Origin: Gaiella occulta
GTDB lineage: Bacteria > Actinomycetota > Thermoleophilia > Gaiellales > Gaiellaceae
Assembly: GCF_003351045.1 (NCBI RefSeq)
Contig: NZ_QQZY01000005.1
Location: forward strand, 62,001-126,000
DNA: 64,000 nt
Reading direction: 5' to 3'
Shown one piece after another: positions 1 to 64,000 of the stretch. The notes under the pieces were generated by a model. The model did no database searches. It was not told the DNA's origin and saw only the letters and a list, made by a program, of their open reading frames with translations. The stretch's first letter is position 1, and the number at the start of each line of letters is the position of its first letter. A program made the translations under genes and the position numbers.

Positions 1-1562
1 CGACCAGCCCCGACGCGACGGGCGCCGCGATCACGAACGTCGCCAAGCAGTACGCCGGCGTCGGCAGCAGCTACAACGCGAGCGTCAACGACCCGGCCAA
101 GCTGACCGTGAAGGTGAACGCGACGAGCCTCGACACGGCCGACGGCAGCGCCGGCGGGCCGTGCAGCGCCCACGCGGCCGACGACATCTCGCCCGCGGGC
201 AGCTACTGGACCGAGGTTGCCGCGCGCGAGAACAGGGTGGCGAGCTTCTTCGCCGGCTTCGGCGTGCCGACGCCGACGATCGCCGCCCGCGCGCGCGTGG
301 CGCTGATGCGGGCGAGCAGCGCGAGCGGCATGCGGCCGTTCGTCCTCGCCGACGCGGCCGCCGTCTCGTGCGTGAGCGCGACCTACCCGAACGGCACGGT
401 CGCGCTGGCGCGCGTCGGGGGCAGCACGACGCAGTGGAGCGGGACGCCGTCGTTCACCATGCCGGGTGCCGACGCGCCGATCTCGATCAAGGTCGGCTGC
501 GGCTCGGGCGCGCCGAGCTACCCGCAGAGTGCCTACGTCACGCGCGTCCAGACGAGCGGGCAGCAGCCGCGGCTCACGAACATCCGGCTGCAGCCGGCGG
601 CCGCCTCCTCGTGCACGAACGGGAACCCGTACTTCATCCCGCGCAACGGCGCGCCCTGCCAGATGACGGTGACCGCGACCGTGTCCTTCGCGAATTCCAA
701 CAACCAGTTCGTGCGTGCACAGGTCGGCAACGACAACCCCTTCAACCTCACCCACGGCTCGGGCAACGACTGGTCCGGAACGTTCACCGTCAACCCCCGC
801 ACCGGCGTCGGCCCGAACGGCGCCCAGCCCGTCAAGATCCTGGCGCGCAACACGGCGAACGGCAGCTACTCCACCATCGGGGAGGCGCGGATCCAGGCGG
901 GCACGGCCGCCAACCAGGGCCCGATCGCGAACGTCGTGCTCCAGAACTACGCGAGGGCGACAGGGCAGCCCCTCGGCCAGATCACCGTCACGCTGCGGGG
1001 CCTCAATCCGAACGAGGTCGTGACACCCGACGCGGGTGCCGACTGCGGCTCCGGCAACCTCTCGAGCCAGTTCGACAACGGCTGCAGCGGCCCGTTCCAG
1101 ATCAAGTCCGGCACGGCCCCCTGCCGCACGACGGCGCCGTTCGACTGCCTCGGAGGGATCGGCGACGGTGAGCTGTCGACGCTCTCGGACGGGAACGACA
1201 ACAGCAACTACAACCGGCGCTGGGCCCCGGGCTCGAGCTGCACCGCCAACCGCTGGCCGAGCAACATCTCGCCCGGCGACCCGCGGCTCGTGACCGTGTT
1301 CCTCACCGATGCTCTCCCCGCCAAGCAGGACGGCAACGACGAGTACCCGATCACCGGCTTCGGCGCGTTCTACGTCACCGGCTGGGACGGCGCCCCGTCG
1401 CGCTGCAACGGCCAGAACGACCCGCGACCCGACGATGCGGCGAGCGGCGCCGTCTGGGGCCACTTCCTCAAGCTCGTGCTGCCGTCCGCGAACGGCACGG
1501 CGGGCACAGAGCCCTGCAACCCCGGCGATTCGGCCGCGTGCGTCGCCGTTCTCGTAAGGTGA
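1..1562 (+). CDS. Tad-locus secreted/pseudopilin-like protein (TadG-like), 5' truncated
   Basis: The reading frame is open from base 3 to the TGA at 1560-1562 (519 residues visible), so the true start lies left of the window; the GTG at 108 is internal. The N-terminal visible part carries a stretch I associate with the extracellular half of TadE/TadG-like pilus-assembly proteins (VAARENRVASFFAGFG followed by TIAARARVAL). The remainder is a long Ser/Thr/Gly/Asn-rich region with several Cys pairs, suggesting secreted beta-rich domains. It lies directly upstream of tadZ-tadA-tadB-tadC, which supports a role on the outside of the Tad pilus machine. Family placement is inference from this short motif and from context. 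Confidence 0.6.
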   Translation, partial: TSPDATGAAITNVAKQYAGVGSSYNASVNDPAKLTVKVNATSLDTADGSAGGPCSAHAADDISPAGSYWTEVAARENRVASFFAGFGVPTPTIAARARVALMRASSASGMRPFVLADAAAVSCVSATYPNGTVALARVGGSTTQWSGTPSFTMPGADAPISIKVGCGSGAPSYPQSAYVTRVQTSGQQPRLTNIRLQPAAASSCTNGNPYFIPRNGAPCQMTVTATVSFANSNNQFVRAQVGNDNPFNLTHGSGNDWSGTFTVNPRTGVGPNGAQPVKILARNTANGSYSTIGEARIQAGTAANQGPIANVVLQNYARATGQPLGQITVTLRGLNPNEVVTPDAGADCGSGNLSSQFDNGCSGPFQIKSGTAPCRTTAPFDCLGGIGDGELSTLSDGNDNSNYNRRWAPGSSCTANRWPSNISPGDPRLVTVFLTDALPAKQDGNDEYPITGFGAFYVTGWDGAPSRCNGQNDPRPDDAASGAVWGHFLKLVLPSANGTAGTEPCNPGDSAACVAVLVR

Positions 1563-1622
1563 GACGTACGCCCCGGGTAGACAGGAGCAGCGGAAACCGC
1601 GATAACGAGAAGGGGCGGGCGG

Positions 1623-1745
1623 ATGACGTCGGGGGCCGTGGGAAATGGAGATGAGATGCAGCAGACGGTGAGCAGCGTGTCGGCGGCGCATCCCGGGCGC
1701 CCTTCGGACGAGAGGACACCCCGCCGCGGGACGGGGAGGGCGTAG
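1623..1745 (+). CDS. Possible 40-residue ORF between the TadG-like gene and tadZ
   Basis: An ATG at 1623 opens 40 codons ending in TAG one base before the tadZ GTG. A purine-rich AAGGGG lies about 7 bases upstream. The product is Ser/Gly/Arg-rich without a recognisable domain. It may be chance in GC-rich DNA; the end-to-start abutment with tadZ is the only reason to list it. Otherwise the 184 bases between 1563 and 1746 hold nothing recognisable. Confidence 0.15.
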   Translation: MTSGAVGNGDEMQQTVSSVSAAHPGRPSDERTPRRGTGRA

Positions 1746-1746
1746 C

Positions 1747-2934
1747 GTGGCGAACGCGATCCGCACGCTCGTCGTCCTCGACGCCGGTCTCAGCCACGAC
1801 CGGATCCTCGGCGCGCTGCCCGACGACGCGAACGTCGACGTCGTCAGCGTCGTCGAGGGCATGGACGCGGCCGGCCGTGCGCTCGAGAGCACGGACTGCG
1901 ACGCGCTCCTGATCGCCTGCGAGGGGTACTCGGACCGGGTGCTCTACCTGATCGAGAGCGCCGTCAACCAGGACGGAGAGCGGCCCGTCATCGTCCTCTG
2001 CGAGGGGTCGTCGAACGGCTTCGTCCAGCGCGTCTTCGAGGCCGGCGCCGAGGACATCCTGATACTCCCCCAGCCCGGGAAGGCGGTCTCGTTCACGATC
2101 CAGAAGGCGCTCGCCCGCCGGGGAGGCGCGCGCGTGCGCGGCTCGGACACGGGTCGGCTGGTCGTCGTGCTCGGACCGAAGGGAGGCACCGGCAAGACCC
2201 TGACCTCGACGAACCTCGCCGTGGCGATGCAGGACGCGGGCGAGCGGGTCGCGATCGTCGACCTCGACCTGCAGTTCGGCGACATCGCGCTCTGCATGGG
2301 CCTCCCACCCGGGAAGACGATCTACGACGTGGCCGCGTCGGGCCACATCGACGCCGCCGCGCTCGACGCGCACATGGCGACCCATGTCTCCGGCGTCCGC
2401 GCCCTGCTGGCCCCGAGCCGGCCCGACCAGTCGAGCGCCGTCTCGGTCGAGACCGTGCGCGAGGTGTACGCACTGTTGCGGGACACGTACGACGCCGTCA
2501 TCGTCGACACGCCGCCGGGCTTCACGCCGGAGGTGATCGCCTCGATCGACCTCGCGACCGACCTCGTGATGGTCGGGATGCTCGACTCGCTCTCGCTCAA
2601 GAACACGAAGCTCGGGCTCGAGACGCTCGAGCTGATGGGCTACGACCCGGACCACATCCGGCTCGTGCTCAACCGCGCGCACAGCCGCGTCGGCATCTCG
2701 ACGGGCGACGTCGGCACCGTCCTCGGCCGGCCGCCGGACGTGCTCGTCCCCAGCGACCGCGAGATCCCCCGCAGCGTCAACGAAGGGGTGCCGATCGTCA
2801 CCACCCGGCCGCAGTCGGCGGCGGCCGTCGCCTTCCGCCGCCTCGCGGGGTTCTACACCGACGCGGAGATAGCGGAGCCGGTGGCCGCGGCCGGCGCCAC
2901 ACGCGGGCTCCGCGTCTTCGGAAGGAGAAAGTAG
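1747..2934 (+). CDS. cpaE: Pilus assembly ATPase TadZ/CpaE
   Basis: A 395-residue MinD/ParA-like ATPase of the Tad pilus system, which positions the pilus machine in the cell. Residues 1-125 form a receiver-like domain without an obvious phosphoacceptor context. The deviant Walker A GPKGGTGKT is at 143-151, followed by VDLDLQFGD (171-179) and DTPPG (254-258). The GTG start is preceded by GGGGAGGG. The stop TAG directly abuts the ATG of tadA. The combination of an N-terminal receiver-like domain, the ATPase core and the tadA-tadB-tadC neighbours is diagnostic for CpaE/TadZ rather than a chromosome-partition ParA. Confidence 0.9.
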   Translation: MANAIRTLVVLDAGLSHDRILGALPDDANVDVVSVVEGMDAAGRALESTDCDALLIACEGYSDRVLYLIESAVNQDGERPVIVLCEGSSNGFVQRVFEAGAEDILILPQPGKAVSFTIQKALARRGGARVRGSDTGRLVVVLGPKGGTGKTLTSTNLAVAMQDAGERVAIVDLDLQFGDIALCMGLPPGKTIYDVAASGHIDAAALDAHMATHVSGVRALLAPSRPDQSSAVSVETVREVYALLRDTYDAVIVDTPPGFTPEVIASIDLATDLVMVGMLDSLSLKNTKLGLETLELMGYDPDHIRLVLNRAHSRVGISTGDVGTVLGRPPDVLVPSDREIPRSVNEGVPIVTTRPQSAAAVAFRRLAGFYTDAEIAEPVAAAGATRGLRVFGRRK

Positions 2935-4281
2935 ATGGAGCTGCACGAGCGCCTCACGGCCGCGCGGCCGGTCGCACCCGCCAACCTCGAGCCGTTCGCC
3001 GAGCTGAAGAACCGCATCCACATGCGGGTGATCTCCGAGCTCGGGCCGCAGCTCTCCGACGTCGCGACGGACCCGGCGGCACTGCGCGAGCGCGTGGCCG
3101 TCGACATCAGGCGCAATCTCGCCGACGAGGTCGGCATCTCGCGCGACGCGCGCGAGCGTCTCGCCGGCGAGATCGCCAACGACATCCTCGGCTACGGCCC
3201 GCTGGAGCGGCTCCTCGCCGACGACACGATCACCGAGATCATGGTCAACGGCCCGGCCGAGATCTGGATCGAGCGCCAGGGCCGGTTGTACGAGACGACC
3301 GTCCGCTTCAGCGACGAATCGCACCTGCGGCGGATCATCAACAAGATGGTCGCGCAGGTGGGACGCCGCGTCGACGAATCCTCGCCGATGGTCGACGCGC
3401 GGCTGCCCGACGGCAGCCGCGTCAACGTCATCATCCCGCCGCTGTCGCTCTCCGGCCCGCTGCTGACGATCCGCAAGTTCTCCAAGAAGCGGCTGATGCT
3501 CGACGACATGCTGCGCATCGGCACCATCTCCGAGAAGGCCGCCACGTTCCTCACGCACTGCGTCCAGGCGGAGTTCAACATCCTCATCTCGGGCGGCACG
3601 GGAACCGGCAAGACGACCCTGCTGAACGCGCTCTCGGCCGCGATCCCGAGCACCGACCGCATCGTCACGATCGAGGACGCGGCCGAGCTGCAGCTGCACC
3701 AGAGCCACGTGCTCCGCCTCGAGTCGCGCCCGAAGAACATCGAGGGCGACGGCGAGATCCAGATCAGGGACCTCGTCCGCAACTCGCTGCGCATGCGTCC
3801 CGATCGGATCATCGTCGGCGAGGTTCGCGGCGCCGAGGCCCTCGACATGCTCCAGGCGATGAACACCGGCCACGAAGGGTCGCTGACGACGGTGCATGCG
3901 AACTCCCCGCGCGACGCGCTCGCACGCATCGAGACGATGGTGCTGATGGCGGGCCTCGACCTCCCGATGCGCGCGATCCGCCAGCAGCTCGCGGCCGCGC
4001 TCGACCTGATCATCCATCTCGAGCGGCTCGAGGACGGCTCCCGGCACATCACCCTCATCACCGAGGTGCAGCGGATGGAAGCCGACGTGATCACGCTCCA
4101 GGACATCTTCGAGTTCCACGTCGACTCGATCATCGACCGGAGAGTCAACGGAGCCCTGCTGCCGACGGGCCTGCGACCGGGGCAGATGGGAAAGTTCGAG
4201 CGGCGCTCGATCGCCGTCTCGCCGGACCTCTTCGTGCGCGACGAATACGGCGGCATGCGCGAGAAGCGAGAGCGGCGATGA
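2935..4281 (+). CDS. tadA: Pilus assembly secretion ATPase TadA/CpaF
   Basis: A 448-residue type II/IV secretion ATPase that powers Flp pilus assembly at the cytoplasmic membrane. The N-terminal domain (about 1-190) has the CpaF signature DILGYGPLERLL and EIMVNGP. Walker A GGTGTGKTT is at 220-228, followed by the Asp box TIEDAAEL, the Walker B segment RPDRIIVGEVRG, and the His box GHEGSLTTVHA. All catalytic elements are intact and the length is normal. It starts immediately after the tadZ stop and belongs to the same transcript as tadB and tadC. Confidence 0.95.
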   Translation: MELHERLTAARPVAPANLEPFAELKNRIHMRVISELGPQLSDVATDPAALRERVAVDIRRNLADEVGISRDARERLAGEIANDILGYGPLERLLADDTITEIMVNGPAEIWIERQGRLYETTVRFSDESHLRRIINKMVAQVGRRVDESSPMVDARLPDGSRVNVIIPPLSLSGPLLTIRKFSKKRLMLDDMLRIGTISEKAATFLTHCVQAEFNILISGGTGTGKTTLLNALSAAIPSTDRIVTIEDAAELQLHQSHVLRLESRPKNIEGDGEIQIRDLVRNSLRMRPDRIIVGEVRGAEALDMLQAMNTGHEGSLTTVHANSPRDALARIETMVLMAGLDLPMRAIRQQLAAALDLIIHLERLEDGSRHITLITEVQRMEADVITLQDIFEFHVDSIIDRRVNGALLPTGLRPGQMGKFERRSIAVSPDLFVRDEYGGMREKRERR

Positions 4282-4324
4282 AACCCGACCTGCGCGGAAG
4301 GCGGGCACGGGGGCCGGCGCCGTC

Positions 4325-5308
4325 GTGAACGTCGTCGCCTCGACCCTGGGCGGAACCGCCGGGATCGTCCTCGCGAGCGCCGTCCTGACGATGGTCGTCG
4401 CGACGACCGTGCTCGTCGTCAACGACCAGCGCCGGCGGCGCAGCGTCCGCTGGCGCGTCGCGCAGTTCGTCGCCGACCCCGGTGACGCGCTCGCGACGGT
4501 CGCGAAGGCGGCGCCGTCCGGGCGGGACGGAGGGCGGCCGCAGGAGCAGCCGACCCCCGAGAGCCGCGTCAGGAACCTCCTCGCGCCCGAGGTCGAGATC
4601 GCCGGCATCGACGTCTCCTCGGCCCGCATCGTCCTCCTCACCCTCGCCGGCTCCGCGCTGCTCGGCCTCGTCGTCGCGCTGATCCTGGGCACGCCCTGGG
4701 GCCTGGCGTCCGGCCTCCTCGGGCCGCTCGGCACGCGGGCGTACGTCTCGGCCCGGGTCAGGCGAACGCGGAAGACGTTCGTGGAGCAGCTGCCGGACAA
4801 CCTCGACGTCGTCTCGTCCGCGCTGCGGGCAGGCCACAGCATCGTCGGGGCGCTGTCGGTGACCGTCGAAGCCGCGGACGAGCCGTCGCGCAGCGAGCTC
4901 GGGCGGGCACTCGCCGACGAGCAGCTCGGCGTCCCCCTCGACGCCGCGCTGCACGTCGTCGCGCAGCGGATGCAGAACCGCGACCTCGAGCAGGTCGCGT
5001 TCGTGGCGCGGCTGCAGCGCGAGGCGGGGACGAACGCCGCGGAGGTGATCGACCAGGTGTCGGAGAACATCCGCAACAGGATGGAGCTGCTGCGCATGGT
5101 GCGCACCCTCACCGCACAGGGCAGGATGGCCCGCTGGATCGTCTCGCTCCTCCCCGTGGGCCTGTTCCTCGCGATGTACTCGATCAACCGCGACTACCTG
5201 CGCCCGCTCTGGGAGACGACCGGAGGCAAGCTCGCCATGGTCGTCGCCGCCCTCATGGTCGTGACGGGATCCCTGATCATCAAGCGCATCGTCGAGATCG
5301 AGGTCTAG
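4325..5308 (+). CDS. tadB: Tad pilus inner-membrane platform protein TadB
   Basis: A 327-residue membrane protein with a T2SSF domain. It has an N-terminal hydrophobic segment (about 6-28), a pair of helices around 97-140, the cytoplasmic T2SSF region containing QLPDNLDVVSSALRAGHS, and two C-terminal membrane helices near 275-320. TadB and TadC together form the platform that the TadA ATPase works on. The GTG start at 4325 follows a 43-base gap after tadA, and the stop TAG touches the ATG of tadC. An alternative start further upstream is blocked by stops in this frame. Confidence 0.88.
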   Translation: MNVVASTLGGTAGIVLASAVLTMVVATTVLVVNDQRRRRSVRWRVAQFVADPGDALATVAKAAPSGRDGGRPQEQPTPESRVRNLLAPEVEIAGIDVSSARIVLLTLAGSALLGLVVALILGTPWGLASGLLGPLGTRAYVSARVRRTRKTFVEQLPDNLDVVSSALRAGHSIVGALSVTVEAADEPSRSELGRALADEQLGVPLDAALHVVAQRMQNRDLEQVAFVARLQREAGTNAAEVIDQVSENIRNRMELLRMVRTLTAQGRMARWIVSLLPVGLFLAMYSINRDYLRPLWETTGGKLAMVVAALMVVTGSLIIKRIVEIEV

Positions 5309-6226
5309 ATGACCACGCTCGCGCTCGCCGTCGCCGTCTTCCTGCTCGCGACCGCGGTCGCGGCGATCGTCTGGGTGTTCGTGCGACCGACCTCGGGCAC
5401 GCGGCGCACGCTCGGGCAGATCGGCAAGTACGGCTTCTCCGGCCGGCCGCTCGAAGAGCGCGAGGAGCGGCGGCGGCCGCGCTCGGCCGCGGATCTGGTC
5501 TCGCTGCTCGGCGACGCGATCGCCGCCCGCCACGGCCCGCAACGCGAGGAAGCGATTCGCGCGAAGCTCGTCTCGTCGGGTCTCTACACCGTCACCCCAC
5601 GAACGTTCTTCGCCGCGCAGGGAATCGGGGCGGTCTCCTGCCTCGGGCTCTGGGCCGTCCTCGGCGCCTTCTCCGGCGTCAAGCCCGTCATCTACGTCGT
5701 CGGGCTGCCGGTGGCGGCACTGTTCGGCTGGGCCCTCCCCTCGATCGTGCTGGCGCGGCGCCTGAAGACGCGCTACCACGAGATCGACAAGGCCCTGCCC
5801 GACCTGATCGACCTCCTCGTCGTCACCGTCGAGGCGGGCATCGGCTTCGTCGGGTCGCTGCGGATGGCGTCCGAACAGCTCGACGGCCCTCTCGCCCAGG
5901 AGCTTCGCCTCACGCTGCAGGAGCAGAGCATGGGTCGATCCTCGGCCGAGGCGCTGGAGGGACTCGTCCAGCGTGCCGACACGCCGGGCATCCGCTCGTT
6001 CGTGCGAGCCATCGTGCAGGGCGAGCTCCTCGGCGTCTCGATCGGCCAGATCCTTCGCAACCTCGCAGCGGAGATGCGCAAGAAGCGCAAGGCCAGGGCG
6101 GAGGAGCAGGCCCAGAAGGCGCCCATCAAGATGCTCTTCCCGCTCGTGTTCCTCATCTTCCCCGCCATGTTCGTCGTCCTTCTGCTGCCCGCGCTGATCT
6201 CGATCAAGAACACGCTCGGGAGCTGA
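5309..6226 (+). CDS. tadC: Tad pilus inner-membrane platform protein TadC
   Basis: A 305-residue T2SSF-domain protein, the partner of TadB. There is an N-terminal membrane helix (residues 3-27), two central helices around 95-150, the conserved DKALPDLIDLLVVTVEAG segment, and a C-terminal helix ending in the family-typical FPLVFLIFPAMFVVLL. The start directly follows the tadB stop. The downstream DUF192-receiver gene starts one base after its stop, so they are very likely cotranscribed. Confidence 0.88.
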   Translation: MTTLALAVAVFLLATAVAAIVWVFVRPTSGTRRTLGQIGKYGFSGRPLEEREERRRPRSAADLVSLLGDAIAARHGPQREEAIRAKLVSSGLYTVTPRTFFAAQGIGAVSCLGLWAVLGAFSGVKPVIYVVGLPVAALFGWALPSIVLARRLKTRYHEIDKALPDLIDLLVVTVEAGIGFVGSLRMASEQLDGPLAQELRLTLQEQSMGRSSAEALEGLVQRADTPGIRSFVRAIVQGELLGVSIGQILRNLAAEMRKKRKARAEEQAQKAPIKMLFPLVFLIFPAMFVVLLLPALISIKNTLGS

Positions 6227-6227
6227 G

Positions 6228-7019
6228 GTGCGCCGCCGTCACGGGCTGCTGACACTCCGTCGCGAAGACGGCAGGATCGTCTGCGAGCGGGTCAGGGTCG
6301 CCGACACGATGCTCCGCCGCATGCGCGGACTGCTCTTCCGCCGATCGGTGCAGAGCGACGAGGGTGTCGTGCTGCGCCCATCCTTCTCGATCCACACCGC
6401 GTTCATGCAGTTCCCGATCGACGTCGTCTTCCTCGACCAGGACCTGCGCGTGCTTCGCGTCGCGGCCTCCGTGCGACCGTTCCGCACCGCGTCCTGCCGG
6501 GGCTCGCGGGAGGTCGTCGAGCTGCGGGCCGGCGAGTGCGAGCGAAGAGGCCTCCGTGTGGGCGACCGCGTCGCCTGGGCGTCGGCGACGCCGGCGGCGC
6601 CCCCCGGCCCGACTGCCGCGACACCGGAATTCGGCGAGAGCAGGCGCTCGCGCGGCCTCCTCGCGAGCCGCGACGCGCGCTTCCTCAAGCTCGCGCGCTT
6701 CCTGCTCGACGGCCAGGGGATCGACCTGATCGGCAGCGTCCAGCCGAACGCCCTCGTGGGCGCGCTCGACGCGGCCGAGAGGCCCGATCTGATCGTGCTC
6801 GACGTCCACGAGGAGGCCGCCGCGGGGTTCGCGACCGCGAACGCGGCGCGGGCGCTGAGCCCCGACGTGCCGATCTTCCTCGTCGGCGCTCCCGACGTCG
6901 CGGCACGCGCGGCCGTGGGAGTTCGCATCTACGACAAGTGGAACGAGACCGAAGAGCTGGTCGCGGCGATCACGGCCGCGCTCGCAGCCGAGGCGGCGTA
7001 CGAGCGCCCCTCTGCCTGA
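6228..7019 (+). CDS. DUF192 domain protein fused to a receiver-like domain
   Basis: A 263-residue protein with two parts. Residues 1-117 match DUF192 (PF02643): motifs RMRGLLFR, SIHTAFMQFPIDVVFLD and a C-terminal ELRAG..GLRVGD segment. Residues 150-250 look like a response-regulator receiver: LLASRDARFLKLARFLL (one acidic residue, D159), LIVLDVHEE with a candidate phosphoacceptor D192, and YDKWNE with K237. The usual Thr/Ser after beta-4 appears to be Gly, so it may be degenerate. DUF192 has no settled function; it occurs beside tad genes in other genomes. It starts one base after tadC, and a histidine kinase follows. No DNA-binding output domain is present. Confidence 0.75.
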   Translation: MRRRHGLLTLRREDGRIVCERVRVADTMLRRMRGLLFRRSVQSDEGVVLRPSFSIHTAFMQFPIDVVFLDQDLRVLRVAASVRPFRTASCRGSREVVELRAGECERRGLRVGDRVAWASATPAAPPGPTAATPEFGESRRSRGLLASRDARFLKLARFLLDGQGIDLIGSVQPNALVGALDAAERPDLIVLDVHEEAAAGFATANAARALSPDVPIFLVGAPDVAARAAVGVRIYDKWNETEELVAAITAALAAEAAYERPSA

Positions 7020-7145
7020 CCCTGCCGGCCCGTCGCGAAAGATCCCCCTTGCGGGATCGCCGTTGCTGAGCCACGCTTCGGCTCGACGGCTCCGGGTGGA
7101 TCCCGGGAGCGGCCCGCGGACGAAGGACTCCATGAGGAGGGCTCG
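7020..7145 (+). other. 126-base intergenic leader with three hairpins
   Basis: GATCCC pairs with GGGATC across CCTTGC (about 7042-7059), GAGCC pairs with GGCTC across ACGCTTC (about 7069-7085), and CCGGG/CCCGG flank GTGGAT (about 7091-7106). No T-run follows, so these are not classic terminators. They could be a structured 5' leader of the kinase gene or chance pairing in GC-rich DNA. I match it to no known riboswitch class. Confidence 0.2.
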
Positions 7146-8633
7146 ATGACAGAGAACGGCGAAAGCGGGCGGGCCAAGCTGCCGCCGTCGACAGCGGCGT
7201 CAAGCGGACATCGGCGGCCGGCCGGGGCCGCGGCGGCCGCCGCAGAGCCGGGTGCGCTCGCACGGATCCGTGCGGTGCTGCTCGGCCACCCCTCCGACCG
7301 CGTCCACCCGCTCGACGGCATCCTGCGGTCCGCGCGCGAGCGATCCGAGCTCGCCCATGCCGCCGGCTGCGACGCTGCGAGCGCCGAGGCGCACACGGCC
7401 TTGACGTTCGCAGGCGACGCGATCGTCGCCCTCGGCGCCGAAGGAGAGCTGACCGACGCCGACGTGCGGGCCGCCGCCGCCGAGCTCGCGAGCATCCTCG
7501 GCGTGACGCCGGCCTCCGCGGCTTTCATGCTCTACGGCCGCGTGCTCGCCGCGCCGCAGCTGTTCGAGCTGCCGCCGCTCGTCGCGATCGGGATCCAGCT
7601 ACGGCCGCTCGTCGACCTGCGCATCTTCCACGAGATCTCCCTGTGGCGGCGCAGCGCCGACGGCGAGGCGGAGTGCCTGCTCAACCTGGGCCCCGGCGAG
7701 CTCGGACGCGAGGTGCGCCGCGAGGTGCGCGCCGTTCTCCGCGGCTCGTCCGCGCTCCGCGTCGCCGGCCGGTCGACGATCCGCTCCGCTCCGGTGTGGC
7801 GGTTCCGGCAACGTGCCGGCGCCGTCGTCGGCAGGCTCGCCGCCGCCGACCGTGCGCCGGCATCCGCGTTCCTCCACGAGGCCGCGACGGCGATCGGACC
7901 CATTCTCGAGCGCGAGTTCCTGCTCGAGCGCAGCCGCACGCGCGAGGAGTCGCTCGTCGTCGCCGCCGAGCGCAGGCTCACGCGGCTGGCGTTCGACCTC
8001 CACGACGGCCCGATGCAGGACGTCCTCGCGCTCGCCGCAGAGGTGAAGCAGCTCCAGCGCGATCTCGACCCGTTCATCCTCGAGAGCCGTCGCGAGCTTG
8101 CCCGGGGACGGTTCGACGACGCTCTCGCAAGGCTCGCCGAGCTCGACCGTGACCTGCGCGAAACTGCCCAGTCGCTCGAGACGACGAGCACCGTCTCCCG
8201 GCCGCTCGGCGAGGTGCTCCATCGCGAGGCCGAGGCGTTCACGAGGCGGACCGGCATCGACGCACGCGTCGATGTCCGCGGCGACGTCGGCGCTCTCACC
8301 GCCTCGCAGCGCATCGTGATCTTCCGCGCCGTCCAGGAGGCGCTCTCGAACGTGCGCGAGCACAGCGCCGCGACGGCGGCCGAAGTCGTCGTACGCACGC
8401 GGCGCTCCACCACGGAGGTGAGCATCACGGACGACGGCCAGGGGTTCGAGGTGGCCCGCGGTCTCGCTCGGGCGGCACAGCGGGGGCGCCTCGGCGTCGT
8501 CGGGATCAGCGAGCGCGTGCGCCTGCTCGGCGGGACGTTCGACATCGACAGCCGCCCCGGCGGCCCGACCACGCTCCGTTTCTCGCTACCGCGGTGGGGG
8601 CCGTTCAGCGCGGCCGGCGAGCGGCGGCGGTAG
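7146..8633 (+). CDS. Two-component sensor histidine kinase, HisKA_3 (DesK/NarX/LiaS) class
   Basis: A 495-residue kinase with no evident membrane segment, so probably cytoplasmic. Residues 40-260 form an unassigned sensory region, possibly GAF-like in its second half. The HisKA_3 dimerisation box is LAFDLHDGPMQD, with the phospho-acceptor His at 286. The HATPase_c part shows the N-box ALSNVREH, DDGQGFE, and the G-box GRLGVVGISERV. This class normally phosphorylates NarL-type regulators, but none lies in the window; the only receiver-like domain nearby is in the DUF192 fusion upstream. The ATG has a strong GAGGAGGG site 5 bases upstream. Confidence 0.88.
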   Translation: MTENGESGRAKLPPSTAASSGHRRPAGAAAAAAEPGALARIRAVLLGHPSDRVHPLDGILRSARERSELAHAAGCDAASAEAHTALTFAGDAIVALGAEGELTDADVRAAAAELASILGVTPASAAFMLYGRVLAAPQLFELPPLVAIGIQLRPLVDLRIFHEISLWRRSADGEAECLLNLGPGELGREVRREVRAVLRGSSALRVAGRSTIRSAPVWRFRQRAGAVVGRLAAADRAPASAFLHEAATAIGPILEREFLLERSRTREESLVVAAERRLTRLAFDLHDGPMQDVLALAAEVKQLQRDLDPFILESRRELARGRFDDALARLAELDRDLRETAQSLETTSTVSRPLGEVLHREAEAFTRRTGIDARVDVRGDVGALTASQRIVIFRAVQEALSNVREHSAATAAEVVVRTRRSTTEVSITDDGQGFEVARGLARAAQRGRLGVVGISERVRLLGGTFDIDSRPGGPTTLRFSLPRWGPFSAAGERRR

Positions 8634-8696
8634 CCGGGGCCGCGACCGCCTCACTCGATCGAGGGGAACGGACACCCGCTCGCCGGCCGCAGGGCG

Positions 8697-9533
8697 TCAG
8701 GTGGCCGCTCCGATGCGCGCGATGCACTCCGCCAGCCCTTCGCGCCAGTGGGGCAGCTCGGGGGCGCCCTTCTCGCTGCGCAGCACCGAGTAGGCGGGCC
8801 GCGGCGCCCGCGCGCCGAACTGCGCCGTCGTGACGCGGCGTACGCGGCAGTCGAGGCCCGCCTGCGCGAAGATCGCCTCGGCGAAGCCGGCCCACGTGCA
8901 TTCGCCCGCCGCGGCCAGATGCCAGACGCCGAAGGGGGCGCCGCCGTCGACCAGCTCCCTCGTCGCCGCGGCCAGGTGCCCGACGTAGGTGGGGCAGCCG
9001 CGCTGGTCGTCCACGACCGAGACCTCGTCGCGCTCCGCGCCGAGCCGCAGCATCGTGCGCACGAAGTTGTGGCCGGTCGGGCCGAAGAGCCACGAGCTGC
9101 GCACGACCCACGCCCGCTCGCCTGCCGCGGCCTCTCCGTGGAGCTTCGTGCGGCCGTAGGCCGAGAGCGGGCTCGGGCCGTCCGACTCGACGTAGGGCGC
9201 GCCCTTGCGGCCGTCGAAGACGTAGTCGCTCGAGAACGCGACGACGGGGGCGCCGAGCTCCGCCGCGTGGGCGCTGCCGCCGACGTTCACCGCTGCCGCC
9301 GCCTGCGGGTCGTCCTCGGCCCCGTCGACGTTCGTCCAGGCCGCCGCGTGCAACACGAGGTCGAGCGGCGGCAGCCCGGGCGGCGGCGGGAAGGAGACGT
9401 CCCAGTCGGCGCGCGTCAGCGCGATCACCTCGTCGCCGGCGAAGGCCCGCCGCAGCGCCTGGCCGAGCTGGCCGCCCGCGCCGGTGATCAGGACGCGTCG
9501 CGCGCTGACAGGATCGGTGTCGTCGTGCTCCAC
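8697..9533 (-). CDS. rmlD: dTDP-4-dehydrorhamnose reductase
   Basis: RmlD reduces dTDP-4-dehydro-rhamnose to dTDP-L-rhamnose with NADPH. The 278-residue extended SDR has the nucleotide motif LITGAGGQLGQAL near the N-terminus, HAAAWTNVDGAEDD, SSDYVFDG, the catalytic YGRTKLHGE (YxxxK), and the RmlD-typical SSWLFGPTGHNF. The start is the GTG at 9533, the only start near the Rossmann motif; it overlaps the rmlC 3' end by 46 bases, which is long but forced by the frame. It is last in rmlA-rmlC-rmlD; rmlB must be elsewhere. The stop faces the kinase gene across 63 bases. Confidence 0.9.
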   Translation of the reverse strand: MEHDDTDPVSARRVLITGAGGQLGQALRRAFAGDEVIALTRADWDVSFPPPPGLPPLDLVLHAAAWTNVDGAEDDPQAAAAVNVGGSAHAAELGAPVVAFSSDYVFDGRKGAPYVESDGPSPLSAYGRTKLHGEAAAGERAWVVRSSWLFGPTGHNFVRTMLRLGAERDEVSVVDDQRGCPTYVGHLAAATRELVDGGAPFGVWHLAAAGECTWAGFAEAIFAQAGLDCRVRRVTTAQFGARAPRPAYSVLRSEKGAPELPHWREGLAECIARIGAAT

Positions 9534-9946
9534 AGGTGGGCGACGCGCTCGTCGTTCCAGGGGATCCCGTGCTCGTCGGGATCGGACGGGTCGTACTCCT
9601 CGGTCACGTGGTAGGCGAAGAGGAGGTCGGTCAGCGCCTCGAAGCCGTGGGCGTGGCGGCCCGGGACGTAGATCGCCACCGGGTTGTCGTCGCCGATGTC
9701 CTCGCTGAAGGTCTCGCCGCTGACCCGGTCGAGCACGACGACGCGCGCCGTGCCCCGCAGGCACGCGAACAGGTCGTCCTGGCCGCGCTCGTGGTAGTGG
9801 AGGCCGCGGATCACGCCCCTGCGCGAGAACGAGACGTTCGTCTGCGCCGTTCTCTTCGGCAGCAGGCTGTCGCGGCGCAGCTCGTAGAACCAGCCGCGCT
9901 CGTCCTCGAAGCGCCGCAGCGGCAGGCGCAGGAGTCCCTCGATCAC
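9488..9946 (-). CDS. rmlC: dTDP-4-dehydrorhamnose 3,5-epimerase
   Basis: A 152-residue cupin epimerase that makes dTDP-4-dehydro-L-rhamnose from the 4-keto-6-deoxyglucose intermediate. Motifs include DERGWFYE, NVSFSRRGVIRGLHYH with the active-site His, GTARVVVLD, and PGRHAHGFEAL. It is a little shorter than the typical ~180 residues, being cut at the C-terminus. The start is the GTG at 9946; its GTGA overlaps the rmlA stop, indicating translational coupling. In-frame codons upstream of this GTG encode no homologous sequence. Confidence 0.9.
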   Translation of the reverse strand: MIEGLLRLPLRRFEDERGWFYELRRDSLLPKRTAQTNVSFSRRGVIRGLHYHERGQDDLFACLRGTARVVVLDRVSGETFSEDIGDDNPVAIYVPGRHAHGFEALTDLLFAYHVTEEYDPSDPDEHGIPWNDERVAHLWSTTTPILSARDAS

Positions 9947-10722
9947 GGCTTGTTGACCCCGGTCTCGTCGATGCGACGGCCGATCTCGGCGAGATGCTGC
10001 CAGTGCTTGCCGGCGTCCTCCCACCAGCCGCGCACCTGTACCACCGAGAGCGCCCCGGCCTGCGCGTAGTGACGGTTGACGTCGGTGATCTCGAGCTCGC
10101 CGCGGCTCGAGGGCCGCAGGCTCTCGATCACGTCGAACACGTCAGGCGGGTAGCAGTAGAGGCCGACGACCGCGTCGCTCGTCGGCGGCGCCTCGTAACG
10201 AAGGTCGACGACGCCCGCCTTCTCGGCGAGGTCGACGACGCGCCCCCGCTCGTCGTAGACGACGACACCGAAGTTCTCCGGGTCGGGCACCTCCTTCACG
10301 AACACCCGCGCGCCAGCGCCGGCGGCGCCCCACGCCGCGATCTCGTCCGCGTGCGCGTGCTCGAAGATGTTGTCGCCGAGCACGACGACGAGCGGCTCGT
10401 CGCCGGCGAAGTCGCGCGCCATGCCGACGACCTGGGCGATGCCGCCCGGACGCGTCTGCACCTTGTAGGTGAGATCGAGCTCGAGCAGCGGCTCGTCGCT
10501 GCCGCGGGCGGAGAGACGGCCGTCGCCGAGCAGGTCGATCATCTGGCCCGCGTGCCCCTTGCCGGTGACCACGAGCACCTCGCGCACGCCTGCGAGCTGC
10601 AGCAGCTGCAGCGGGTAGTAGATCATCGGCCAGCTGCCGACCGGCAGCAGGTGCTTGTTCGTGACGCGGGTCAACTCCCCGAGTCGGGTCGCCTCGCCGC
10701 CGGCGCACACCAGTCCCTTCAT
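9943..10722 (-). CDS. rmlA: Glucose-1-phosphate thymidylyltransferase (nucleotidyltransferase)
   Basis: A 259-residue sugar nucleotidyltransferase that makes dTDP-glucose, the first step to dTDP-rhamnose. The N-terminal signature is GLVCAGGEATRLGELT, a variant of the usual GGxGTRLxPLT, with NKHLLPVGSWPMIYYPL; later VLGDNIFEH and NFGVVVYDE. It is shorter than the ~290-residue RmlA of enterobacteria and resembles the compact form. First gene of rmlACD; a TACGAT hexamer lies 9 bases before its ATG. Confidence 0.88.
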   Translation of the reverse strand: MKGLVCAGGEATRLGELTRVTNKHLLPVGSWPMIYYPLQLLQLAGVREVLVVTGKGHAGQMIDLLGDGRLSARGSDEPLLELDLTYKVQTRPGGIAQVVGMARDFAGDEPLVVVLGDNIFEHAHADEIAAWGAAGAGARVFVKEVPDPENFGVVVYDERGRVVDLAEKAGVVDLRYEAPPTSDAVVGLYCYPPDVFDVIESLRPSSRGELEITDVNRHYAQAGALSVVQVRGWWEDAGKHWQHLAEIGRRIDETGVNKP

Positions 10723-10731
10723 CGCCGCACG

Positions 10732-10737
10732 ATCGTA
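10732..10737 (-). promoter_or_regulatory. Putative -10 element of rmlACD
   Basis: TACGAT on the minus strand, 9 bases before the rmlA ATG. It leaves almost no 5' leader, matching the leaderless pattern of other first genes here. No convincing -35. Confidence 0.4.
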
Positions 10738-10744
10738 CCCGCGC

Positions 10745-11398
10745 TCAGGCCGCGTGGGACATGTCGGGCGCGGCGTCCGCGAGCGGCGAGCGCTCGAGCA
10801 GCCAGAACGCGAGCTCGACCGAGGGGCCGATCCCCAGCGCGAAGGCGAGGGTGCCGATGCCCACGGTGCCGCCGAGCGCGAACCCGAGCACCGTGACGGC
10901 GACCTCGAGCCCGGCGCGCACGGCGCCGATGCGCGTTCCCGTGCGGCGCGAGAGCACGAGCATCATCGAGTCGCGCGGGCCGGCCCCCATGCCGGCGCCG
11001 ATGTAGAAGGCCGAGCCGGCGCCGATGACGAGAATGCCGCCCGCCATCAGCGCCGCACGCGTCGCGAGCGACGAGCCGGAGAGCGCGTCGATCGCGTCGA
11101 TCGCGAGCAGGCCGTCGACGAAGAGGCCGATGAAGATGGCGTTGGCGACGGTTCCCGGCCCGATGCGCGCCCCGAGCAGCCGCGCCGCGACGAGCACGAC
11201 GAGCGCGATCGCGACGTTCGCCTCCCCGAACGAGAGCGGCGTGTGCTCGGAGACCCCCTGGTTGAGCACGTCCCACGGCGACAGGCCGAGCCTCGACTCG
11301 AGCAGGAGGACGATGCCGAGCGCGAACAGCAGCAGGCCGGTGAAGAGCGACAGCAGGCGCACGGCGCGGTTGCCGCGGACGAGAGGCGGGGCCGGCAT
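10745..11398 (-). CDS. YczE/YyaS-type integral membrane protein
   Basis: A 217-residue membrane protein with five or six hydrophobic segments (about 13-32, 55-72, 78-100, 112-135, 155-180, 178-200). The motif GLSPWDVLNQGVS after the first helix and GAGMGAGPRDSMMLVLS in the middle are what I associate with the YczE family of uncharacterised membrane proteins. The physiological role is unknown. It is transcribed as a single gene between MMPL and rmlA with its own -10 element. Confidence 0.7.
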   Translation of the reverse strand: MPAPPLVRGNRAVRLLSLFTGLLLFALGIVLLLESRLGLSPWDVLNQGVSEHTPLSFGEANVAIALVVLVAARLLGARIGPGTVANAIFIGLFVDGLLAIDAIDALSGSSLATRAALMAGGILVIGAGSAFYIGAGMGAGPRDSMMLVLSRRTGTRIGAVRAGLEVAVTVLGFALGGTVGIGTLAFALGIGPSVELAFWLLERSPLADAAPDMSHAA

Positions 11399-11404
11399 CG
11401 ACGC

Positions 11405-11410
11405 AGCCTA
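11405..11410 (-). promoter_or_regulatory. Putative -10 element of the YczE-like gene (leaderless)
   Basis: TAGGCT on the minus strand, exactly 6 bases before the ATG at 11398, so transcription would begin at or next to the start codon. Confidence 0.5.
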
Positions 11411-11464
11411 CGGGCGCGCGGCGCTCGGGGTGAGGCAGGAGCCCCACCCCGTCGTCCGGGACGA

Positions 11465-13642
11465 CTACTTCCCGGCCGGCCGCAGGATCGGCCGGTGCTC
11501 CCCGAGCGGCGAGGACGGCACGCGAAGGATGCGCGCGACACCCTCCGGCAGCCACCAGTTGGCGTGGCCGAACAGCTTCATCGCGCTCGGCACGAGCAGC
11601 GAGCGCACGATCGTGACGTCGATCAGGATCGCGGCGGCGAGGCCGAAGCCGAACTGCTGCAGGCCCACGATCGATCCTGCCACGAAGCCCATGAAGGCCG
11701 CGAACATGATCAGCCCGGCGGCGGTGACGAGCCGGCCCGTCTTCTCGAGCCCGACGACGACGGCGTCCTCGTTGCTCGCACCCGCGTCCCACTCCTCGCG
11801 CATGCGGCTGACGAGGAACACCTCGTAGTCCATCGACAGGCCGAACAGCATCGCGAACAGCATCACGGGGATCCAGCCCTCGACCTGGTCGTACGCGATC
11901 AGCCCGAGCGGCTCGCCCCAGCCCCACTTGAACACGACCACGAGCAGGCCGTAGGCGGCCCCGATCGAGAGGCCGTTGAGGATGATCGCCTTCAGCGGCA
12001 AGAGCAGCGAGCGGAAGGCTCGCACGAGCAGGACGTAGGTGGCGACCAGCACCGCGACGACGAGCCACGGGAACCAGCTGTAGGTGAGCGAGATGAAGTC
12101 CTTGCCGCCCGGGGGGCCGCCGCCCGCGACGACCCTGGCGGAGGCCGGGAACCGGGCCGCCGGCACGATGTCGCCGCGCAGGCGATCGACGAAGGCCAGG
12201 CTCTCCGGCTTGCCGTAGTCGCTCTTCCCGATCACCTGGACGTTGAGGTAGCGCCCGCTCGCGTCGACGTGCTGGCGGTCGCCGGCCGCGAAGTCGACGC
12301 GCGCCACCTGTGGATCCGCCTCGAGTCCCCTGCGCAGCCGCCCGAGCGCCGCGGTGATCTCGGGATCGCGCGTGCCGCCCGCCTTGCCCGTGTCGATCAC
12401 GAGGGCGGTCGGCGCCGTCGCGCCCGCGCCGACGGCCGCCGCCAGCACGTCGAGGCCCTGCACCGACTCGAGCCGCTTCGGGATGCCCTCGTTCGAGCCC
12501 GGGCCGAGCTGCAGCGAGAGCACGGGGGCGGCGAGCAGCAGCAGCAGCGCGGTCGCGCCGATCGCGACCGGCCACGGCCGGCGCATGATCCAGCGCGCGA
12601 GCTTCGCCCAGAACCCACGCTCGTGGTCCGCGCGCCTGTCCATGATCGTCTTCGGCAGGAGCCGTACGCGCTCGAGCCGGCGCCCCAGCAGCGACAGGAC
12701 TGCCGGCAGGAACGTCAGCGCAGCCACGACCGAGACGGTCGGGATGATGAGCCCGCCGACGCCGAAGCCGCGCATGAAGGGCAGCGGCATGAACAGCAGC
12801 AGCGCCAGGCCGATCGCGACGGCGGTGCCCGAGAAGACGACGGCGCGGCCGGCGGTGCCCATCGTCGTCACGACCGCGTCCTCGGTCGAAGCGCCCTTCC
12901 GCAGCTCCTCGCGGAAGCGGTAGACCATCAGCAGCGAGTAGTCGATCGCGATGCCGAGGCCGATCAGCGAGACGAGGTTGGTCAGGTACGTCGTCAGCTC
13001 CATGAAGTTCGCGAAGATCCAGATGATCCCGAGCGTCGTCGGGATCGTCACGAGCGAGAACGCGAACGGCAGCAGGAACGACAGCGTGCCGAAGGTGAAG
13101 ACGAGGATGACGAGCGCGATCGGGATCGCCAGGTAGAGCTCGCCCTTCTTGAGATCCTGGGCGAAGACGGGGTCGAGGTCGTGCTCGGTCGCCGCCTGGC
13201 CCGTGAGGTACAGCTTGGCGCCCGCGATCGGGCCCGCCGCCGCCCGCATCGCGTCGGTGCTGCCCTTGGCGTCGGCGGGATCGAGGTCCGACACGATCTG
13301 CGCGGCGACGACCGAGTCGCCGAGCGGCTGGACGGAGACGAGCTTGCCGGTCGGCAGCTTCGCGGCGGCGCGCGTCGCCGCCTCCCGCACCTGCGGCACG
13401 AGCGCCGCGGCGTCGCCGCCGTCCGTCTTCGCGACGAGCGTGAACGATCCGGTCGAGCGCTGCCCGAAGTGGTCCTGCAGGATCCGCTCGGCCCGCTGGC
13501 TGTCGGTGCCCGGCAGCGTGAAGCGGTTCGTGAGCAGGCCGGACAGCTTCGAGGACGCCAGCCCCGCGACGGCGAAGACGGCGACCCATCCGATCAGGAA
13601 GGACCAGCGGTGGCGGAGCACGAAGCGCGTCCAGCGTTCCAT
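11465..13642 (-). CDS. MMPL-family RND transporter
   Basis: A 725-residue membrane protein with the two-fold MMPL architecture: one N-terminal helix (about 15-33), a periplasmic domain to ~170, helices to ~370, a second periplasmic domain (~390-530), then five helices. The paired MMPL signatures are GLGIAIDYSLLMVYRFREEL and FGLSMDYEVFLVSRMREEW. MMPL proteins export lipids, lipid-linked sugars or drugs in actinobacteria; the substrate here is unknown. The ATG at 13642 is preceded by CTGGAGG, a good ribosome site. It appears to be transcribed alone. Confidence 0.88.
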   Translation of the reverse strand: MERWTRFVLRHRWSFLIGWVAVFAVAGLASSKLSGLLTNRFTLPGTDSQRAERILQDHFGQRSTGSFTLVAKTDGGDAAALVPQVREAATRAAAKLPTGKLVSVQPLGDSVVAAQIVSDLDPADAKGSTDAMRAAAGPIAGAKLYLTGQAATEHDLDPVFAQDLKKGELYLAIPIALVILVFTFGTLSFLLPFAFSLVTIPTTLGIIWIFANFMELTTYLTNLVSLIGLGIAIDYSLLMVYRFREELRKGASTEDAVVTTMGTAGRAVVFSGTAVAIGLALLLFMPLPFMRGFGVGGLIIPTVSVVAALTFLPAVLSLLGRRLERVRLLPKTIMDRRADHERGFWAKLARWIMRRPWPVAIGATALLLLLAAPVLSLQLGPGSNEGIPKRLESVQGLDVLAAAVGAGATAPTALVIDTGKAGGTRDPEITAALGRLRRGLEADPQVARVDFAAGDRQHVDASGRYLNVQVIGKSDYGKPESLAFVDRLRGDIVPAARFPASARVVAGGGPPGGKDFISLTYSWFPWLVVAVLVATYVLLVRAFRSLLLPLKAIILNGLSIGAAYGLLVVVFKWGWGEPLGLIAYDQVEGWIPVMLFAMLFGLSMDYEVFLVSRMREEWDAGASNEDAVVVGLEKTGRLVTAAGLIMFAAFMGFVAGSIVGLQQFGFGLAAAILIDVTIVRSLLVPSAMKLFGHANWWLPEGVARILRVPSSPLGEHRPILRPAGK

Positions 13643-13739
13643 CGGCGAGACCTCCAGGGCGGGTTCGGGTGCAGCGGGTGGGCGGAAGCGGAATCAATAC
13701 ACATACCGCCCGCGCGCGCGTCGCACGATCCCGGCGCGG
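13643..13739. other. Intergenic stretch upstream of the MMPL gene
   Basis: It includes the ribosome site of the MMPL gene near 13650-13656. An AATACACATA-like stretch around 13695-13705 is unusually A/T-rich for this genome and may be the promoter, but I see no paired -35/-10 boxes. No gene recognised. Confidence 0.25.
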
Positions 13740-13874
13740 CTACGGCCCCGCGCGCCGGCGCTCCGCCTTGCGGCGGCGCACGGCGGGGACGGCGCGCACC
13801 GCCGCCACCCACACGTACGAGGCGGCGCCGGCGGCCGCGGCCGCAACGAGCAGGATTCGCTTCAGGCGGCGCAT
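13740..13874 (-). CDS. Small single-pass membrane protein, 44 residues
   Basis: The ATG at 13874 opens a 44-residue frame with a basic start MRRLKR, one hydrophobic helix of about 20 residues rich in Ala/Val (ILLVAAAAAGAASYVWVAA), and a strongly basic tail. Positive charge on both sides of a single helix is typical of small membrane proteins. A TACGAT hexamer 11 bases upstream could drive it. No family recognised. Confidence 0.4.
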   Translation of the reverse strand: MRRLKRILLVAAAAAGAASYVWVAAVRAVPAVRRRKAERRRAGP

Positions 13875-13885
13875 GGGACCGCCCC

Positions 13886-13891
13886 ATCGTA
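13886..13891 (-). promoter_or_regulatory. Putative -10 element of the 44-residue membrane protein
   Basis: TACGAT on the minus strand, 11 bases before the ATG at 13874, with GGGGCGG in between that could double as a weak ribosome site. Confidence 0.3.
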
Positions 13892-13950
13892 GGCGACCGT
13901 TCGTCGTCATACTTGGGAGACACGATTCACGAGGAAAGGACGGCCGCACG

Positions 13951-14445
13951 ATGGCCAAGAACACGACCGCGAAGATCGCTCCCGCCGTCGAGTCGCTGAA
14001 GCCGTATCTCGACCGCGCGCTCAACGATCCGGGGTTCCGCGAGGACCTCAAGGAGGCGTTCGGCGCCGCGCGCAGGCTGTACGGCCCGCTCGTACACGAG
14101 AACGGGGGCATCGCCCAGTCCGCGTCGAAGCTCGCGACCGACGCGAAGGTGCAGGAGAACCTGCGCAAGGCGCTCGAGGACTTCGGCAGGGCCGCCGACA
14201 CGCTCAAGGGCAAGAAGCGGAAGGGACGCAAGGGGCGCAAGGCGATGCTGCTCGCAGGGCTCGTGGCGGGCGCGCTCTACAACCCGTGGTCGGGAACGCA
14301 GACCCGGCAGTGGCTGCTCGACCGCATCGCCGGCGACGACGACCTGCATCCACTCGAGGGCTTCGACGCGCCGCCGGCCGAGGAGGCGGCGGATGCCGCA
14401 GGCGAGGCCGCGGACGAGGCTGGCGAGAGCACGAAGGACGGCTAG
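13951..14445 (+). CDS. Unrecognised protein with basic linker, hydrophobic segment and acidic Ala/Glu tail
   Basis: A 164-residue protein I do not recognise. Residues 1-85 are predicted helical and amphipathic (SLKPYLDRALNDPGFREDL, LATDAKVQENLRKALEDFG). Then comes a very basic run of Lys/Arg/Gly, a short hydrophobic segment MLLAGLVAGALYNPW that could insert in or attach to the membrane, and an acidic tail of Ala/Glu/Asp. The start is the ATG at 13951 with GGAAAGGA 10 bases upstream. CATACT near 13907-13912 may be its -10. A strong hairpin follows its stop. Confidence 0.65.
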   Translation: MAKNTTAKIAPAVESLKPYLDRALNDPGFREDLKEAFGAARRLYGPLVHENGGIAQSASKLATDAKVQENLRKALEDFGRAADTLKGKKRKGRKGRKAMLLAGLVAGALYNPWSGTQTRQWLLDRIAGDDDLHPLEGFDAPPAEEAADAAGEAADEAGESTKDG

Positions 14446-14450
14446 ACGAG

Positions 14451-14486
14451 CGCGGGGAGGGGCGCTCGAGGCCGCCCTTCCCCGCG
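14451..14486. terminator. Bidirectional terminator-like hairpin between convergent genes
   Basis: 14451-14464 pairs with 14473-14486 (14 bp, one G-U pair on one strand) around an 8-base loop. It sits between the stop of the 164-residue protein (+) and the stop of the M23 peptidase gene (-). No clear T-run, as is common in GC-rich actinobacteria. Confidence 0.55.
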
Positions 14487-14493
14487 ATCCTCG

Positions 14494-15933
14494 CTAGCGG
14501 ACCCGGGCCGCGGGAGACGGCTGCGGCGAGCTGGCGGCGAGCGCCTGTTCGAGCGCGCCGGGAACGAGGCCGCTGCGGCCGGAGATGTCGTCGGCCTCGA
14601 GCAGGACGGCGCCCGCGGGCGGGGCGACGGCGCCGCCGGCGCCCGGCCCGTCGAGCGGCAGGTAGGCGCGGCCGGCCGCGAACGAGACGTCCTGCGCGCG
14701 CCGCCACGCGACGAGGAACGGGTACGGCGCGACGACGCCGTCGTAGCCGCGTTGCAGCAGCGAGACGGGATGGACCTCGAAGTGGAGGTGGGCCGGCCCG
14801 AGCTCCGCGTCGCCGGAACGGCCCATGAATCCGAGCACGTCGCCGGCGCGCACGCTGCGACCCTCGGCCGCGAGGGGCGAGTAGGCCGAGAGGTGCGCGT
14901 AGTAGAACGCGTTGCCGGCGCGATCGCGCAGCCACAGCCGCCAGCCGCCGATGTCGTTCCAGCCGACGGCGAAGACGGTGCCGTCGGCAACGGCGAGGAG
15001 AGGGGTTCCGAGCGGCGCGAGGATGTCCTCGCCGTGATGCCAGCCGCCGGCGACGTCGGCGCGCGGAGCACCGAAGGTGTCCCCGAACGAGGCGGGACCG
15101 TAGACTGGGAACAGGTACCCCGCGCCCGTCAGCTGCACGGCCACCTCGGGTGCCGTGCGCACGAACTCGGGCGGGACGCCGGGGATCGACGTCCCCGGCT
15201 CTCTCGGCGCACCGGCGGGGACGGCGGGCCGCGCCGGTGGGCGACGGGCGGTGGGAGGAGTCTGCGGCGGCGGCGCGGCACCCGCGGCCGCGGCCGCCGT
15301 CGCTGCCGCCGTCGCCGAGCCGACCCACACCTCGCTGCCCGGGGGCAGGCCGGCGTGCTCCGCGGTGAGCCTGACGCGCAGCCCGGTGACGGTGGCGCCG
15401 GCCGATCGCGGCCGCACCTGCGCCGTCTCCACGGCCGAGGCGAGCACCTCCAGCGTGCCCCAGTCCGCGAGCGGGAGCACGACGTTGGCGGTCGCGGCGA
15501 TCGGCTGGCCGAGCACGGTGAGGCCCGCGATACGCGATTCCGACACGCCGCTCGACGCGTTTGCCGCTCCCGCTGCGGCCGTCGCCTTCACATCCAGCGA
15601 AGCGGCCGTGATCTCGCCTCCGAACAGCGACACCGCCAGGGCCGTGACCCCGCCCTGCGCGCTCGACGAGACGCCGGGCGCCGCCGCCACCCCGGCACTC
15701 GCAGAGCCGATGAGGACGATCGAGCCGTCGTCGGGATAGGCATAGCCGCTGAGGGACTCGTTCGCCGCCTGCGGGGTCGCGAGCGCGATCGAGAGCTGGT
15801 CGGGCACGCCGGGCTGGATCACGCGCGAGACGATCGCGGTCGCGCGCGCGTCGGGCTGCGCGGGCGCCGCCGACGCGATCGCGGCGATCAGCGCGGCGAG
15901 GAGCGGCAGTGCGAGGAGCGGCGCGCGTCTCAC
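14494..15933 (-). CDS. Secreted M23-family peptidoglycan endopeptidase
   Basis: A 479-residue protein with a signal peptide (basic MRR, Ala/Leu-rich core, AAPA around 22-25). Residues 25-210 form a Ser/Ala/Val-rich beta-type domain, followed by an Ala/Pro linker. The C-terminal M23 (LytM/peptidase M23) domain spans about 275-400, with the zinc ligands in WHHGEDI and in AHLHFEVHP, so it should be catalytically active. Typical role: cleavage of peptide cross-links in the wall. The start is GTG 15933, whose GTGA overlaps the stop of the TauE-like gene upstream; an operon with an anion exporter pair is odd. Confidence 0.85.
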   Translation of the reverse strand: MRRAPLLALPLLAALIAAIASAAPAQPDARATAIVSRVIQPGVPDQLSIALATPQAANESLSGYAYPDDGSIVLIGSASAGVAAAPGVSSSAQGGVTALAVSLFGGEITAASLDVKATAAAGAANASSGVSESRIAGLTVLGQPIAATANVVLPLADWGTLEVLASAVETAQVRPRSAGATVTGLRVRLTAEHAGLPPGSEVWVGSATAAATAAAAAGAAPPPQTPPTARRPPARPAVPAGAPREPGTSIPGVPPEFVRTAPEVAVQLTGAGYLFPVYGPASFGDTFGAPRADVAGGWHHGEDILAPLGTPLLAVADGTVFAVGWNDIGGWRLWLRDRAGNAFYYAHLSAYSPLAAEGRSVRAGDVLGFMGRSGDAELGPAHLHFEVHPVSLLQRGYDGVVAPYPFLVAWRRAQDVSFAAGRAYLPLDGPGAGGAVAPPAGAVLLEADDISGRSGLVPGALEQALAASSPQPSPAARVR

Positions 15934-16325
15934 CGCGCACCAGGGTGGCGCCGGCCGAGACGGACCGTGCTGGCGACGAGCTGGGCCGCGACGAGCAGCA
16001 GCAGCACGCCGAACAGGCGCCGCAGCACGCTCTCCGACAGCGACGTCGCGACGCGAACGCCCACCTCGACCCCGGCGATCGACGCGATCCCGACGACGAG
16101 CGCCGGCCGCACCCGCATGTTGCCGTAGCGCGTCTGCCGCCAGATGCCGACCGCGGCCGTCGGGACGATCGCGAGCAGGGAGGTGGCCGCCGCCTCGACC
16201 TGGCCGAGACCGAGCGCGAGCAGCGTCGGCACGAAGAGGATGCCCCCGCCGACGCCGAACAGGCCCGACAGCACGCCGGCGGCGAGCCCGAGCGCCAGCG
16301 CGAGGACGATCGTCGTCGTGCTCAT
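15930..16325 (-). CDS. Half-size TauE/SafE-family membrane protein (second subunit)
   Basis: 131 residues with about four membrane helices. The TauE/SafE signature is near the N-terminus: LAAGVLSGLFGVGGGILFVP. Classical TauE/SafE (PF01925) transporters have eight helices built from two such repeats; here one repeat is a whole gene. It starts at ATG 16325, overlapping the upstream half-size gene by ATGA, and its own stop overlaps the M23 gene. The family exports sulfite, sulfoacetate or other organosulfur anions; the substrate here is unknown. Confidence 0.8.
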   Translation of the reverse strand: MSTTTIVLALALGLAAGVLSGLFGVGGGILFVPTLLALGLGQVEAAATSLLAIVPTAAVGIWRQTRYGNMRVRPALVVGIASIAGVEVGVRVATSLSESVLRRLFGVLLLLVAAQLVASTVRLGRRHPGAR

Positions 16326-16666
16326 GCGACGAGCAACCTGACGCCGATCGCGGCGAGCAGCAGCGCGAAGCCGATCGTCACCGCGCGCCCCGACAGGCGC
16401 CGCTGCACGGCCGAGCCGGCGAGCGCGCCGGCCATCGCGGGCACGCCGACGAGCGCGGCGTAGGCAAGGTCGACCTTGCCGTGCGCCGCGTAGAGGACGA
16501 CGCCGGCGAGCGCGGTGATCGCGATCGCGCCGAGCGAGGCCGCGGTCGCCTCCTTCGCCGCGAGCCCGGCGAAGCCGATCAGGAGCGGCACGATCACGAT
16601 GCCGCCGCCGACGCCGAACAGGGAGCTGAACACTCCTGCGACGAGGCCGATGAAGACGAGGCGCAC
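16322..16666 (-). CDS. Half-size TauE/SafE-family membrane protein (first subunit)
   Basis: 114 residues with four predicted helices and the same signature, LVAGVFSSLFGVGGGIVIVP. It begins at GTG 16666 with a -10 hexamer 6 bases upstream, and its stop overlaps the start of the second half-size gene (ATGA). The simplest reading is that the two form a heterodimer equal to one full TauE/SafE protein. No frame-shift joins them: the join has a clean stop and a clean coupled start. Confidence 0.8.
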   Translation of the reverse strand: MRLVFIGLVAGVFSSLFGVGGGIVIVPLLIGFAGLAAKEATAASLGAIAITALAGVVLYAAHGKVDLAYAALVGVPAMAGALAGSAVQRRLSGRAVTIGFALLLAAIGVRLLVA

Positions 16667-16671
16667 TGGCG

Positions 16672-16678
16672 TATCCTA
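16672..16678. promoter_or_regulatory. Shared symmetric -10 element of tauE pair and otsB
   Basis: TATCCTA reads TATCCT on the plus strand (8 bases before the otsB GTG) and TAGGAT on the minus strand (exactly 6 bases before the TauE GTG at 16666). The two start codons are only 19 bases apart, so both promoters must share this segment. Confidence 0.5.
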
Positions 16679-16685
16679 GGCGGGG

Positions 16686-17399
16686 GTGCAGATTCCGGAT
16701 CCCCTCCGTGCGCTCGTCGCGCAGCCGTCGGCGGCGGCGCTGCTCTTCGACGTCGACGGCACGCTCGCCCCGATCGTCGACCGGCCCGAAGGCGCGGAGG
16801 TGCCCGAGGCGACGCGCGCGGAGCTCCGCCGCCTCGCCGGCCGCTACGGGCTCGTGGCCTGCATCAGCGGCCGGCCCGGGAGCGACGCCGCCCGCGTGGT
16901 CGGCGTCCCCGACCTCACGTACGTCGGCGAGCACGGGCTCGAGCTCGCTCCCGGCGCAGAGGCGTGGGTGAAGGCGATCGCCGCGTTCGCCGACGCCGCG
17001 CCCTGGCCCGCCGAGCGCAAGCGGCTCACCGTCTCGTTCCACTGGCGCGAGAGCGCCGACGAGGAGGCGGCCCGACGGGCGCTCGAGGGCGTCGCCGCCG
17101 CCGCCGCGGAGGCGGGGCTCGTGCCCCGCTGGGGCCGCAAGGTGCTGGAGGTACGCCCGCCGGTGGACGCCGACAAGGGGAGCGCGGTGGGGGAGCTGCT
17201 CCAGCGCTCGGGATTGCGCCGCGCCCTCTACGCGGGCGACGACGCTACCGACCTGGACGCGTTCAGGGCACTCGACGGGCTCCCGTGCGGGGTGCGCGTC
17301 GCGGTCGTGTCAGCGGAGGCGCCCGCTGCGCTGCGCGAAGCGGCCGACCTCACGGTCGCCGGCCCGGCCCAGCTGCTCGAGCTGCTGCGATCCCTGTAG
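16686..17399 (+). CDS. otsB: Trehalose-6-phosphate phosphatase
   Basis: A 237-residue HAD hydrolase that removes phosphate from trehalose-6-phosphate. Motif I is LLFDVDGTLAPIVDRP (nucleophile and acid Asp), with ISGRPG, YVGEHGLEL (the trehalose-phosphatase GxHGxE motif), ADKGSAV and motif III/IV GDDATDLDAF. These are specific for OtsB among HAD enzymes. No otsA lies in the window. Start GTG 16686; divergently transcribed from the half-size TauE genes. Confidence 0.9.
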   Translation: MQIPDPLRALVAQPSAAALLFDVDGTLAPIVDRPEGAEVPEATRAELRRLAGRYGLVACISGRPGSDAARVVGVPDLTYVGEHGLELAPGAEAWVKAIAAFADAAPWPAERKRLTVSFHWRESADEEAARRALEGVAAAAAEAGLVPRWGRKVLEVRPPVDADKGSAVGELLQRSGLRRALYAGDDATDLDAFRALDGLPCGVRVAVVSAEAPAALREAADLTVAGPAQLLELLRSL

Positions 17400-17400
17400 G

Positions 17401-17415
17401 GCGGCGAGGCGCCGC
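17401..17415. terminator. Short GC hairpin between otsB and the PLP decarboxylase
   Basis: GCGGCG pairs with CGCCGC around AGG, directly after the otsB stop and followed by GTTT. It lies between convergent genes and could end transcription from the plus strand. Confidence 0.4.
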
Positions 17416-17421
17416 GTTTCG

Positions 17422-18729
17422 CTACAGCGCCGCCGCCTCGCGGCGGAGCACGTCCCAGGCGAGCCGGACGTCCTCCTCCGCCGTGCGCGCGTTGCCGATC
17501 GCGAGCCTGAGCACGTAGTGCCCGTCGAGCCTCGTGTGCGAGAGGAACACCTCGCCGCTGTCGTTGACGCGCCGCAGCAGCGCCTCGTTCTCCTCGTCGC
17601 CGCCGTCGCGGCGGAAGCAGACGAGCGAGAAGTGGCGCGGCGCGCACACCGTCCAGCCCGGCTCTGCCCGCACCCAGGACTCGAACAGCGCCGCGAGCCG
17701 CACGTGCTCGCGCAGGATCGCCTGCAGCCCCTCCCGGCCGTAGCAGCGCAGCGTCGCCCACAGCTTCAGCGCCCGGAAGCGGCGTCCGAGCGGGGAGGCG
17801 TACTCGCTCAGGCTGACCACGTCCTCGCTCACCCGCAGGTACTCCGGCACGAGGCTGAACGCGCGGCGCAGGTCGTCGGGCCGCCGCGAGAAGAACGCGG
17901 AGCAGTCCATCGGTGTGAACAGCCACTTGTGCGGGTTGACGCCGATCGAGTCGGCGCGCTCCCAGCCGGCGAAGTGGTGGCGCAGCTCGGGGCAGACGGC
18001 GGCGGCGCCCGCATAGGCCGCGTCGACGTGCAGCCACACGCCCTCCGCGGCGGTCATGTCCGCGAGCAGCGAGACGGGATCGACGGCGGCCGACGACGTC
18101 GTCCCGACGGTGGCGACGAGGGCACAGGCATTGGAGAGGTCGACGAGGTCGGGACGCATCGCGTGGGTGCCGTCGGCGGGCACGGTGCGCAACTCGAGCT
18201 CGAGCAGGCGCGCGGCCTTCGTCGTCGACGAGTGCGTGTGCTCGGAGCAGACGACGACCCGCCGCTCCGGCCTGGCGGCACGCGCCGCGGCGAGCGCCGT
18301 GACGAGGCCGGAGGAGGCGGTGTCCTCGATGTGTCCGTGCAGGGGATCGGGCAGGCCGAGCAGCTGCCGCAGCCAGTCGAGCGTCACCTCCTCCAGCTCC
18401 TGCAAGGCGGGCGAGGCCCGCCAGAGGATGCCGACCTGGTTGAGACCCGCGATCAGCAGCTCGGCGAGGATGCCGGGCTCGCCGCCCGTCGTCGCGAAGT
18501 ACGCGAAGTAGCGGGGGCTCTGCCAGTGGGTGATGCCGGGCATCAGCACCTCGTCGAGGTCGCGCAGCAGCGCCGCGAACGGCTCGGGCGCCTCGGGCGC
18601 CGCCGGCGGCAGCGCGGCGCGAATCCGCCCCGGCTCGACCGTGGAGAGCACCGGGTACTCGCGTACGCGCTCGAGGTACGACGCGACCCACTCGAGCGCC
18701 GCGGCGCCGTCGTCCCGGAAGCTGCTCAC
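17422..18729 (-). CDS. Group II pyridoxal-5'-phosphate-dependent decarboxylase (aromatic amino acid decarboxylase-like)
   Basis: 435 residues. The family motifs are HWQSPRYFAYFA near residue 80, the substrate/cofactor region DTASSGLVTALAAAR, WLHVDAAYAG (Asp binding the pyridine N), and NPHKWLFT with the PLP Schiff-base Lys. The layout resembles eukaryotic-type aromatic-L-amino-acid/tyrosine decarboxylases more than glutamate decarboxylase; the exact substrate cannot be read from sequence. The GTG start at 18729 overlaps the polX stop (GTGA), so the two share a transcript. Confidence 0.85.
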   Translation of the reverse strand: MSSFRDDGAAALEWVASYLERVREYPVLSTVEPGRIRAALPPAAPEAPEPFAALLRDLDEVLMPGITHWQSPRYFAYFATTGGEPGILAELLIAGLNQVGILWRASPALQELEEVTLDWLRQLLGLPDPLHGHIEDTASSGLVTALAAARAARPERRVVVCSEHTHSSTTKAARLLELELRTVPADGTHAMRPDLVDLSNACALVATVGTTSSAAVDPVSLLADMTAAEGVWLHVDAAYAGAAAVCPELRHHFAGWERADSIGVNPHKWLFTPMDCSAFFSRRPDDLRRAFSLVPEYLRVSEDVVSLSEYASPLGRRFRALKLWATLRCYGREGLQAILREHVRLAALFESWVRAEPGWTVCAPRHFSLVCFRRDGGDEENEALLRRVNDSGEVFLSHTRLDGHYVLRLAIGNARTAEEDVRLAWDVLRREAAAL

Positions 18730-20435
18730 CCGCGCATCTTCGCGATCTGCGCCCATGTGCGCGTGTTGAGCACCTGATCCTTCGTCAGCCAGGCGCGCCG
18801 CGCCTGGCCGATGCCGAGCTCCGCGTAGGCGAGCGCCTGCGTCGTGTGGGCGTCGCTGTCGACGGGGACGAGCACGCCGGCCTCGCCGGCGAGGCGTGCG
18901 TGGACGTCGCGCATGTCGAGCCGCTCCGGCTGCGCGTTGATCTCCAGCGCGGTGCGCGTCTCCGCGGCACGCGCGACGATGCGCTCGACGTCCACGTCGG
19001 CGCCGCGGCGGCGCGAGAGCCGGCGCCCGCTGAGATGGCCGATGCAGTCGACATGCGGGCTCTCGATCGCGGCGAGGATGCGCTCTGTCGGGCTGCGGTC
19101 GAACGAGGTGTGGAGCGACGCTACGACCCAGTCGAGCTGCTCCAGCACCTCGTCCGCGAGGTCGACGTCGCCCTTCGCCGTGATGTTCGCCTCGACGCCG
19201 CGCAGCACGCGGAACGGCGCCACGCGCTCGTTGACGGCCGCGATCTCCTCCCACTGCGCCTCGATGCGGCCGTCGCGCAGGGAGTGCGAGTGGTCGGTGA
19301 GGCAGAGGAAGCGGTAGCCGCGTGCCGCGGCCGCGCGCGCCATCTCCTCGATCGAGGCCCTCCCGTCCGCCGACCAGCTGGAATGGCAGTGCATGTCGCC
19401 TTTCAGATCTGCCAGCTCGACGAGATGCGGCAGCGTGCCTGTGCGTGCCGCCTCGAGCTCGCCCGCGCTCTCGCGCAGCTCCGGCGGGATGAACGCGTAG
19501 CCGAGGAACGCGTACAGCGACTCCTCGTCGCGGAACGTGCGCACCTCACCGGTCTCGCTCACCGTGACGCCGTACTCGGACACCGACAGGCCGCCGCGCT
19601 GCGCCTCCTCGCGCAGCGCCACGTTGTGCTCCTTCGAGCCCGTGAAGTGCTGCAGGAGGTCGCCGTAGCTCTCGGGCGCGGCGACGCGCAGGTCGAGGCG
19701 CAGCCCCTGCTTCGTGATCACGGTCGCCTTGCTGTCGCCGTGCGCGACGACTTCGAGCACCCAGGGCAGCGCGACGAAGTGCGCGGTGAGAGCGGCCGGG
19801 TCGGCGGCCGTGGCGATCACGTCGAGGTCGCGGAACGTCTCCTTGCGACGGCGGACGCTGCCCGCCTCCGACACCTCGACGGCCGCAGGGTGCGCACGCA
19901 GCGCCTCGACGACCTCGCGCAGCAGCGGCAGGCCGGAGCCGAGCAGGCCCCGGCGCGGCTCGCCGGCCGCCGCGCCCTCGGCGAGCGCCCGCAGGATCTT
20001 CTCCTCCGACTTCTGCCCGAACCCGGGCAGGGCACGCAGCCGCTGCCGCTCGGCCGCCTCGCGGAGGCCGGCGAGCGTCGTGACGCCGAGCTCGCGCCAG
20101 ATCCGCGCCGCGGTCTTCGGGCCGAGGCCCGGCAGGCGCATGAACGAGGCCACCTCGCCGGGCACCTGCGCCCGCCGCCGCGAGAGCGCCTGCATCTCGC
20201 CGCTCTCGACGGCCTCGACGATCTTCGCCTCGATCGTCTTGCCGATGCCCGGCAGCTCCCTCGCCGTGCCCGCGAGCGCGAGCTCTGCGACGGACGCCGC
20301 CGTGTCGCGGATCCTCGCGGCGGCGCGCCGGTAGGCGAGCACGCGGAACGGCTGCTCGCCGAGGATCTCGGACAGGTCTGCCAGCAGCTCGAGCTGGTCG
20401 GCGAGATCGCCGTTGCGGGGGAGCGCGGCTGCCAC
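18726..20435 (-). CDS. polX: DNA polymerase/3'-5' exonuclease PolX
   Basis: 569 residues, the normal length for bacterial PolX, a repair polymerase. N-terminal helix-hairpin-helix 8 kDa region (LPGIGKTIEAKIVEAVESG, LPGLGPKTAARIW); polymerase core with the metal motif FRDLDVI and the third Asp in RLDLRV; C-terminal PHP exonuclease with its metal ligands in KGDMHCHS, LTDHSHS, GVEANI, SLHTSF, IGHLSGR, EINAQP and DSDAHT. Both activities look intact. Start GTG 20435 with TATGAT 6 bases upstream. Confidence 0.92.
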   Translation of the reverse strand: MAAALPRNGDLADQLELLADLSEILGEQPFRVLAYRRAAARIRDTAASVAELALAGTARELPGIGKTIEAKIVEAVESGEMQALSRRRAQVPGEVASFMRLPGLGPKTAARIWRELGVTTLAGLREAAERQRLRALPGFGQKSEEKILRALAEGAAAGEPRRGLLGSGLPLLREVVEALRAHPAAVEVSEAGSVRRRKETFRDLDVIATAADPAALTAHFVALPWVLEVVAHGDSKATVITKQGLRLDLRVAAPESYGDLLQHFTGSKEHNVALREEAQRGGLSVSEYGVTVSETGEVRTFRDEESLYAFLGYAFIPPELRESAGELEAARTGTLPHLVELADLKGDMHCHSSWSADGRASIEEMARAAAARGYRFLCLTDHSHSLRDGRIEAQWEEIAAVNERVAPFRVLRGVEANITAKGDVDLADEVLEQLDWVVASLHTSFDRSPTERILAAIESPHVDCIGHLSGRRLSRRRGADVDVERIVARAAETRTALEINAQPERLDMRDVHARLAGEAGVLVPVDSDAHTTQALAYAELGIGQARRAWLTKDQVLNTRTWAQIAKMRG

Positions 20436-20441
20436 CCGTCG

Positions 20442-20447
20442 ATCATA
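20442..20447 (-). promoter_or_regulatory. Putative -10 element of polX (leaderless)
   Basis: TATGAT on the minus strand, exactly 6 bases before the polX GTG. Confidence 0.55.
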
Positions 20448-20463
20448 GGCCCGCCGCGTCGGG

Positions 20464-20469
20464 CAAGAT
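20464..20469 (+). promoter_or_regulatory. Putative weak -10 element of the mannosyltransferase gene
   Basis: CAAGAT, 6 bases before the ATG at 20476. It fits the spacing of the other leaderless promoters but lacks the first T. Confidence 0.3.
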
Positions 20470-20475
20470 TCCGCG

Positions 20476-21198
20476 ATGCGCGCGGTCGTCTGCCTGCCGA
20501 CGTACAACGAGCGCGAGAACCTCGAGCCGATGGTGCGCGCGCTCGGCGCGCAGATCGACGTCACATGCGACCGGGTACTCGTGATCGACGACAACTCGCC
20601 GGACGGCAGCGGCGAGATCGCCGACCGCCTCGCCGGCGAGCTGCCGTGGCTGGACGTTCTGCACCGGCCCGGCAAGGAGGGCCTCGGGCCCGCGTACATC
20701 GCGGGCTTCCGGCGCTCGCTCGCCGCGGGGGCGGCGCTCGTGCTCGAGGTCGACTGCGACTTCTCCCACGACCCGAAGGACGTGCCGCGGTTGATCGCAG
20801 CCTGCGAGGCCGGAGCCGACGTGGCGCTCGGCTCCCGCTACGTGGAGGGCGGCGGCACGGTCAACTGGGGGCTCGCACGGCGCGTCATCTCGGCGGCCGG
20901 CTCGCTCTATGCCCGCACCGTGCTCGGCGTCCGCGTCCGCGACCTCACCGGCGGGTTCAAGTGCTTCCGGCGCACGGTGCTGGAGACGATCGACCTCGAC
21001 GCGATCGCTGCCCGCGGCTACGCGTTCCAGGTGGAGACGACCTACCGTGCGCTGCGCAGCGGCTTCACCGTCGTCGAGGTGCCGATCACGTTCGTCGACC
21101 GGGTCGCCGGAGGCTCGAAGATGAGTCGCGCGATCGTGCTCGAGGCGGTGTGGAAGGTGCCGGCGCTGCGCTGGCGCGCGCTGCGCGGGCGGCTCTGA
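20476..21198 (+). CDS. Polyprenol-phosphate mannosyltransferase (DPM1/Ppm1-like, GT2)
   Basis: A 240-residue soluble GT-A enzyme that transfers mannose (or a related sugar) from a GDP sugar to polyprenyl phosphate. Motifs are LPTYNERENLE, VIDDNSPDGSG, the DxD-type EVDCDFSHDP, GSRYVEGG and LTGGFKCF. It lacks the C-terminal membrane helices seen in longer homologues. The product would feed GT-C mannosyltransferases like those at 53-58 kb, an inference. Divergent from polX. Confidence 0.88.
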   Translation: MRAVVCLPTYNERENLEPMVRALGAQIDVTCDRVLVIDDNSPDGSGEIADRLAGELPWLDVLHRPGKEGLGPAYIAGFRRSLAAGAALVLEVDCDFSHDPKDVPRLIAACEAGADVALGSRYVEGGGTVNWGLARRVISAAGSLYARTVLGVRVRDLTGGFKCFRRTVLETIDLDAIAARGYAFQVETTYRALRSGFTVVEVPITFVDRVAGGSKMSRAIVLEAVWKVPALRWRALRGRL

Positions 21199-21246
21199 GA
21201 GCCCGGCGCGCGACGACACCTCGGCCCTGCTTCGTGAGCGCGACCG

Positions 21247-21252
21247 TATGAT
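21247..21252 (+). promoter_or_regulatory. Putative -10 element of trxA and the helicase gene (leaderless)
   Basis: TATGAT exactly 6 bases before the thioredoxin ATG. Same hexamer and same spacing as at polX. Confidence 0.55.
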
Positions 21253-21258
21253 CGCTGG

Positions 21259-21579
21259 ATGCACGAGGTGTCCGACGCGACGTTCGCGGACGAGGTGCTC
21301 GCGAGCGATGTTCCCGTGCTCGTCGAGTTCGGCGCACCGTGGTGCCGGCCGTGCAAGGCCGTCGCGCCCGTGCTGACGGAGCTCGTGGGCGCCACCGCGG
21401 GGCGCGTGCGCCTCGTCGAGCTCGACATCGACGAGAACATCGGCACGCCCTCCCGCTACGGGGTGCTGTCGATCCCCACCGTGATCCTGTTCGTGGGCGG
21501 CGAGCCGCAGGAGACGATCGTCGGGGCGCACGGCAGGGGCCGCTACGAGCGTGCCCTCGCCCCCTACCTCGAACGCTGA
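21259..21579 (+). CDS. trxA: Thioredoxin
   Basis: A 106-residue thioredoxin-fold protein, full length. The active site is WCRPCK rather than the usual WCGPCK; the Gly-to-Arg change can shift the redox potential. The cis-Pro region is SIPTVILF, also normal, and the C-terminal half has GGEPQETIVGAH. Cytoplasmic (no signal peptide). The helicase gene begins one base after its stop. Confidence 0.9.
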   Translation: MHEVSDATFADEVLASDVPVLVEFGAPWCRPCKAVAPVLTELVGATAGRVRLVELDIDENIGTPSRYGVLSIPTVILFVGGEPQETIVGAHGRGRYERALAPYLER

Positions 21580-21580
21580 C

Positions 21581-23818
21581 GTGGCGCCGCCCGCAGGATG
21601 GGCCGACCTGCTCGCAGGCGAGGAGCTCGCCCACCTCGCCGCGGAGCCGGCGCGCACGGGGAGAAGCGAGCAGCTTCCCGCCGACCTCAGTCCTCTCGTC
21701 GCCGCGGCGCTCGCGCTGCGCGGCATCGACGGCCTCTACGCCCAGCAGGCGGAGGCATGGAGAGCGGCGCGGCGCGGCGCGAGCTTCATCGTCACGACGG
21801 GAACGGCCTCGGGGAAGTCGCTCGCGTTCACGCTGCCGCTGCTCGACGCGGTCGCGCGCGACCCGAAGGCGCGCACGCTCTGCCTCTACCCGACGAAGGC
21901 GCTCGCGCAGGACCAGGCACGCTCGCTCCTGGAGCTGCGCCTCCCGGGGCTGAAGGCGGCGATCTACGACGGCGACACGGAGGTCGAGCGGCGCCGCCAG
22001 GTGCGCACGTGGGCGAACGTGATCCTCACCAACCCGGACATGCTCCACGTCGGCATCCTCCCCCACCACGACCGCTGGGCCGACCTGCTGCACAACCTGC
22101 GCTACGTCGTCGTCGACGAAGCCCACGTGTATCGCGGCGTGTTCGGCTCGCACGTCGGCAACGTGCTCCGGCGCCTGCGACGCCTCGCACGCGCCTACGG
22201 CGCCGACCCGCAGTTCCTGCTCGCCTCGGCGACGATCGCGAATCCCGGCGAGCTCGCGCTCGCGCTCACGGGCATGTCCGTCACGGTCGTCGACACCGAC
22301 ACGTCCGCGAAGGCGGAGCGCGAGATCGCCCTCTGGAACCCCGCGCTGCTCGACCCGGAGCTCGGCACCCGCACGAGCGCGCTCGCCGAGGCGTCGCTCC
22401 TGATGGCGGCGCTCGTGTCGCGCGGCCTGCGCACGATCTGCTTCGCCAAGAGCCGCAAGGCGGCCGAGCTCATCCACCGCTTCACAGCCGAGCGCGTCGG
22501 CCCTGCGACGGCGGCGCGGCTGGCGCCCTACCGGGCGGGATACACGCCGCAACAGCGGCGTGCGATCGAGCGGCGGCTCGTCGCCGGCGAGCTGCTCGGG
22601 GTGTCCGCGACCGACGCGCTCGAGCTGGGCATCGACATCGGGCAGCTCGACTGCGCCATCTCCGTCGGCTTCCCCGGCACGGTCGCTTCGCTGCGGCAGC
22701 AGTGGGGCCGCGCAGGCCGGCGCGGGAAGGGACTTGCCATCCTCGTGGCGAGCGAGGACGCACTCGACCAGTTCTTCATGCGCGATCCGGAGGCGCTGCT
22801 CTCCCGCCGCGTCGAGGCGGCCCGGCTCGACCACGCAAACCCGCGCATCCTCGACCCGCACGTCGCCGCGGCGGCCTTCGAGGGGCCGATCGCCGCCGCG
22901 GACGCCGCCACGCTCGGCGAGGAGGCGCTCACCCGGGCGGCGCAGCACCCGGAGCTCGAGCCGACCCGCGCCGGCTACGTGTGGAAGGGCCGCGACCATC
23001 CCGCCGGCCGCTTCTCGCTCCGCTCCGGCGACGCCGCGTCGTTCACGATCGTCGAGGCGGAGACCGGCTCCGTGCTCGGCCTCGTCGAGCGCGCCCGCGC
23101 CTACTCGTCCGTGCACGAGGGGGCGATCTACCTCCACCTCGGCGAGCAGTACCTCGTGCTCTCGCTCGACCACGACGCGCGCGTCGCGACGGTCGCGCCC
23201 GCGCGCGTCGACTGGTACACGCAGGTGAAGAAGGACACCCGGACGGCGATCGAGGCGACGCTGCGCGGCGCCGAGGGCGCCGGTGTCGAGCTCCACTTCG
23301 GCCGCGTCTCGGTCACCGAGCAGGTGGTCGCCTACCAGCGCAAGGCGATCGCCGACGGCTCGACCCTCGAGGTCGCACCGCTCCTCCTGCCCGAGGTGTC
23401 CTTCGAGACCGAGGCGGTCTGGTTCTGCCCCGGCGAGGACATGCTCGAGGGGATCGCCGAGATGCCGCGCCTCCTCGGCGCCCTCCACGCCGCCGAGCAC
23501 GCGCTCATCACGCTCCTGCCGCTGTGGGCGATGTGCGACCGCTGGGACATCGGCGGCCTCTCGACCAACGCCCACTTCCAGACGGGCCTGCCCACGGTCT
23601 TCGTCTACGACGGCCACGCGGGGGGCGTCGGCATCGCCGAGCGCGGCTTCGACTGCTTCGCGGGGTGGGTCGCCGACAGCGCGCGCCTCCTCGCCGGCTG
23701 CCCCTGCGGCGCCGGCTGCCCCTCCTGCGTGCAGAGCCCCAAGTGCGGGAACCTGAACGACATGCTCGACAAGGGCGTCGCGCTGACGCTCCTCGAGCGC
23801 ATGGCGGCCCGCACGTAG
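21581..23818 (+). CDS. DEAD/DEAH-box helicase with C-terminal four-Cys domain (MrfA/YprA-like)
   Basis: A 745-residue superfamily 2 helicase. Core: GTASGKS (Walker A), PTKALAQDQ, NPDMLHV, VVDEAHVYRGVFGSHV (DEAH), SATIANP, FAKSRKAAE, and QQWGRAGRRGKG (motif VI). The C-terminal region (about 650-730) has CPCGAGCPSCVQSPKCG, the Cys cluster of the DUF1998/MrfA type, shown in Bacillus to act in excision repair of mitomycin C damage. Start GTG 21581, one base after the trxA stop; the GTG at 21551 would overlap trxA and adds no homology. Confidence 0.85.
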   Translation: MAPPAGWADLLAGEELAHLAAEPARTGRSEQLPADLSPLVAAALALRGIDGLYAQQAEAWRAARRGASFIVTTGTASGKSLAFTLPLLDAVARDPKARTLCLYPTKALAQDQARSLLELRLPGLKAAIYDGDTEVERRRQVRTWANVILTNPDMLHVGILPHHDRWADLLHNLRYVVVDEAHVYRGVFGSHVGNVLRRLRRLARAYGADPQFLLASATIANPGELALALTGMSVTVVDTDTSAKAEREIALWNPALLDPELGTRTSALAEASLLMAALVSRGLRTICFAKSRKAAELIHRFTAERVGPATAARLAPYRAGYTPQQRRAIERRLVAGELLGVSATDALELGIDIGQLDCAISVGFPGTVASLRQQWGRAGRRGKGLAILVASEDALDQFFMRDPEALLSRRVEAARLDHANPRILDPHVAAAAFEGPIAAADAATLGEEALTRAAQHPELEPTRAGYVWKGRDHPAGRFSLRSGDAASFTIVEAETGSVLGLVERARAYSSVHEGAIYLHLGEQYLVLSLDHDARVATVAPARVDWYTQVKKDTRTAIEATLRGAEGAGVELHFGRVSVTEQVVAYQRKAIADGSTLEVAPLLLPEVSFETEAVWFCPGEDMLEGIAEMPRLLGALHAAEHALITLLPLWAMCDRWDIGGLSTNAHFQTGLPTVFVYDGHAGGVGIAERGFDCFAGWVADSARLLAGCPCGAGCPSCVQSPKCGNLNDMLDKGVALTLLERMAART

Positions 23819-23903
23819 CGCGGCGGCTACAGCGCGCACCGAGCTGCCGCGCCGGAGCAACGGTTCCCGGGGGCGCGCCTGCGCGCGCTCGACGCCGGGC
23901 GGG

Positions 23904-23909
23904 AAGAAT
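23904..23909 (+). promoter_or_regulatory. Putative -10 element of the leader ORF and acetyltransferase
   Basis: AAGAAT exactly 6 bases before the ATG at 23916. Confidence 0.3.
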
Positions 23910-23915
23910 GACGTC

Positions 23916-23993
23916 ATGCCCCTCCGCGCGCATCCCGCCGCCCCGCTCGCGCGGCAGCCGCTCCTCGCTCGACCGAGGGGGGTGTGCCGGTGA
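23916..23993 (+). CDS. Possible 25-residue leader peptide upstream of the acetyltransferase
   Basis: An ATG at 23916 opens 25 codons rich in Arg, Pro, Leu and Ala, ending VCR; its TGA overlaps the GTG at 23990 (GTGA). The -10-like AAGAAT sits 6 bases before the ATG. The arrangement fits a leaderless small ORF that couples translation into the acetyltransferase, perhaps with an attenuation role. Chance is possible in GC-rich DNA. Confidence 0.3.
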   Translation: MPLRAHPAAPLARQPLLARPRGVCR

Positions 23994-24637
23994 TCGACCT
24001 CGCGGCGCTCTTCGCCCTCGAGCTGCGCACGCCGCGGCTTCTCCTGCGGCTCGGAGACGAGGACGAGGTGCGGGCGCTCGCCCGCCTCGCGCAGCGAGGC
24101 ATCCACCCGCCCGAGGAGATGCCGTTCTCCGTCGCCTGGAGCGACGGGATCGGGTCGCCGTCCTTCCTCGACGAGTTCGTCGCGTTCCACCGCGAGCAGC
24201 TCGGCGCCTGGCGGCCGCACGACTGGAGCCTCAACCTCCTCGTCTGGCACGGGGACGAGCTCGTCGGGTCGCAGTCGCTTCGCGCCGAGCTCTTCGCCGA
24301 GGAGCGCGAGGTGGCGACCGGCTCCTGGCTCGGGCGTGCGTTCCAGCGCCGCGGCCTCGGCACGGAGATGCGGGCCGCCGTGCTCGAGCTGGCCTTCCGC
24401 GACCTGGGCGCGCAGGCGGCCACCTCGGCGTGGCTCGAAGGCAACGAGGCATCGCGGCGGGTCTCCGCGAGACTCGGCTACAGCGAGACGCACACGACCG
24501 TGAGCAGCCCGCGCGGCGTACCGGTCGTCGCGCACACCGTACGGCTGGAGCGCAGCAGCTGGCGCTGTCCGGTTCCCGTCCGCAGCGAAGGCCTGCCCGC
24601 CTGTCTGCCCCTGTTCGGGCTGCCCGCCGCCGGGTGA
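23990..24637 (+). CDS. GNAT-family N-acetyltransferase (RimJ/RimL-like)
   Basis: About 215 residues. The acetyl-CoA binding segment is GRAFQRRGLGTEMRAAVLELAF (Q/RxxGxG/A motif), followed by LEGNEASRRVSARLGYSE, typical of ribosomal-protein/small-substrate acetyltransferases of the RimJ type (Acetyltransf_3). Substrate unknown. Two GTG codons, 23984 and 23990, are possible; 23990 has GAGGGGGG 7 bases upstream and overlaps the stop of a small leader ORF, so I prefer it. A strong hairpin follows the gene. Confidence 0.8.
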   Translation: MIDLAALFALELRTPRLLLRLGDEDEVRALARLAQRGIHPPEEMPFSVAWSDGIGSPSFLDEFVAFHREQLGAWRPHDWSLNLLVWHGDELVGSQSLRAELFAEEREVATGSWLGRAFQRRGLGTEMRAAVLELAFRDLGAQAATSAWLEGNEASRRVSARLGYSETHTTVSSPRGVPVVAHTVRLERSSWRCPVPVRSEGLPACLPLFGLPAAG

Positions 24638-24684
24638 GCGCAGGCGCGCCGGGGTTCACACGTCCCTCACAGACAGGACGATCT

Positions 24685-24713
24685 CCCTGCTCGCACTGGC
24701 TTTTCGAGCAGGG
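24685..24713. terminator. Bidirectional terminator-like hairpin between acetyltransferase and accA
   Basis: CCCTGCTCG (24685-24693) pairs perfectly with CGAGCAGGG (24705-24713) around an 11-base loop ending in TTTT. Lies between convergent genes. Confidence 0.55.
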
Positions 24714-24766
24714 GATAAGCCTGTGGATACTGTGGAGAGACGGCGCGCGGCCGCGGCGCAGCTGGG

Positions 24767-25699
24767 TCAGGCGAGCACGCCGAGCGAGCGGAACTTGGCG
24801 CGCCGGGCGCGGCGCAGATCGTCGGCCGGGATGCCCTCGAGCTCCTCCAGGTGCGAGAGGACAGCCTCCCGCAGGAGGGCGGCGGCGCCGTCGTGGTCGA
24901 CGTGGGCGCCGCCCTCGGGCTCCGGCACGATCCCGTCGATCGCACCGAGCTCGAGGCAGTGGGCGGCGTCGAGCTTGAACGCAGACGCAGCCTTCTTCGC
25001 CTGTGATGCGTCGCGCCACAGGATCGCGGCGCATCCTTCGGGCGAGATCACCGAGTAGATCGCGTTCTCCTGCATCAGCACCCGGTCGGCGACCGCGATC
25101 GCGACGGCGCCGCCCGAGCCACCCTCGCCGATCACGACCGAGACGGTCGGCACGCCGAGGCGCAGCATCGTCGCCTGAGACTTCGCGATCGCGCCACCCT
25201 GGCCGTGCTGCTCGGCGGCGACGCCCGGATAGGCGCCGGGCGTGTCGACGAGCGTGACGAGCGGGAAGCCGTGGCGCTCGGCGAGCTCCATCACGCGCAT
25301 GGCCTTGCGGTACCCCTCCGGATAGGCCATGCCGAAGTTACGGGCGCTGCGCTCCTTGATGTCGCGCCCCTTCTGGTGGCCGAGCAGCGCGATCGTGCGA
25401 CCGTCGAGCTTGCCGAGCCCGGCGACGATGGCGTGATCGTCCATTCGATGCCGGTCGCCGCGCATCTCGAAGAAGTCGTCGAGCATCCGTGCGACGTAGT
25501 CGAGCGTGTACGGCCGATCCTGATGGCGGGCGAGCTCGACGCGCTTCCAGATCTCCTCGTCCGAGGTGTCGTCCCTGAGACGCTCGAGCTGACGCTGCAG
25601 GCGCTCGAGCTCGGCGGAGAGCTTCGTGCCGCGCAGCAGCTTGACGCCGCTCAACTTGGCGATGCGGTCGCGCAGCCCGAGCTCGGCCTCGTTCGCCAT
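24767..25699 (-). CDS. accA: Acetyl-CoA carboxylase carboxyltransferase subunit alpha
   Basis: 310 residues; with AccD it transfers CO2 from carboxybiotin to acetyl-CoA, giving malonyl-CoA. Typical AccA sequence: LERLQRQLERLRDD near the N-terminus, GDRHRMDDHAIVAGLGKLDG, GHQKGRDIKER, FGMAYPEGYRKAMRVM, DTPGAYPGVAAEQHGQGGAIA, IGEGGSGGAVAI and SPEGCAAILWRD. Start ATG 25699 overlaps the accD stop by one base (TGATG). It is last in the sigma-fab-acc operon. Separate AccA/AccD subunits, rather than the fused acyl-CoA carboxylases common in mycobacteria, are worth noting. Confidence 0.95.
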   Translation of the reverse strand: MANEAELGLRDRIAKLSGVKLLRGTKLSAELERLQRQLERLRDDTSDEEIWKRVELARHQDRPYTLDYVARMLDDFFEMRGDRHRMDDHAIVAGLGKLDGRTIALLGHQKGRDIKERSARNFGMAYPEGYRKAMRVMELAERHGFPLVTLVDTPGAYPGVAAEQHGQGGAIAKSQATMLRLGVPTVSVVIGEGGSGGAVAIAVADRVLMQENAIYSVISPEGCAAILWRDASQAKKAASAFKLDAAHCLELGAIDGIVPEPEGGAHVDHDGAAALLREAVLSHLEELEGIPADDLRRARRAKFRSLGVLA

Positions 25700-26559
25700 C
25701 ACGCGCCCCCGAACAGCCGCAGCAGCCGCGCCACGGTGGGGCGCAGCTCGGCTCGCGGAACGATCTGGTCGATGTGGCCGAAGCGAAGGTTCGACTCGGC
25801 GAGACCGAAGTCGTCCGGCAGCTTCTCGCGCGTCGTCTGCGCGACGACACGCGGGCCCGCGAACGACATCAACGCCCCCGGCTCCGCCAGCAGCACATCG
25901 CCGAGAGACGCGAAGCTCGCGAGGAGGCCGCCGGTCGTCGGATGCGCCAGCACCGAGATCAGCACGCCGCCGGCGTCGTGGAGCTCCTCGACGGCGCACA
26001 CCGTCTTCGGCAGCTGCATGAGCGCGAGGATCCCCTCCTGCATACGGGCGCCGCCCGAGGCCGAGACCGAGACGAGCGGGAGCCCGTCCTCGGCGGCGTG
26101 CTCGCACGCGCGCGCGAACTTCTCGCCGACGACGCTCCCCATCGAGCCGCCCATGAACGAGAAGTCCATCACCGCCAGGCGGCAGGGCAGACCCTCGATC
26201 GCCGCAGCGCCGGTGATCATCGCGTCACCGAGCCCGGTCGAGATCTCCGCCTCCGCAAGACGCTCGCTGTACGGCTTCAGGTCGAAGAAGGCCAGCGGGT
26301 CGCTCGAGCGCAGGTGCGTCTCGTCCTCCTCGAAGCTGCCCTCGTCGGCGAGCTGGGCGATCCGCTCCGGCCCGCGCACCGGAAAGTGGTGACCGCACTG
26401 CGGGCACACGCGCAGGTGGCGCGAGAGCTCCTCGTCGCGGTAGTGCGAGCCGCAGGCCGGGCAGGTGTTCGGATGCGCCCCGGCGCCCTGATCGTCCGGG
26501 GCGGCCCGCTTGTGCTCGATCGAGACGTCGATGCGATCCGTGGCGGACATCTGCGCCAT
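25699..26559 (-). CDS. accD: Acetyl-CoA carboxylase carboxyltransferase subunit beta
   Basis: 286 residues. N-terminal zinc ribbon with CPACGSHY and CPQCGHHF (four Cys ligands), then the crotonase-like carboxyltransferase domain with FSFMGGSMGSVVGEK, SASGGARMQEG, HPTTGGLLASFASLGD and FAGPRVVAQT. A full-length bacterial AccD. Two in-frame ATGs, 26559 and 26550, could start it; neither has a convincing ribosome site. It directly precedes accA and follows the arginase-fold gene by 26 bases. Confidence 0.94.
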   Translation of the reverse strand: MAQMSATDRIDVSIEHKRAAPDDQGAGAHPNTCPACGSHYRDEELSRHLRVCPQCGHHFPVRGPERIAQLADEGSFEEDETHLRSSDPLAFFDLKPYSERLAEAEISTGLGDAMITGAAAIEGLPCRLAVMDFSFMGGSMGSVVGEKFARACEHAAEDGLPLVSVSASGGARMQEGILALMQLPKTVCAVEELHDAGGVLISVLAHPTTGGLLASFASLGDVLLAEPGALMSFAGPRVVAQTTREKLPDDFGLAESNLRFGHIDQIVPRAELRPTVARLLRLFGGA

Positions 26560-26585
26560 CTTAGACCCGGCCCGTACGGCGGGAG

Positions 26586-27350
26586 TTACAGCGCGAGCGC
26601 GGCGGCCAGACGGGCGAGCACGGCAGGGTCGGCCTGCGGCCGCAGCCCCGTCAGTCCCAGCCCTGCCACGGGAAGCGTCCGCGCGATGCCGCCGAGCACC
26701 TCGACGAGGGCGTCGACCGTCGGGCCGCCCGGCTCCGGCATGAAGCATGCAAGCTGATCGGGCCGCAGCACGTCGCAGTCGAGCGCGACGTAGACGCGGT
26801 CGCAGCCGGCGAGCGCACGATCGACGTCCTCGTCGATGCCGGCCTGCGCCATGAAGGCGACCTCGGGCGGGTCGAGGCTGCGGGAACCGACGAGCGCGAC
26901 GTCCTCGCAGCGCACGGCCCCCTCGTCGATCGCCGCGCGCAACGGCATCCCCCACGGGTTGCCGGAGGGCGAGCTCTCGGGCGTGTTGAGATCGCCGTGG
27001 CTGTCGAGCCAGACGACGGCGAGCCTGCCGGGCCGGCGCGAGAGCCCACGGATCGCCCCCATGTGGGCGCAGCAGCAGCCGCCGAGGACGAGCGGACGGG
27101 GCGGCAGCCCGGCGGCGAGCGCGGCGGTCTGCTCCTCCAGCGTGTCGTGCGCGATCACGGCCGCCTCCGGGTACGGCAGCGGCAGCGACGCCGCCTCGGC
27201 CATCGCCTCGCCGCCGCGTCCCCATGCGCGCGGCACGCGCACGAGCCCGGCGGCGAACTCCCGCCCGCAGCTGTGGCACTGGTACTCGTCGCCGACCGCG
27301 ACAGCGGTGAGCGTGCGGCAATCCGGGCAGCGTGCGCGCAGCCAGCTCAC
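26586..27350 (-). CDS. Arginase/agmatinase-fold protein with N-terminal zinc ribbon
   Basis: 254 residues. An N-terminal zinc-ribbon-like part has CPDC and CHSCGREF (residues 8-30), followed by a ureohydrolase-fold domain. Metal motifs: LDSHGDLNTPESSPSGN (the DAHxD box), and ALDCDVLRPD (the xDxD box). The first metal motif, normally GGDHS or GGDCS, reads GGCCCAHMG, so the usual His is missing or replaced. Substrate unknown; arginase activity should not be assumed. The gene lies between fabF (10-base gap) and accD (26-base gap), an unusual place for a ureohydrolase. Start GTG 27350. Confidence 0.7.
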   Translation of the reverse strand: MSWLRARCPDCRTLTAVAVGDEYQCHSCGREFAAGLVRVPRAWGRGGEAMAEAASLPLPYPEAAVIAHDTLEEQTAALAAGLPPRPLVLGGCCCAHMGAIRGLSRRPGRLAVVWLDSHGDLNTPESSPSGNPWGMPLRAAIDEGAVRCEDVALVGSRSLDPPEVAFMAQAGIDEDVDRALAGCDRVYVALDCDVLRPDQLACFMPEPGGPTVDALVEVLGGIARTLPVAGLGLTGLRPQADPAVLARLAAALAL

Positions 27351-27360
27351 GGCGGCGGGC

Positions 27361-28620
27361 TCAGTCGCCGCGCCAGCGGCGGAACACGAGGCAGGCGTTG
27401 TGCCCGCCGAAGCCGAACGAGTTCGACACGCCGATCTCGACCTGCTCGTGGCGCGCCTCGTTCGGGATGTAGTCGAGGTCGCACTCGGGGTCGGGCGTCG
27501 TCTGGTTGATCGTGGGCGGCAGGATGCCGCGCTCCAGCGCGAGGATCGTGAAGATCGCCTCCACCGCGCCGGCCGCACCCAGGCAGTGTCCCGTCGCGCC
27601 CTTCGTCGACGAGATCGGCGTGCGGTAGGCCTTGTCCTCGCCGAGGGCGACCTTGAGCACGCGCGTCTCGCCTGCGTCGCCCGCGGGCGTCGAGGTGCCG
27701 TGCGCGTTGACGTACCCGACGTCCTCGGCCTCGATGCCGGCGTCCGCGAATGCCATCCGCAGCGCGCGGGCCGGGTTCTCGCCGGTCGGGTCGGGGTCGG
27801 AGACGTGGTTCGCGTCCGACGAGACGCCGTAGCCGAGCAGCTCGGCGTAGATCTTGGCGCCGCGGGCGCGAGCGTGCTCGAGCTCCTCGATCACGACCAT
27901 GGCCGATGCCTCGCCCATGACGAAGCCGTCGCGCTCGCCGTCGAACGGCCGCGAGGCGCGCTCGGGGTCGTCGTTGCGCCGCGAGATCGCCCGCATCGCA
28001 CCGAAGCCGGCGATGCCGACCTGCGTCACCGGCGCCTCGGTGCCGCCGCAGAACATCACGTCCGCGCGGCCGAGCCGGATCGCGTCCATGCCGTCCCCGA
28101 TCGCCATGTTCGAGGCGGCGCAGGCGGTGCACTGGGACAGCAGCGGGCCCCGCGTGCCGAGCTCGATCGAGACCCAGCCGGCGGCCAGGTTCGGGATGAT
28201 CTGGACGATCGAGAACGGGTTGACGCGGTCGGGGCCACGAGCCTTGAGCTGATCGACACACGCCTCGAACGACTTCAGTCCGCCGATGCCCGTCGCGACC
28301 GCGGCGCCGACGCGCTCGGCGATCGGCCTCACGTCGAGCCCGGAGTCGGCCTGCGCCTGGCGCGCCGCGGCGAGCGCCAGATGCGTGACACGGTCCATCC
28401 GTCGCGAGGCCTTGTAGTCGACGTAGTCGGTCACCTCGAGCCCCTTCACCTCACACGCGAAGTGCACCGGGTAGTCGGTCGAGTCGAACTGGGTGATCGG
28501 CCCGGCGCCCGACTCGCCGGCGACGAGAGCAGCCCACGTGTCCTCGACGGTGTTGCCGAGAGGGCTCACCATGCCGAGGCCGGTGACGACGATCCTGCGC
28601 CTGTCGGGGCTCGTGCTCAC
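27361..28620 (-). CDS. fabF: 3-oxoacyl-ACP synthase II (KAS II)
   Basis: 419 residues, normal length; condenses malonyl-ACP with growing acyl-ACP chains. The catalytic Cys is in QCTACAASNMAIG, the two His in NAHGTSTPAGD and KGATGHCLGAAG, and the C-terminal NSFGFGGHNACLV is intact. The N-terminus RRIVVTGLGMVSPLG fits the GTG start at 28620, 11 bases after the fabG stop. The usual acpP gene between fabG and fabF is absent. Confidence 0.95.
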   Translation of the reverse strand: MSTSPDRRRIVVTGLGMVSPLGNTVEDTWAALVAGESGAGPITQFDSTDYPVHFACEVKGLEVTDYVDYKASRRMDRVTHLALAAARQAQADSGLDVRPIAERVGAAVATGIGGLKSFEACVDQLKARGPDRVNPFSIVQIIPNLAAGWVSIELGTRGPLLSQCTACAASNMAIGDGMDAIRLGRADVMFCGGTEAPVTQVGIAGFGAMRAISRRNDDPERASRPFDGERDGFVMGEASAMVVIEELEHARARGAKIYAELLGYGVSSDANHVSDPDPTGENPARALRMAFADAGIEAEDVGYVNAHGTSTPAGDAGETRVLKVALGEDKAYRTPISSTKGATGHCLGAAGAVEAIFTILALERGILPPTINQTTPDPECDLDYIPNEARHEQVEIGVSNSFGFGGHNACLVFRRWRGD

Positions 28621-28631
28621 GGCAAGGCAGG

Positions 28632-29366
28632 CTACATGCCGAGGCCGCCGTCCACGAGCAGCACCTCGCCCGTGATGAAGGAGGCCTCGTCGGAGCAGAG
28701 GAAGCGGACGGCGCCGGCGACGTCGCCGGGGTCGCCGAGCCGGCCGAGGGGCGTCTGTTGCAGCATCGCCTGGGTCGCAGCTTCGGGAAGCACCTCGGTC
28801 AGCTGCGTCTGGACGTAGCCGGGAGCGACGACGTTGGCACGCACGTTGCGACTGCCGAGCTCACGCGCGAGCGACTTCGTGAAACCGATGATGCCGGCCT
28901 TCGAGGCCGCGTAGTTCGTCTGGCCCCAGTTCCCGTGCACCCCGACGATCGACGATACGTTCACGATCGCCCCCGCGCGCTTCTTCATCATCGGCCGCGT
29001 GACCGCACGACACGTGTAGAAGACGGAAGAGAGGTTCGTCTCGATCACGGTGCGCCAGTCGTCGTCGGGCATGCGGGCAAGCAGGCCGTCCCGTGTCAGC
29101 CCCGCGTTGTTGACGAGGATGTCGACGTCGCCGGCAGCCTCGACGAGCGACGCGGCAGAGGCCGGGTCGGAGACGTCGGCCCGCACCGCGCGGCCGCCGA
29201 TCGCCGCCGCGACCTCCTCGGCCTCGGCCTCGCCGCCACGGTAGCCGACGACGACCGAGGCGCCGGCGCGGCCGAGCTCGAGCGCGATAGCGCGACCGAT
29301 GCCGCGCGAGCCGCCCGTGACGAGGGCGCGCTTCCCTTCGAGCGAGCAGAAGCCTGCCGCGCTCAC
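28632..29366 (-). CDS. fabG: 3-oxoacyl-ACP reductase
   Basis: A 244-residue short-chain dehydrogenase that reduces 3-oxoacyl-ACP with NADPH. Cofactor motif TGGSRGIGRAIA, NNAG, catalytic Ser in VNVSSIVG and YAASKAG (YxxxK), and C-terminal EVLLVDGGLGM. Start GTG 29366 overlaps the fabD stop (GTGA). Position in the fab operon makes FabG the right SDR assignment. Confidence 0.93.
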   Translation of the reverse strand: MSAAGFCSLEGKRALVTGGSRGIGRAIALELGRAGASVVVGYRGGEAEAEEVAAAIGGRAVRADVSDPASAASLVEAAGDVDILVNNAGLTRDGLLARMPDDDWRTVIETNLSSVFYTCRAVTRPMMKKRAGAIVNVSSIVGVHGNWGQTNYAASKAGIIGFTKSLARELGSRNVRANVVAPGYVQTQLTEVLPEAATQAMLQQTPLGRLGDPGDVAGAVRFLCSDEASFITGEVLLVDGGLGM

Positions 29367-30286
29367 GTGCTCAGCGACTCCCGCGCGCGCTCGAGGCTCG
29401 CGAGGTCGTTCACGGAGAACGTGCGCACGCTGCGGTCGATCCGCTTCACGAGGCCGGAGAGCACGTTGCCGGGCCCGACCTCGACGAACGTGGTGACGCC
29501 GTCGTGCACGAGCGCGCGCGCAGCCTGGGTGAAGCGCACGGGCGCGGTGAGCTGGTCGATGAGCAGCGAGCCGAGGCGGGCGGCCGGCTCGATCCGGGCC
29601 GTCACGGTCGACATGAAGGGAGCGACCGGGTCGTGGAAGCGGATCAGGTCGACCGCGGGCTTGAGCCGGTCGGCGGCGCGGGCGACGAGCGGGCTGTGGA
29701 ACGCGCCGGACACCTTGAGCCTGATCGCTCGTCGGGCGCCGAGGCTCTCGGCCTCGGCGCAGCACTCCTCGACTGCATCGTTCTCGCCGGAGACCACGAT
29801 CTGCCCGGGGCAGTTGTAGTTCGCCGGCCACACGCCGACGATCTTGCGGCACAGCGTCTCGACCGCCTCGTCCTCGAGCCCGAGGATGGCGGCCATCGAG
29901 CCGGGGTGCGTCCGCGCGGCCTCCGCCATCGCGAGGCCGCGCTCGCGCACGAGCCCGATCGCGTCGGCGGCGGTGATCGCGCCCACCGACGCGAGCGCGG
30001 CGAACTCGCCGACCGAGTGGCCGACGACGACGTCCGGCTCGAGTCCCTCGGCGCGCAGGGCGGCGAGGATCGCCAGGCTCGTCGCCACGAGAGCAGGCTG
30101 CTGCACCTCCGTGTCGACGAGCTCCTCAACAGGAGAATCGAAGCACAGCTTCTGCAGGTCGAGGCCCGACGCTTCGCTGCCGAGCCGGTACACGGCCATC
30201 GCCGCCGGCACCGCTTCCGCGATCTCGCGCCCCATGCCGGCCTCGAGAGAGCCCTGCCCCGGGAAGCAGAAGGCGGTCTTGCTCAT
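29363..30286 (-). CDS. fabD: Malonyl-CoA:ACP transacylase
   Basis: 307 residues; loads malonyl groups on ACP. FCFPGQGSLEAGMG at the N-terminus, the active-site Ser in VVGHSVGEFAAL, SGAFHSPLV with the catalytic His, and C-terminal FVEVGPGNVLSGL. ATG 30286 overlaps the TGA of a 23-codon ORF just upstream (ATGA). Stop overlaps fabG. Confidence 0.94.
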   Translation of the reverse strand: MSKTAFCFPGQGSLEAGMGREIAEAVPAAMAVYRLGSEASGLDLQKLCFDSPVEELVDTEVQQPALVATSLAILAALRAEGLEPDVVVGHSVGEFAALASVGAITAADAIGLVRERGLAMAEAARTHPGSMAAILGLEDEAVETLCRKIVGVWPANYNCPGQIVVSGENDAVEECCAEAESLGARRAIRLKVSGAFHSPLVARAADRLKPAVDLIRFHDPVAPFMSTVTARIEPAARLGSLLIDQLTAPVRFTQAARALVHDGVTTFVEVGPGNVLSGLVKRIDRSVRTFSVNDLASLERARESLST

Positions 30287-30354
30287 CGGGCGCTTCTCCC
30301 CGCGGGAGCAGAGCCCACACGTGCCGTCGCAGATTCACTGTCGAACATCGGCAT
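30283..30354 (-). CDS. Possible 23-residue ORF coupled to fabD
   Basis: ATG 30354 opens 23 codons (MPMFDSESATARVG, then Ser/Ala/Gly/Arg); its TGA overlaps the fabD ATG in the same ATGA style used by real genes of this operon. GGAAGGGA lies 4 bases upstream of the ATG, a better ribosome site than most genes here have. It could be a coupling or attenuation leader for fabD. No homologue recognised. Confidence 0.35.
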   Translation of the reverse strand: MPMFDSESATARVGSAPAGRSAR

Positions 30355-30388
30355 TCCGTCCCTTCCAGTCTTGCCGTGGACGCCCCGT

Positions 30389-31396
30389 CTAGGCACTTCT
30401 GCCAGAGGCGGAAGCGTCTGTCCATTCGATCAACGCAGATCCCCACGTGAGGCCCGCACCCATCCCCGTCATCAGCACGAGCGCGCCGTCGCGCAGCCTC
30501 CCGTCCGCCCGTGCGTCCGCGAGTGCAAGCGGGATCGATCCGGATGAGGTGTTGCCGTATCTGTCCACGTTCACGACCGTTTTCTCGGTTGGGACACCGA
30601 GCTTACCGGCAGCATGGTCGATGATCCGCTTGTTCGCCTGGTGCGGCACGTACACGTCGACGTCGGCGATCGTGCGGTCGCACTGCGCCAGCACCGCCTG
30701 GGCCGACGAGACCATCACGCGGGTCGCGAACCTGAACACCTCGCGACCGTTCATCTTCAGGATCGACTGCGGGTTCTCGAACGCTCTCGAGCCGCTGCCG
30801 GGGTAGCTGAGGTGGACGCCGCCGCCGCCGTCGGCTCCGAGCTCGAAGCCGAGGAAGCCGCCGCGTTCGACGGGTTCCATCACCACCGCGCCCGCGCCGT
30901 CGCCGAACAGCACGAGCGTCGAGCGGTCGCCCCAGTCGAGGATCTTCGACAGGACGTCGCCGCCGACGACGAGCGCGCGCCTGGACAGGCCCGAGGCCAG
31001 CATCGCGTACGCCTGCGCCACGGCGTACATGAAGCCGGTGCAGCCGGCGAGCAGGTCGTACGCGGCCGCGTTCGGCATCCCGAGCGCGTGCGCCATCAGC
31101 GCCGACGAGGTCGGGAACATCATGTCGGGGGTCACCGTGGCGCAGATCAGCAAGTCGATGTCGCGGGCGTCGACCCCTGCGTCGGCGAGAGCGGCGCGGG
31201 CGGCGGGGAGCGCGATGTCGGTGAGCGCCTCCTCGGGGGCGGCGATGCGGCGCTCGCGGATGCCGGTGCGCTCGCGGATCCACTCGTCGGAGGTGTCGAC
31301 GAACGCGGTCAGGTCGTCGTTGCTCATCACGCGCTCCGGCACGTGGGTGCCGAGGCCGGTGATGCCGATGCGGGAGCCCTTCGCGCTGCCGATCAT
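30389..31396 (-). CDS. fabH: 3-oxoacyl-ACP synthase III (KAS III)
   Basis: 335 residues; starts fatty-acid chains by condensing an acyl-CoA with malonyl-ACP. N-terminal ITGLGTHVPERVMSN, DEWIRERTGIRERR, active-site Cys in LLAGCTGFMYA, His in PHQANKRII and Asn in YGNTSSGSIP: the complete Cys-His-Asn triad. Start ATG 31396 overlaps the fabZ stop (ATGA). Whether it primes straight or branched chains cannot be read by eye. Confidence 0.95.
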   Translation of the reverse strand: MIGSAKGSRIGITGLGTHVPERVMSNDDLTAFVDTSDEWIRERTGIRERRIAAPEEALTDIALPAARAALADAGVDARDIDLLICATVTPDMMFPTSSALMAHALGMPNAAAYDLLAGCTGFMYAVAQAYAMLASGLSRRALVVGGDVLSKILDWGDRSTLVLFGDGAGAVVMEPVERGGFLGFELGADGGGGVHLSYPGSGSRAFENPQSILKMNGREVFRFATRVMVSSAQAVLAQCDRTIADVDVYVPHQANKRIIDHAAGKLGVPTEKTVVNVDRYGNTSSGSIPLALADARADGRLRDGALVLMTGMGAGLTWGSALIEWTDASASGRSA

Positions 31397-31833
31397 CGTT
31401 CCACCGCGAAGGTCAGCGTGCCCCGCGCCGCGAGCTGCTCGCCGACATGGGCCGTCGCCTTGCCGCGGCCGATCGGGCCGCGCACGGCGTCGATCTCGCA
31501 GGTCAGCGTCAACGTGTCGCCCGGCTCGACGACGCGCTTGAAGCGGCAGTCGTCGATACCGGCGAAGAACGCGATCTTGCCGCGGTTGCTTTCCTCCACG
31601 AGCACCGCCACCGCTCCCGCCTGCGCCATCGCCTCGACGACGAGCACGCCGGGCATCACCGGCCGCCCGGGGAAGTGGCCCGGGAACCACCAGTCGTCGG
31701 CTCGCACGACCCGCGTCGCGACGACCTTGCGGCCCGGCTCGAGGACGATCACCTCGTCGAGCAGCAGGAAGGGATCGCGGTGAGGGAGGATGCGCTCGAT
31801 CTCGTCCCTTCCGAAGGGCGCGGCGGGAATCAT
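31393..31833 (-). CDS. fabZ: 3-hydroxyacyl-ACP dehydratase
   Basis: 146-residue hot-dog dehydratase of type II fatty-acid synthesis. The FabZ motif ILPHRDPFLLLDEV is at the N-terminus, the catalytic His in FPGHFPGRPVMPGVL and the Glu in VEAMAQAGAV. Start ATG 31833 overlaps the sigma-factor stop (ATGA), tying both into one translation unit; stop overlaps fabH. Confidence 0.95.
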   Translation of the reverse strand: MIPAAPFGRDEIERILPHRDPFLLLDEVIVLEPGRKVVATRVVRADDWWFPGHFPGRPVMPGVLVVEAMAQAGAVAVLVEESNRGKIAFFAGIDDCRFKRVVEPGDTLTLTCEIDAVRGPIGRGKATAHVGEQLAARGTLTFAVER

Positions 31834-32444
31834 GCGACGGCTCCTTCCTCGAGCAGCTCCCGCATGCCGGCCCTGGCGCGGTGGGCATAGCACTTGGCCG
31901 TTCCGACGGGCATGCCGGAGGCGTCGGAGATCTGCCGGAACGAGTAGCCGAGCACGTCCTTGAGCACGAGCACCCGGGCCTGGTCGGCGGGAAGCTCGGC
32001 GAGGCCGGCGCGCAGCCCGGCGCGGAGCTCGGCCAGCTCCGCCTCCCGCGCGGGCGACGGCTCCGGCGCGACGCGGGCATCGTACTCCAGCGGCACGAGA
32101 CGGCACGCGCCGCGCCGGTCGACGACGTCGCGGCACGCGTTCACCGTGAGCCGGTGCAGCCAGGTCGAGAAGGCCGCCTCGCCGCGGAACTGTCCGAGCT
32201 TGACGCAGAGCTTCGCGAGTGCGTCCTGCGCGGCATCCCGTGCGTCCTCGGGATCGTCGAGCAGCCGCTTCGCAAGGCGCTCCACGCGCGGCGCGTGACG
32301 CTCGCAAAGGGCCTGCAGGGCACGCTCGTCTCCGTCCTTGGCGCGGCGCACGAGAATCGGGTCGCTCAGCTTGTCGTAGTGAAGATGCGGCTCGTGCCGC
32401 GGTGCGGCGCCGATTCGACGGCGCGGTCGGAGCGAGGGTTGCAC
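31830..32444 (-). CDS. RNA polymerase sigma factor, ECF (sigma-70 family)
   Basis: 204 residues with region 2 (about 40-110: DARDAAQDALAKLCVKLGQF, FSTWLHRLTVNACRD) and region 4 (about 150-200: LPADQARVLVLKDVLGYSFRQIS with the HTH around PVGTAKCYAHRAR). There is no region 1.1 or 3, so it is an ECF-type factor. The start is GTG 32444, with a -10 hexamer 6 bases upstream. Its stop overlaps fabZ; no anti-sigma gene is adjacent. It is the first gene of the fab-acc operon. Confidence 0.88.
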   Translation of the reverse strand: MQPSLRPRRRIGAAPRHEPHLHYDKLSDPILVRRAKDGDERALQALCERHAPRVERLAKRLLDDPEDARDAAQDALAKLCVKLGQFRGEAAFSTWLHRLTVNACRDVVDRRGACRLVPLEYDARVAPEPSPAREAELAELRAGLRAGLAELPADQARVLVLKDVLGYSFRQISDASGMPVGTAKCYAHRARAGMRELLEEGAVA

Positions 32445-32450
32445 CCGGCG

Positions 32451-32456
32451 AGTCTA
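32451..32456 (-). promoter_or_regulatory. Putative -10 element of the sigma-fab-acc operon (leaderless)
   Basis: TAGACT on the minus strand, exactly 6 bases before the GTG at 32444. Confidence 0.5.
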
Positions 32457-32496
32457 CTGCGCGCGCCCGTGGGTCTCGCCGGCGGAGGCGTCACGG

Positions 32497-34608
32497 TCAG
32501 CGGGCGAAGCGGAGCACCGTGCGGTTGCCGGCGACGTCGCGGCCGACGGCGACGAGCGAGCGCACGCGCTTGATGCCGGCCAACGGCAGCGGCCCGGCCG
32601 CGGTCGCCTGCAGCACACGGGCGGCGCCGTTGACGCGCACCGTCACCGTGGCCGCCTCGGAGACCCACAGCCTCGCCGGCCGGCCCGCGAGGAGCCGCAG
32701 CAGCGGCGGGTGCGCGTCGGTCACGAACGGCAACGCGATCGCGGTGGTGCCGATGGCGTCGGTCGCCTCCACGACGGCGGTGTAGGAGCCGTCGCGCGCC
32801 CTGCCGATGCGCTTGCTGCCGTCCCACGAGATCAGCTGCGGGCCGGCTGCGAGCGGGCCCGAGAACGGCGTCGCCACCCACTTGCCTTCGCGGAGCACCC
32901 GCACGCGCACCGACGCCGCTGCTGCGAGCTGGAAGCGCACCTGCAGCTCGTCGCCCGAGCCGTCGCCGTTCGGCGTGAACACCGCGGGCCGCACGGCGGC
33001 CTCGCCGAGCGTGCGGGTGATCGTCACGGGCGTCTGCTGCGTGACGACCGTCCCGTCCGCGCCGATCGCCGTGACGGCGATCGTGTAGACGCCGTCGGGC
33101 TGGCCGAGGCCGTCGAAGACGAGCGCGTGCTCCCCGGGAGGCTGCGGCGCCGCCGGCGCGAGCTCGGCGACCTGCCGGCCGGCGGCATCGAGCAGGGAGA
33201 CGGTGACGGACGCGTCGGCGGTCGTCGTGTAGGTGATCGTGCTCGTCTCGAGCTGGCCGTCGCCGTTGGGGCTGATCGTCTCGGGATCGGCCGCGAGGCC
33301 CGTGACGGCGAGCGCCGCCCCTCCCGGCGCCACCTTCCCGAGCACGCCGCTCGCCGCCGTCGCTCCGGCGACGGCGATGCGCCAGCGCGCGCCGCTGACG
33401 ACGGCGAGCGACGCGTCCCACGTCCAGTCGACGGACGGGCCCACGCCGGTGCCGGAGGCAACCCCCAGACCCGCCGGGTCGGTGACGGTGACGGTCCACG
33501 GGAGCGCCCCCGAGACGCGCGCCCGGAAGCGCACGAGAGCGCCGATTCCCCCGGTCACGCTGGGCTCGTAGATCTTCGGCAGGCCGATCGCCTGCGTGGC
33601 GGCGGCGATCTGGTCGAGCCGGGCATAGAGCTTGTTCCCGGGGCACACGGTCAACCCGGTGTCCCGGTGACCCGACACGGCGCGCAGGAGCACGGGAACG
33701 CCCACGGGGAACCGCTCGCTGCCGCCGGAGACGACCGTCGTCGTCGAGAGCGGGTCGACGTGGGCGAGGTCGAGACGCCAGGCGAGCAGCCGCGTCAGCG
33801 CGCTCTCGGCGGCGGGGGTGACGTCGGCATCCGAGAACGTGCCGATGACCGCGACGCCCACCGAACCGGTGTTGAAGCCCTTCGCGTGGGCGGCGACGAC
33901 GTTTCGGTCGATACCGCCGTAGCGGCCCTCGTAGACGGTGCCGTAACGGTCGACGAGGAAGTTGTAGCCGATGTCGTTCCAGCCGTTCGCCTTCACGTGG
34001 TAGAGCTCGATCCCGCGCATGATCGCGGCGGCCTCGGCCGGCGAGTAGCTGTTCGTGCCCGCCGTGTGGTGCACGATCGCATAGCGCACGGCGCTCGCAT
34101 ACTCCGGCTCGCCGTGGCGGATCGACTCGTCCGCGCCCCAGCCGCTGCGCGGCACGATGGGCGGGGCGCCGGCGATGCTCAGCGTGCGCAGGGGCACGCG
34201 CAACTCGGGACTGCGCACGAACGAGGCGCGCAGCGCCGTGACGGTTCCCCTCGTGCGGTAGCGGATCGCTGTCGAGGGCCCGACCCATGTGGGGTTGCCG
34301 AGCTGCCACCCGCGGGCGGCGCGCGCCTCGGCGCTGCGCGCGTCGGGAAGATCCTCGGCCTCCGGCGCGGCGGGCAGCCAGGCGCCCCAGCGACCCGCAA
34401 CCGACCGCACCTGGAACGAGACGGTGCCGCTGCCGCGCCAGCGCAGCCCGACGAGGTCGAAGCGGGTGGGCGCCGCGGCCGCGGGCAGGCGCTCGCCGTG
34501 GAGAGGGACGTCGCGCGTGACCAGCGACGCCAGACCGGCCGACGCAGCAGCGGGCAGCGCGAGCGCGGCCAGGGTGACGGCGATGATGGAGGTGACGACA
34601 GTCTTCAC
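32497..34608 (-). CDS. Secreted PGRP-type N-acetylmuramoyl-L-alanine amidase with C-terminal PNGDG repeats
   Basis: 703 residues with a signal peptide (residues 1-24, cleaved near AAASAG). The amidase_2/PGRP domain spans about 150-330: zinc ligands in IVHHTAGT, and SGHRDTGLTVCPG, with WNDIGYNFLVD between. The C-terminal half holds Ig-like/FlgD-like modules, each starting with a Ca-type PNGDG motif (SPNGDGQLET and TPNGDGSGDEL). It should cut peptidoglycan between MurNAc and the stem peptide. GTG 34608 chosen because the signal peptide begins there; upstream codons in frame are not signal-like. Confidence 0.87.
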   Translation of the reverse strand: MKTVVTSIIAVTLAALALPAAASAGLASLVTRDVPLHGERLPAAAAPTRFDLVGLRWRGSGTVSFQVRSVAGRWGAWLPAAPEAEDLPDARSAEARAARGWQLGNPTWVGPSTAIRYRTRGTVTALRASFVRSPELRVPLRTLSIAGAPPIVPRSGWGADESIRHGEPEYASAVRYAIVHHTAGTNSYSPAEAAAIMRGIELYHVKANGWNDIGYNFLVDRYGTVYEGRYGGIDRNVVAAHAKGFNTGSVGVAVIGTFSDADVTPAAESALTRLLAWRLDLAHVDPLSTTTVVSGGSERFPVGVPVLLRAVSGHRDTGLTVCPGNKLYARLDQIAAATQAIGLPKIYEPSVTGGIGALVRFRARVSGALPWTVTVTDPAGLGVASGTGVGPSVDWTWDASLAVVSGARWRIAVAGATAASGVLGKVAPGGAALAVTGLAADPETISPNGDGQLETSTITYTTTADASVTVSLLDAAGRQVAELAPAAPQPPGEHALVFDGLGQPDGVYTIAVTAIGADGTVVTQQTPVTITRTLGEAAVRPAVFTPNGDGSGDELQVRFQLAAAASVRVRVLREGKWVATPFSGPLAAGPQLISWDGSKRIGRARDGSYTAVVEATDAIGTTAIALPFVTDAHPPLLRLLAGRPARLWVSEAATVTVRVNGAARVLQATAAGPLPLAGIKRVRSLVAVGRDVAGNRTVLRFAR

Positions 34609-34668
34609 GGCGGGATCCCAGGGTGACGCAGGACGGGGCCTTGCACAAGGGATTCGACGCCTCCCTGA

Positions 34669-34674
34669 TAGAAT
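34669..34674 (+). promoter_or_regulatory. Putative -10 element of nfeD-slipin
   Basis: TAGAAT, 10 bases before the GTG at 34685. TTGCAC 22 bases upstream is too far for a standard -35. Confidence 0.45.
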
Positions 34675-34684
34675 CCTTACCGTC

Positions 34685-36010
34685 GTGAGACCGCCGCTTT
34701 TGCGGGGATTTTTACTTGTGCTCGCGGCCGTTGCCGCAGCGCTGCTGCTCACGGCGCCCGCTTCGGCGGCGCCCCCGCGCGTGCTCGTCGTCGTGTTCGA
34801 CAACGACGTCAACCCCGTCACGCAGGACTACGTGCAGGATCAGGTGCGGCGCGCCGAGCGGGGCGGCTACGACGCGGTCGTGCTCGAGATGGACACGCCC
34901 GGCGGGCTCGGCTCCTCGATGCGGGCGATCGTGAAGACGCTCCTCGCCGCGAAGGTGCCCGTGATCGTGTACGTGGCGCCCGGCGGCTCGAGCGCCGATT
35001 CGGCGGGCGCCGTCATCGGCCAGGCCGCGGACGTGCTGGCGATGGCGCCGCAGACGAACATCGGCTCCTCCACCCCGATCACGACGGGAGGCCAGGACTT
35101 CTCGAAGGACCTCCGCCGCAAGATCGTCAACGACGCCGCCGCCTACATCGCCGAGCTCGCGCGGGAGCACGGCCGCAATGCCGCGGCGGCGGAGGCGATG
35201 GTGCGCGACGCGGCGAACTTCGGTGCCAGGGAGGCGGCGGCGAAGAACATCGTCGACTTCGTCGCCCCGAGCCTGTCGGCGCTCCTCGAGCGCAGCGACG
35301 GCCGCGTCGTGCAGCCGAAGGGACTGACGTTGCGGACGGCCGGAGCGAGCGTCGAGCGGGTGGAGATGTCGGCGTGGAAGAAGGCGCTCGACCTGCTCAT
35401 CGACCCGAACGTGATCGCGCTGATGCTGTCGCTCGGGCTCGTCGGCATCCTCGTCGAGCTGTGGAATCCGGGCCTGATCTTCCCCGGCACGGTCGGCGCG
35501 ATCTCGCTCGTGGTCGGGCTGTTCGGGCTCCAGGTTCTCCCCATCTCGGTCGCCGGCGCGCTGCTGCTGCTGCTCGCCGTCGCGTTCTTCGCTAGCGAGC
35601 TCTTCGTGCCGAGCCACGGCGCGCTCACCGCGGCCGGCGCCGTGACGTTCGTGATCGGCGCTCTCATGCTTTTCGACCCGGCAGGACCGGCCTATCAGGT
35701 CTCGCTGTGGACGGCGCTCGGCATCGCGGGAGCGCTCGCTCTCCTGCTCGGCGCCGCCCTCTCGCGCGTCGTCAAGGCGCGCCGCAATCCGGTCGAGGTC
35801 GGAATCGGCCGGCTGGTCGGAGAGGAGGCCCTCGTGCGCCGCGACGGGCTCGTGCTCGTCGGGGGTGAGCTGTGGCGCGCTCGCCGCGCGGACGGCGAGC
35901 CGCTCGTTCCCGGCGAGCGCGCCGTCGTCGAGGCCGTCGAGGAAGGCCTCCGACTCGTCGTAGGATCCACTCACCGCAACGGAAGGGATCGACCGTGTCC
36001 ATCGCACTGA
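34685..36010 (+). CDS. NfeD-family membrane serine protease (ClpP-class, long form)
   Basis: 441 residues. Signal peptide/N-terminal helix (1-26), then a ClpP/SppA-like protease domain (about 27-215): [36 protein letters not shown] with the candidate catalytic Ser, and a Lys in the helix after. Four or more membrane helices follow (about 240-360), and a C-terminal OB-fold NfeD domain (about 375-430). Long NfeD proteins pair with SPFH proteins and cleave or regulate them; here the slipin gene overlaps the 3' end by 16 bases. GTG start at 34685. Confidence 0.87.
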
Positions 36011-36762
36011 TCGTCGTCGGCGTCATCCTGCTTCTGCTCGTCCTGCTCCTCTCCGCGACCGTGAAGGTGGCACGCGAGTACGAGCGTGGCGTCATCTTCC
36101 GCCTCGGCCGGCTGCTGCCAGAGCCCAAGGGGCCGGGTCTGTTCATCCTCATCCCGGTCGTCGACCGCATGGTGAAGGTCGACCTGCGCACCGTGACGCT
36201 GAACGTGCCGCCGCAAGAGGTGATCACCAAGGACAACGTCCCGGTGCGCGTCAACGCCGTCGCATACTTCCGCATCGTCGAGCCGAAGGCGGCGATCGTG
36301 CAGGTCGAGAACTACATGAACGCGACGTCGCAGATCTCGCAGACGACGCTGCGCTCGGTGCTCGGCCAGCACCAGCTCGACGAGCTCCTCTCGGAGCGGG
36401 ACAAGATCAACGCGATCCTGCAGTCGATCATCGACGAGGCGACCTCGCCGTGGGGCATCAAGGTGTCGATCGTCGAGGTGAAGGACGTCGAGATCCCGTC
36501 GGACATGCAGCGTGCGATGGCACGGCAGGCGGAGGCGGAGCGGGAGCGGCGCGCGAAGGTGATCTCGGCCGAGGGGGAGTACCAGGCCTCCGAGCGCCTC
36601 AAGGACGCGGCGGCCGTGATGGCGCAGGAGCCGATCACCGTGCAGCTCCGCTACCTGCAGACACTGCTCGAGATCGGGTCGAACAACAACTCGACGATCG
36701 TGTTCCCGATCCCGATCGACCTCCTCACCGCGCTCGCGAACAAGGCGGAGGGCTCGGCGTAG
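35995..36762 (+). CDS. Slipin/stomatin-like SPFH protein
   Basis: 255 residues. An N-terminal membrane helix (2-20) is followed by the SPFH band-7 domain ([34 protein letters not shown]) and a helical C-terminus ([18 protein letters not shown]) that typically forms oligomers. Forms membrane microdomain scaffolds and is the partner of the NfeD protease. GTG start at 35995 preceded by GGAAGGGA; overlap with nfeD implies coupling. Confidence 0.92.
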
Positions 36763-37622
36763 ACCTTCGCCGCGACCCGCTCTCAGGGCGTCTCGCGGTC
36801 GTCGCGCCGGGCCGTCGCCACCGTCCCGGCGCGGCGCCCGAGCGCCTGCCCGAGCCGAACGCCGAGGAGATCGGCGCGTGTCCGTTCTGCGCCGGGCGCG
36901 AGGATCGCACGCCGCCGGAGACGCTGCGCCTCGGGACCGGCCCGTGGGACGTCCGCGTGGTGCCGAACCTCTATCCGGCGTTCGAGCGCCAGGAGGTCGT
37001 GATCCACGCGCCGCGGCACGTGCGTTCGCTCGCCGAGCTCACGGCCGCCGAGCTCGCTCTCGTCGCCGAGGCGTGGAGGCTGCGGGCGGCCGCGGCTGCG
37101 CGAGACGGGTTCCCGGCCCTGCACGCCTTCGTGAACGAAGGTGCGGCCGCCGGCGCGAGCCTGCCGCACTCGCACTCGCAGCTCGTGTGGCTGCGCGAGC
37201 TCCCGCCAGCGGTCGTCGCGGAGCAGGAGGCCGCGGCGGGGTGCCGCCTGTGCGCTCTCCTCGCTGCCGAGCGCGGAGCCGGAGACCGCGTCGTCGTCGA
37301 GCGAGACGGGCTCGTCGCGCTGTGCCCCGCCGCCGGGCGCGTTCCCTACGAGATCCTCGTCGCGCCGGCGGTGCACGGCGGCGGCGGCTTCGGGCCGGCG
37401 CTGGACGGCGCGCTCGCGCTCGCCGCCGACCTCGTGCGCGCGCTCCAGGCGGCCGAGGGCCACGTGGCCTGGAACCTCTGGCTCCACAGCGGCGACCACT
37501 GGCACGTGGAGATCCTGCCGCGGCTCGCGACCTTCGGCGGCGTCGAGCTCGGTGCCGGCATCTACGTGCTCGCGGTCGCGCCGGAGGACGCCGCCGCCGC
37601 GCTGCGCGAACGTCTGCCGTAG
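36759..37622 (+). CDS. Galactose-1-phosphate uridylyltransferase-like protein (start uncertain)
   Basis: About 287 residues of GalT-like HIT-superfamily sequence. It opens with [21 protein letters not shown], the usual GalT N-terminus, directly at the slipin stop, but no ATG, GTG or TTG exists there; the in-frame codons are [23 protein letters not shown] gives two zinc Cys, and [10 protein letters not shown] is the HxHxQ nucleotidyl-transfer motif; WHVEILPR lies near the C-terminus. Similar proteins occur in actinobacteria as GalT or ADP-sugar phosphorylases. The listed start (GTA) is only the homology limit. GGCGGAGGG 6-15 bases upstream looks like a ribosome site. Confidence 0.7.
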
Positions 37623-37631
37623 CAGCGGACG

Positions 37632-43134
<5,503 letters not shown>

Positions 43135-43135
<1 letters not shown>

Positions 43136-44196
43136 CAGCCGCCGCGAACGGAGCCGGGGACGACGGTGAGGAGCTGCGCCGGGGCGAGCGGCAGCGCCTC
43201 GGCTCCGGTTGCCGTGATCACGGCCTGGCCGCCGCTGCCGATGTGCTCGCTGAGGATCCTGCGGCGCCCCGCGTCGAGCTCGGAGAGGACATCGTCGAGC
43301 AGCAGCAGCGGCGACACACCCCTGCGCGAGCGCAGCAGCTCCGCCTCCGCCAGCAGCAGTGAGAGCACGGCGAGTCGCTGCTCGCCCTGCGATCCGAATG
43401 TCCGCAGGTCGCGATCTCCCGCGCGGACGGCGATGTCGTCGAGGTGCGGGCCGAGACCCGTGCTGCCCCGCTCCACGTCGCGCTCCAGCCGCTGCTCGAG
43501 CGCCGACACGGTGGGGGCCTCGGACGCGTAGTCGAGGCGCCCGCCCGCGAGGCCGAGCTCGCCCGCTCGCTCGCAGAATCCGGGCTGCAGCAGATCGAGG
43601 GTGTCCCGTCGCGCGGCGACGAGCGCGGCCGCAAGGTCGGCCACCCGGGCGCTCCACGGGGCTACCGCGTCGCGGGACGAGAGCCCCGCGGCCACGCGGC
43701 GCAGGGCGGCGTTGCGTTGGCCGACGGCTGCCGCATAGGCCACGGGGAGCGTCGCGCGGGCGGGGTAGAGCCGGCCGAGCGTGCGGTCGAAGTAGGCACG
43801 CCTCGCGGCGGGCCCTCCCTTCACGACGGCAAGCCGGTCGGGGGTGAACACGAGCGTGGAGATCTCGGCGCGCAGATGCTCAGTCGACTGCACGGCGGCC
43901 CCGTTGAGGCAGGCCCGTTTGGGGGCATCCAACCCGAGCGTGACCTCCAGGAGCATCGGTGTGGACCCTCGCTCGCCGCTGAGGGCGACACGGGCGGCGG
44001 CGGCGCCGTAGCGGATCAACTGCGCATCCGAGCGGGTGCGGGGCGAGAACCCCTGTGTGCCGAGGTGGAGCGATTCGAGCAGGTTCGTCTTGCCGGCCCC
44101 GTTCTCGCCCGTGACGAGGACGAGTCCCGGCTCGAGCTCGAGCTCGAGCCGGGCGTACGACCGGAAGTCGCGGAGCGTGACCTCGCGGACGATCAG
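43135..44196 (-). CDS. recF: DNA replication and repair protein RecF (apparent CTG start)
   Basis: 353 residues if it starts at CTG 44196. This puts the Walker A GENGAGKT at 30-37, the same position as in E. coli RecF, and gives a normal N-terminus (IVREVTLRDFRSYARLE). The ABC signature region is GSQGEQRLAVLSLLLAEA and Walker B LLLLDDVLSELD. No ATG, GTG or TTG lies near: the next is TTG 44019, which would delete the P-loop. The CTG overlaps the dnaN stop as CTGA, mirroring the ATGA/GTGA couplings used elsewhere. RecF loads RecA at gaps and stalled forks. Confidence 0.9.
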
Positions 44197-45320
44197 CCGG
44201 CGAGCCGGATCGGCATGATGAGGTACCAGAAGGCATCTCCGTCGGCGCTGATCAGCCCGGGGCGCAGCGGGTTGATCAGCTTCAGGCGCACGGTGTCGCC
44301 GCTCACCGAGTCGACGCCGTCGGCGAGGAACTCGGCATTGAACCCGATTTCGAGCGGCTCACGGCTATAAGCGACGGGGATCGACTCGCGCGTCTCGCCG
44401 ACGTCCTGGCTCTGCGCCGACACCGTCAGCTCGCCGTCGGCGAAGCGCAGCCGCAGTGGCGCGTTGCGTTGCGCCATCACGGCAGCGCGGCGCACGACGT
44501 CGCGGAACTCCACTCGCGGCAGCTCCACTTCGACCTCGAACGACTCGGGCAGCAGCCGGTTCACGTCGGGAAACTGCCCGTCGATCCTGCGCGTCGTGAG
44601 CCACGAGTCACCTGCGCCGAAGACGACGGTGTTCTCGTTCGCTCCGAGCTGGACGGTCTCCGTGCCGGCTGCCAGGCGGGCGAGCTCTGTCAACGCACGC
44701 GCCGGGATGATCGCCTCGAGCTCGGGTCCCGCCTCCTGCAGCTCCGTCTCCTTGAACGACAGTCGGTACGAGTCCGTGGCGGCCATGATCAGCCGTGTGC
44801 CCTCGAAGCGCACCTGGATACCGGTGAGCACGGGCCGCGACTCGTCACGCGAGGCGGAGCGGGACACACGGTCGACCGTATCGAGCAACGAGGGGGTGGC
44901 GACGGCGTGCAGCGGGACGTCGATCGCCGGCAGGCGCGGGAAGTCCTCGGCGGCGTAGACGTTGAGCCGCGAGGTGTAGCTCCCCGAGGAGACCGTGGTA
45001 ACACCCTCGTCCGGCCGGTATTCGATCGTCACATCCGCCGCCGGAAGAAGACGTGCGAGGTCGACGAGAAGCTTGCCGGGGACGACGACCGCGCCCTCAC
45101 CCTCGACACTGGCCGGCAATGTCGTACGCAGGGAGAGCTCCATGTCGGTGGCGGCCAGTTCCAGCGCCCCCGCCTGAGCGCGCAGGAGGACGCCGGCGAG
45201 CACCTGGACCGTCCCGCGCGACGAGACGACACGCGAGACAGCACCCAGACGCGTCACGAGGTCGTCGCGGGAACAGGTGATCTTCAGGCTGGATGCGACC
45301 GCGATGTCTGTTTCCATCAT
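44193..45320 (-). CDS. dnaN: DNA polymerase III beta sliding clamp
   Basis: 375 residues with three clamp domains. The N-terminus LKITCSRDDLVTRLGAVSRVV, the central EDFPRLPAI, DSYRLSFKE and PARALTELARL, and the C-terminal FNAEFLADGVDS and YLIMPIRL are typical. ATG 45320 is followed by a second ATG. It is separated from dnaA by 158 bases containing repeats (see 45409-45477), and its stop overlaps recF. Confidence 0.97.
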   Translation of the reverse strand: MMETDIAVASSLKITCSRDDLVTRLGAVSRVVSSRGTVQVLAGVLLRAQAGALELAATDMELSLRTTLPASVEGEGAVVVPGKLLVDLARLLPAADVTIEYRPDEGVTTVSSGSYTSRLNVYAAEDFPRLPAIDVPLHAVATPSLLDTVDRVSRSASRDESRPVLTGIQVRFEGTRLIMAATDSYRLSFKETELQEAGPELEAIIPARALTELARLAAGTETVQLGANENTVVFGAGDSWLTTRRIDGQFPDVNRLLPESFEVEVELPRVEFRDVVRRAAVMAQRNAPLRLRFADGELTVSAQSQDVGETRESIPVAYSREPLEIGFNAEFLADGVDSVSGDTVRLKLINPLRPGLISADGDAFWYLIMPIRLAG

Positions 45321-45408
45321 GAGTTAGAGAACCTCTCGTAGTAGTACGTAGAGAGTGTGGACGATGGGGATGACGGTCTCCAGTCCCGCAACCATGCGCT
45401 TGTGGCCG

Positions 45409-45477
45409 GTGGGACCCGCTGGGGGCGGATCACTCCGGTCCCACAGTCCCGAGACGGCATGTGCGCGGGTCCCACAG
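45409..45477. repeat. Three copies of GGTCCCAC between dnaA and dnaN
   Basis: GGTCCCACAG occurs at 45437-45446 and 45468-45477 (31 bases apart, about three helical turns), and GTGGGACC, its inverted core, at 45409-45416. CAGTCCCG is also repeated at 45381 and 45444. Probably operator-like or an origin-linked site upstream of dnaN; protein unknown. Confidence 0.45.
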
Positions 45478-45478
45478 A

Positions 45479-46846
45479 TCACCTGCTGTGCTTGATGCGG
45501 GCTGTGAGGTCCTGGACGAGGTTGTACACAGATCTGTCCTCGGAGATGAGTCGCGTGATCTTCGACGTCGCATGGATCACGGTCGTGTGGTCTCGCCCGC
45601 CGAACTCCTTGCCGATCTTCGGAAGAGAGGCGTCGGTGAGCTCGCGCGAGAGGTACATCGCAACCTGCCGCGGGTAGGCGATCGACTGCGAACGCTTCTG
45701 GCTGCAGAGCTCGGCGACCGTCATCCCGAAACGATCGGAGACGGCCTCCTGGATAGAGGCGATCGTCACCGCGGGAACGGGGTTCCCCTGCGGGAAGAGA
45801 TCGCGCAGAACCTGCTCGGCGAGCTCGACGGTGAGCGACAGGCCCGTGAGGGAGGAAAAGGCGACGACGCGCGTGAGCGCACCCTCGAGTTCGCGGATGT
45901 TCGTCGAGACACGGCCTGCGATGAACGTGAGCACCTCGGGATCGCGGATGTCGATGCGGTCGGTGGTCACCTTCTTGCGTAGGATCGCGATACGCGTCTC
46001 GAGGTCGGGCGGCTGGATGTCGGTGATCAATCCCCACTCGAAGCGCGAGCGCAGGCGTTCCTCGAGGGTTGCGATCTCCTTCGGAGGCCGGTCGGACGAG
46101 ATGACGATCTGGCGACCCGCCTCGTAGAGCGAGTTGAAGGTGTGGAAGAACTCCTCCTGGATCCGCTCCTTGCCTTCGAAGAACTGGATGTCGTCGACGA
46201 GCAGGACGTCATAGGTGCGATAGCGCTGCTTGAAGCCCTCGATGCGCTTGTCGCGGAGCGAGTTGATGAAGTCGTTCATGAACGTCTCGCTCGTCACGTA
46301 CCGGGTCGTGAATCCCCTGGAGTGCTCGCTCACGTACTGGCCGATCGCTTGCAGGAGGTGTGTCTTCCCGAGCCCTGTGCCGCCGTAGATGAAGAGGGGG
46401 TTGTAGGCTTGTGCCGGGGCTTCGGCGACCGCGAGCGCGGCAGCGTGGGCGAAGCGGTTCGATGACCCGATCACGAATAGGTCGAAGGTGTACTTCGGGT
46501 TCGTCGCCGTCGCCGGGGCCGTGCCGGGCTCGACGACCGTCCGTGTCGCCGGGTGGTCGACGAGCTCGCCGGGCACAGCCTCCACCTCGCGGACCGTGAG
46601 GAGAACGCGAACGTCGCGGCCGAGCGCATCGCGCGCCGCCGCCTTGACGAAGCCGAGAAAGTGACCCTCGATCCACTCCCGCGTGAAATCGTTCGGCACG
46701 ACGAGCGAGAACACGCCGTCGCCGAGCGTGCCCGCGCTCGCGTCCCCGAACCAGGTCGTATAGGTGGTTTCGTTGAGGGCCTCCCTGAGCCGGCCGGAGA
46801 CATCGCCCCACAGGTGTTCGGCAGTCGGCTCGGCGGTGTGCTCCAC
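45479..46846 (-). CDS. dnaA: Chromosomal replication initiator DnaA
   Basis: 455 residues. Domain I (about 8-85) with [21 protein letters not shown]; short linker domain II; AAA+ domain III with Walker A GGTGLGKT (155-162), [20 protein letters not shown] and SSDRPP; domain IV with the DnaA-box binding motif [11 protein letters not shown]. The GTG start at 46846 has AAAGGAG about 10 bases upstream and a -35/-10 pair further up. First gene of the left arm from the origin. Confidence 0.98.
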
Positions 46847-46856
46847 CCTTCGGAGG

Positions 46857-46911
46857 CTCCTTTCACGGTCGTGGGGAGGGCGAGCATAGCAGCGTTCGGA
46901 CGCGCTGCCCA
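46857..46911 (-). promoter_or_regulatory. dnaA promoter and ribosome site
   Basis: On the minus strand: TGGGCA (46911-46906), a 17-base spacer, TATGCT (46888-46883), and the ribosome site AAAGGAG (46863-46857) ahead of GTG 46846. One of the few promoters here with both a fair -35 and a ribosome site. Confidence 0.55.
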
Positions 46912-46929
46912 GTGATCTCAGAAGCCGCT

Positions 46930-47095
46930 CAAAGCCTCGAAAAAAAGCCGTATTTGCAGCATATTCCAGTGATCCACACGACTATCCACAGCTGTGGATA
47001 GTCATGCTCCGGGATCCTCGCAGGGCAACGCCCTTTGCGCAGGTGCAGCACTTTACGAGCCCCATCTTCTCCACGTGCCTGTGGAAAAGTCGGCG
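46930..47095. other. Probable replication origin (oriC)
   Basis: It lies between divergent dnaA and rpmH. An A/T-rich stretch (46938-46967: a run of seven A, TATTTGCAGCATATT) is a candidate unwinding element. A perfect 22 bp palindrome (46981-47002) holds two head-to-head DnaA boxes, CTATCCACA (46982-46990) and TGTGGATAG (46993-47001), each one mismatch from TTATCCACA. TGTGGAAAA (47080-47088) is a weaker box. The co-directional arms on both sides support the assignment. Confidence 0.75.
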
Positions 47096-47111
47096 GCTGC
47101 GGACCCTCGTC

Positions 47112-47117
47112 TATACT
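47112..47117 (+). promoter_or_regulatory. Putative -10 element of rpmH-rnpA-yidD-yidC-jag
   Basis: TATACT, about 62 bases before the rpmH GTG; no clear -35. Near-consensus hexamer in GC-rich DNA. Confidence 0.45.
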
Positions 47118-47179
47118 GGCGCCTCGGCCGCGCCCGAGCACGGCGCCGCACATGACGTCCTGACCGAGAGAGCCCATCC

Positions 47180-47314
47180 GTGAAACGCACCTACCAGCCC
47201 AACGTCCGCCGCCGGAAGCGCAAGCATGGCTTCCGCGCGCGCATGTCGACGCGCGCCGGACAGATGATCCTCAAGCGCCGCCGCGCCAAGGGGCGCAAGC
47301 GCCTCTCGGCCTGA
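47180..47314 (+). CDS. rpmH: Ribosomal protein L34
   Basis: 44 codons from GTG 47180 to TGA 47314, encoding [21 protein letters not shown] and then [21 protein letters not shown] in succession: the whole L34 sequence, very basic. It sits between oriC and rnpA as in most bacteria. Confidence 0.97.
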
Positions 47315-47328
47315 GCGCTCACCTTGCA

Positions 47329-47679
47329 GTGAAGCGCCGGTACCGCCTGTCCCGCTCGCGGGACTTCGACGCCGTCTACCGGCAGGGCCGCTCGGTCTCG
47401 ACCCGGTTCCTGACCCTGCACTGGTTCCCGCGCGAGGACGACCCGGCCGGCTCGCCGCGCCTCGGTCTCGCGGTACCCCGGGCCGTCGGCAACGCCGCCG
47501 CACGCAACCGTCTCAAGCGGCAGCTGCGGGAGACCTGGCAGGAGCTCGCAGGCGACGTGCCCAGCGGCCGCGACTACGTTCTCGTCGCCCGCGCGGGCAT
47601 CGCCGAGCCCGCCGACACGCGCGGGCACGGATGGCTCGTCGAGCAGGTCGCGGACGTGCTCGGCAAGGCGGCCGCATGA
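47329..47679 (+). CDS. rnpA: Ribonuclease P protein component
   Basis: 116 residues; the protein cofactor of RNase P, which trims tRNA 5' ends. N-terminal RLSRSRDFDAVYRQGRS and the RNR RNA-binding motif AAARNRLKRQLRE are intact. GTG 47329 lies 14 bases after rpmH; its stop overlaps yidD (ATGA). Confidence 0.95.
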   Translation: MKRRYRLSRSRDFDAVYRQGRSVSTRFLTLHWFPREDDPAGSPRLGLAVPRAVGNAAARNRLKRQLRETWQELAGDVPSGRDYVLVARAGIAEPADTRGHGWLVEQVADVLGKAAA

Positions 47680-47930
47680 GGGTCGTCGGCATCGCGCTCG
47701 TGTACGTCTGGCGCTACAGCTTCGGTCTGCTGACGCCGTCCGGCACCTGCAAGTACCACCCGAGCTGCTCGCAGTACGCAATCGATGCGTTCCGGGCCCA
47801 CGGGCTGGCCAGGGGAGCCGTGCTCGCCGGCTGGCGCGTCCTGCGCTGCAACCCGTGGAGCCACGGCGGCGTGGACTACGCGGAGCACGCGAAGCTCTTC
47901 GAGCGGCGCGCGCGACGGAGGCACGCGTGA
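47676..47930 (+). CDS. yidD: Membrane protein insertion efficiency factor YidD
   Basis: 84 residues of the UPF0161/DUF37 family, with Cys-containing signature TPSGTCKYHPSCSQYAI and RVLRCNPWSHGG. It has an N-terminal amphipathic helix, and aids membrane insertion with YidC. ATG 47676 overlaps rnpA (ATGA) and its stop overlaps yidC (GTGA). Confidence 0.95.
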   Translation: MRVVGIALVYVWRYSFGLLTPSGTCKYHPSCSQYAIDAFRAHGLARGAVLAGWRVLRCNPWSHGGVDYAEHAKLFERRARRRHA

Positions 47931-48769
47931 GGCTGCTCGCCATCACGAGCCCGCTGCGGCCGCTCGAGAACGCTCTCCAGGACGTCCTCGTATGGCTTCA
48001 CCAGACGGTCGGCTTCTCGTGGGCGTGGTCGATCATCGCGCTGACCGTGATCGTGCGCGTCCTGCTCGTGCCGATCACGGTGCGGCAGATCCATTCGATG
48101 CAGAACCTGCAGGCGCACGCGCCCGAGATGAAGGCGATCCAGCAGAAGTGGAAGCACGACAAGCAGCGGCAGAACGAGGAGCTGATGAAGTTCTACCGGG
48201 AGAACAAGATCAACCCGGCCGCCTCGTGTCTCCCTATCGTTCTCCAGATCCCGATCTTCATCTCGCTCTTCTACGTTCTGCGCCAGTTCGACGAGCGCGT
48301 GCTGCCGACCTACGGCGGCTCGGTCGACTGGCTCGGTCTCGTCAACATCACCGACCCCGTCAAGCACGGCTGGGGACCGCTGCTGCTCGTCATCTACGTG
48401 GCGAGCCAGCTGTCGTCCTCGTACTTCATGTCGACGACGATGCAGGGCGCGCAGCGCGTCCTGCTGATGGCACTGCCCATCGTCTTCGTCCCGTTCCTGA
48501 TCAGCTTCCCGTCGGGCCTCATGCTCTACTGGCTCACGACCAACCTGTGGACGACGGGGCAGGGTCTCGTCACGCGGCGGCTCATGCCGAAGCCGTCGCC
48601 GCCCGAGAAGCGCACGTCGCGCGCGCCCGCCAAGGACGATCCCGCCCCGGCCGCGAGCGGCGGCGCCGACGGCAAGGAGCAGCCCGGTCGGGCCGTCACG
48701 GCCGCGGGCCGACGTGTTGCCGGCCCGCCCCGGAGGGTCAAGCGCAAGCGCGGGGGCCCGCGCCGGTGA
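47927..48769 (+). CDS. yidC: Membrane protein insertase YidC
   Basis: 280 residues, short Gram-positive type. Helices at about 8-50, 110-128 (PIVLQIPIFISLFYVLRQF), 155-175 and 187-215 (VFVPFLISFPSGLMLYWLTTN). The hydrophilic groove Arg lies in VIVRVLLVPIT. The C-terminal tail is basic and Ala/Lys/Pro-rich, which can bind ribosomes. GTG 47927 overlaps yidD, and its stop overlaps jag (GTGA). Confidence 0.95.
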   Translation: MRLLAITSPLRPLENALQDVLVWLHQTVGFSWAWSIIALTVIVRVLLVPITVRQIHSMQNLQAHAPEMKAIQQKWKHDKQRQNEELMKFYRENKINPAASCLPIVLQIPIFISLFYVLRQFDERVLPTYGGSVDWLGLVNITDPVKHGWGPLLLVIYVASQLSSSYFMSTTMQGAQRVLLMALPIVFVPFLISFPSGLMLYWLTTNLWTTGQGLVTRRLMPKPSPPEKRTSRAPAKDDPAPAASGGADGKEQPGRAVTAAGRRVAGPPRRVKRKRGGPRR

Positions 48770-49479
48770 GCGACGAGGTCTCCGTCGAGGCCTCGGGCGA
48801 GACCGTCGGCGAGGCGAAGTGGGCCGCCGTACGCGAGCTCGAGCGGCTCCTGCCAGACCTCGATCGCGACTCCGTGCGCTTCCAGGTCGTCAGCGAGGGC
48901 GAGCGCGGACTGCTCGGCGTCGGCTACGTGCCCGCCCGCGTCGTCGCCACGGCCGAGCGTCCTCCCGCCGCGCCTCCCGGCCACCCTGCTGCGGCACAGG
49001 CGGGCCACGAGGGGGAGGCGGGCCAGGGAGCCCAGGTGCGCGAGCTGCTCGAGCGCGCGGCCGCCGTTGTGGGCGCGGCCGCAACGGTCGAGATCGACGA
49101 GGGGGACGACGAGATCGTGGCCACCCTCGTCGGCGCCGACCTCGGCGTGCTCATCGGCCGGCACGGCCAGACGATCGACGCCCTGCAGTACCTCGCCAAC
49201 GCCATCGGCCACCGCGCGTACGGCGACGAGCGGCTGCCGGTCGTCGTCGACGCGGCAGGCTACCGCGCCCGCCGCAGCGCCACCCTCGAGCAGCTCGCGC
49301 GCCGCAGCGCCGAGCGGGCCTGCGCGACCGGCGCGCGCGTCGAGCTCGAGCCGATGACCGCCGTCGAGCGCAAGATCGTGCACGAGCTGCTGAAGGACGA
49401 TCCCGAGGTCGAGACGGCCAGCGAGGGTACCGAGCCCAACCGCTTCGTCGTGATCCTCCCGCGCCGCTCCGCGGACTGA
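48766..49479 (+). CDS. jag: RNA-binding protein Jag/KhpB
   Basis: 237 residues with the Jag N-domain (about 1-60, ending GERGLLGVGYVPARV), an Ala/Pro linker, a KH domain (about 90-160; LIGRHGQTIDALQYLANAI, where RHGQ replaces the GxxG pattern of the usual KGQTI motif) and a C-terminal R3H domain (ERKIVHELLKDD). RNA-binding regulator linked to cell division and wall growth in Gram-positive bacteria. Overlaps yidC. Confidence 0.93.
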   Translation: MSDEVSVEASGETVGEAKWAAVRELERLLPDLDRDSVRFQVVSEGERGLLGVGYVPARVVATAERPPAAPPGHPAAAQAGHEGEAGQGAQVRELLERAAAVVGAAATVEIDEGDDEIVATLVGADLGVLIGRHGQTIDALQYLANAIGHRAYGDERLPVVVDAAGYRARRSATLEQLARRSAERACATGARVELEPMTAVERKIVHELLKDDPEVETASEGTEPNRFVVILPRRSAD

Positions 49480-49497
49480 CGCCGCCCTCCCTCGGCC

Positions 49498-50097
49498 GTG
49501 CCCACGGACCTGCTCGAGCGCTGGCTCGCCGCTCTCGTCGCGACACCCGGACTGACGGCGTTGCGCGACTCGACGGCCGCCCGGCGTGTGCTGCTCGACG
49601 ACGCGCTGCGCGGCGTCGAGCTCGTGGCCGCCGAGAGCGGACCGATCGTCGACGTCGGCTCGGGCGGCGGCACCCCGGGCATCCCCCTTGCCGTCTCGCT
49701 TCCCGAGCGGACGACGACGCTGCTCGAGGCGGAGCGCCGCAAGTGCGACTTCCTCGAGCGCTGGACGGAGGAGCTGCCGAACCTGCGTGTCGTCTGGGGG
49801 CGTGCCGAGGAGCAGCCGCTCGAGACGTACGGCGTCGCCCTCGCCAAGGCGCTTGCCCATCCATGCACCGCCGCCGAGTGGTGCCTTCCCCTCGTGCGCG
49901 AGGGTGGTGCCGCGCTGCTCTGGGTCGGCCCGAGCGCCGATCCGTGTGCGGTGGAGGCGATTGCGCCGCGGCTGGCGGCGCGGCTCGAGGCGGCGCCCGC
50001 GGGATTCATGCTCCTGCGCAAGACAGGCCCGACGCCCTCGGGGTTCCCGCGCCGCCCCGGAACGGCGAAGAAGCGACCGCTCACACCGGGCAGCTAG
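49498..50097 (+). CDS. rsmG: 16S rRNA (guanine527-N7)-methyltransferase
   Basis: 199 residues; methylates G527 of 16S rRNA. SAM-binding motif VDVGSGGGTPGIPLAVSLP and LLEAERRKCDFLERW are intact; RAEEQP and ALAKALAHP follow. Slightly shorter than E. coli RsmG, mainly at the N-terminus. GTG 49498, 18 bases after jag. Loss of this gene gives low-level streptomycin resistance in other bacteria. Confidence 0.92.
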   Translation: MPTDLLERWLAALVATPGLTALRDSTAARRVLLDDALRGVELVAAESGPIVDVGSGGGTPGIPLAVSLPERTTTLLEAERRKCDFLERWTEELPNLRVVWGRAEEQPLETYGVALAKALAHPCTAAEWCLPLVREGGAALLWVGPSADPCAVEAIAPRLAARLEAAPAGFMLLRKTGPTPSGFPRRPGTAKKRPLTPGS

Positions 50098-50135
50098 CAC
50101 CCTCTCGCGCGGAGTGTCGCGTCCGCCGCCGCGGC

Positions 50136-50141
50136 TAGCCT
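50136..50141 (+). promoter_or_regulatory. Putative -10 element of parA-parB (leaderless)
   Basis: TAGCCT exactly 6 bases before the parA GTG. Confidence 0.5.
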
Positions 50142-50147
50142 GGACGC

Positions 50148-50906
50148 GTGCCCGCCCGCATCTACGCGCTCGCAAACCAGAAGGGCGGCGTCGGCAAGAC
50201 GACGACCGCCGTCAACCTCGCCGCCTGTCTCGCCGAGGCGGGAGAGCGCTGCCTGCTCGTCGACCTCGACCCGCAGGCCAACGCCACTTCGGGTCTCGGC
50301 CAGCGCGCGAACGGGCATTCCACGCACGACCTGCTCGACGGGGCGCCGTTGCGGGAGCTTGCGAGACCGACCGGCTTCCCCAATCTCGACATCGTCCCCT
50401 CGAAGCCCGACCTCGCCGCCGCCGCGGTGCAGCTCTCGACGCGCGCGGGAGGCGAGCGCTACCTCGCCGACGCGTTGGCGGGCGCGGCCACGGACGGCTA
50501 CGGCTACGTCTTCCTCGACTGCCCTCCCGCCTTCGGCCCGCTCACCGTCAACGCCCTCGCCGCGGCCGACCGCGTGATCGTCCCGGTGCAGGCGGAGTAC
50601 TACGCACTCGAGGGGCTGTCCCAGCTGCTCGGCTCGATCAACCTCGTGAAGGCGCGCCTGAACCCCGGCCTCGCCGTCGCGGGCATCCTGCTGACGATGG
50701 TCGACGGCCGCACGCGCCTCGCGGCGGATGTGGAGGAGGAGCTGCGACGCCACTTCGGCGACCTCGTCTTCACGACGTCCGTGCCCCGCTCGGTGCGCCT
50801 CGCGGAGGCGCCGAGCCACGGGCTCCCTGCGATCGCCTACGACCGCCGCTCATCCGGCGCGCAGGCCTACTGGAAGGTGGCGATGGAGCTTGTCGACCGT
50901 TCCTGA
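50148..50906 (+). CDS. parA: Chromosome partitioning ATPase ParA/Soj
   Basis: 252 residues. Deviant Walker A KGGVGKTTTAVNLAACL (about residues 9-25), Walker A' VDLDPQANATSGLG, and LDCPPAFGPLTVNAL. It lacks the long N-terminal HTH of plasmid ParA, so it is the chromosomal Soj type. Moves origin regions together with ParB. GTG 50148; the end overlaps parB by 17 bases. Confidence 0.95.
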   Translation: MPARIYALANQKGGVGKTTTAVNLAACLAEAGERCLLVDLDPQANATSGLGQRANGHSTHDLLDGAPLRELARPTGFPNLDIVPSKPDLAAAAVQLSTRAGGERYLADALAGAATDGYGYVFLDCPPAFGPLTVNALAAADRVIVPVQAEYYALEGLSQLLGSINLVKARLNPGLAVAGILLTMVDGRTRLAADVEEELRRHFGDLVFTTSVPRSVRLAEAPSHGLPAIAYDRRSSGAQAYWKVAMELVDRS

Positions 50907-51729
50907 ATCTCCGCGGCGAGGCCTCGGCCGCGGCCTCGAGGTGCTGATCGGCGGGGCCGGCGAGTCCGAGCTGCTGCACCTGCCGGTGGAGGCGGTGCAC
51001 GCGAACCCGCGCCAGCCGCGCCGTCGCTTCGAGCCCGAGGCGACGGCGGGCCTCGCCGCGTCGATACGCCACCAGGGCGTGCTGCAACCGGTCGTCGTGC
51101 GCCCGCGCGCCGAGGGCGGCTACGAGCTGATCGCGGGCGAGCGCCGCTGGCGTGCCGCCCGGGAGGCGGGCGTGCCGACGATCCCGGCCGTCGTGCGCCA
51201 CGCCGACGACCGCGACACGCTGCTGCTCGGGCTCGTCGAGAACGTCGCCCGCGAGAACCTCTCGCCGGTCGAGGAGGCGCGCGCCTACGCCTCCCTGATC
51301 GACGAGTTCGAGCTCTCGCTGACCGAGGTCGCGGAGCGCGTCGGCCGCTCCAAGCCCGCCGTCTCCAACCGCGTGCGCCTGCTCGAGCTGCCCGAGGAGG
51401 TGCTCTGGATGCTCGTGCGCGGCGAGCTCAGCGAGGGGCACGCCCGAGCCGTGCTCGCGCTGCCGGATGACGACGCCCGCCTGCGGCTCGCAAAGCGGAT
51501 CGCCCGCGAGGGGATGACCGTCCGCGCCGCGGAGAAGGCGGCGCAGGAAGGCGGGGCACGCCGCAGGCGCACCGCCACGGCGGTCGACCCGGCGCTCGCC
51601 GAGCGCGCGCGCGCCGCCGCCGAGCGTCTCACCGGTCTTCCCGCCCGTGTCGCTGCCGGCAGGCTCGAGATCCGCTTCGACGACGAGACCCGTCTCGCGG
51701 AGCTCGTGGAGGCGCTCGAGTCGCTGTAG
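50890..51729 (+). CDS. parB: Chromosome partitioning protein ParB/Spo0J
   Basis: 279 residues. N-terminal RRGLGRGLEVLIG (the ParA-contact motif), then LHLPVEAVHANPRQPRRRF, CTPase motifs GYELIAGERRWRAA and LVENVARENLSPVEEA, the HTH AERVGRSKPAVSNRVRLL and a C-terminal dimer domain. The start is TTG 50890: the only start codon near the conserved N-terminus. No parS site was found in the window by eye. Confidence 0.94.
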   Translation: MSTVPESPRRGLGRGLEVLIGGAGESELLHLPVEAVHANPRQPRRRFEPEATAGLAASIRHQGVLQPVVVRPRAEGGYELIAGERRWRAAREAGVPTIPAVVRHADDRDTLLLGLVENVARENLSPVEEARAYASLIDEFELSLTEVAERVGRSKPAVSNRVRLLELPEEVLWMLVRGELSEGHARAVLALPDDDARLRLAKRIAREGMTVRAAEKAAQEGGARRRRTATAVDPALAERARAAAERLTGLPARVAAGRLEIRFDDETRLAELVEALESL

Positions 51730-51767
51730 AGGCCGGCTCGCCCGCCGGTCCGGGCATGCGTGTCCGG

Positions 51768-51773
51768 TACACT
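51768..51773 (+). promoter_or_regulatory. Putative -10 element of tRNA-Ile
   Basis: TACACT 12 bases before the mature 5' end of the tRNA; -35 not evident. Confidence 0.4.
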
Positions 51774-51785
51774 CGCGGACCGCGC

Positions 51786-51859
<74 letters not shown>

Positions 51860-51864
51860 TCCCT

Positions 51865-51890
51865 GAAACCCCTGCTCGAGCGGGAGTTTC
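51865..51890 (+). terminator. Hairpin after tRNA-Ile
   Basis: GAAAC...GTTTC plus the inner CCTGCTCGAGCGGG form a nearly perfect 13 bp stem (one mismatch, one G-T) over 26 bases. Likely terminator of the tRNA transcript. Confidence 0.5.
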
Positions 51891-51909
51891 GTCACCGCTT
51901 CGCGCGGGC

Positions 51910-51915
51910 TACACT
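51910..51915 (+). promoter_or_regulatory. Putative -10 element of the bifunctional nuclease gene
   Basis: TACACT 13 bases before the ATG at 51929. TTTCGT at 51887, 17 bases upstream, is a poor -35. Confidence 0.35.
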
Positions 51916-51928
51916 GGCCGTAGGGCCC

Positions 51929-52462
51929 ATGCGGGAGATGACTGTCTACGGCGTGAGCTTCGACCTGATCGGCAAGCAGCCGATCGTGCTCCTGAAGACG
52001 CAGGACGGCAACACCTTCCTGCCGATCTGGATCGGCCAGCCGGAAGCGGCCGCGATTCTCGCCAAGCTCCAGGGCAGCGACCCGCCGCGGCCGATGACGC
52101 ACGACCTCGCCGCCACGATCGTCACCTCGCTCGACGCGGAGATCCGCCGGGTCACCGTCACCGAGCTACGGGAGAACACCTTCCACGCGCGCATCACGCT
52201 CGTCCAGGGAGGCGCCGAGATCGACATCGACTCGCGCACCTCCGACGCGATCGCTCTCGCGCTGCGCGCGGACGCGAAGATCTTCGCCGCAGACGAGGTG
52301 ATCGAGGAGTCGGGCGTCGAGTTCGAAGGTGACGAGGGCGAGGCGTCGCGGCACCTGACCGGCCACGACTCGCTCGCCGACCTCGACCCCGCCGAGTTCC
52401 GGCGCTTCCTCGACACGGTCACCCCGGAGGACTTCGCCACCGGGACGGACGAGGAGGAGTAG
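51929..52462 (+). CDS. Bifunctional nuclease (BFN, DUF151) family protein
   Basis: 177 residues. DUF151 signature: LPIWIGQPEAAAI, RPMTHDLAATIV, DSRTSDAIALALRADAKIFAADEV. The family includes the plant BFN nucleases and is widespread in actinobacteria; the bacterial role is not settled. The C-terminal 40 residues are acidic (TVTPEDFATGTDEEE). ATG 51929 downstream of tRNA-Ile. Confidence 0.88.
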   Translation: MREMTVYGVSFDLIGKQPIVLLKTQDGNTFLPIWIGQPEAAAILAKLQGSDPPRPMTHDLAATIVTSLDAEIRRVTVTELRENTFHARITLVQGGAEIDIDSRTSDAIALALRADAKIFAADEVIEESGVEFEGDEGEASRHLTGHDSLADLDPAEFRRFLDTVTPEDFATGTDEEE

Positions 52463-52468
52463 GCCGGC

Positions 52469-52732
52469 TCAGGCGCCGAGCTCGCGCTTCGTCAGCTCGA
52501 GCAGCGCCGTCACGAGGCGGTCGACCCCGCCGGGCGAAAGTGGGCCGGCGTTCGCCGAGGCGAGCCGTTCGCGCAGCCGGCGCTCGCGATCCGGGTCGAC
52601 GACGTCGAGGCCGAGCTCGGCCTTCAACTGCCACAGCTCGGCCACGAGCTCGAGCCGGCGGTTGACGAGCGCGATCACCCTCTCGTCGTTCTCGGCGATC
52701 TGCCGCCGGATCTCGTCGAAGCGGTCGCTCAC
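52469..52732 (-). CDS. Chorismate mutase (AroQ type)
   Basis: 87 residues, monofunctional length. AroQ helix 1 with FDEIRRQIAENDERVIALVNRR, LVAELWQLK (active-site Lys) and DPDRERRL (Arg-Glu of helix 2). It converts chorismate to prephenate on the way to Phe and Tyr. The GTG start overlaps the CPBP protease stop (GTGA), so it is the distal gene of a CPBP-led unit; no other aromatic genes are near. Confidence 0.82.
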   Translation of the reverse strand: MSDRFDEIRRQIAENDERVIALVNRRLELVAELWQLKAELGLDVVDPDRERRLRERLASANAGPLSPGGVDRLVTALLELTKRELGA

Positions 52733-53412
52733 AGCGAGACCGCCGCGATGAGAGCGGTGCCGTTGAAGATCCCGTGCAGGATCATCGCCGGGTAGACGCT
52801 GCCCGTGCGCCAGCGCAGCCAGCCCAGGATGACCCCGAACAGGGACAGCACCGGCAGCGCGACGACGAGGCCGTGGGCGAGGCCGAAGGCGAGGCCGGTG
52901 ACTGCGACCGCCGGCACGGGGCCGAGGAACGCCGACACGAGGCCGAACCCGACCCCGCGGAAGAGCACCTCCTCGACGAGCGGCGCCGCGAGCGCGACGA
53001 CGAGGAAGTTCGCGACGAACGGCGCGGCACGGCTGCCGTCCCAGCCGTCGGGAACGAGCCCCTGCTCCTTGCCGGCCTCGAGAGCGAAGTTGAGCACCCA
53101 GCCTGCGGCCCAGATCGCAACCAGCGCGAGGACGACGAGGCCGGCGGCGCGTCCCCACGAGGACGGGCGCAGCAGCCCGGGCAGCTCGCGCCCGAGGCCG
53201 CGCCCGATGAGCCACGCCGCCCCGAGCATGACGGCGTACTGGACGGCTCCGCCCACCGCCGTCGACCAGCGGTAGAGGAGGTCGTCGGGGGGGTCTCCGC
53301 CGGCGAACCGCGACGCGTAGCCGAGCGCGACGAGCGCGCCGACGAGGCCGGACCATGCGACCAGGCGCCCGGCCAGGCGGCGTGCCGGCGTGCCGGCGAC
53401 CGCTCCGCTCAC
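52729..53412 (-). CDS. CPBP-family intramembrane protease (CAAX protease/bacteriocin-processing type)
   Basis: 227 residues with about seven helices. The CPBP catalytic motifs are LVEEVLFRG (EExxxR), FGLAHGLVV (FxxxH) and LHGIFNGTAL (HxxxN), all intact. The substrate is unknown; relatives in eukaryotes cleave CAAX proteins, while bacterial ones include immunity proteins. The start GTG 53412 follows the stop of the mannosyltransferase gene by 13 bases; the upstream GTG at 53463 would overlap it. Confidence 0.85.
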   Translation of the reverse strand: MSGAVAGTPARRLAGRLVAWSGLVGALVALGYASRFAGGDPPDDLLYRWSTAVGGAVQYAVMLGAAWLIGRGLGRELPGLLRPSSWGRAAGLVVLALVAIWAAGWVLNFALEAGKEQGLVPDGWDGSRAAPFVANFLVVALAAPLVEEVLFRGVGFGLVSAFLGPVPAVAVTGLAFGLAHGLVVALPVLSLFGVILGWLRWRTGSVYPAMILHGIFNGTALIAAVSL

Positions 53413-53425
53413 GGGCGGCTCCGTC

Positions 53426-54541
53426 TCATGCGACCCAGTACCACAGGGCCCATCTGACCACATAGAAGGCGAGCCCTGCGGCGAGGACCGCCGCCGTCAC
53501 GAGCCGCGAACGGCGGGAGCGGGTCAGGTGGGCGAGCGCCATGAACGCGGGGAAGACGACGACCGCGAAGCGCTGCAGCGACAGCAGCGGCACCCGGTCG
53601 GAGACGAAGCTGAGCGGAAGGGCGACGCTGACAAGCGCGTAGAGGCCGTACGGCGCACCGAATCGCCGCCACGCGACGACGCCGAGCGCCACGAGGGCGA
53701 AGGCGAGCGAGAGGTCGCGGAGCTCTACCGCCTCTACCGCCGCCGCGATGCCGCCGACGGGACCGGCGGGCGAGAGCCTCCTCTCCCACACGACCTGCTG
53801 GGCGTCGACGAACGCCAGCGGCCGGCCGATCCACAGGCCGAGGACGAGCGGATAGAGCCCGAACAGGAGCGGCGCGACCGCGATCGCGGCGAGCGCGCGC
53901 CGCCGCCGCCCGGAGCGCCACGCGAACACCACGAGCGCAGGCAGCAGGGCGACGCCCGCCGAGCGTGTCAGGAGCGCGAGCCCCGCGGCGACGCCGGCGT
54001 ACGCGAAGCGACCGCGCTCCGCCGCGAGGAACGACGCAACCGCGAGGAGCAGGAAGAGAGACTCGCTGTAGACGGCGCCGAGGAAGAACGAGGTCGGGAA
54101 GACGGCGAGGTAGACGAGCATCCAGCGGGCCCCGTCGCCGCCGAGCAGCGGCGCGGCGAGCCGGTAGAGGGCCGCGAAGGCGGCGGCACCCGCCGCGAGC
54201 GACACGAGCAGCCCGGCGAGCACGTAGTGGTCGAGCAGGACGCGGCCGAGAGCGCCTGTCAGCAGCGGGTAGAGGGGGAAGAACGCCGGCGTGCTCGACG
54301 GCCACGAATAGCCGCGCTCGGCGATCCTGAGGAACCAGTCGCTGTCCCAGCGTGCCCACACGTCGACGGCGCGGCCGAGCTCGTGCAGGCGGGGACTGTC
54401 CCAGCGCCCCCGCTGCGGGTTGAGCGAGCCGTCGAGGAGCGCGAGGGCAGCGAGGGCGACGGCCCAGATCGCGAGGCGGCTCCAGAGGAAGAGGCGCAGC
54501 GCGGCAGCAGGCGAGCGCCGGTCGTCGTCCACGCGGCTCAC
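53426..54541 (-). CDS. GT-C glycosyltransferase, PIG-V mannosyltransferase-like
   Basis: About 371 residues, multi-spanning (10 or more hydrophobic segments). The motif RWDSDWFLRIAERGYSW and FFPLYPLLTGALG after the first helix are the PIG-V/GT-C signature; the Asp in WDSDW is the likely catalytic residue. It probably uses a polyprenol-phosphate mannose donor, as made by the enzyme at 20.5 kb. Start unclear: GTG 54541 is listed; ATG 54598 and ATG 54607 are possible. Confidence 0.75.
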   Translation of the reverse strand: MSRVDDDRRSPAAALRLFLWSRLAIWAVALAALALLDGSLNPQRGRWDSPRLHELGRAVDVWARWDSDWFLRIAERGYSWPSSTPAFFPLYPLLTGALGRVLLDHYVLAGLLVSLAAGAAAFAALYRLAAPLLGGDGARWMLVYLAVFPTSFFLGAVYSESLFLLLAVASFLAAERGRFAYAGVAAGLALLTRSAGVALLPALVVFAWRSGRRRRALAAIAVAPLLFGLYPLVLGLWIGRPLAFVDAQQVVWERRLSPAGPVGGIAAAVEAVELRDLSLAFALVALGVVAWRRFGAPYGLYALVSVALPLSFVSDRVPLLSLQRFAVVVFPAFMALAHLTRSRRSRLVTAAVLAAGLAFYVVRWALWYWVA

Positions 54542-54601
54542 GATAACCCGAAGGGCGAGCGGCGCTCCGGCGCGGGCCGCGAGGGCGCGGACGACCATGG
54601 C

Positions 54602-54607
54602 TACCAT
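54602..54607 (+). promoter_or_regulatory. Putative -10 element of the class A PBP gene (leaderless)
   Basis: TACCAT exactly 6 bases before the ATG at 54614. Confidence 0.45.
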
Positions 54608-54613
54608 CGCCCC

Positions 54614-56719
54614 ATGACACCGCCTCGCCGCGGCGCGCACAGGCGCGACGCCGGGCCCGACCTGCCGCCGCGCGCCCGTCGCCGTCGCCGTCGCCGCAGA
54701 CCGCTGCTCGTCGGCGTGCTCGCGCTCGCGGGCGTGCTCGCCGCCGCCGCCGTGGCTGCGGGCGCGGGTGTCTACGTGTTCGGCTCCTCCTGCGACCTCG
54801 ACGCGCTGCGCGAGGCGCGCATCGGCCAGAACTCGTTCGTCTATGCCGCCGACGGCTCGCTTCTCGGGTCGATCCCCGCCGAGCGCAACCGCCAGGTCGT
54901 TCCCCTCACGCGCATCAGCCCCTGGATCCCGAAGGCGACGGTCGCGATCGAGGACAGGCGTTTCTACGAGCATGGCGGCATCGACCCCCAGGGCATCGCG
55001 CGTGCGGTGTGGGCGGACGTGCGAGCGCGCAGGGTCGTGCAGGGGGGGTCGACGATCACGCAGCAGCTCGTCCGCAACCTCTACATCTCGAACGAGCGCA
55101 CCGTGCAGCGCAAGCTCAAGGAGGCGTGCCTCGCGCTGAAGCTGAACGACGCCTGGCCGAAGCAGCGCATTCTCGCGTCGTACCTCAACCAGGTCTACTA
55201 CGGCAACCTCGCCTACGGCATCGAGGCTGCGTCGCAGACGTACTTCTCGAAGCCGTCGCGATCGCTCAACCTGCGCGAGGCGGCCCTGCTCGCGGGGATG
55301 ACGCAGGCGCCGTCGGCGTACGACCCGTTCGCCGAGCCGGGCAGGGCGCTCGCGCGGCGCGACGAGGTGCTGCGCGCGATGCGGGAGCAGGGCGTGATCG
55401 ACGAGCAGCAGTACCGGTGGGCACGGCGCGCGCGCGACCTCGGCCTGCGCCCGGGCCGGCTCTACAAGGAGATCCGAGAGCCGTACTTCTTCGCCTACGT
55501 CCGCGACCGGCTGATCCGCGCCTACGGCACGGAGACGGTGCGCTCCGGCGGGCTCACGGTCTACACGACGATCGTGCCGCGTTGGCAGAGGGCCGCCCGG
55601 GATGCGATCCGCGCAACGCTCACCGAGCCGACCGATCCCGCCGCCGCCGTGATCTCGATCGACCCGGCAACGGGGGCGATCCGTGCGATGACCGCCGTCG
55701 TCCCGGGCCGGCGCGACAACCAGTTCAACCTGCTCTCCCAGGCCCGTCGCCAGCCGGGCTCGACGTTCAAGACCTTCGTCCTCACGGCCGCCGTCGAGCA
55801 GGGCATCGACCCGGATACGAGCTACTACGTCTCCGCGCCGTTCACGTACAGGCCGGTCGGGGACGGCAACTGCGACGACGGCAGCTGGTGGTGCGTGAAG
55901 ACGTACGACTCGCGCTACGCCGGCTGGATCTCCATCACGAGGGCGACGCTGCGCTCGGACAACAGCGTCTACGCCCAGCTCACCCTGGACGTGGGGCCCG
56001 AGCGCATCGCGGCGGTGGCGCGCAAGATGGGCGTGCGCACGCCGCTCGACGTGAACGGGAGCTATTTCCCGTCGATGGGCCTCGGCTCGATCGCCGTCTC
56101 GCCCCTCGACATGGCTTCGGCGTACGCGACGCTCGCGGCCGGCGGCATCTACTCCGAGCCGATGGCGATCCGGCGGGTCGTGCTCGCGGACGGCAGCGAC
56201 GACACCGAGACCGGTTGGGGCACGCCGAAGCGCACGCGGGTGTTGTCCGACGGCGTCGCGGCGGAGGTGACGCGCATCCTCGAGGACAACGTCAGCTACG
56301 GCACCGGCACCCGCGCCGCCTTCGGCCGGCCGGCCGCCGGCAAGACCGGGACGACCGACAGGCACGCCGACGCATGGTTCGTCGGCTACACGCCGGATCT
56401 GGCGACCGCCGTCTGGATGGGCTACCAGGCGGGCGAGATCCCGATGGAGAACGTGCACGGGATCGCCGTCGCGGGCGGCACCTTCCCCGCGCAGATCTGG
56501 CGCCTGATGATGGAGCGCACGATCGGCCTGCGCCCCGTGCGCGACTTCCCGGCAGCGAAGACGCTCCCCGAATTCAAGCCCTTCCAGCGGGGAAAGTGGG
56601 CGCTCGCCTCCGATCCGTACGCGGCAGCGGCGACGACGGACAGCGCGACGGCCACGACGGCCGAGCCGGGATCCACCACGACGGCGCCGGCTGCGAACGA
56701 GACGACGCCCCGACCGTGA
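54614..56719 (+). CDS. Class A penicillin-binding protein (bifunctional transglycosylase/transpeptidase)
   Basis: 701 residues. An Arg-rich cytoplasmic N-terminus (RARRRRRRRRP) precedes the membrane anchor (about 37-56). GT51 domain with EDRRFYEHGGIDPQGIARA and GGSTITQQLVRN; transpeptidase domain with GSTFK (Ser nucleophile and Lys), SDN and KTG. The C-terminal tail is Thr/Ala-rich and disordered. Polymerises and cross-links peptidoglycan. The stop overlaps the GT-C gene (GTGA), so both are cotranslated. Confidence 0.95.
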   Translation: MTPPRRGAHRRDAGPDLPPRARRRRRRRRPLLVGVLALAGVLAAAAVAAGAGVYVFGSSCDLDALREARIGQNSFVYAADGSLLGSIPAERNRQVVPLTRISPWIPKATVAIEDRRFYEHGGIDPQGIARAVWADVRARRVVQGGSTITQQLVRNLYISNERTVQRKLKEACLALKLNDAWPKQRILASYLNQVYYGNLAYGIEAASQTYFSKPSRSLNLREAALLAGMTQAPSAYDPFAEPGRALARRDEVLRAMREQGVIDEQQYRWARRARDLGLRPGRLYKEIREPYFFAYVRDRLIRAYGTETVRSGGLTVYTTIVPRWQRAARDAIRATLTEPTDPAAAVISIDPATGAIRAMTAVVPGRRDNQFNLLSQARRQPGSTFKTFVLTAAVEQGIDPDTSYYVSAPFTYRPVGDGNCDDGSWWCVKTYDSRYAGWISITRATLRSDNSVYAQLTLDVGPERIAAVARKMGVRTPLDVNGSYFPSMGLGSIAVSPLDMASAYATLAAGGIYSEPMAIRRVVLADGSDDTETGWGTPKRTRVLSDGVAAEVTRILEDNVSYGTGTRAAFGRPAAGKTGTTDRHADAWFVGYTPDLATAVWMGYQAGEIPMENVHGIAVAGGTFPAQIWRLMMERTIGLRPVRDFPAAKTLPEFKPFQRGKWALASDPYAAAATTDSATATTAEPGSTTTAPAANETTPRP

Positions 56720-57924
56720 GAGGCCGCCTCGCCCCCGCGGCCGGGCTTGCGACGTTGGCTCTCGTCGCCGCGGCATCCGCGCTCGCGTGGCGAGAGGCAT
56801 CCGCGCTCGTGCCGCGCGACGGCGGTCGCGGCGGCGGCTCGGCGCGCCTGTTCCTCGCGCTGCTCGTGGCGGCATTCGCCGCCTATCTCGTCGGGCTCGC
56901 CGCGGCGCGCCGGCACGGCGTCGGGCGCAGGGCGGCGGTGGCGCTCGCGCTGGCGATCCAGATCGTCCCTCTCGGCGCCCCGCTCCTGCTCTCCACCGAC
57001 GCATGGACGTACTGGTCGTACGGATGGATCGCCGCCCGCGGCGGCGGCAATCCTTACGCCGATCGTCCGGCGGCGTTCCCGGACAGCCCGGCGCTGCCGC
57101 TGCAGGGGGCGGCCTGGCTCGAGACGACGTCCGTCTACGGCCCCGCCTTCACGCTGGCATCGGAGCCGGTCGCGCTTGCCGCCGGCGATTCCGCCGACGC
57201 CGCGGCATGGGCGTTCAAGACGCTCGCGGCACTCGCGGCGGTGGCAGCTGCGCTTCTCGCCGGGCGGCTCGCGCGCCGACCCGCCGCCGCGGTCGCGTTC
57301 GTCGGCTGGAACCCGCTCCTTGCCGTGCACCTCGCGGGCGGTGGGCACAACGATGCCTGGGTCGGGGCGCTGCTGATGGCGGCGCTCGCGCTCGCGGCGG
57401 CGCGGCGGCTCCAGGCCGCCGGCGTTGCCTGGGCGCTGGCAATCGCCGTCAAGTGGGTACCGCTGCCGTTCCTCGTGCTGCGGGCGCTCGAGGCTCGCGC
57501 CACGCGCCGCGCGACCGCCCACCTCGGGTTCGCGCTCACGGCTGCCGCCGTCGCGCTCGCGGCTACGCTCCGCTACGGCATCCACTGGCCTCTCGCCGTC
57601 GTGCCGCTGGCCGGCAACGCCGCGCTCGAGACGAGCTACGCGCTTCCCCACCGGCTCGAGCAGATCGGCTTACCCCGGGGAGCGGCACTCGCCATCGCGG
57701 GCGCCGTGCTGGTGGCGGGTTTCGGCTGGCTCGTCCGGCAGGCGCTGCGCGGCCGGGCCCGGCTCGGTCTCGCGGCCTGCCTCCTGCTCGCGACGACGCC
57801 GTACCTCGCCGTCTGGTACCTCGGCTGGGCCGTGCCGCTCGCCGCGGCCGAGGAGGACAGGGCCGCGAAGATGGGTTGCCTGCTGCTCTGCGCCTACCTG
57901 CTGCCGCAGGCGATCCCGCTCTGA
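56716..57924 (+). CDS. GT-C polyprenol-phosphate-dependent mannosyltransferase-like membrane protein (DUF2029/GT87)
   Basis: 402 residues with about ten helices. LLLSTDAWTYWSYGWIAARGGGNPY after the second helix is the GT-C donor/catalytic loop (the D and GGNPY as in MptA/MptB-type and GT87 enzymes). The later WNPLLAVHLAGGGHNDAW is also conserved. The acceptor is unknown; coupling to the class A PBP suggests a cell-envelope polymer. GTG 56716 overlaps the PBP stop. Confidence 0.78.
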   Translation: MRGRLAPAAGLATLALVAAASALAWREASALVPRDGGRGGGSARLFLALLVAAFAAYLVGLAAARRHGVGRRAAVALALAIQIVPLGAPLLLSTDAWTYWSYGWIAARGGGNPYADRPAAFPDSPALPLQGAAWLETTSVYGPAFTLASEPVALAAGDSADAAAWAFKTLAALAAVAAALLAGRLARRPAAAVAFVGWNPLLAVHLAGGGHNDAWVGALLMAALALAAARRLQAAGVAWALAIAVKWVPLPFLVLRALEARATRRATAHLGFALTAAAVALAATLRYGIHWPLAVVPLAGNAALETSYALPHRLEQIGLPRGAALAIAGAVLVAGFGWLVRQALRGRARLGLAACLLLATTPYLAVWYLGWAVPLAAAEEDRAAKMGCLLLCAYLLPQAIPL

Positions 57925-57936
57925 GAGAGCTCTCAG
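57921..57936. terminator. Small palindrome spanning both stop codons
   Basis: CTGAGA (57921-57926) pairs with TCTCAG (57931-57936) around GAGC; it contains the stop codon of the GT-C gene (+) and that of the DUF2079 gene (-). Possible bidirectional terminator, but short. Confidence 0.3.
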
Positions 57937-59354
57937 CGGCGTCGCAGGAGCAGCACGCCGTCACGGGAGAACACGACCCGCCAGCCCGGGTCGGACAGGA
58001 GCTGCCGGAGCGCCAGCCGGAACCGTGCCGGCGCGACGGCGTCGTCGAGGTAGCTCGGGCGGGTGGTGTCGACGGCGATCCACGTCGCGTCGCGGACGAC
58101 CGGGAAGCTGTAGATGCGCCGTCGCGCCGACAGGTGGGCGCCGAGGGTGTTCGTCGCGCTCACGACGGCGTCCGGCGGCACGCGTCGTAGCGCCTCGGCG
58201 GCGACGCGGTCATGTGCGGTGACGACGTGGTCGCGCGTACCGAGCCGGGAGCCGAACGGAACGTCGCGCCACAGCGGCAGCGGGCCGAGGACGACGCCGG
58301 CCAGCAGCGTCACCGCGGCCGCGCCCGCGGGAACGGCCGGTGCGAGCCGCGGCAGCCGCCGCCGCAGGCGCGCGGCACCGAGCACCGACGCCGCCACGAG
58401 CCCGGGGATCGCCGCCGCCGTGTAGTGAAAGTGGATCGACGTCTGCGTGCGGGTGCTCGAGAGCACGTTGAGCGCGATCTCGGGCAACGCGGTGAGCGCG
58501 AGCGCCGGCGCGAGCACGGCCAGGCCGGCCAGCGGCAGCACGAGGTCGGCGAGGTACGCGAGATCGTGTCGCGACGTCGCCGCGCCGAGAACGCGCAGCG
58601 GGTCGGTGACGAGCGTCGAGACGACTCCTGCCGGCGATCCGCCGATCTCGGCGTAGCGACCGGCGAACGGCGACCCCCCGCCGGGCGCGTAGTGCGGGAC
58701 GACGACGACGACGGCGACGCCCGCGACGACGGTGCCGGCCAGCGCGATCGCCGCGCCGGCGAGCCGCCTCCCGTGGGCGAGCGCGTACCAGAGCCCGAGC
58801 GCCGCCACGGCGAGCCCCACCTGCTCCTTGGTCAGGCTGGCGAGAGCCGCGCACGCGGCGAACGGCACGACACGTTCCTCGTCGAGAAACCAGACGGCGG
58901 CGAGCAGGAGCGGCGTCGCCAGCGCGACCGGATGGAAGTCGTCGAGGACGAGCCACTGCGTCGGCGGGTAGAGCAGGTAGACGACGGCGAACGCCAGCCC
59001 CGCCCATTCCGATTCCAGGTGCTTGCGCGCGAGCAGGAACACCGGCACGGCCCCGAAGGCGACGGCGACCGCCTGTGTCACGAGCAGGAGCGACGGATGT
59101 GGCCAGAGCCGCCAGGCGGGTGCGAGGACGGCCACGATGGGGTCGAAGTGCGCGCCGAGACGCGAGATCTGGCGCCCCTGCAGGTCGGTGACCTCGAGGA
59201 AGCGGCCGTGCGCGGTCGACCACACGGCCTGCGTGAGGTTGCCCACGTCGAAGCGGCCGGTTTCGAATGCGCGATGCTGCAGCACCGACAGCGCAGACAT
59301 GCCGGCGGCGAAGAGGCCCACTGCCCCTGCCAGGAGTGCACGAGGGCGCGTCAC
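57933..59354 (-). CDS. DUF2079 multi-pass membrane protein
   Basis: 473 residues with about ten helices. Family motifs include HRAFETGRFDVGNLTQAVWSTAHGRFL (the first loop), HFDPIVAVLAPAW, YPPTQWLVLDDFHPVALA and the C-terminal soluble stretch around 390-470. DUF2079 proteins are predicted GT-C-like membrane enzymes; activity unknown. GTG 59354 overlaps the glycosyltransferase stop (GTGA). Confidence 0.85.
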   Translation of the reverse strand: MTRPRALLAGAVGLFAAGMSALSVLQHRAFETGRFDVGNLTQAVWSTAHGRFLEVTDLQGRQISRLGAHFDPIVAVLAPAWRLWPHPSLLLVTQAVAVAFGAVPVFLLARKHLESEWAGLAFAVVYLLYPPTQWLVLDDFHPVALATPLLLAAVWFLDEERVVPFAACAALASLTKEQVGLAVAALGLWYALAHGRRLAGAAIALAGTVVAGVAVVVVVPHYAPGGGSPFAGRYAEIGGSPAGVVSTLVTDPLRVLGAATSRHDLAYLADLVLPLAGLAVLAPALALTALPEIALNVLSSTRTQTSIHFHYTAAAIPGLVAASVLGAARLRRRLPRLAPAVPAGAAAVTLLAGVVLGPLPLWRDVPFGSRLGTRDHVVTAHDRVAAEALRRVPPDAVVSATNTLGAHLSARRRIYSFPVVRDATWIAVDTTRPSYLDDAVAPARFRLALRQLLSDPGWRVVFSRDGVLLLRRR

Positions 59355-60421
59355 GCGGCCCGCAGCACCCGTTCCAGGAGCATGCGCCAGCGCGCCCCGA
59401 GCACGCTCTCGGCCGCATGCTCCTCGTAGGTCGTCCGCGCCGCCGCTCCGAGACGCTGCCGCAGGGACGGGTCGCCGGCAAGCCGCCGCACGGCGGCGGC
59501 GAGGGCGCCCGGGTCGCCGGCGGGGACGAGCAGCGCGTCCCGCTCGTGGCTGAGCAGCTCCCGCACGGCAGGCGTGTCCGCCGTCACCAGCGGGCGCGCG
59601 CAGGCGAGCGCCTGGAACACCTTGTTGGGAATCACGCGCGCCGCCTTGGCGCCCGTTCCGAACACGCCCAGCACGCAGCCGGCGCGCTGCACCGCGCCGG
59701 GGAGATCCTCGTAGTCGATCCACGGCACCCATTCCACGCTCGCCGGGCGTCCGTCGAGCAGCCGTTCGAGCTGCCCGCTGCCGACGACGCGGAAGGGAAT
59801 CTCGGGAGCGAGGCGCGCGGCCGCGAGGATCGTCTCCAGCCCGTGCAGCGGTATCAGCTTCCCGACGAAGAGCGCGTGGAACGGCGGCTGCGCGGGCGCG
59901 CCGGGGCGGAAGAGCCGATCCTCGGCTCCCACGAGACAGACGTCGACCGCGTCGTCGGCGAGGTCGAACCGCGCGCGAAAGAAGCGGGCGTGCGCGTGCG
60001 TGTCGGCGACGACGAGATCTGCACGCCGGAACGCCCGCCGGTCGGCCGCGCTGATGACGCGCGCCGCCGGTGAGCCGTGGCGAAAGCGCCCGCGATCGTC
60101 GACGAGGGTGTCGTACAGGGACACGAGGGGGTTGAACACGACCGGGCGTCCGCGTGCGGCCCGTCTCGCGGCCGGCAGGTCGAAATGTCCCGGGTAGCCG
60201 ACGATGAGGACGTCGGCGTCGCCGCGCCCGCCGCGCCGAAGGCGCAGCTCGGCGTCCGCGAGCCGGGCGAGCTGGCGCAGCCCGAGCGACCAGTTGTGGC
60301 GGCGCTCCCAGACCGGCCGCTGCTCCTCGTACACCTCGACACCGGCCCCGCGCAGCGCGGAGATCACCTGCGCATTTCGCGGGTACGAACGGTCGTACGT
60401 GCCGAAGTAGAGGACGCGCAC
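59351..60421 (-). CDS. Glycosyltransferase family 4-like (GT-B)
   Basis: 356 residues. N-terminal acceptor domain (MRVLYFGTYDRSYPRN), and C-terminal Glycos_transf_1 domain: FVGKLIPLHGLETILAAAR, FRVVGSGQLE, and the donor motif NKVFQALACARPLVTADTPAVREL. A soluble or peripheral membrane transferase; substrate unknown. It precedes the DUF2079 gene and follows the GT2 gene, forming GT2-GT4-DUF2079. Confidence 0.85.
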   Translation of the reverse strand: MRVLYFGTYDRSYPRNAQVISALRGAGVEVYEEQRPVWERRHNWSLGLRQLARLADAELRLRRGGRGDADVLIVGYPGHFDLPAARRAARGRPVVFNPLVSLYDTLVDDRGRFRHGSPAARVISAADRRAFRRADLVVADTHAHARFFRARFDLADDAVDVCLVGAEDRLFRPGAPAQPPFHALFVGKLIPLHGLETILAAARLAPEIPFRVVGSGQLERLLDGRPASVEWVPWIDYEDLPGAVQRAGCVLGVFGTGAKAARVIPNKVFQALACARPLVTADTPAVRELLSHERDALLVPAGDPGALAAAVRRLAGDPSLRQRLGAAARTTYEEHAAESVLGARWRMLLERVLRAA

Positions 60422-60442
60422 CGCGGCTCTGTCAGGCGCTCG

Positions 60443-61381
60443 TCAACGGAGGACCTCGTCGATGAGCCGCTCGGCCCGCTCGCCGTCGCCGACGCGCTCC
60501 TCGTGATGGCTCGTGATGAGCTCGGAGATGAGCCCGAGCGAGAGCAGCTGGATGCCGACGACCAGGAGCAGCACGCCGAGCGTGAGCAGCGGGCGCTGCC
60601 CGATCGCCGAGCCGCCGAGCTTGATCGCCGTCAGGTAGACGAGGATCACGAAGCCGATCAGGCTCGAGAGCAGGCCGAGCCCGCCGAAGAGGTGCAACGG
60701 GCGATGGCGGTACCTCCCCATGAAGGTGACGGTGAGGAGGTCGAGGAAGCCGCGCACGTAGCGCTCGACCCCGTAGTTCGAACGGCCGTGCTCGCGTGGA
60801 CGGTGGTTGACGGGCAGCTCGGCGATGCGGTAGCCGCGGTAGTGCGCCAGGATGGGCACGTAGCGATGGAGCTCTCCGTACAGCCGCATGCCGCGCAGCA
60901 CCTCGGCGCGGTACGCCTTGAGCCCGCAGTTCATGTCGTGCAAGCGCAGACCGGAGACTCTCCCGGCAACCGTGTTGAAGATCTTCGACGGGATCCGCCG
61001 CGAGAGCGGGTCGCAGCGCTTCGTCTTCCATCCCGAGACGAGGTCGTAGCCCTCGTCGAGCTTCGCGAGCAGCCGCGGGATCTCGGACGGGTCGTCCTGG
61101 AGGTCGCCGTCGATCGTGACGACGACGTCGCCGCTCGCCTCGGAGAAGCCGGCGTCGAGGGCGGCGGCCTTGCCGAAGTTCCGTCGCAGGCGCACCACGC
61201 GCACGTTGTCGTGGGCGGCGTGCAGCCGCGTGAGCGCGTCGAAGGTGCCGTCGCTGGAACCGTCGTCGACGAACACCGCCTCCCACGGACGGCCGTCCGG
61301 CTGCAGCGCCGCGACGAGCTCCTGGTAGAGAAGCGCGGCGCTGCGCTCCTCGTCGTGCACGGGGACGACGACCGAGATCAC
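60443..61381 (-). CDS. Polyprenyl-phosphate glycosyltransferase, GT2 (GtrB/ArnC/DPM-like) with two C-terminal helices
   Basis: 312 residues. GT-A domain with VVVPVHDEERSAA, VFVDDGSSDGTFD, NFGKAAALDAGF, the metal-binding TIDGDLQDDP and DMNCGLKAYR; two hydrophobic helices near 235-260 and 270-295, as in GtrB and ArnC. It charges a polyprenyl phosphate with a sugar for later membrane glycosylation. The start is GTG 61381, with TACCCT 6 bases upstream. Confidence 0.88.
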   Translation of the reverse strand: MISVVVPVHDEERSAALLYQELVAALQPDGRPWEAVFVDDGSSDGTFDALTRLHAAHDNVRVVRLRRNFGKAAALDAGFSEASGDVVVTIDGDLQDDPSEIPRLLAKLDEGYDLVSGWKTKRCDPLSRRIPSKIFNTVAGRVSGLRLHDMNCGLKAYRAEVLRGMRLYGELHRYVPILAHYRGYRIAELPVNHRPREHGRSNYGVERYVRGFLDLLTVTFMGRYRHRPLHLFGGLGLLSSLIGFVILVYLTAIKLGGSAIGQRPLLTLGVLLLVVGIQLLSLGLISELITSHHEERVGDGERAERLIDEVLR

Positions 61382-61387
61382 GCCGCG

Positions 61388-61393
61388 AGGGTA
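61388..61393 (-). promoter_or_regulatory. Putative -10 element of the GT2-GT4-DUF2079 operon (leaderless)
   Basis: TACCCT on the minus strand, exactly 6 bases before the GTG at 61381. Confidence 0.45.
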
Positions 61394-61418
61394 CCCCCTG
61401 GGCTCGCCGCCGACACGG

Positions 61419-61424
61419 TAGCGT
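61419..61424 (+). promoter_or_regulatory. Putative -10 element of moeA (leaderless)
   Basis: TAGCGT exactly 6 bases before the ATG at 61431. Confidence 0.4.
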
Positions 61425-61430
61425 TGGAGC

Positions 61431-62618
61431 ATGTCCTCTCTGCTGACGCCCGAGGACGCGCTCGAGCGCATCGTCTCCCGCGTACGTGTGCTGCCGAGCG
61501 AGCAGGTGCAGCTCGCCGCCGCGGCGAACCGCGTGCTGGCCGAACCCGCGCGCGCTCTCGTCGACCTGCCCCCCTTCCCGAGCTCCGCGATGGACGGCTT
61601 CGCGCTGCGCGCGGCCGATGCTCCCGGCGTGCTGGCCGTCGTCGGCCGGGTCGCGGCCGGCCGACCCGCGGAGCGCCCGCTCGCCCCGGGTGAGGCGATG
61701 GGCATCTCCACCGGAGGCGTCGTGCCGGAGGGGGCAGACACGGTCGTCCCGCTCGAGATCGCCGTCGACCGCGGCGACAGCGTCGAGGTGCCGGACGTCT
61801 CGTACGGCGACAACGTGCGCCGGCGCGGCGGCGACATCGCCTGCGGCGAGGTGGCGCTGGCTGCGGGCCTCGAGCTCACACCGACCCGGATCGCCGCCCT
61901 TGCCGCCTGCGGCGTCTCGCGCGTGAGTTGCGCGCGGGTACCCCGCGTCGCCGTGCTCGTGACCGGCACGGAGCTGCGCACGCCGCCGGACGAGCTGCGG
62001 GAGGGCGAGATCTACGAGTCGAACGGCGTCATGCTCGAGGCGGCGCTCACGCGGGCGGGGGCCGCCGTCGATCGCGTCGGCGTCGTCTCGGACGACGCGG
62101 TCGAGCATCGGGAGGCGATCGCGCGCGGTCTCGAAGCGGACGTGCTCGTCACCTCGGGAGGCGTCTCCGTCGGCCCGCACGACCTCGTGCGCAAGGTCGA
62201 GGCGGAACTGGGCGTCGAGGAGGTCTTCTGGGGCATCGCCATGCGCCCCGGCAAGCCGCTCGCGTTCGGCGTGCGCGGCGACACCCTCGTCTTCGGCCTG
62301 CCGGGGAACCCCGTCTCCTCGCTCGTCGGCTGCCTGCTCTTCGTCGTTCCCGCGTTGCGCGCGCTGCAGGGCGCCGCCGACGCGGGCTGGCGCTTCCTGC
62401 CCGGCCTGCTTGCCGCGCCGCTGCGCCGCAACGCCGTGCGCGACGACTTCGTGCGCGCCCGGAGCGTGTGGGGCGCGGCCGGGGTGACTCTCTCCCCCGT
62501 GAGCGGCCAGGAGTCGCACATGATCGTACGCGCGGCGGCCGCAGACGCACTCGTGCGGGTTCCGCGTGGAGAGGGAGAGCTCCCCGTGGGAGCGACGGTC
62601 GGCTACCTCCCGCTCTGA
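61431..62618 (+). CDS. moeA: Molybdopterin molybdenumtransferase MoeA
   Basis: 395 residues; inserts molybdate into adenylated molybdopterin. Conserved segments: PPFPSSAMDGFALRA, TGGVVPEGADTVVPLE, VAVLVTGTELRTPP, SNGVMLEAAL, VTSGGVSVGPHDLV, MRPGKPLAFG and FGLPGNPVSSLVG. A full-length MoeA with domains I-IV. Its last 16 bases overlap the convergent M28 peptidase gene. No other moa/mob gene is in the window. Confidence 0.95.
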   Translation: MSSLLTPEDALERIVSRVRVLPSEQVQLAAAANRVLAEPARALVDLPPFPSSAMDGFALRAADAPGVLAVVGRVAAGRPAERPLAPGEAMGISTGGVVPEGADTVVPLEIAVDRGDSVEVPDVSYGDNVRRRGGDIACGEVALAAGLELTPTRIAALAACGVSRVSCARVPRVAVLVTGTELRTPPDELREGEIYESNGVMLEAALTRAGAAVDRVGVVSDDAVEHREAIARGLEADVLVTSGGVSVGPHDLVRKVEAELGVEEVFWGIAMRPGKPLAFGVRGDTLVFGLPGNPVSSLVGCLLFVVPALRALQGAADAGWRFLPGLLAAPLRRNAVRDDFVRARSVWGAAGVTLSPVSGQESHMIVRAAAADALVRVPRGEGELPVGATVGYLPL

Positions 62619-64000
62619 GGCGCCTGCCCGCCGCCTCTGACCACGAGCGAGCCGAGCTGCATCGCAACCGCAGCCCACAGGAAGAGCGCCAGTGTCGTCG
62701 CCCACGGCACGAGCCCGAGCGTCAGCAGCGCGGTGAGGTAGAGCGGTGCCGTCGCTCCGAGACCGAGCTGGGCGCTGATCGCCGCCAGGGCGAGTGCCGG
62801 CCCGGCGAGGCCCAGCCCGAAGAGCACGCCTCGCCGACGGCCGTGCCCGCACTGCGGCAGCCAGAGCCAGGCATACAGCGACGGGAGCACGAACACGAGG
62901 CCGTACGGGCTTACGAGCGCCGTGAGCAGGGCGATGCCGGCGAGGGCCGTGAGAGCGACGGCGTAGCCGGCGAGAACCTCGTCCGCCGTCACGGGCGCGG
63001 AGGCGCGGAGGCCGCGCCGCATCCGCCCCCAGCCCGCCGCTGCGAGCGCGCCGAGCACGGCGAGCCCGACCGCCGGCCACTCCGCGACGGCCGGGCTGGA
63101 CGGAGGCGGTGGGATCGGGGAATCCCGCGGGAAGACGCCGATGAGCGCCCCGATGCCGATGAGGAGGGCGAACCACAGCCAGAGGCCGGCGCGCGCACGC
63201 TGGGCGCGCCAGGCATCGCGCAGCGGCAGGCGGCGCCGTCGACAGCGGGCAAGCAGGTCGACCGTGCCGATGAGGTAGGGGAGCAGCGCGGCGAGGAGCA
63301 CGAGCTCGATCGCCCAGCCGCGCACGACGCGGTCACCGAGGTAGAGGTAGCCGGCGCTGCCGCCGGCGAGCTCGATGCCGGCGTCGAGGGACGCGATCAG
63401 GCTTTCGACGGCACGGCCGAGCTGGCCGAACCGCGCCGCGTCGAGGCGCTCCGGCACGTCGCCTTCGGGTGTCGCGCCCGTGTCATCCGAGGTTGCGATG
63501 CGCACGGCCGAGATGCGCCGGCCGAGGAACGGCGCCTGCTCGCCGTAGCCGAACGGCACGGCGAGATCGACGAGCTGCGTGAGCCAGCCCGGCCGTGCAG
63601 GTGGGCGCCCGAGCTGGGCGGTGATGCGCACGTCGGCGGTGCGCAGGAGCGCGGGCGCGGGTGAGCGCGGCGCTGTGCCGGAGATGACGAGCCGTGGCCG
63701 CGCAGAGCCGGCGAGACCGTCGAGGGAGACCACGGCGAGCACACGGCCCCGGAACGTCGACGTGCGGGCGAAGCGCGCGGCGCCGAAGCCGCCGTACGCG
63801 CCGCCGTCCGAGGAGAGGAAGACGAGCGTGTGTCGGGGGGTCGGACGGGACGCGGCGGTCCCGAGGCGGGCATACCCCCGCGCCAGCTCGATGAGCGCCG
63901 CGGTGCCCGAGGCGTTGTCGTTCGCGCCCGGCCCGCCGCCGTCGTTGTCGCGATGGGCGACGAAGACGATCGCGTCCTCGGCCGTGCCGCGGACGACCGC
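62603..64000 (-). CDS. M28-family metallopeptidase with C-terminal membrane domain, 5' truncated by window edge
   Basis: Open from the right edge to TAG 62603 (about 465 residues visible). Near the visible N-terminus is the M28 zinc motif AHRDNDGGGPGANDNASGT (first His and bridging Asp), then LVFLSSDGGAYGGFGAARF (the Glu usually expected in this region is Asp here: SSDGG) and later VDLAVPFGYGEQAPFL. The C-terminal half has about eight hydrophobic helices. Overall it resembles membrane-bound M28 aminopeptidases; the missing start is beyond 64000. The stop overlaps moeA by 16 bases. Confidence 0.82.
   Translation of the reverse strand, partial: AVVRGTAEDAIVFVAHRDNDGGGPGANDNASGTAALIELARGYARLGTAASRPTPRHTLVFLSSDGGAYGGFGAARFARTSTFRGRVLAVVSLDGLAGSARPRLVISGTAPRSPAPALLRTADVRITAQLGRPPARPGWLTQLVDLAVPFGYGEQAPFLGRRISAVRIATSDDTGATPEGDVPERLDAARFGQLGRAVESLIASLDAGIELAGGSAGYLYLGDRVVRGWAIELVLLAALLPYLIGTVDLLARCRRRRLPLRDAWRAQRARAGLWLWFALLIGIGALIGVFPRDSPIPPPPSSPAVAEWPAVGLAVLGALAAAGWGRMRRGLRASAPVTADEVLAGYAVALTALAGIALLTALVSPYGLVFVLPSLYAWLWLPQCGHGRRRGVLFGLGLAGPALALAAISAQLGLGATAPLYLTALLTLGLVPWATTLALFLWAAVAMQLGSLVVRGGGQAPQSGR

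Follow-up and report, generated by a model that had tools for sequence, protein, structure and literature searches.

A symmetric -10 element probably shared by two divergent genes of Gaiella occulta predicted to be leaderless, and conserved in its relatives

Results

In the 64,000-nucleotide stretch of Gaiella occulta DNA analysed here (the window), the seven-base element TATCCTA lies between the start codons of the divergent genes tauE-A and otsB, and probably acts as a single bidirectional core promoter, read in both orientations by the housekeeping sigma factor and giving a leaderless mRNA on each side. Direct reading of positions 16664 to 16688 gives CAC.TGGCG.TATCCTA.GGCGGGG.GTG, in which CAC is the complement of the minus-strand GTG of tauE-A and the closing GTG is the plus-strand start of otsB. 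A first-pass annotation of this DNA had counted 19 bases between the two codons (GTG at 16666 and GTG at 16686) and had recognized in the heptamer TATCCT on one strand and TAGGAT on the other; our reading confirms both (Table 1). Because each reading frame meets a TAG immediately before its start, within the element or overlapping it (16676 to 16678 on the minus strand for tauE-A and 16677 to 16679 on the plus strand for otsB), neither gene can start further upstream. The otsB protein has one match in its own genome at an E value of ≤0.001. On the minus strand, the second TauE/SafE half overlaps the first, and an M23 peptidase gene overlaps the second half in turn and is probably the third gene of the tauE unit, an operon membership deduced from the overlap.

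Table 1. Features at the tauE/otsB locus, in window coordinates
Feature	Position	Strand	Evidence or remark
Putative shared symmetric -10 element TATCCTA (TANNNTA)	16672..16678	both	Direct reading; conserved in relatives
otsB -10 hexamer TATCCT (putative)	16672..16677	+	Last base 8 nt before GTG; in leaderless peak
tauE-A -10 hexamer TAGGAT (putative)	16673..16678	-	Last base 6 nt before GTG; top of leaderless peak
otsB start codon GTG	16686..16688	+	Transcription start predicted at 16684-16686
tauE-A start codon GTG	16664..16666	-	Transcription start predicted at 16666
otsB, trehalose-6-phosphate phosphatase, 237 aa	16686..17399	+	Pfam PF02358 (Trehalose_PPase), 7.4e-28
tauE-A, first TauE/SafE half-size protein, 114 aa	16322..16666	-	Pfam PF01925, 3.5e-20
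tauE-B, second TauE/SafE half	15930..16325	-	Pfam PF01925, 1.5e-25; 4-nt overlap with tauE-A
M23 peptidase gene	14494..15933	-	Pfam PF01551, 4.3e-18; 4-nt overlap with tauE-B

The genome itself bears a signature of leaderless starts. We sampled 463,628 bases, namely the window and 20 further stretches (about 15% of 3.03 Mb), and called 458 genes with 444 testable starts, which the gene caller had chosen without using any upstream signal. The motif TANNNT ends 6 to 9 nt before the start codon at 82 of these 444 starts (36, 22, 13, and 11 starts at 6, 7, 8, and 9 nt, respectively), compared with 0.03 to 0.11% per position at 6,384 internal start-like codons taken as a control. Shine-Dalgarno-like 4-mers accompany 8 of the 82 leaderless starts versus 127 of the 362 other starts in the sample. 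Among the 69 sampled leaderless promoters that have no divergent gene within 60 nt, the hexamer is followed by A in four cases, and its third base is T in one. The first-pass annotation had placed both hexamers at leaderless spacing; the two distances indeed fall within the peak of 6 to 9 nt, but because the spacing of otsB is 8 and not 6, "leaderless" is to be taken with a latitude of about 2 nt for this gene.

The element is conserved in relatives. tauE was matched in 77 of 101 genomes, as was otsB, and 84 loci were analysed, 64 picked by tauE and 20 by otsB, with genomes having only weak tauE matches left out; class-level genomes stand outside the order-level counts, and the window's own genome is included in each conservation count. 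Within the order, 43 loci have tauE and otsB adjacent with a gap of up to 70 nt, and in 38 of them TANNNTA is common to both genes; these are distributed over family f1 (23/28), family f2 (5/5), and family f3 (10/10), and the median otsB identity among the sharing loci is 59%. As for the adjacent pairs that do not share it, four have lost the base that only tauE would need (L010, L026, L028, and L032), and L040 yielded no otsB hexamer. A further four f1 pairs, in which the genes stand more than 70 nt apart, do not share an element (L011, L013, L014, and L049), nor does any of the five adjacent pairs in other families of the class. One locus (L048), in which the otsB match comes in two pieces, was left out of the adjacency count, although it carries TATGGTA with both starts. 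Loci L095 to L129, six of which are apparent duplicates of analysed contigs, were likewise left out of the order-level analysis; 12 of them show the head-to-head tauE/otsB arrangement, and three share the element (L098, L100, and L108).

The conservation extends to the base that distinguishes a symmetric element from an ordinary hexamer. Counted from otsB genes that face tauE within 70 nt, position 7 is A in 38 of 42 cases from three families; counted from tauE, it is A in 39 of 39. Pairwise identity at this position is 0.82 and 1.0, respectively, versus 0.25 to 0.65 in the flanking columns. The inner bases vary while TA...TA stays, giving eight cores (TATCCTA, 15; TATCGTA, 8; TATTGTA, 4; TATTCTA, 4; TAGTGTA, 3; TATGCTA, 2; TACTCTA, 1; TATGGTA, 1; one side only counted per shared locus, here and in the comparison with partner frames below); the third base is nonetheless T in 38 of the 42 tauE/otsB cores. 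In all 38 shared loci the spacing is 6 to 8 nt on the tauE side and 6 to 10 nt on the otsB side, and Shine-Dalgarno-like 4-mers (AGGA, GGAG, or GAGG) are missing from the otsB side in 36. Since the A at position 7 would be needed solely by the opposite promoter, a chance origin of the symmetry is unlikely. Taken with the leaderless signature of the genome, this conservation gives good support to the earlier proposal of one symmetric -10 element serving two leaderless genes, as far as sequence comparison can speak to it.

The arrangement is not confined to one gene pair. Scans of the genome for CAY-TANNNTA-RTG at four spacings detected seven distinct sites, five of which lie exactly between two divergent called genes, whereas the reversed control patterns gave, for the four spacings (forward, reverse), 1 and 1, 0 and 1, 0 and 0, and 0 and 0 sites. 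By Pfam, the five pairs are tauE/otsB, Ndt-like/QueF-like, YgfZ-like/SuoX-like, endonuclease-IV-like/MFS, and rhomboid/ComB-like, the short names being in part presumptive. With four spacings covered, five is a lower bound. The first-pass annotation had called a fully leaderless, fully shared promoter striking; it is not a lone case, as there are at least five such pairs in this genome. The remaining two sites lie 54 bp apart (L170, 1501-1578; G000:C3:112064-112141); both are symmetric, and each is the -10 element of one of two divergent called genes, with one start called at each.

Three of the pairs besides tauE/otsB recur in relatives. Matches to the QueF-like gene came from 20 of 71 genomes (20 loci analysed), those to the SuoX-like gene from 60 of 71 (29 loci, with L226 left out), and those to the ComB-like gene from 37 of 46 (30 loci). 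Among adjacent pairs, the own genome included, both genes have the element in common in 5 of 9 cases for Ndt/QueF, 18 of 27 for YgfZ/SuoX, and 16 of 25 for rhomboid/ComB. Anchored on the plus-strand gene, position 7 is A in 8 of 9, 18 of 19, and 17 of 17 cases, respectively, the last count with a gap cut of 35 that was chosen after split loci had been found at 53 or more. The endonuclease-IV-like/MFS combination was rejected as a conserved pair: among 30 loci (from 40 matches in 46 genomes) it is adjacent in two and shares the element in one, that of the own genome. In relatives, the endonuclease-IV-like gene instead faces a gltX-like gene in ten loci (L235, L238, L239, L241 to L245, L250, and L253) or a glnS-like gene in one (L246), with TANNNTA in 11 of 11; two of these 11 partner proteins were checked by Pfam, and the rest were judged by resemblance. 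A scan of 61 genomes for the 5/6 geometry showed enrichment in family f1 (76 versus 33 in the control) and none in f2 to f4 (19 versus 35). A gene caller trained on the own genome placed divergent pairs at 4 of 29 loci from the scan, and it missed the known L301, L304, and L315, so that its calls carry no weight here.

Neither a -35 box nor an extended -10 motif stands out. A consensus scan of positions 16300 to 17000 that requires a -35 element found no sigma-70-type hexamer pair and no terminator-like site. Over 78 shared loci, the best -35 match averages 2.54 of 6 on the plus side and 2.40 of 6 on the minus side versus 2.44 at control offsets, and matches of at least 4 of 6 occur in 9/78 and 2/78 loci versus 5.4% of controls. 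TGN precedes none of the 156 half-promoters. A hidden -35 or extended -10 element was therefore set aside, as there is nothing convincing in the 78 loci or at 16300 to 17000. No Rfam family reaches its gathering score within 14000 to 19000.

Relatives in which the partners are split or lost allow a natural comparison. Six rhomboid/ComB loci have a separate promoter for each gene, and position 7 is A in none of their 12 hexamers. In L265, L266, L269, L270, and L275, a gap of 53 to 58 nt divides the two genes, and each has a leaderless-type promoter of its own (TAACGTC or TAAGGTC for one, TACGATG or TACGATT for the other); these loci apparently represent an alternative state of the same pair. 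QueF genes without an adjacent Ndt gene have the A in none of three cases, and lone or distant otsB genes have it in 6 of 10. The 12 order-level tauE loci without an otsB match fall into six with a tauE-side TANNNT minus the base that only otsB would need (L003, L004, L005, L008, L037, and L065), three that keep this base (L021, L025, and L027), and three without TANNNT (L009, L018, and L031). The element of L021 faces an open frame of 218 codons; L025 and L027 keep a symmetric TATCTTA without otsB, and the opposite frame in L027, of 5 codons, is possibly a remnant of a lost partner.

Over all sets, position 7 is A in 93 of 107 cases with a divergent frame of at least 100 codons at leaderless spacing and otherwise in 20 of 68, a count that treats relatives as independent. 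Six tests on FastTree trees offered only 3, 6, 3, 2, 0, and 3 supported independent pairs, and with so few pairs none was significant. Their direction agrees for tauE (1.2 versus 0.0), endonuclease (2.5 versus 0.0), and ComB (1.0 versus 0.0), is mixed for otsB (1.3 versus 1.0), and is empty for SuoX and YgfZ (0 versus 0). Because these tests are underpowered, and because of the A retained at lone otsB genes and the Ndt/QueF exceptions discussed below, we base the case on how deeply the element is conserved and on how it differs from single-gene promoters rather than on the association.

Discussion

There are three other explanations for a symmetric heptamer at this place. The least improbable of them, though still unlikely, is that one gene alone uses the element, the symmetry being a by-product and the other gene being transcribed from elsewhere. 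Such use could account for the TANNNTA at 6 of 10 lone or distant otsB genes, for the four adjacent tauE/otsB loci without the tauE-only base, and for three adjacent Ndt/QueF loci (L179, L180, and L185) in which the A is present and no matching Ndt start was found. It fits poorly with the rarity of A after TANNNT where no divergent gene is close (4 of 69 leaderless promoters) and its frequency at tauE/otsB (38 of 42), with start-codon spacings held on both sides in 38 of 38 shared loci, and with the absence of the otsB-only base from half of the tauE loci without otsB, even though it is kept in three and three lack TANNNT altogether.

We give much less credence still to the two remaining explanations. 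That the short palindrome is an operator for a transcription factor and not a promoter would suit its symmetry and its place between divergent genes, as well as the invariant TAGCGTA of all 16 shared rhomboid/ComB loci and the G that follows the heptamer in 19 of 19 YgfZ/SuoX cases. At tauE/otsB, however, there are eight cores and changing flanks, and the same distance to the start codon is found at unrelated pairs and at single leaderless genes; nor was another promoter-like site seen at 16300 to 17000, in a scan whose need for a -35 would make it miss a promoter lacking one. With cores and flanks varying in this way, an operator is hardly to be expected. Equally improbable is that TAGGAT provides the Shine-Dalgarno sequence (AGGA, 7 nt before GTG) of a leadered tauE. 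AGGA is indeed present in the window, which is among the 15 of 38 shared loci with a Shine-Dalgarno-like 4-mer on the tauE side, but the other 23 have none there and keep TANNNT, and on these comparative grounds we reject the idea.

In the shared promoter that we favor, the two hexamers would overlap by five bases, and A2 and T6 of TANNNTA would be used by both genes: position 16673 would supply A-11 for otsB and T-7 for tauE, and position 16677 would supply T-7 for otsB and A-11 for tauE. The T at 16672 would serve otsB only, and the A at 16678 (T-12 on the minus strand) tauE only. On either side, RNA synthesis would begin 6 to 8 nt from the element, on the start codon or no more than about 2 bases from it, so that both mRNAs would be leaderless and the upstream promoter region of each gene would lie inside the coding sequence of its partner. 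The start sites, the sigma factor, translation from a 5'-terminal GTG, and any regulatory role are features that we infer.

Symmetric bidirectional promoters, as described by Warman, Grainger, Wade, and colleagues, have divergent starts 7 to 25 bp apart and commonly 18 bp apart, the distance at which -7 and -11 coincide reciprocally (PMC10268837). The predicted distance at tauE/otsB is about 20 bp, given spacers of 6 and 8 nt, or 18 bp with a 2-nt otsB leader; spacers of 6 nt on both sides would likewise put the predicted starts 18 bp apart. Like those promoters, the present one would offer a single -10 element in both orientations, with reciprocal -7T and -11A (TANNNTA) and no simultaneous occupancy. 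Unlike them, both of its predicted starts are start codons, with no leaders and no -35 standing out, and the arrangement persists in three families at one locus and is met again at further gene pairs. We thus read it, from the sequence comparison, as a variant on known promoters in a doubly leaderless, conserved form. The word "leaderless" is absent from PMC10268837 and PMC12825309.

The first-pass annotation had further proposed that transcription is mutually exclusive between an exporter pair and a trehalose enzyme. From the geometry, two polymerases should exclude each other sterically on a single DNA copy, and this part of the proposal stands; mutually exclusive expression need not follow, since five bidirectional promoters of Escherichia coli had a basal activity too low for competition, according to Warman et al. 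2026 (PMC12825309). The same paper reports that the divergent RNA can be repressed once one direction is substantially activated (PMC12825309). One polymerase at a time would occupy each DNA copy of the tauE/otsB element, but with a low basal activity both genes would still be expressed, and the element with its flanks would determine their ratio.

Leaderless genes of actinobacteria show the same TANNNT, distance, and high-GC pattern (Zheng 2011, PMC3160421; Cortes 2013, PMC3898074), with GTG about equally frequent in leaderless and leadered genes. One -10 element shared by two leaderless genes is not described in the passages of these two papers that were consulted. In the Cortes data, TANNNT of Mycobacterium tuberculosis comes without a conserved -35 (PMC3898074), and another study reports a conserved -35 signal in mycobacteria (PMC4128351). 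A doubly leaderless precedent is contained in a Cortes figure legend, in which the divergent genes prpD and Rv1129c are both leaderless (PMC3898074). The lysG/lysE genes of M. tuberculosis (PMC5648196) resemble the present pair in being divergent, with overlapping promoters and one leaderless lysE transcript; they differ in their 108-bp intergenic region, in a central inverted repeat bound by LysG, and in that only the distal lysE promoter takes part in the overlap, the leaderless transcript arising from a second one. Titles and the beginnings of abstracts yielded no doubly leaderless pair with one common -10 element, which is weak evidence of absence, as subscription papers were mostly beyond that coverage.

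We lean slightly toward a broader hypothesis, in which these elements would form a promoter class of the Gaiellales, of seven base pairs, without a -35, leaderless on both sides, and with upstream regions in the coding sequence of the partner. Bidirectionality would be kept by selection, the base of the partner would tend to decay after a split or loss, and a single polymerase site would serve to express both genes at a fixed, low ratio. TauE and OtsB are not known to be functionally linked. Transcription in both directions from a symmetric -10 element may be selected or may be a mere consequence of the symmetry of DNA. One base pair should affect otsB alone and another tauE alone, free of any complication from a leader, and relatives offer natural pairings, splits, and losses of such pairs; selection on bidirectionality and competition of polymerases for one site thus become directly testable.

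Two minor observations may be added. An open frame listed at 24,557 amino acids falls together with a long stretch of N, which makes up 13,000 of the 20,000 bases read there. The TauE halves of the window match different parts of the Pfam model, tauE-A positions 129 to 237 and tauE-B positions 2 to 111, so that their order looks swapped, and two tandem TauE matches are also found in many of the genomes matched by tauE.
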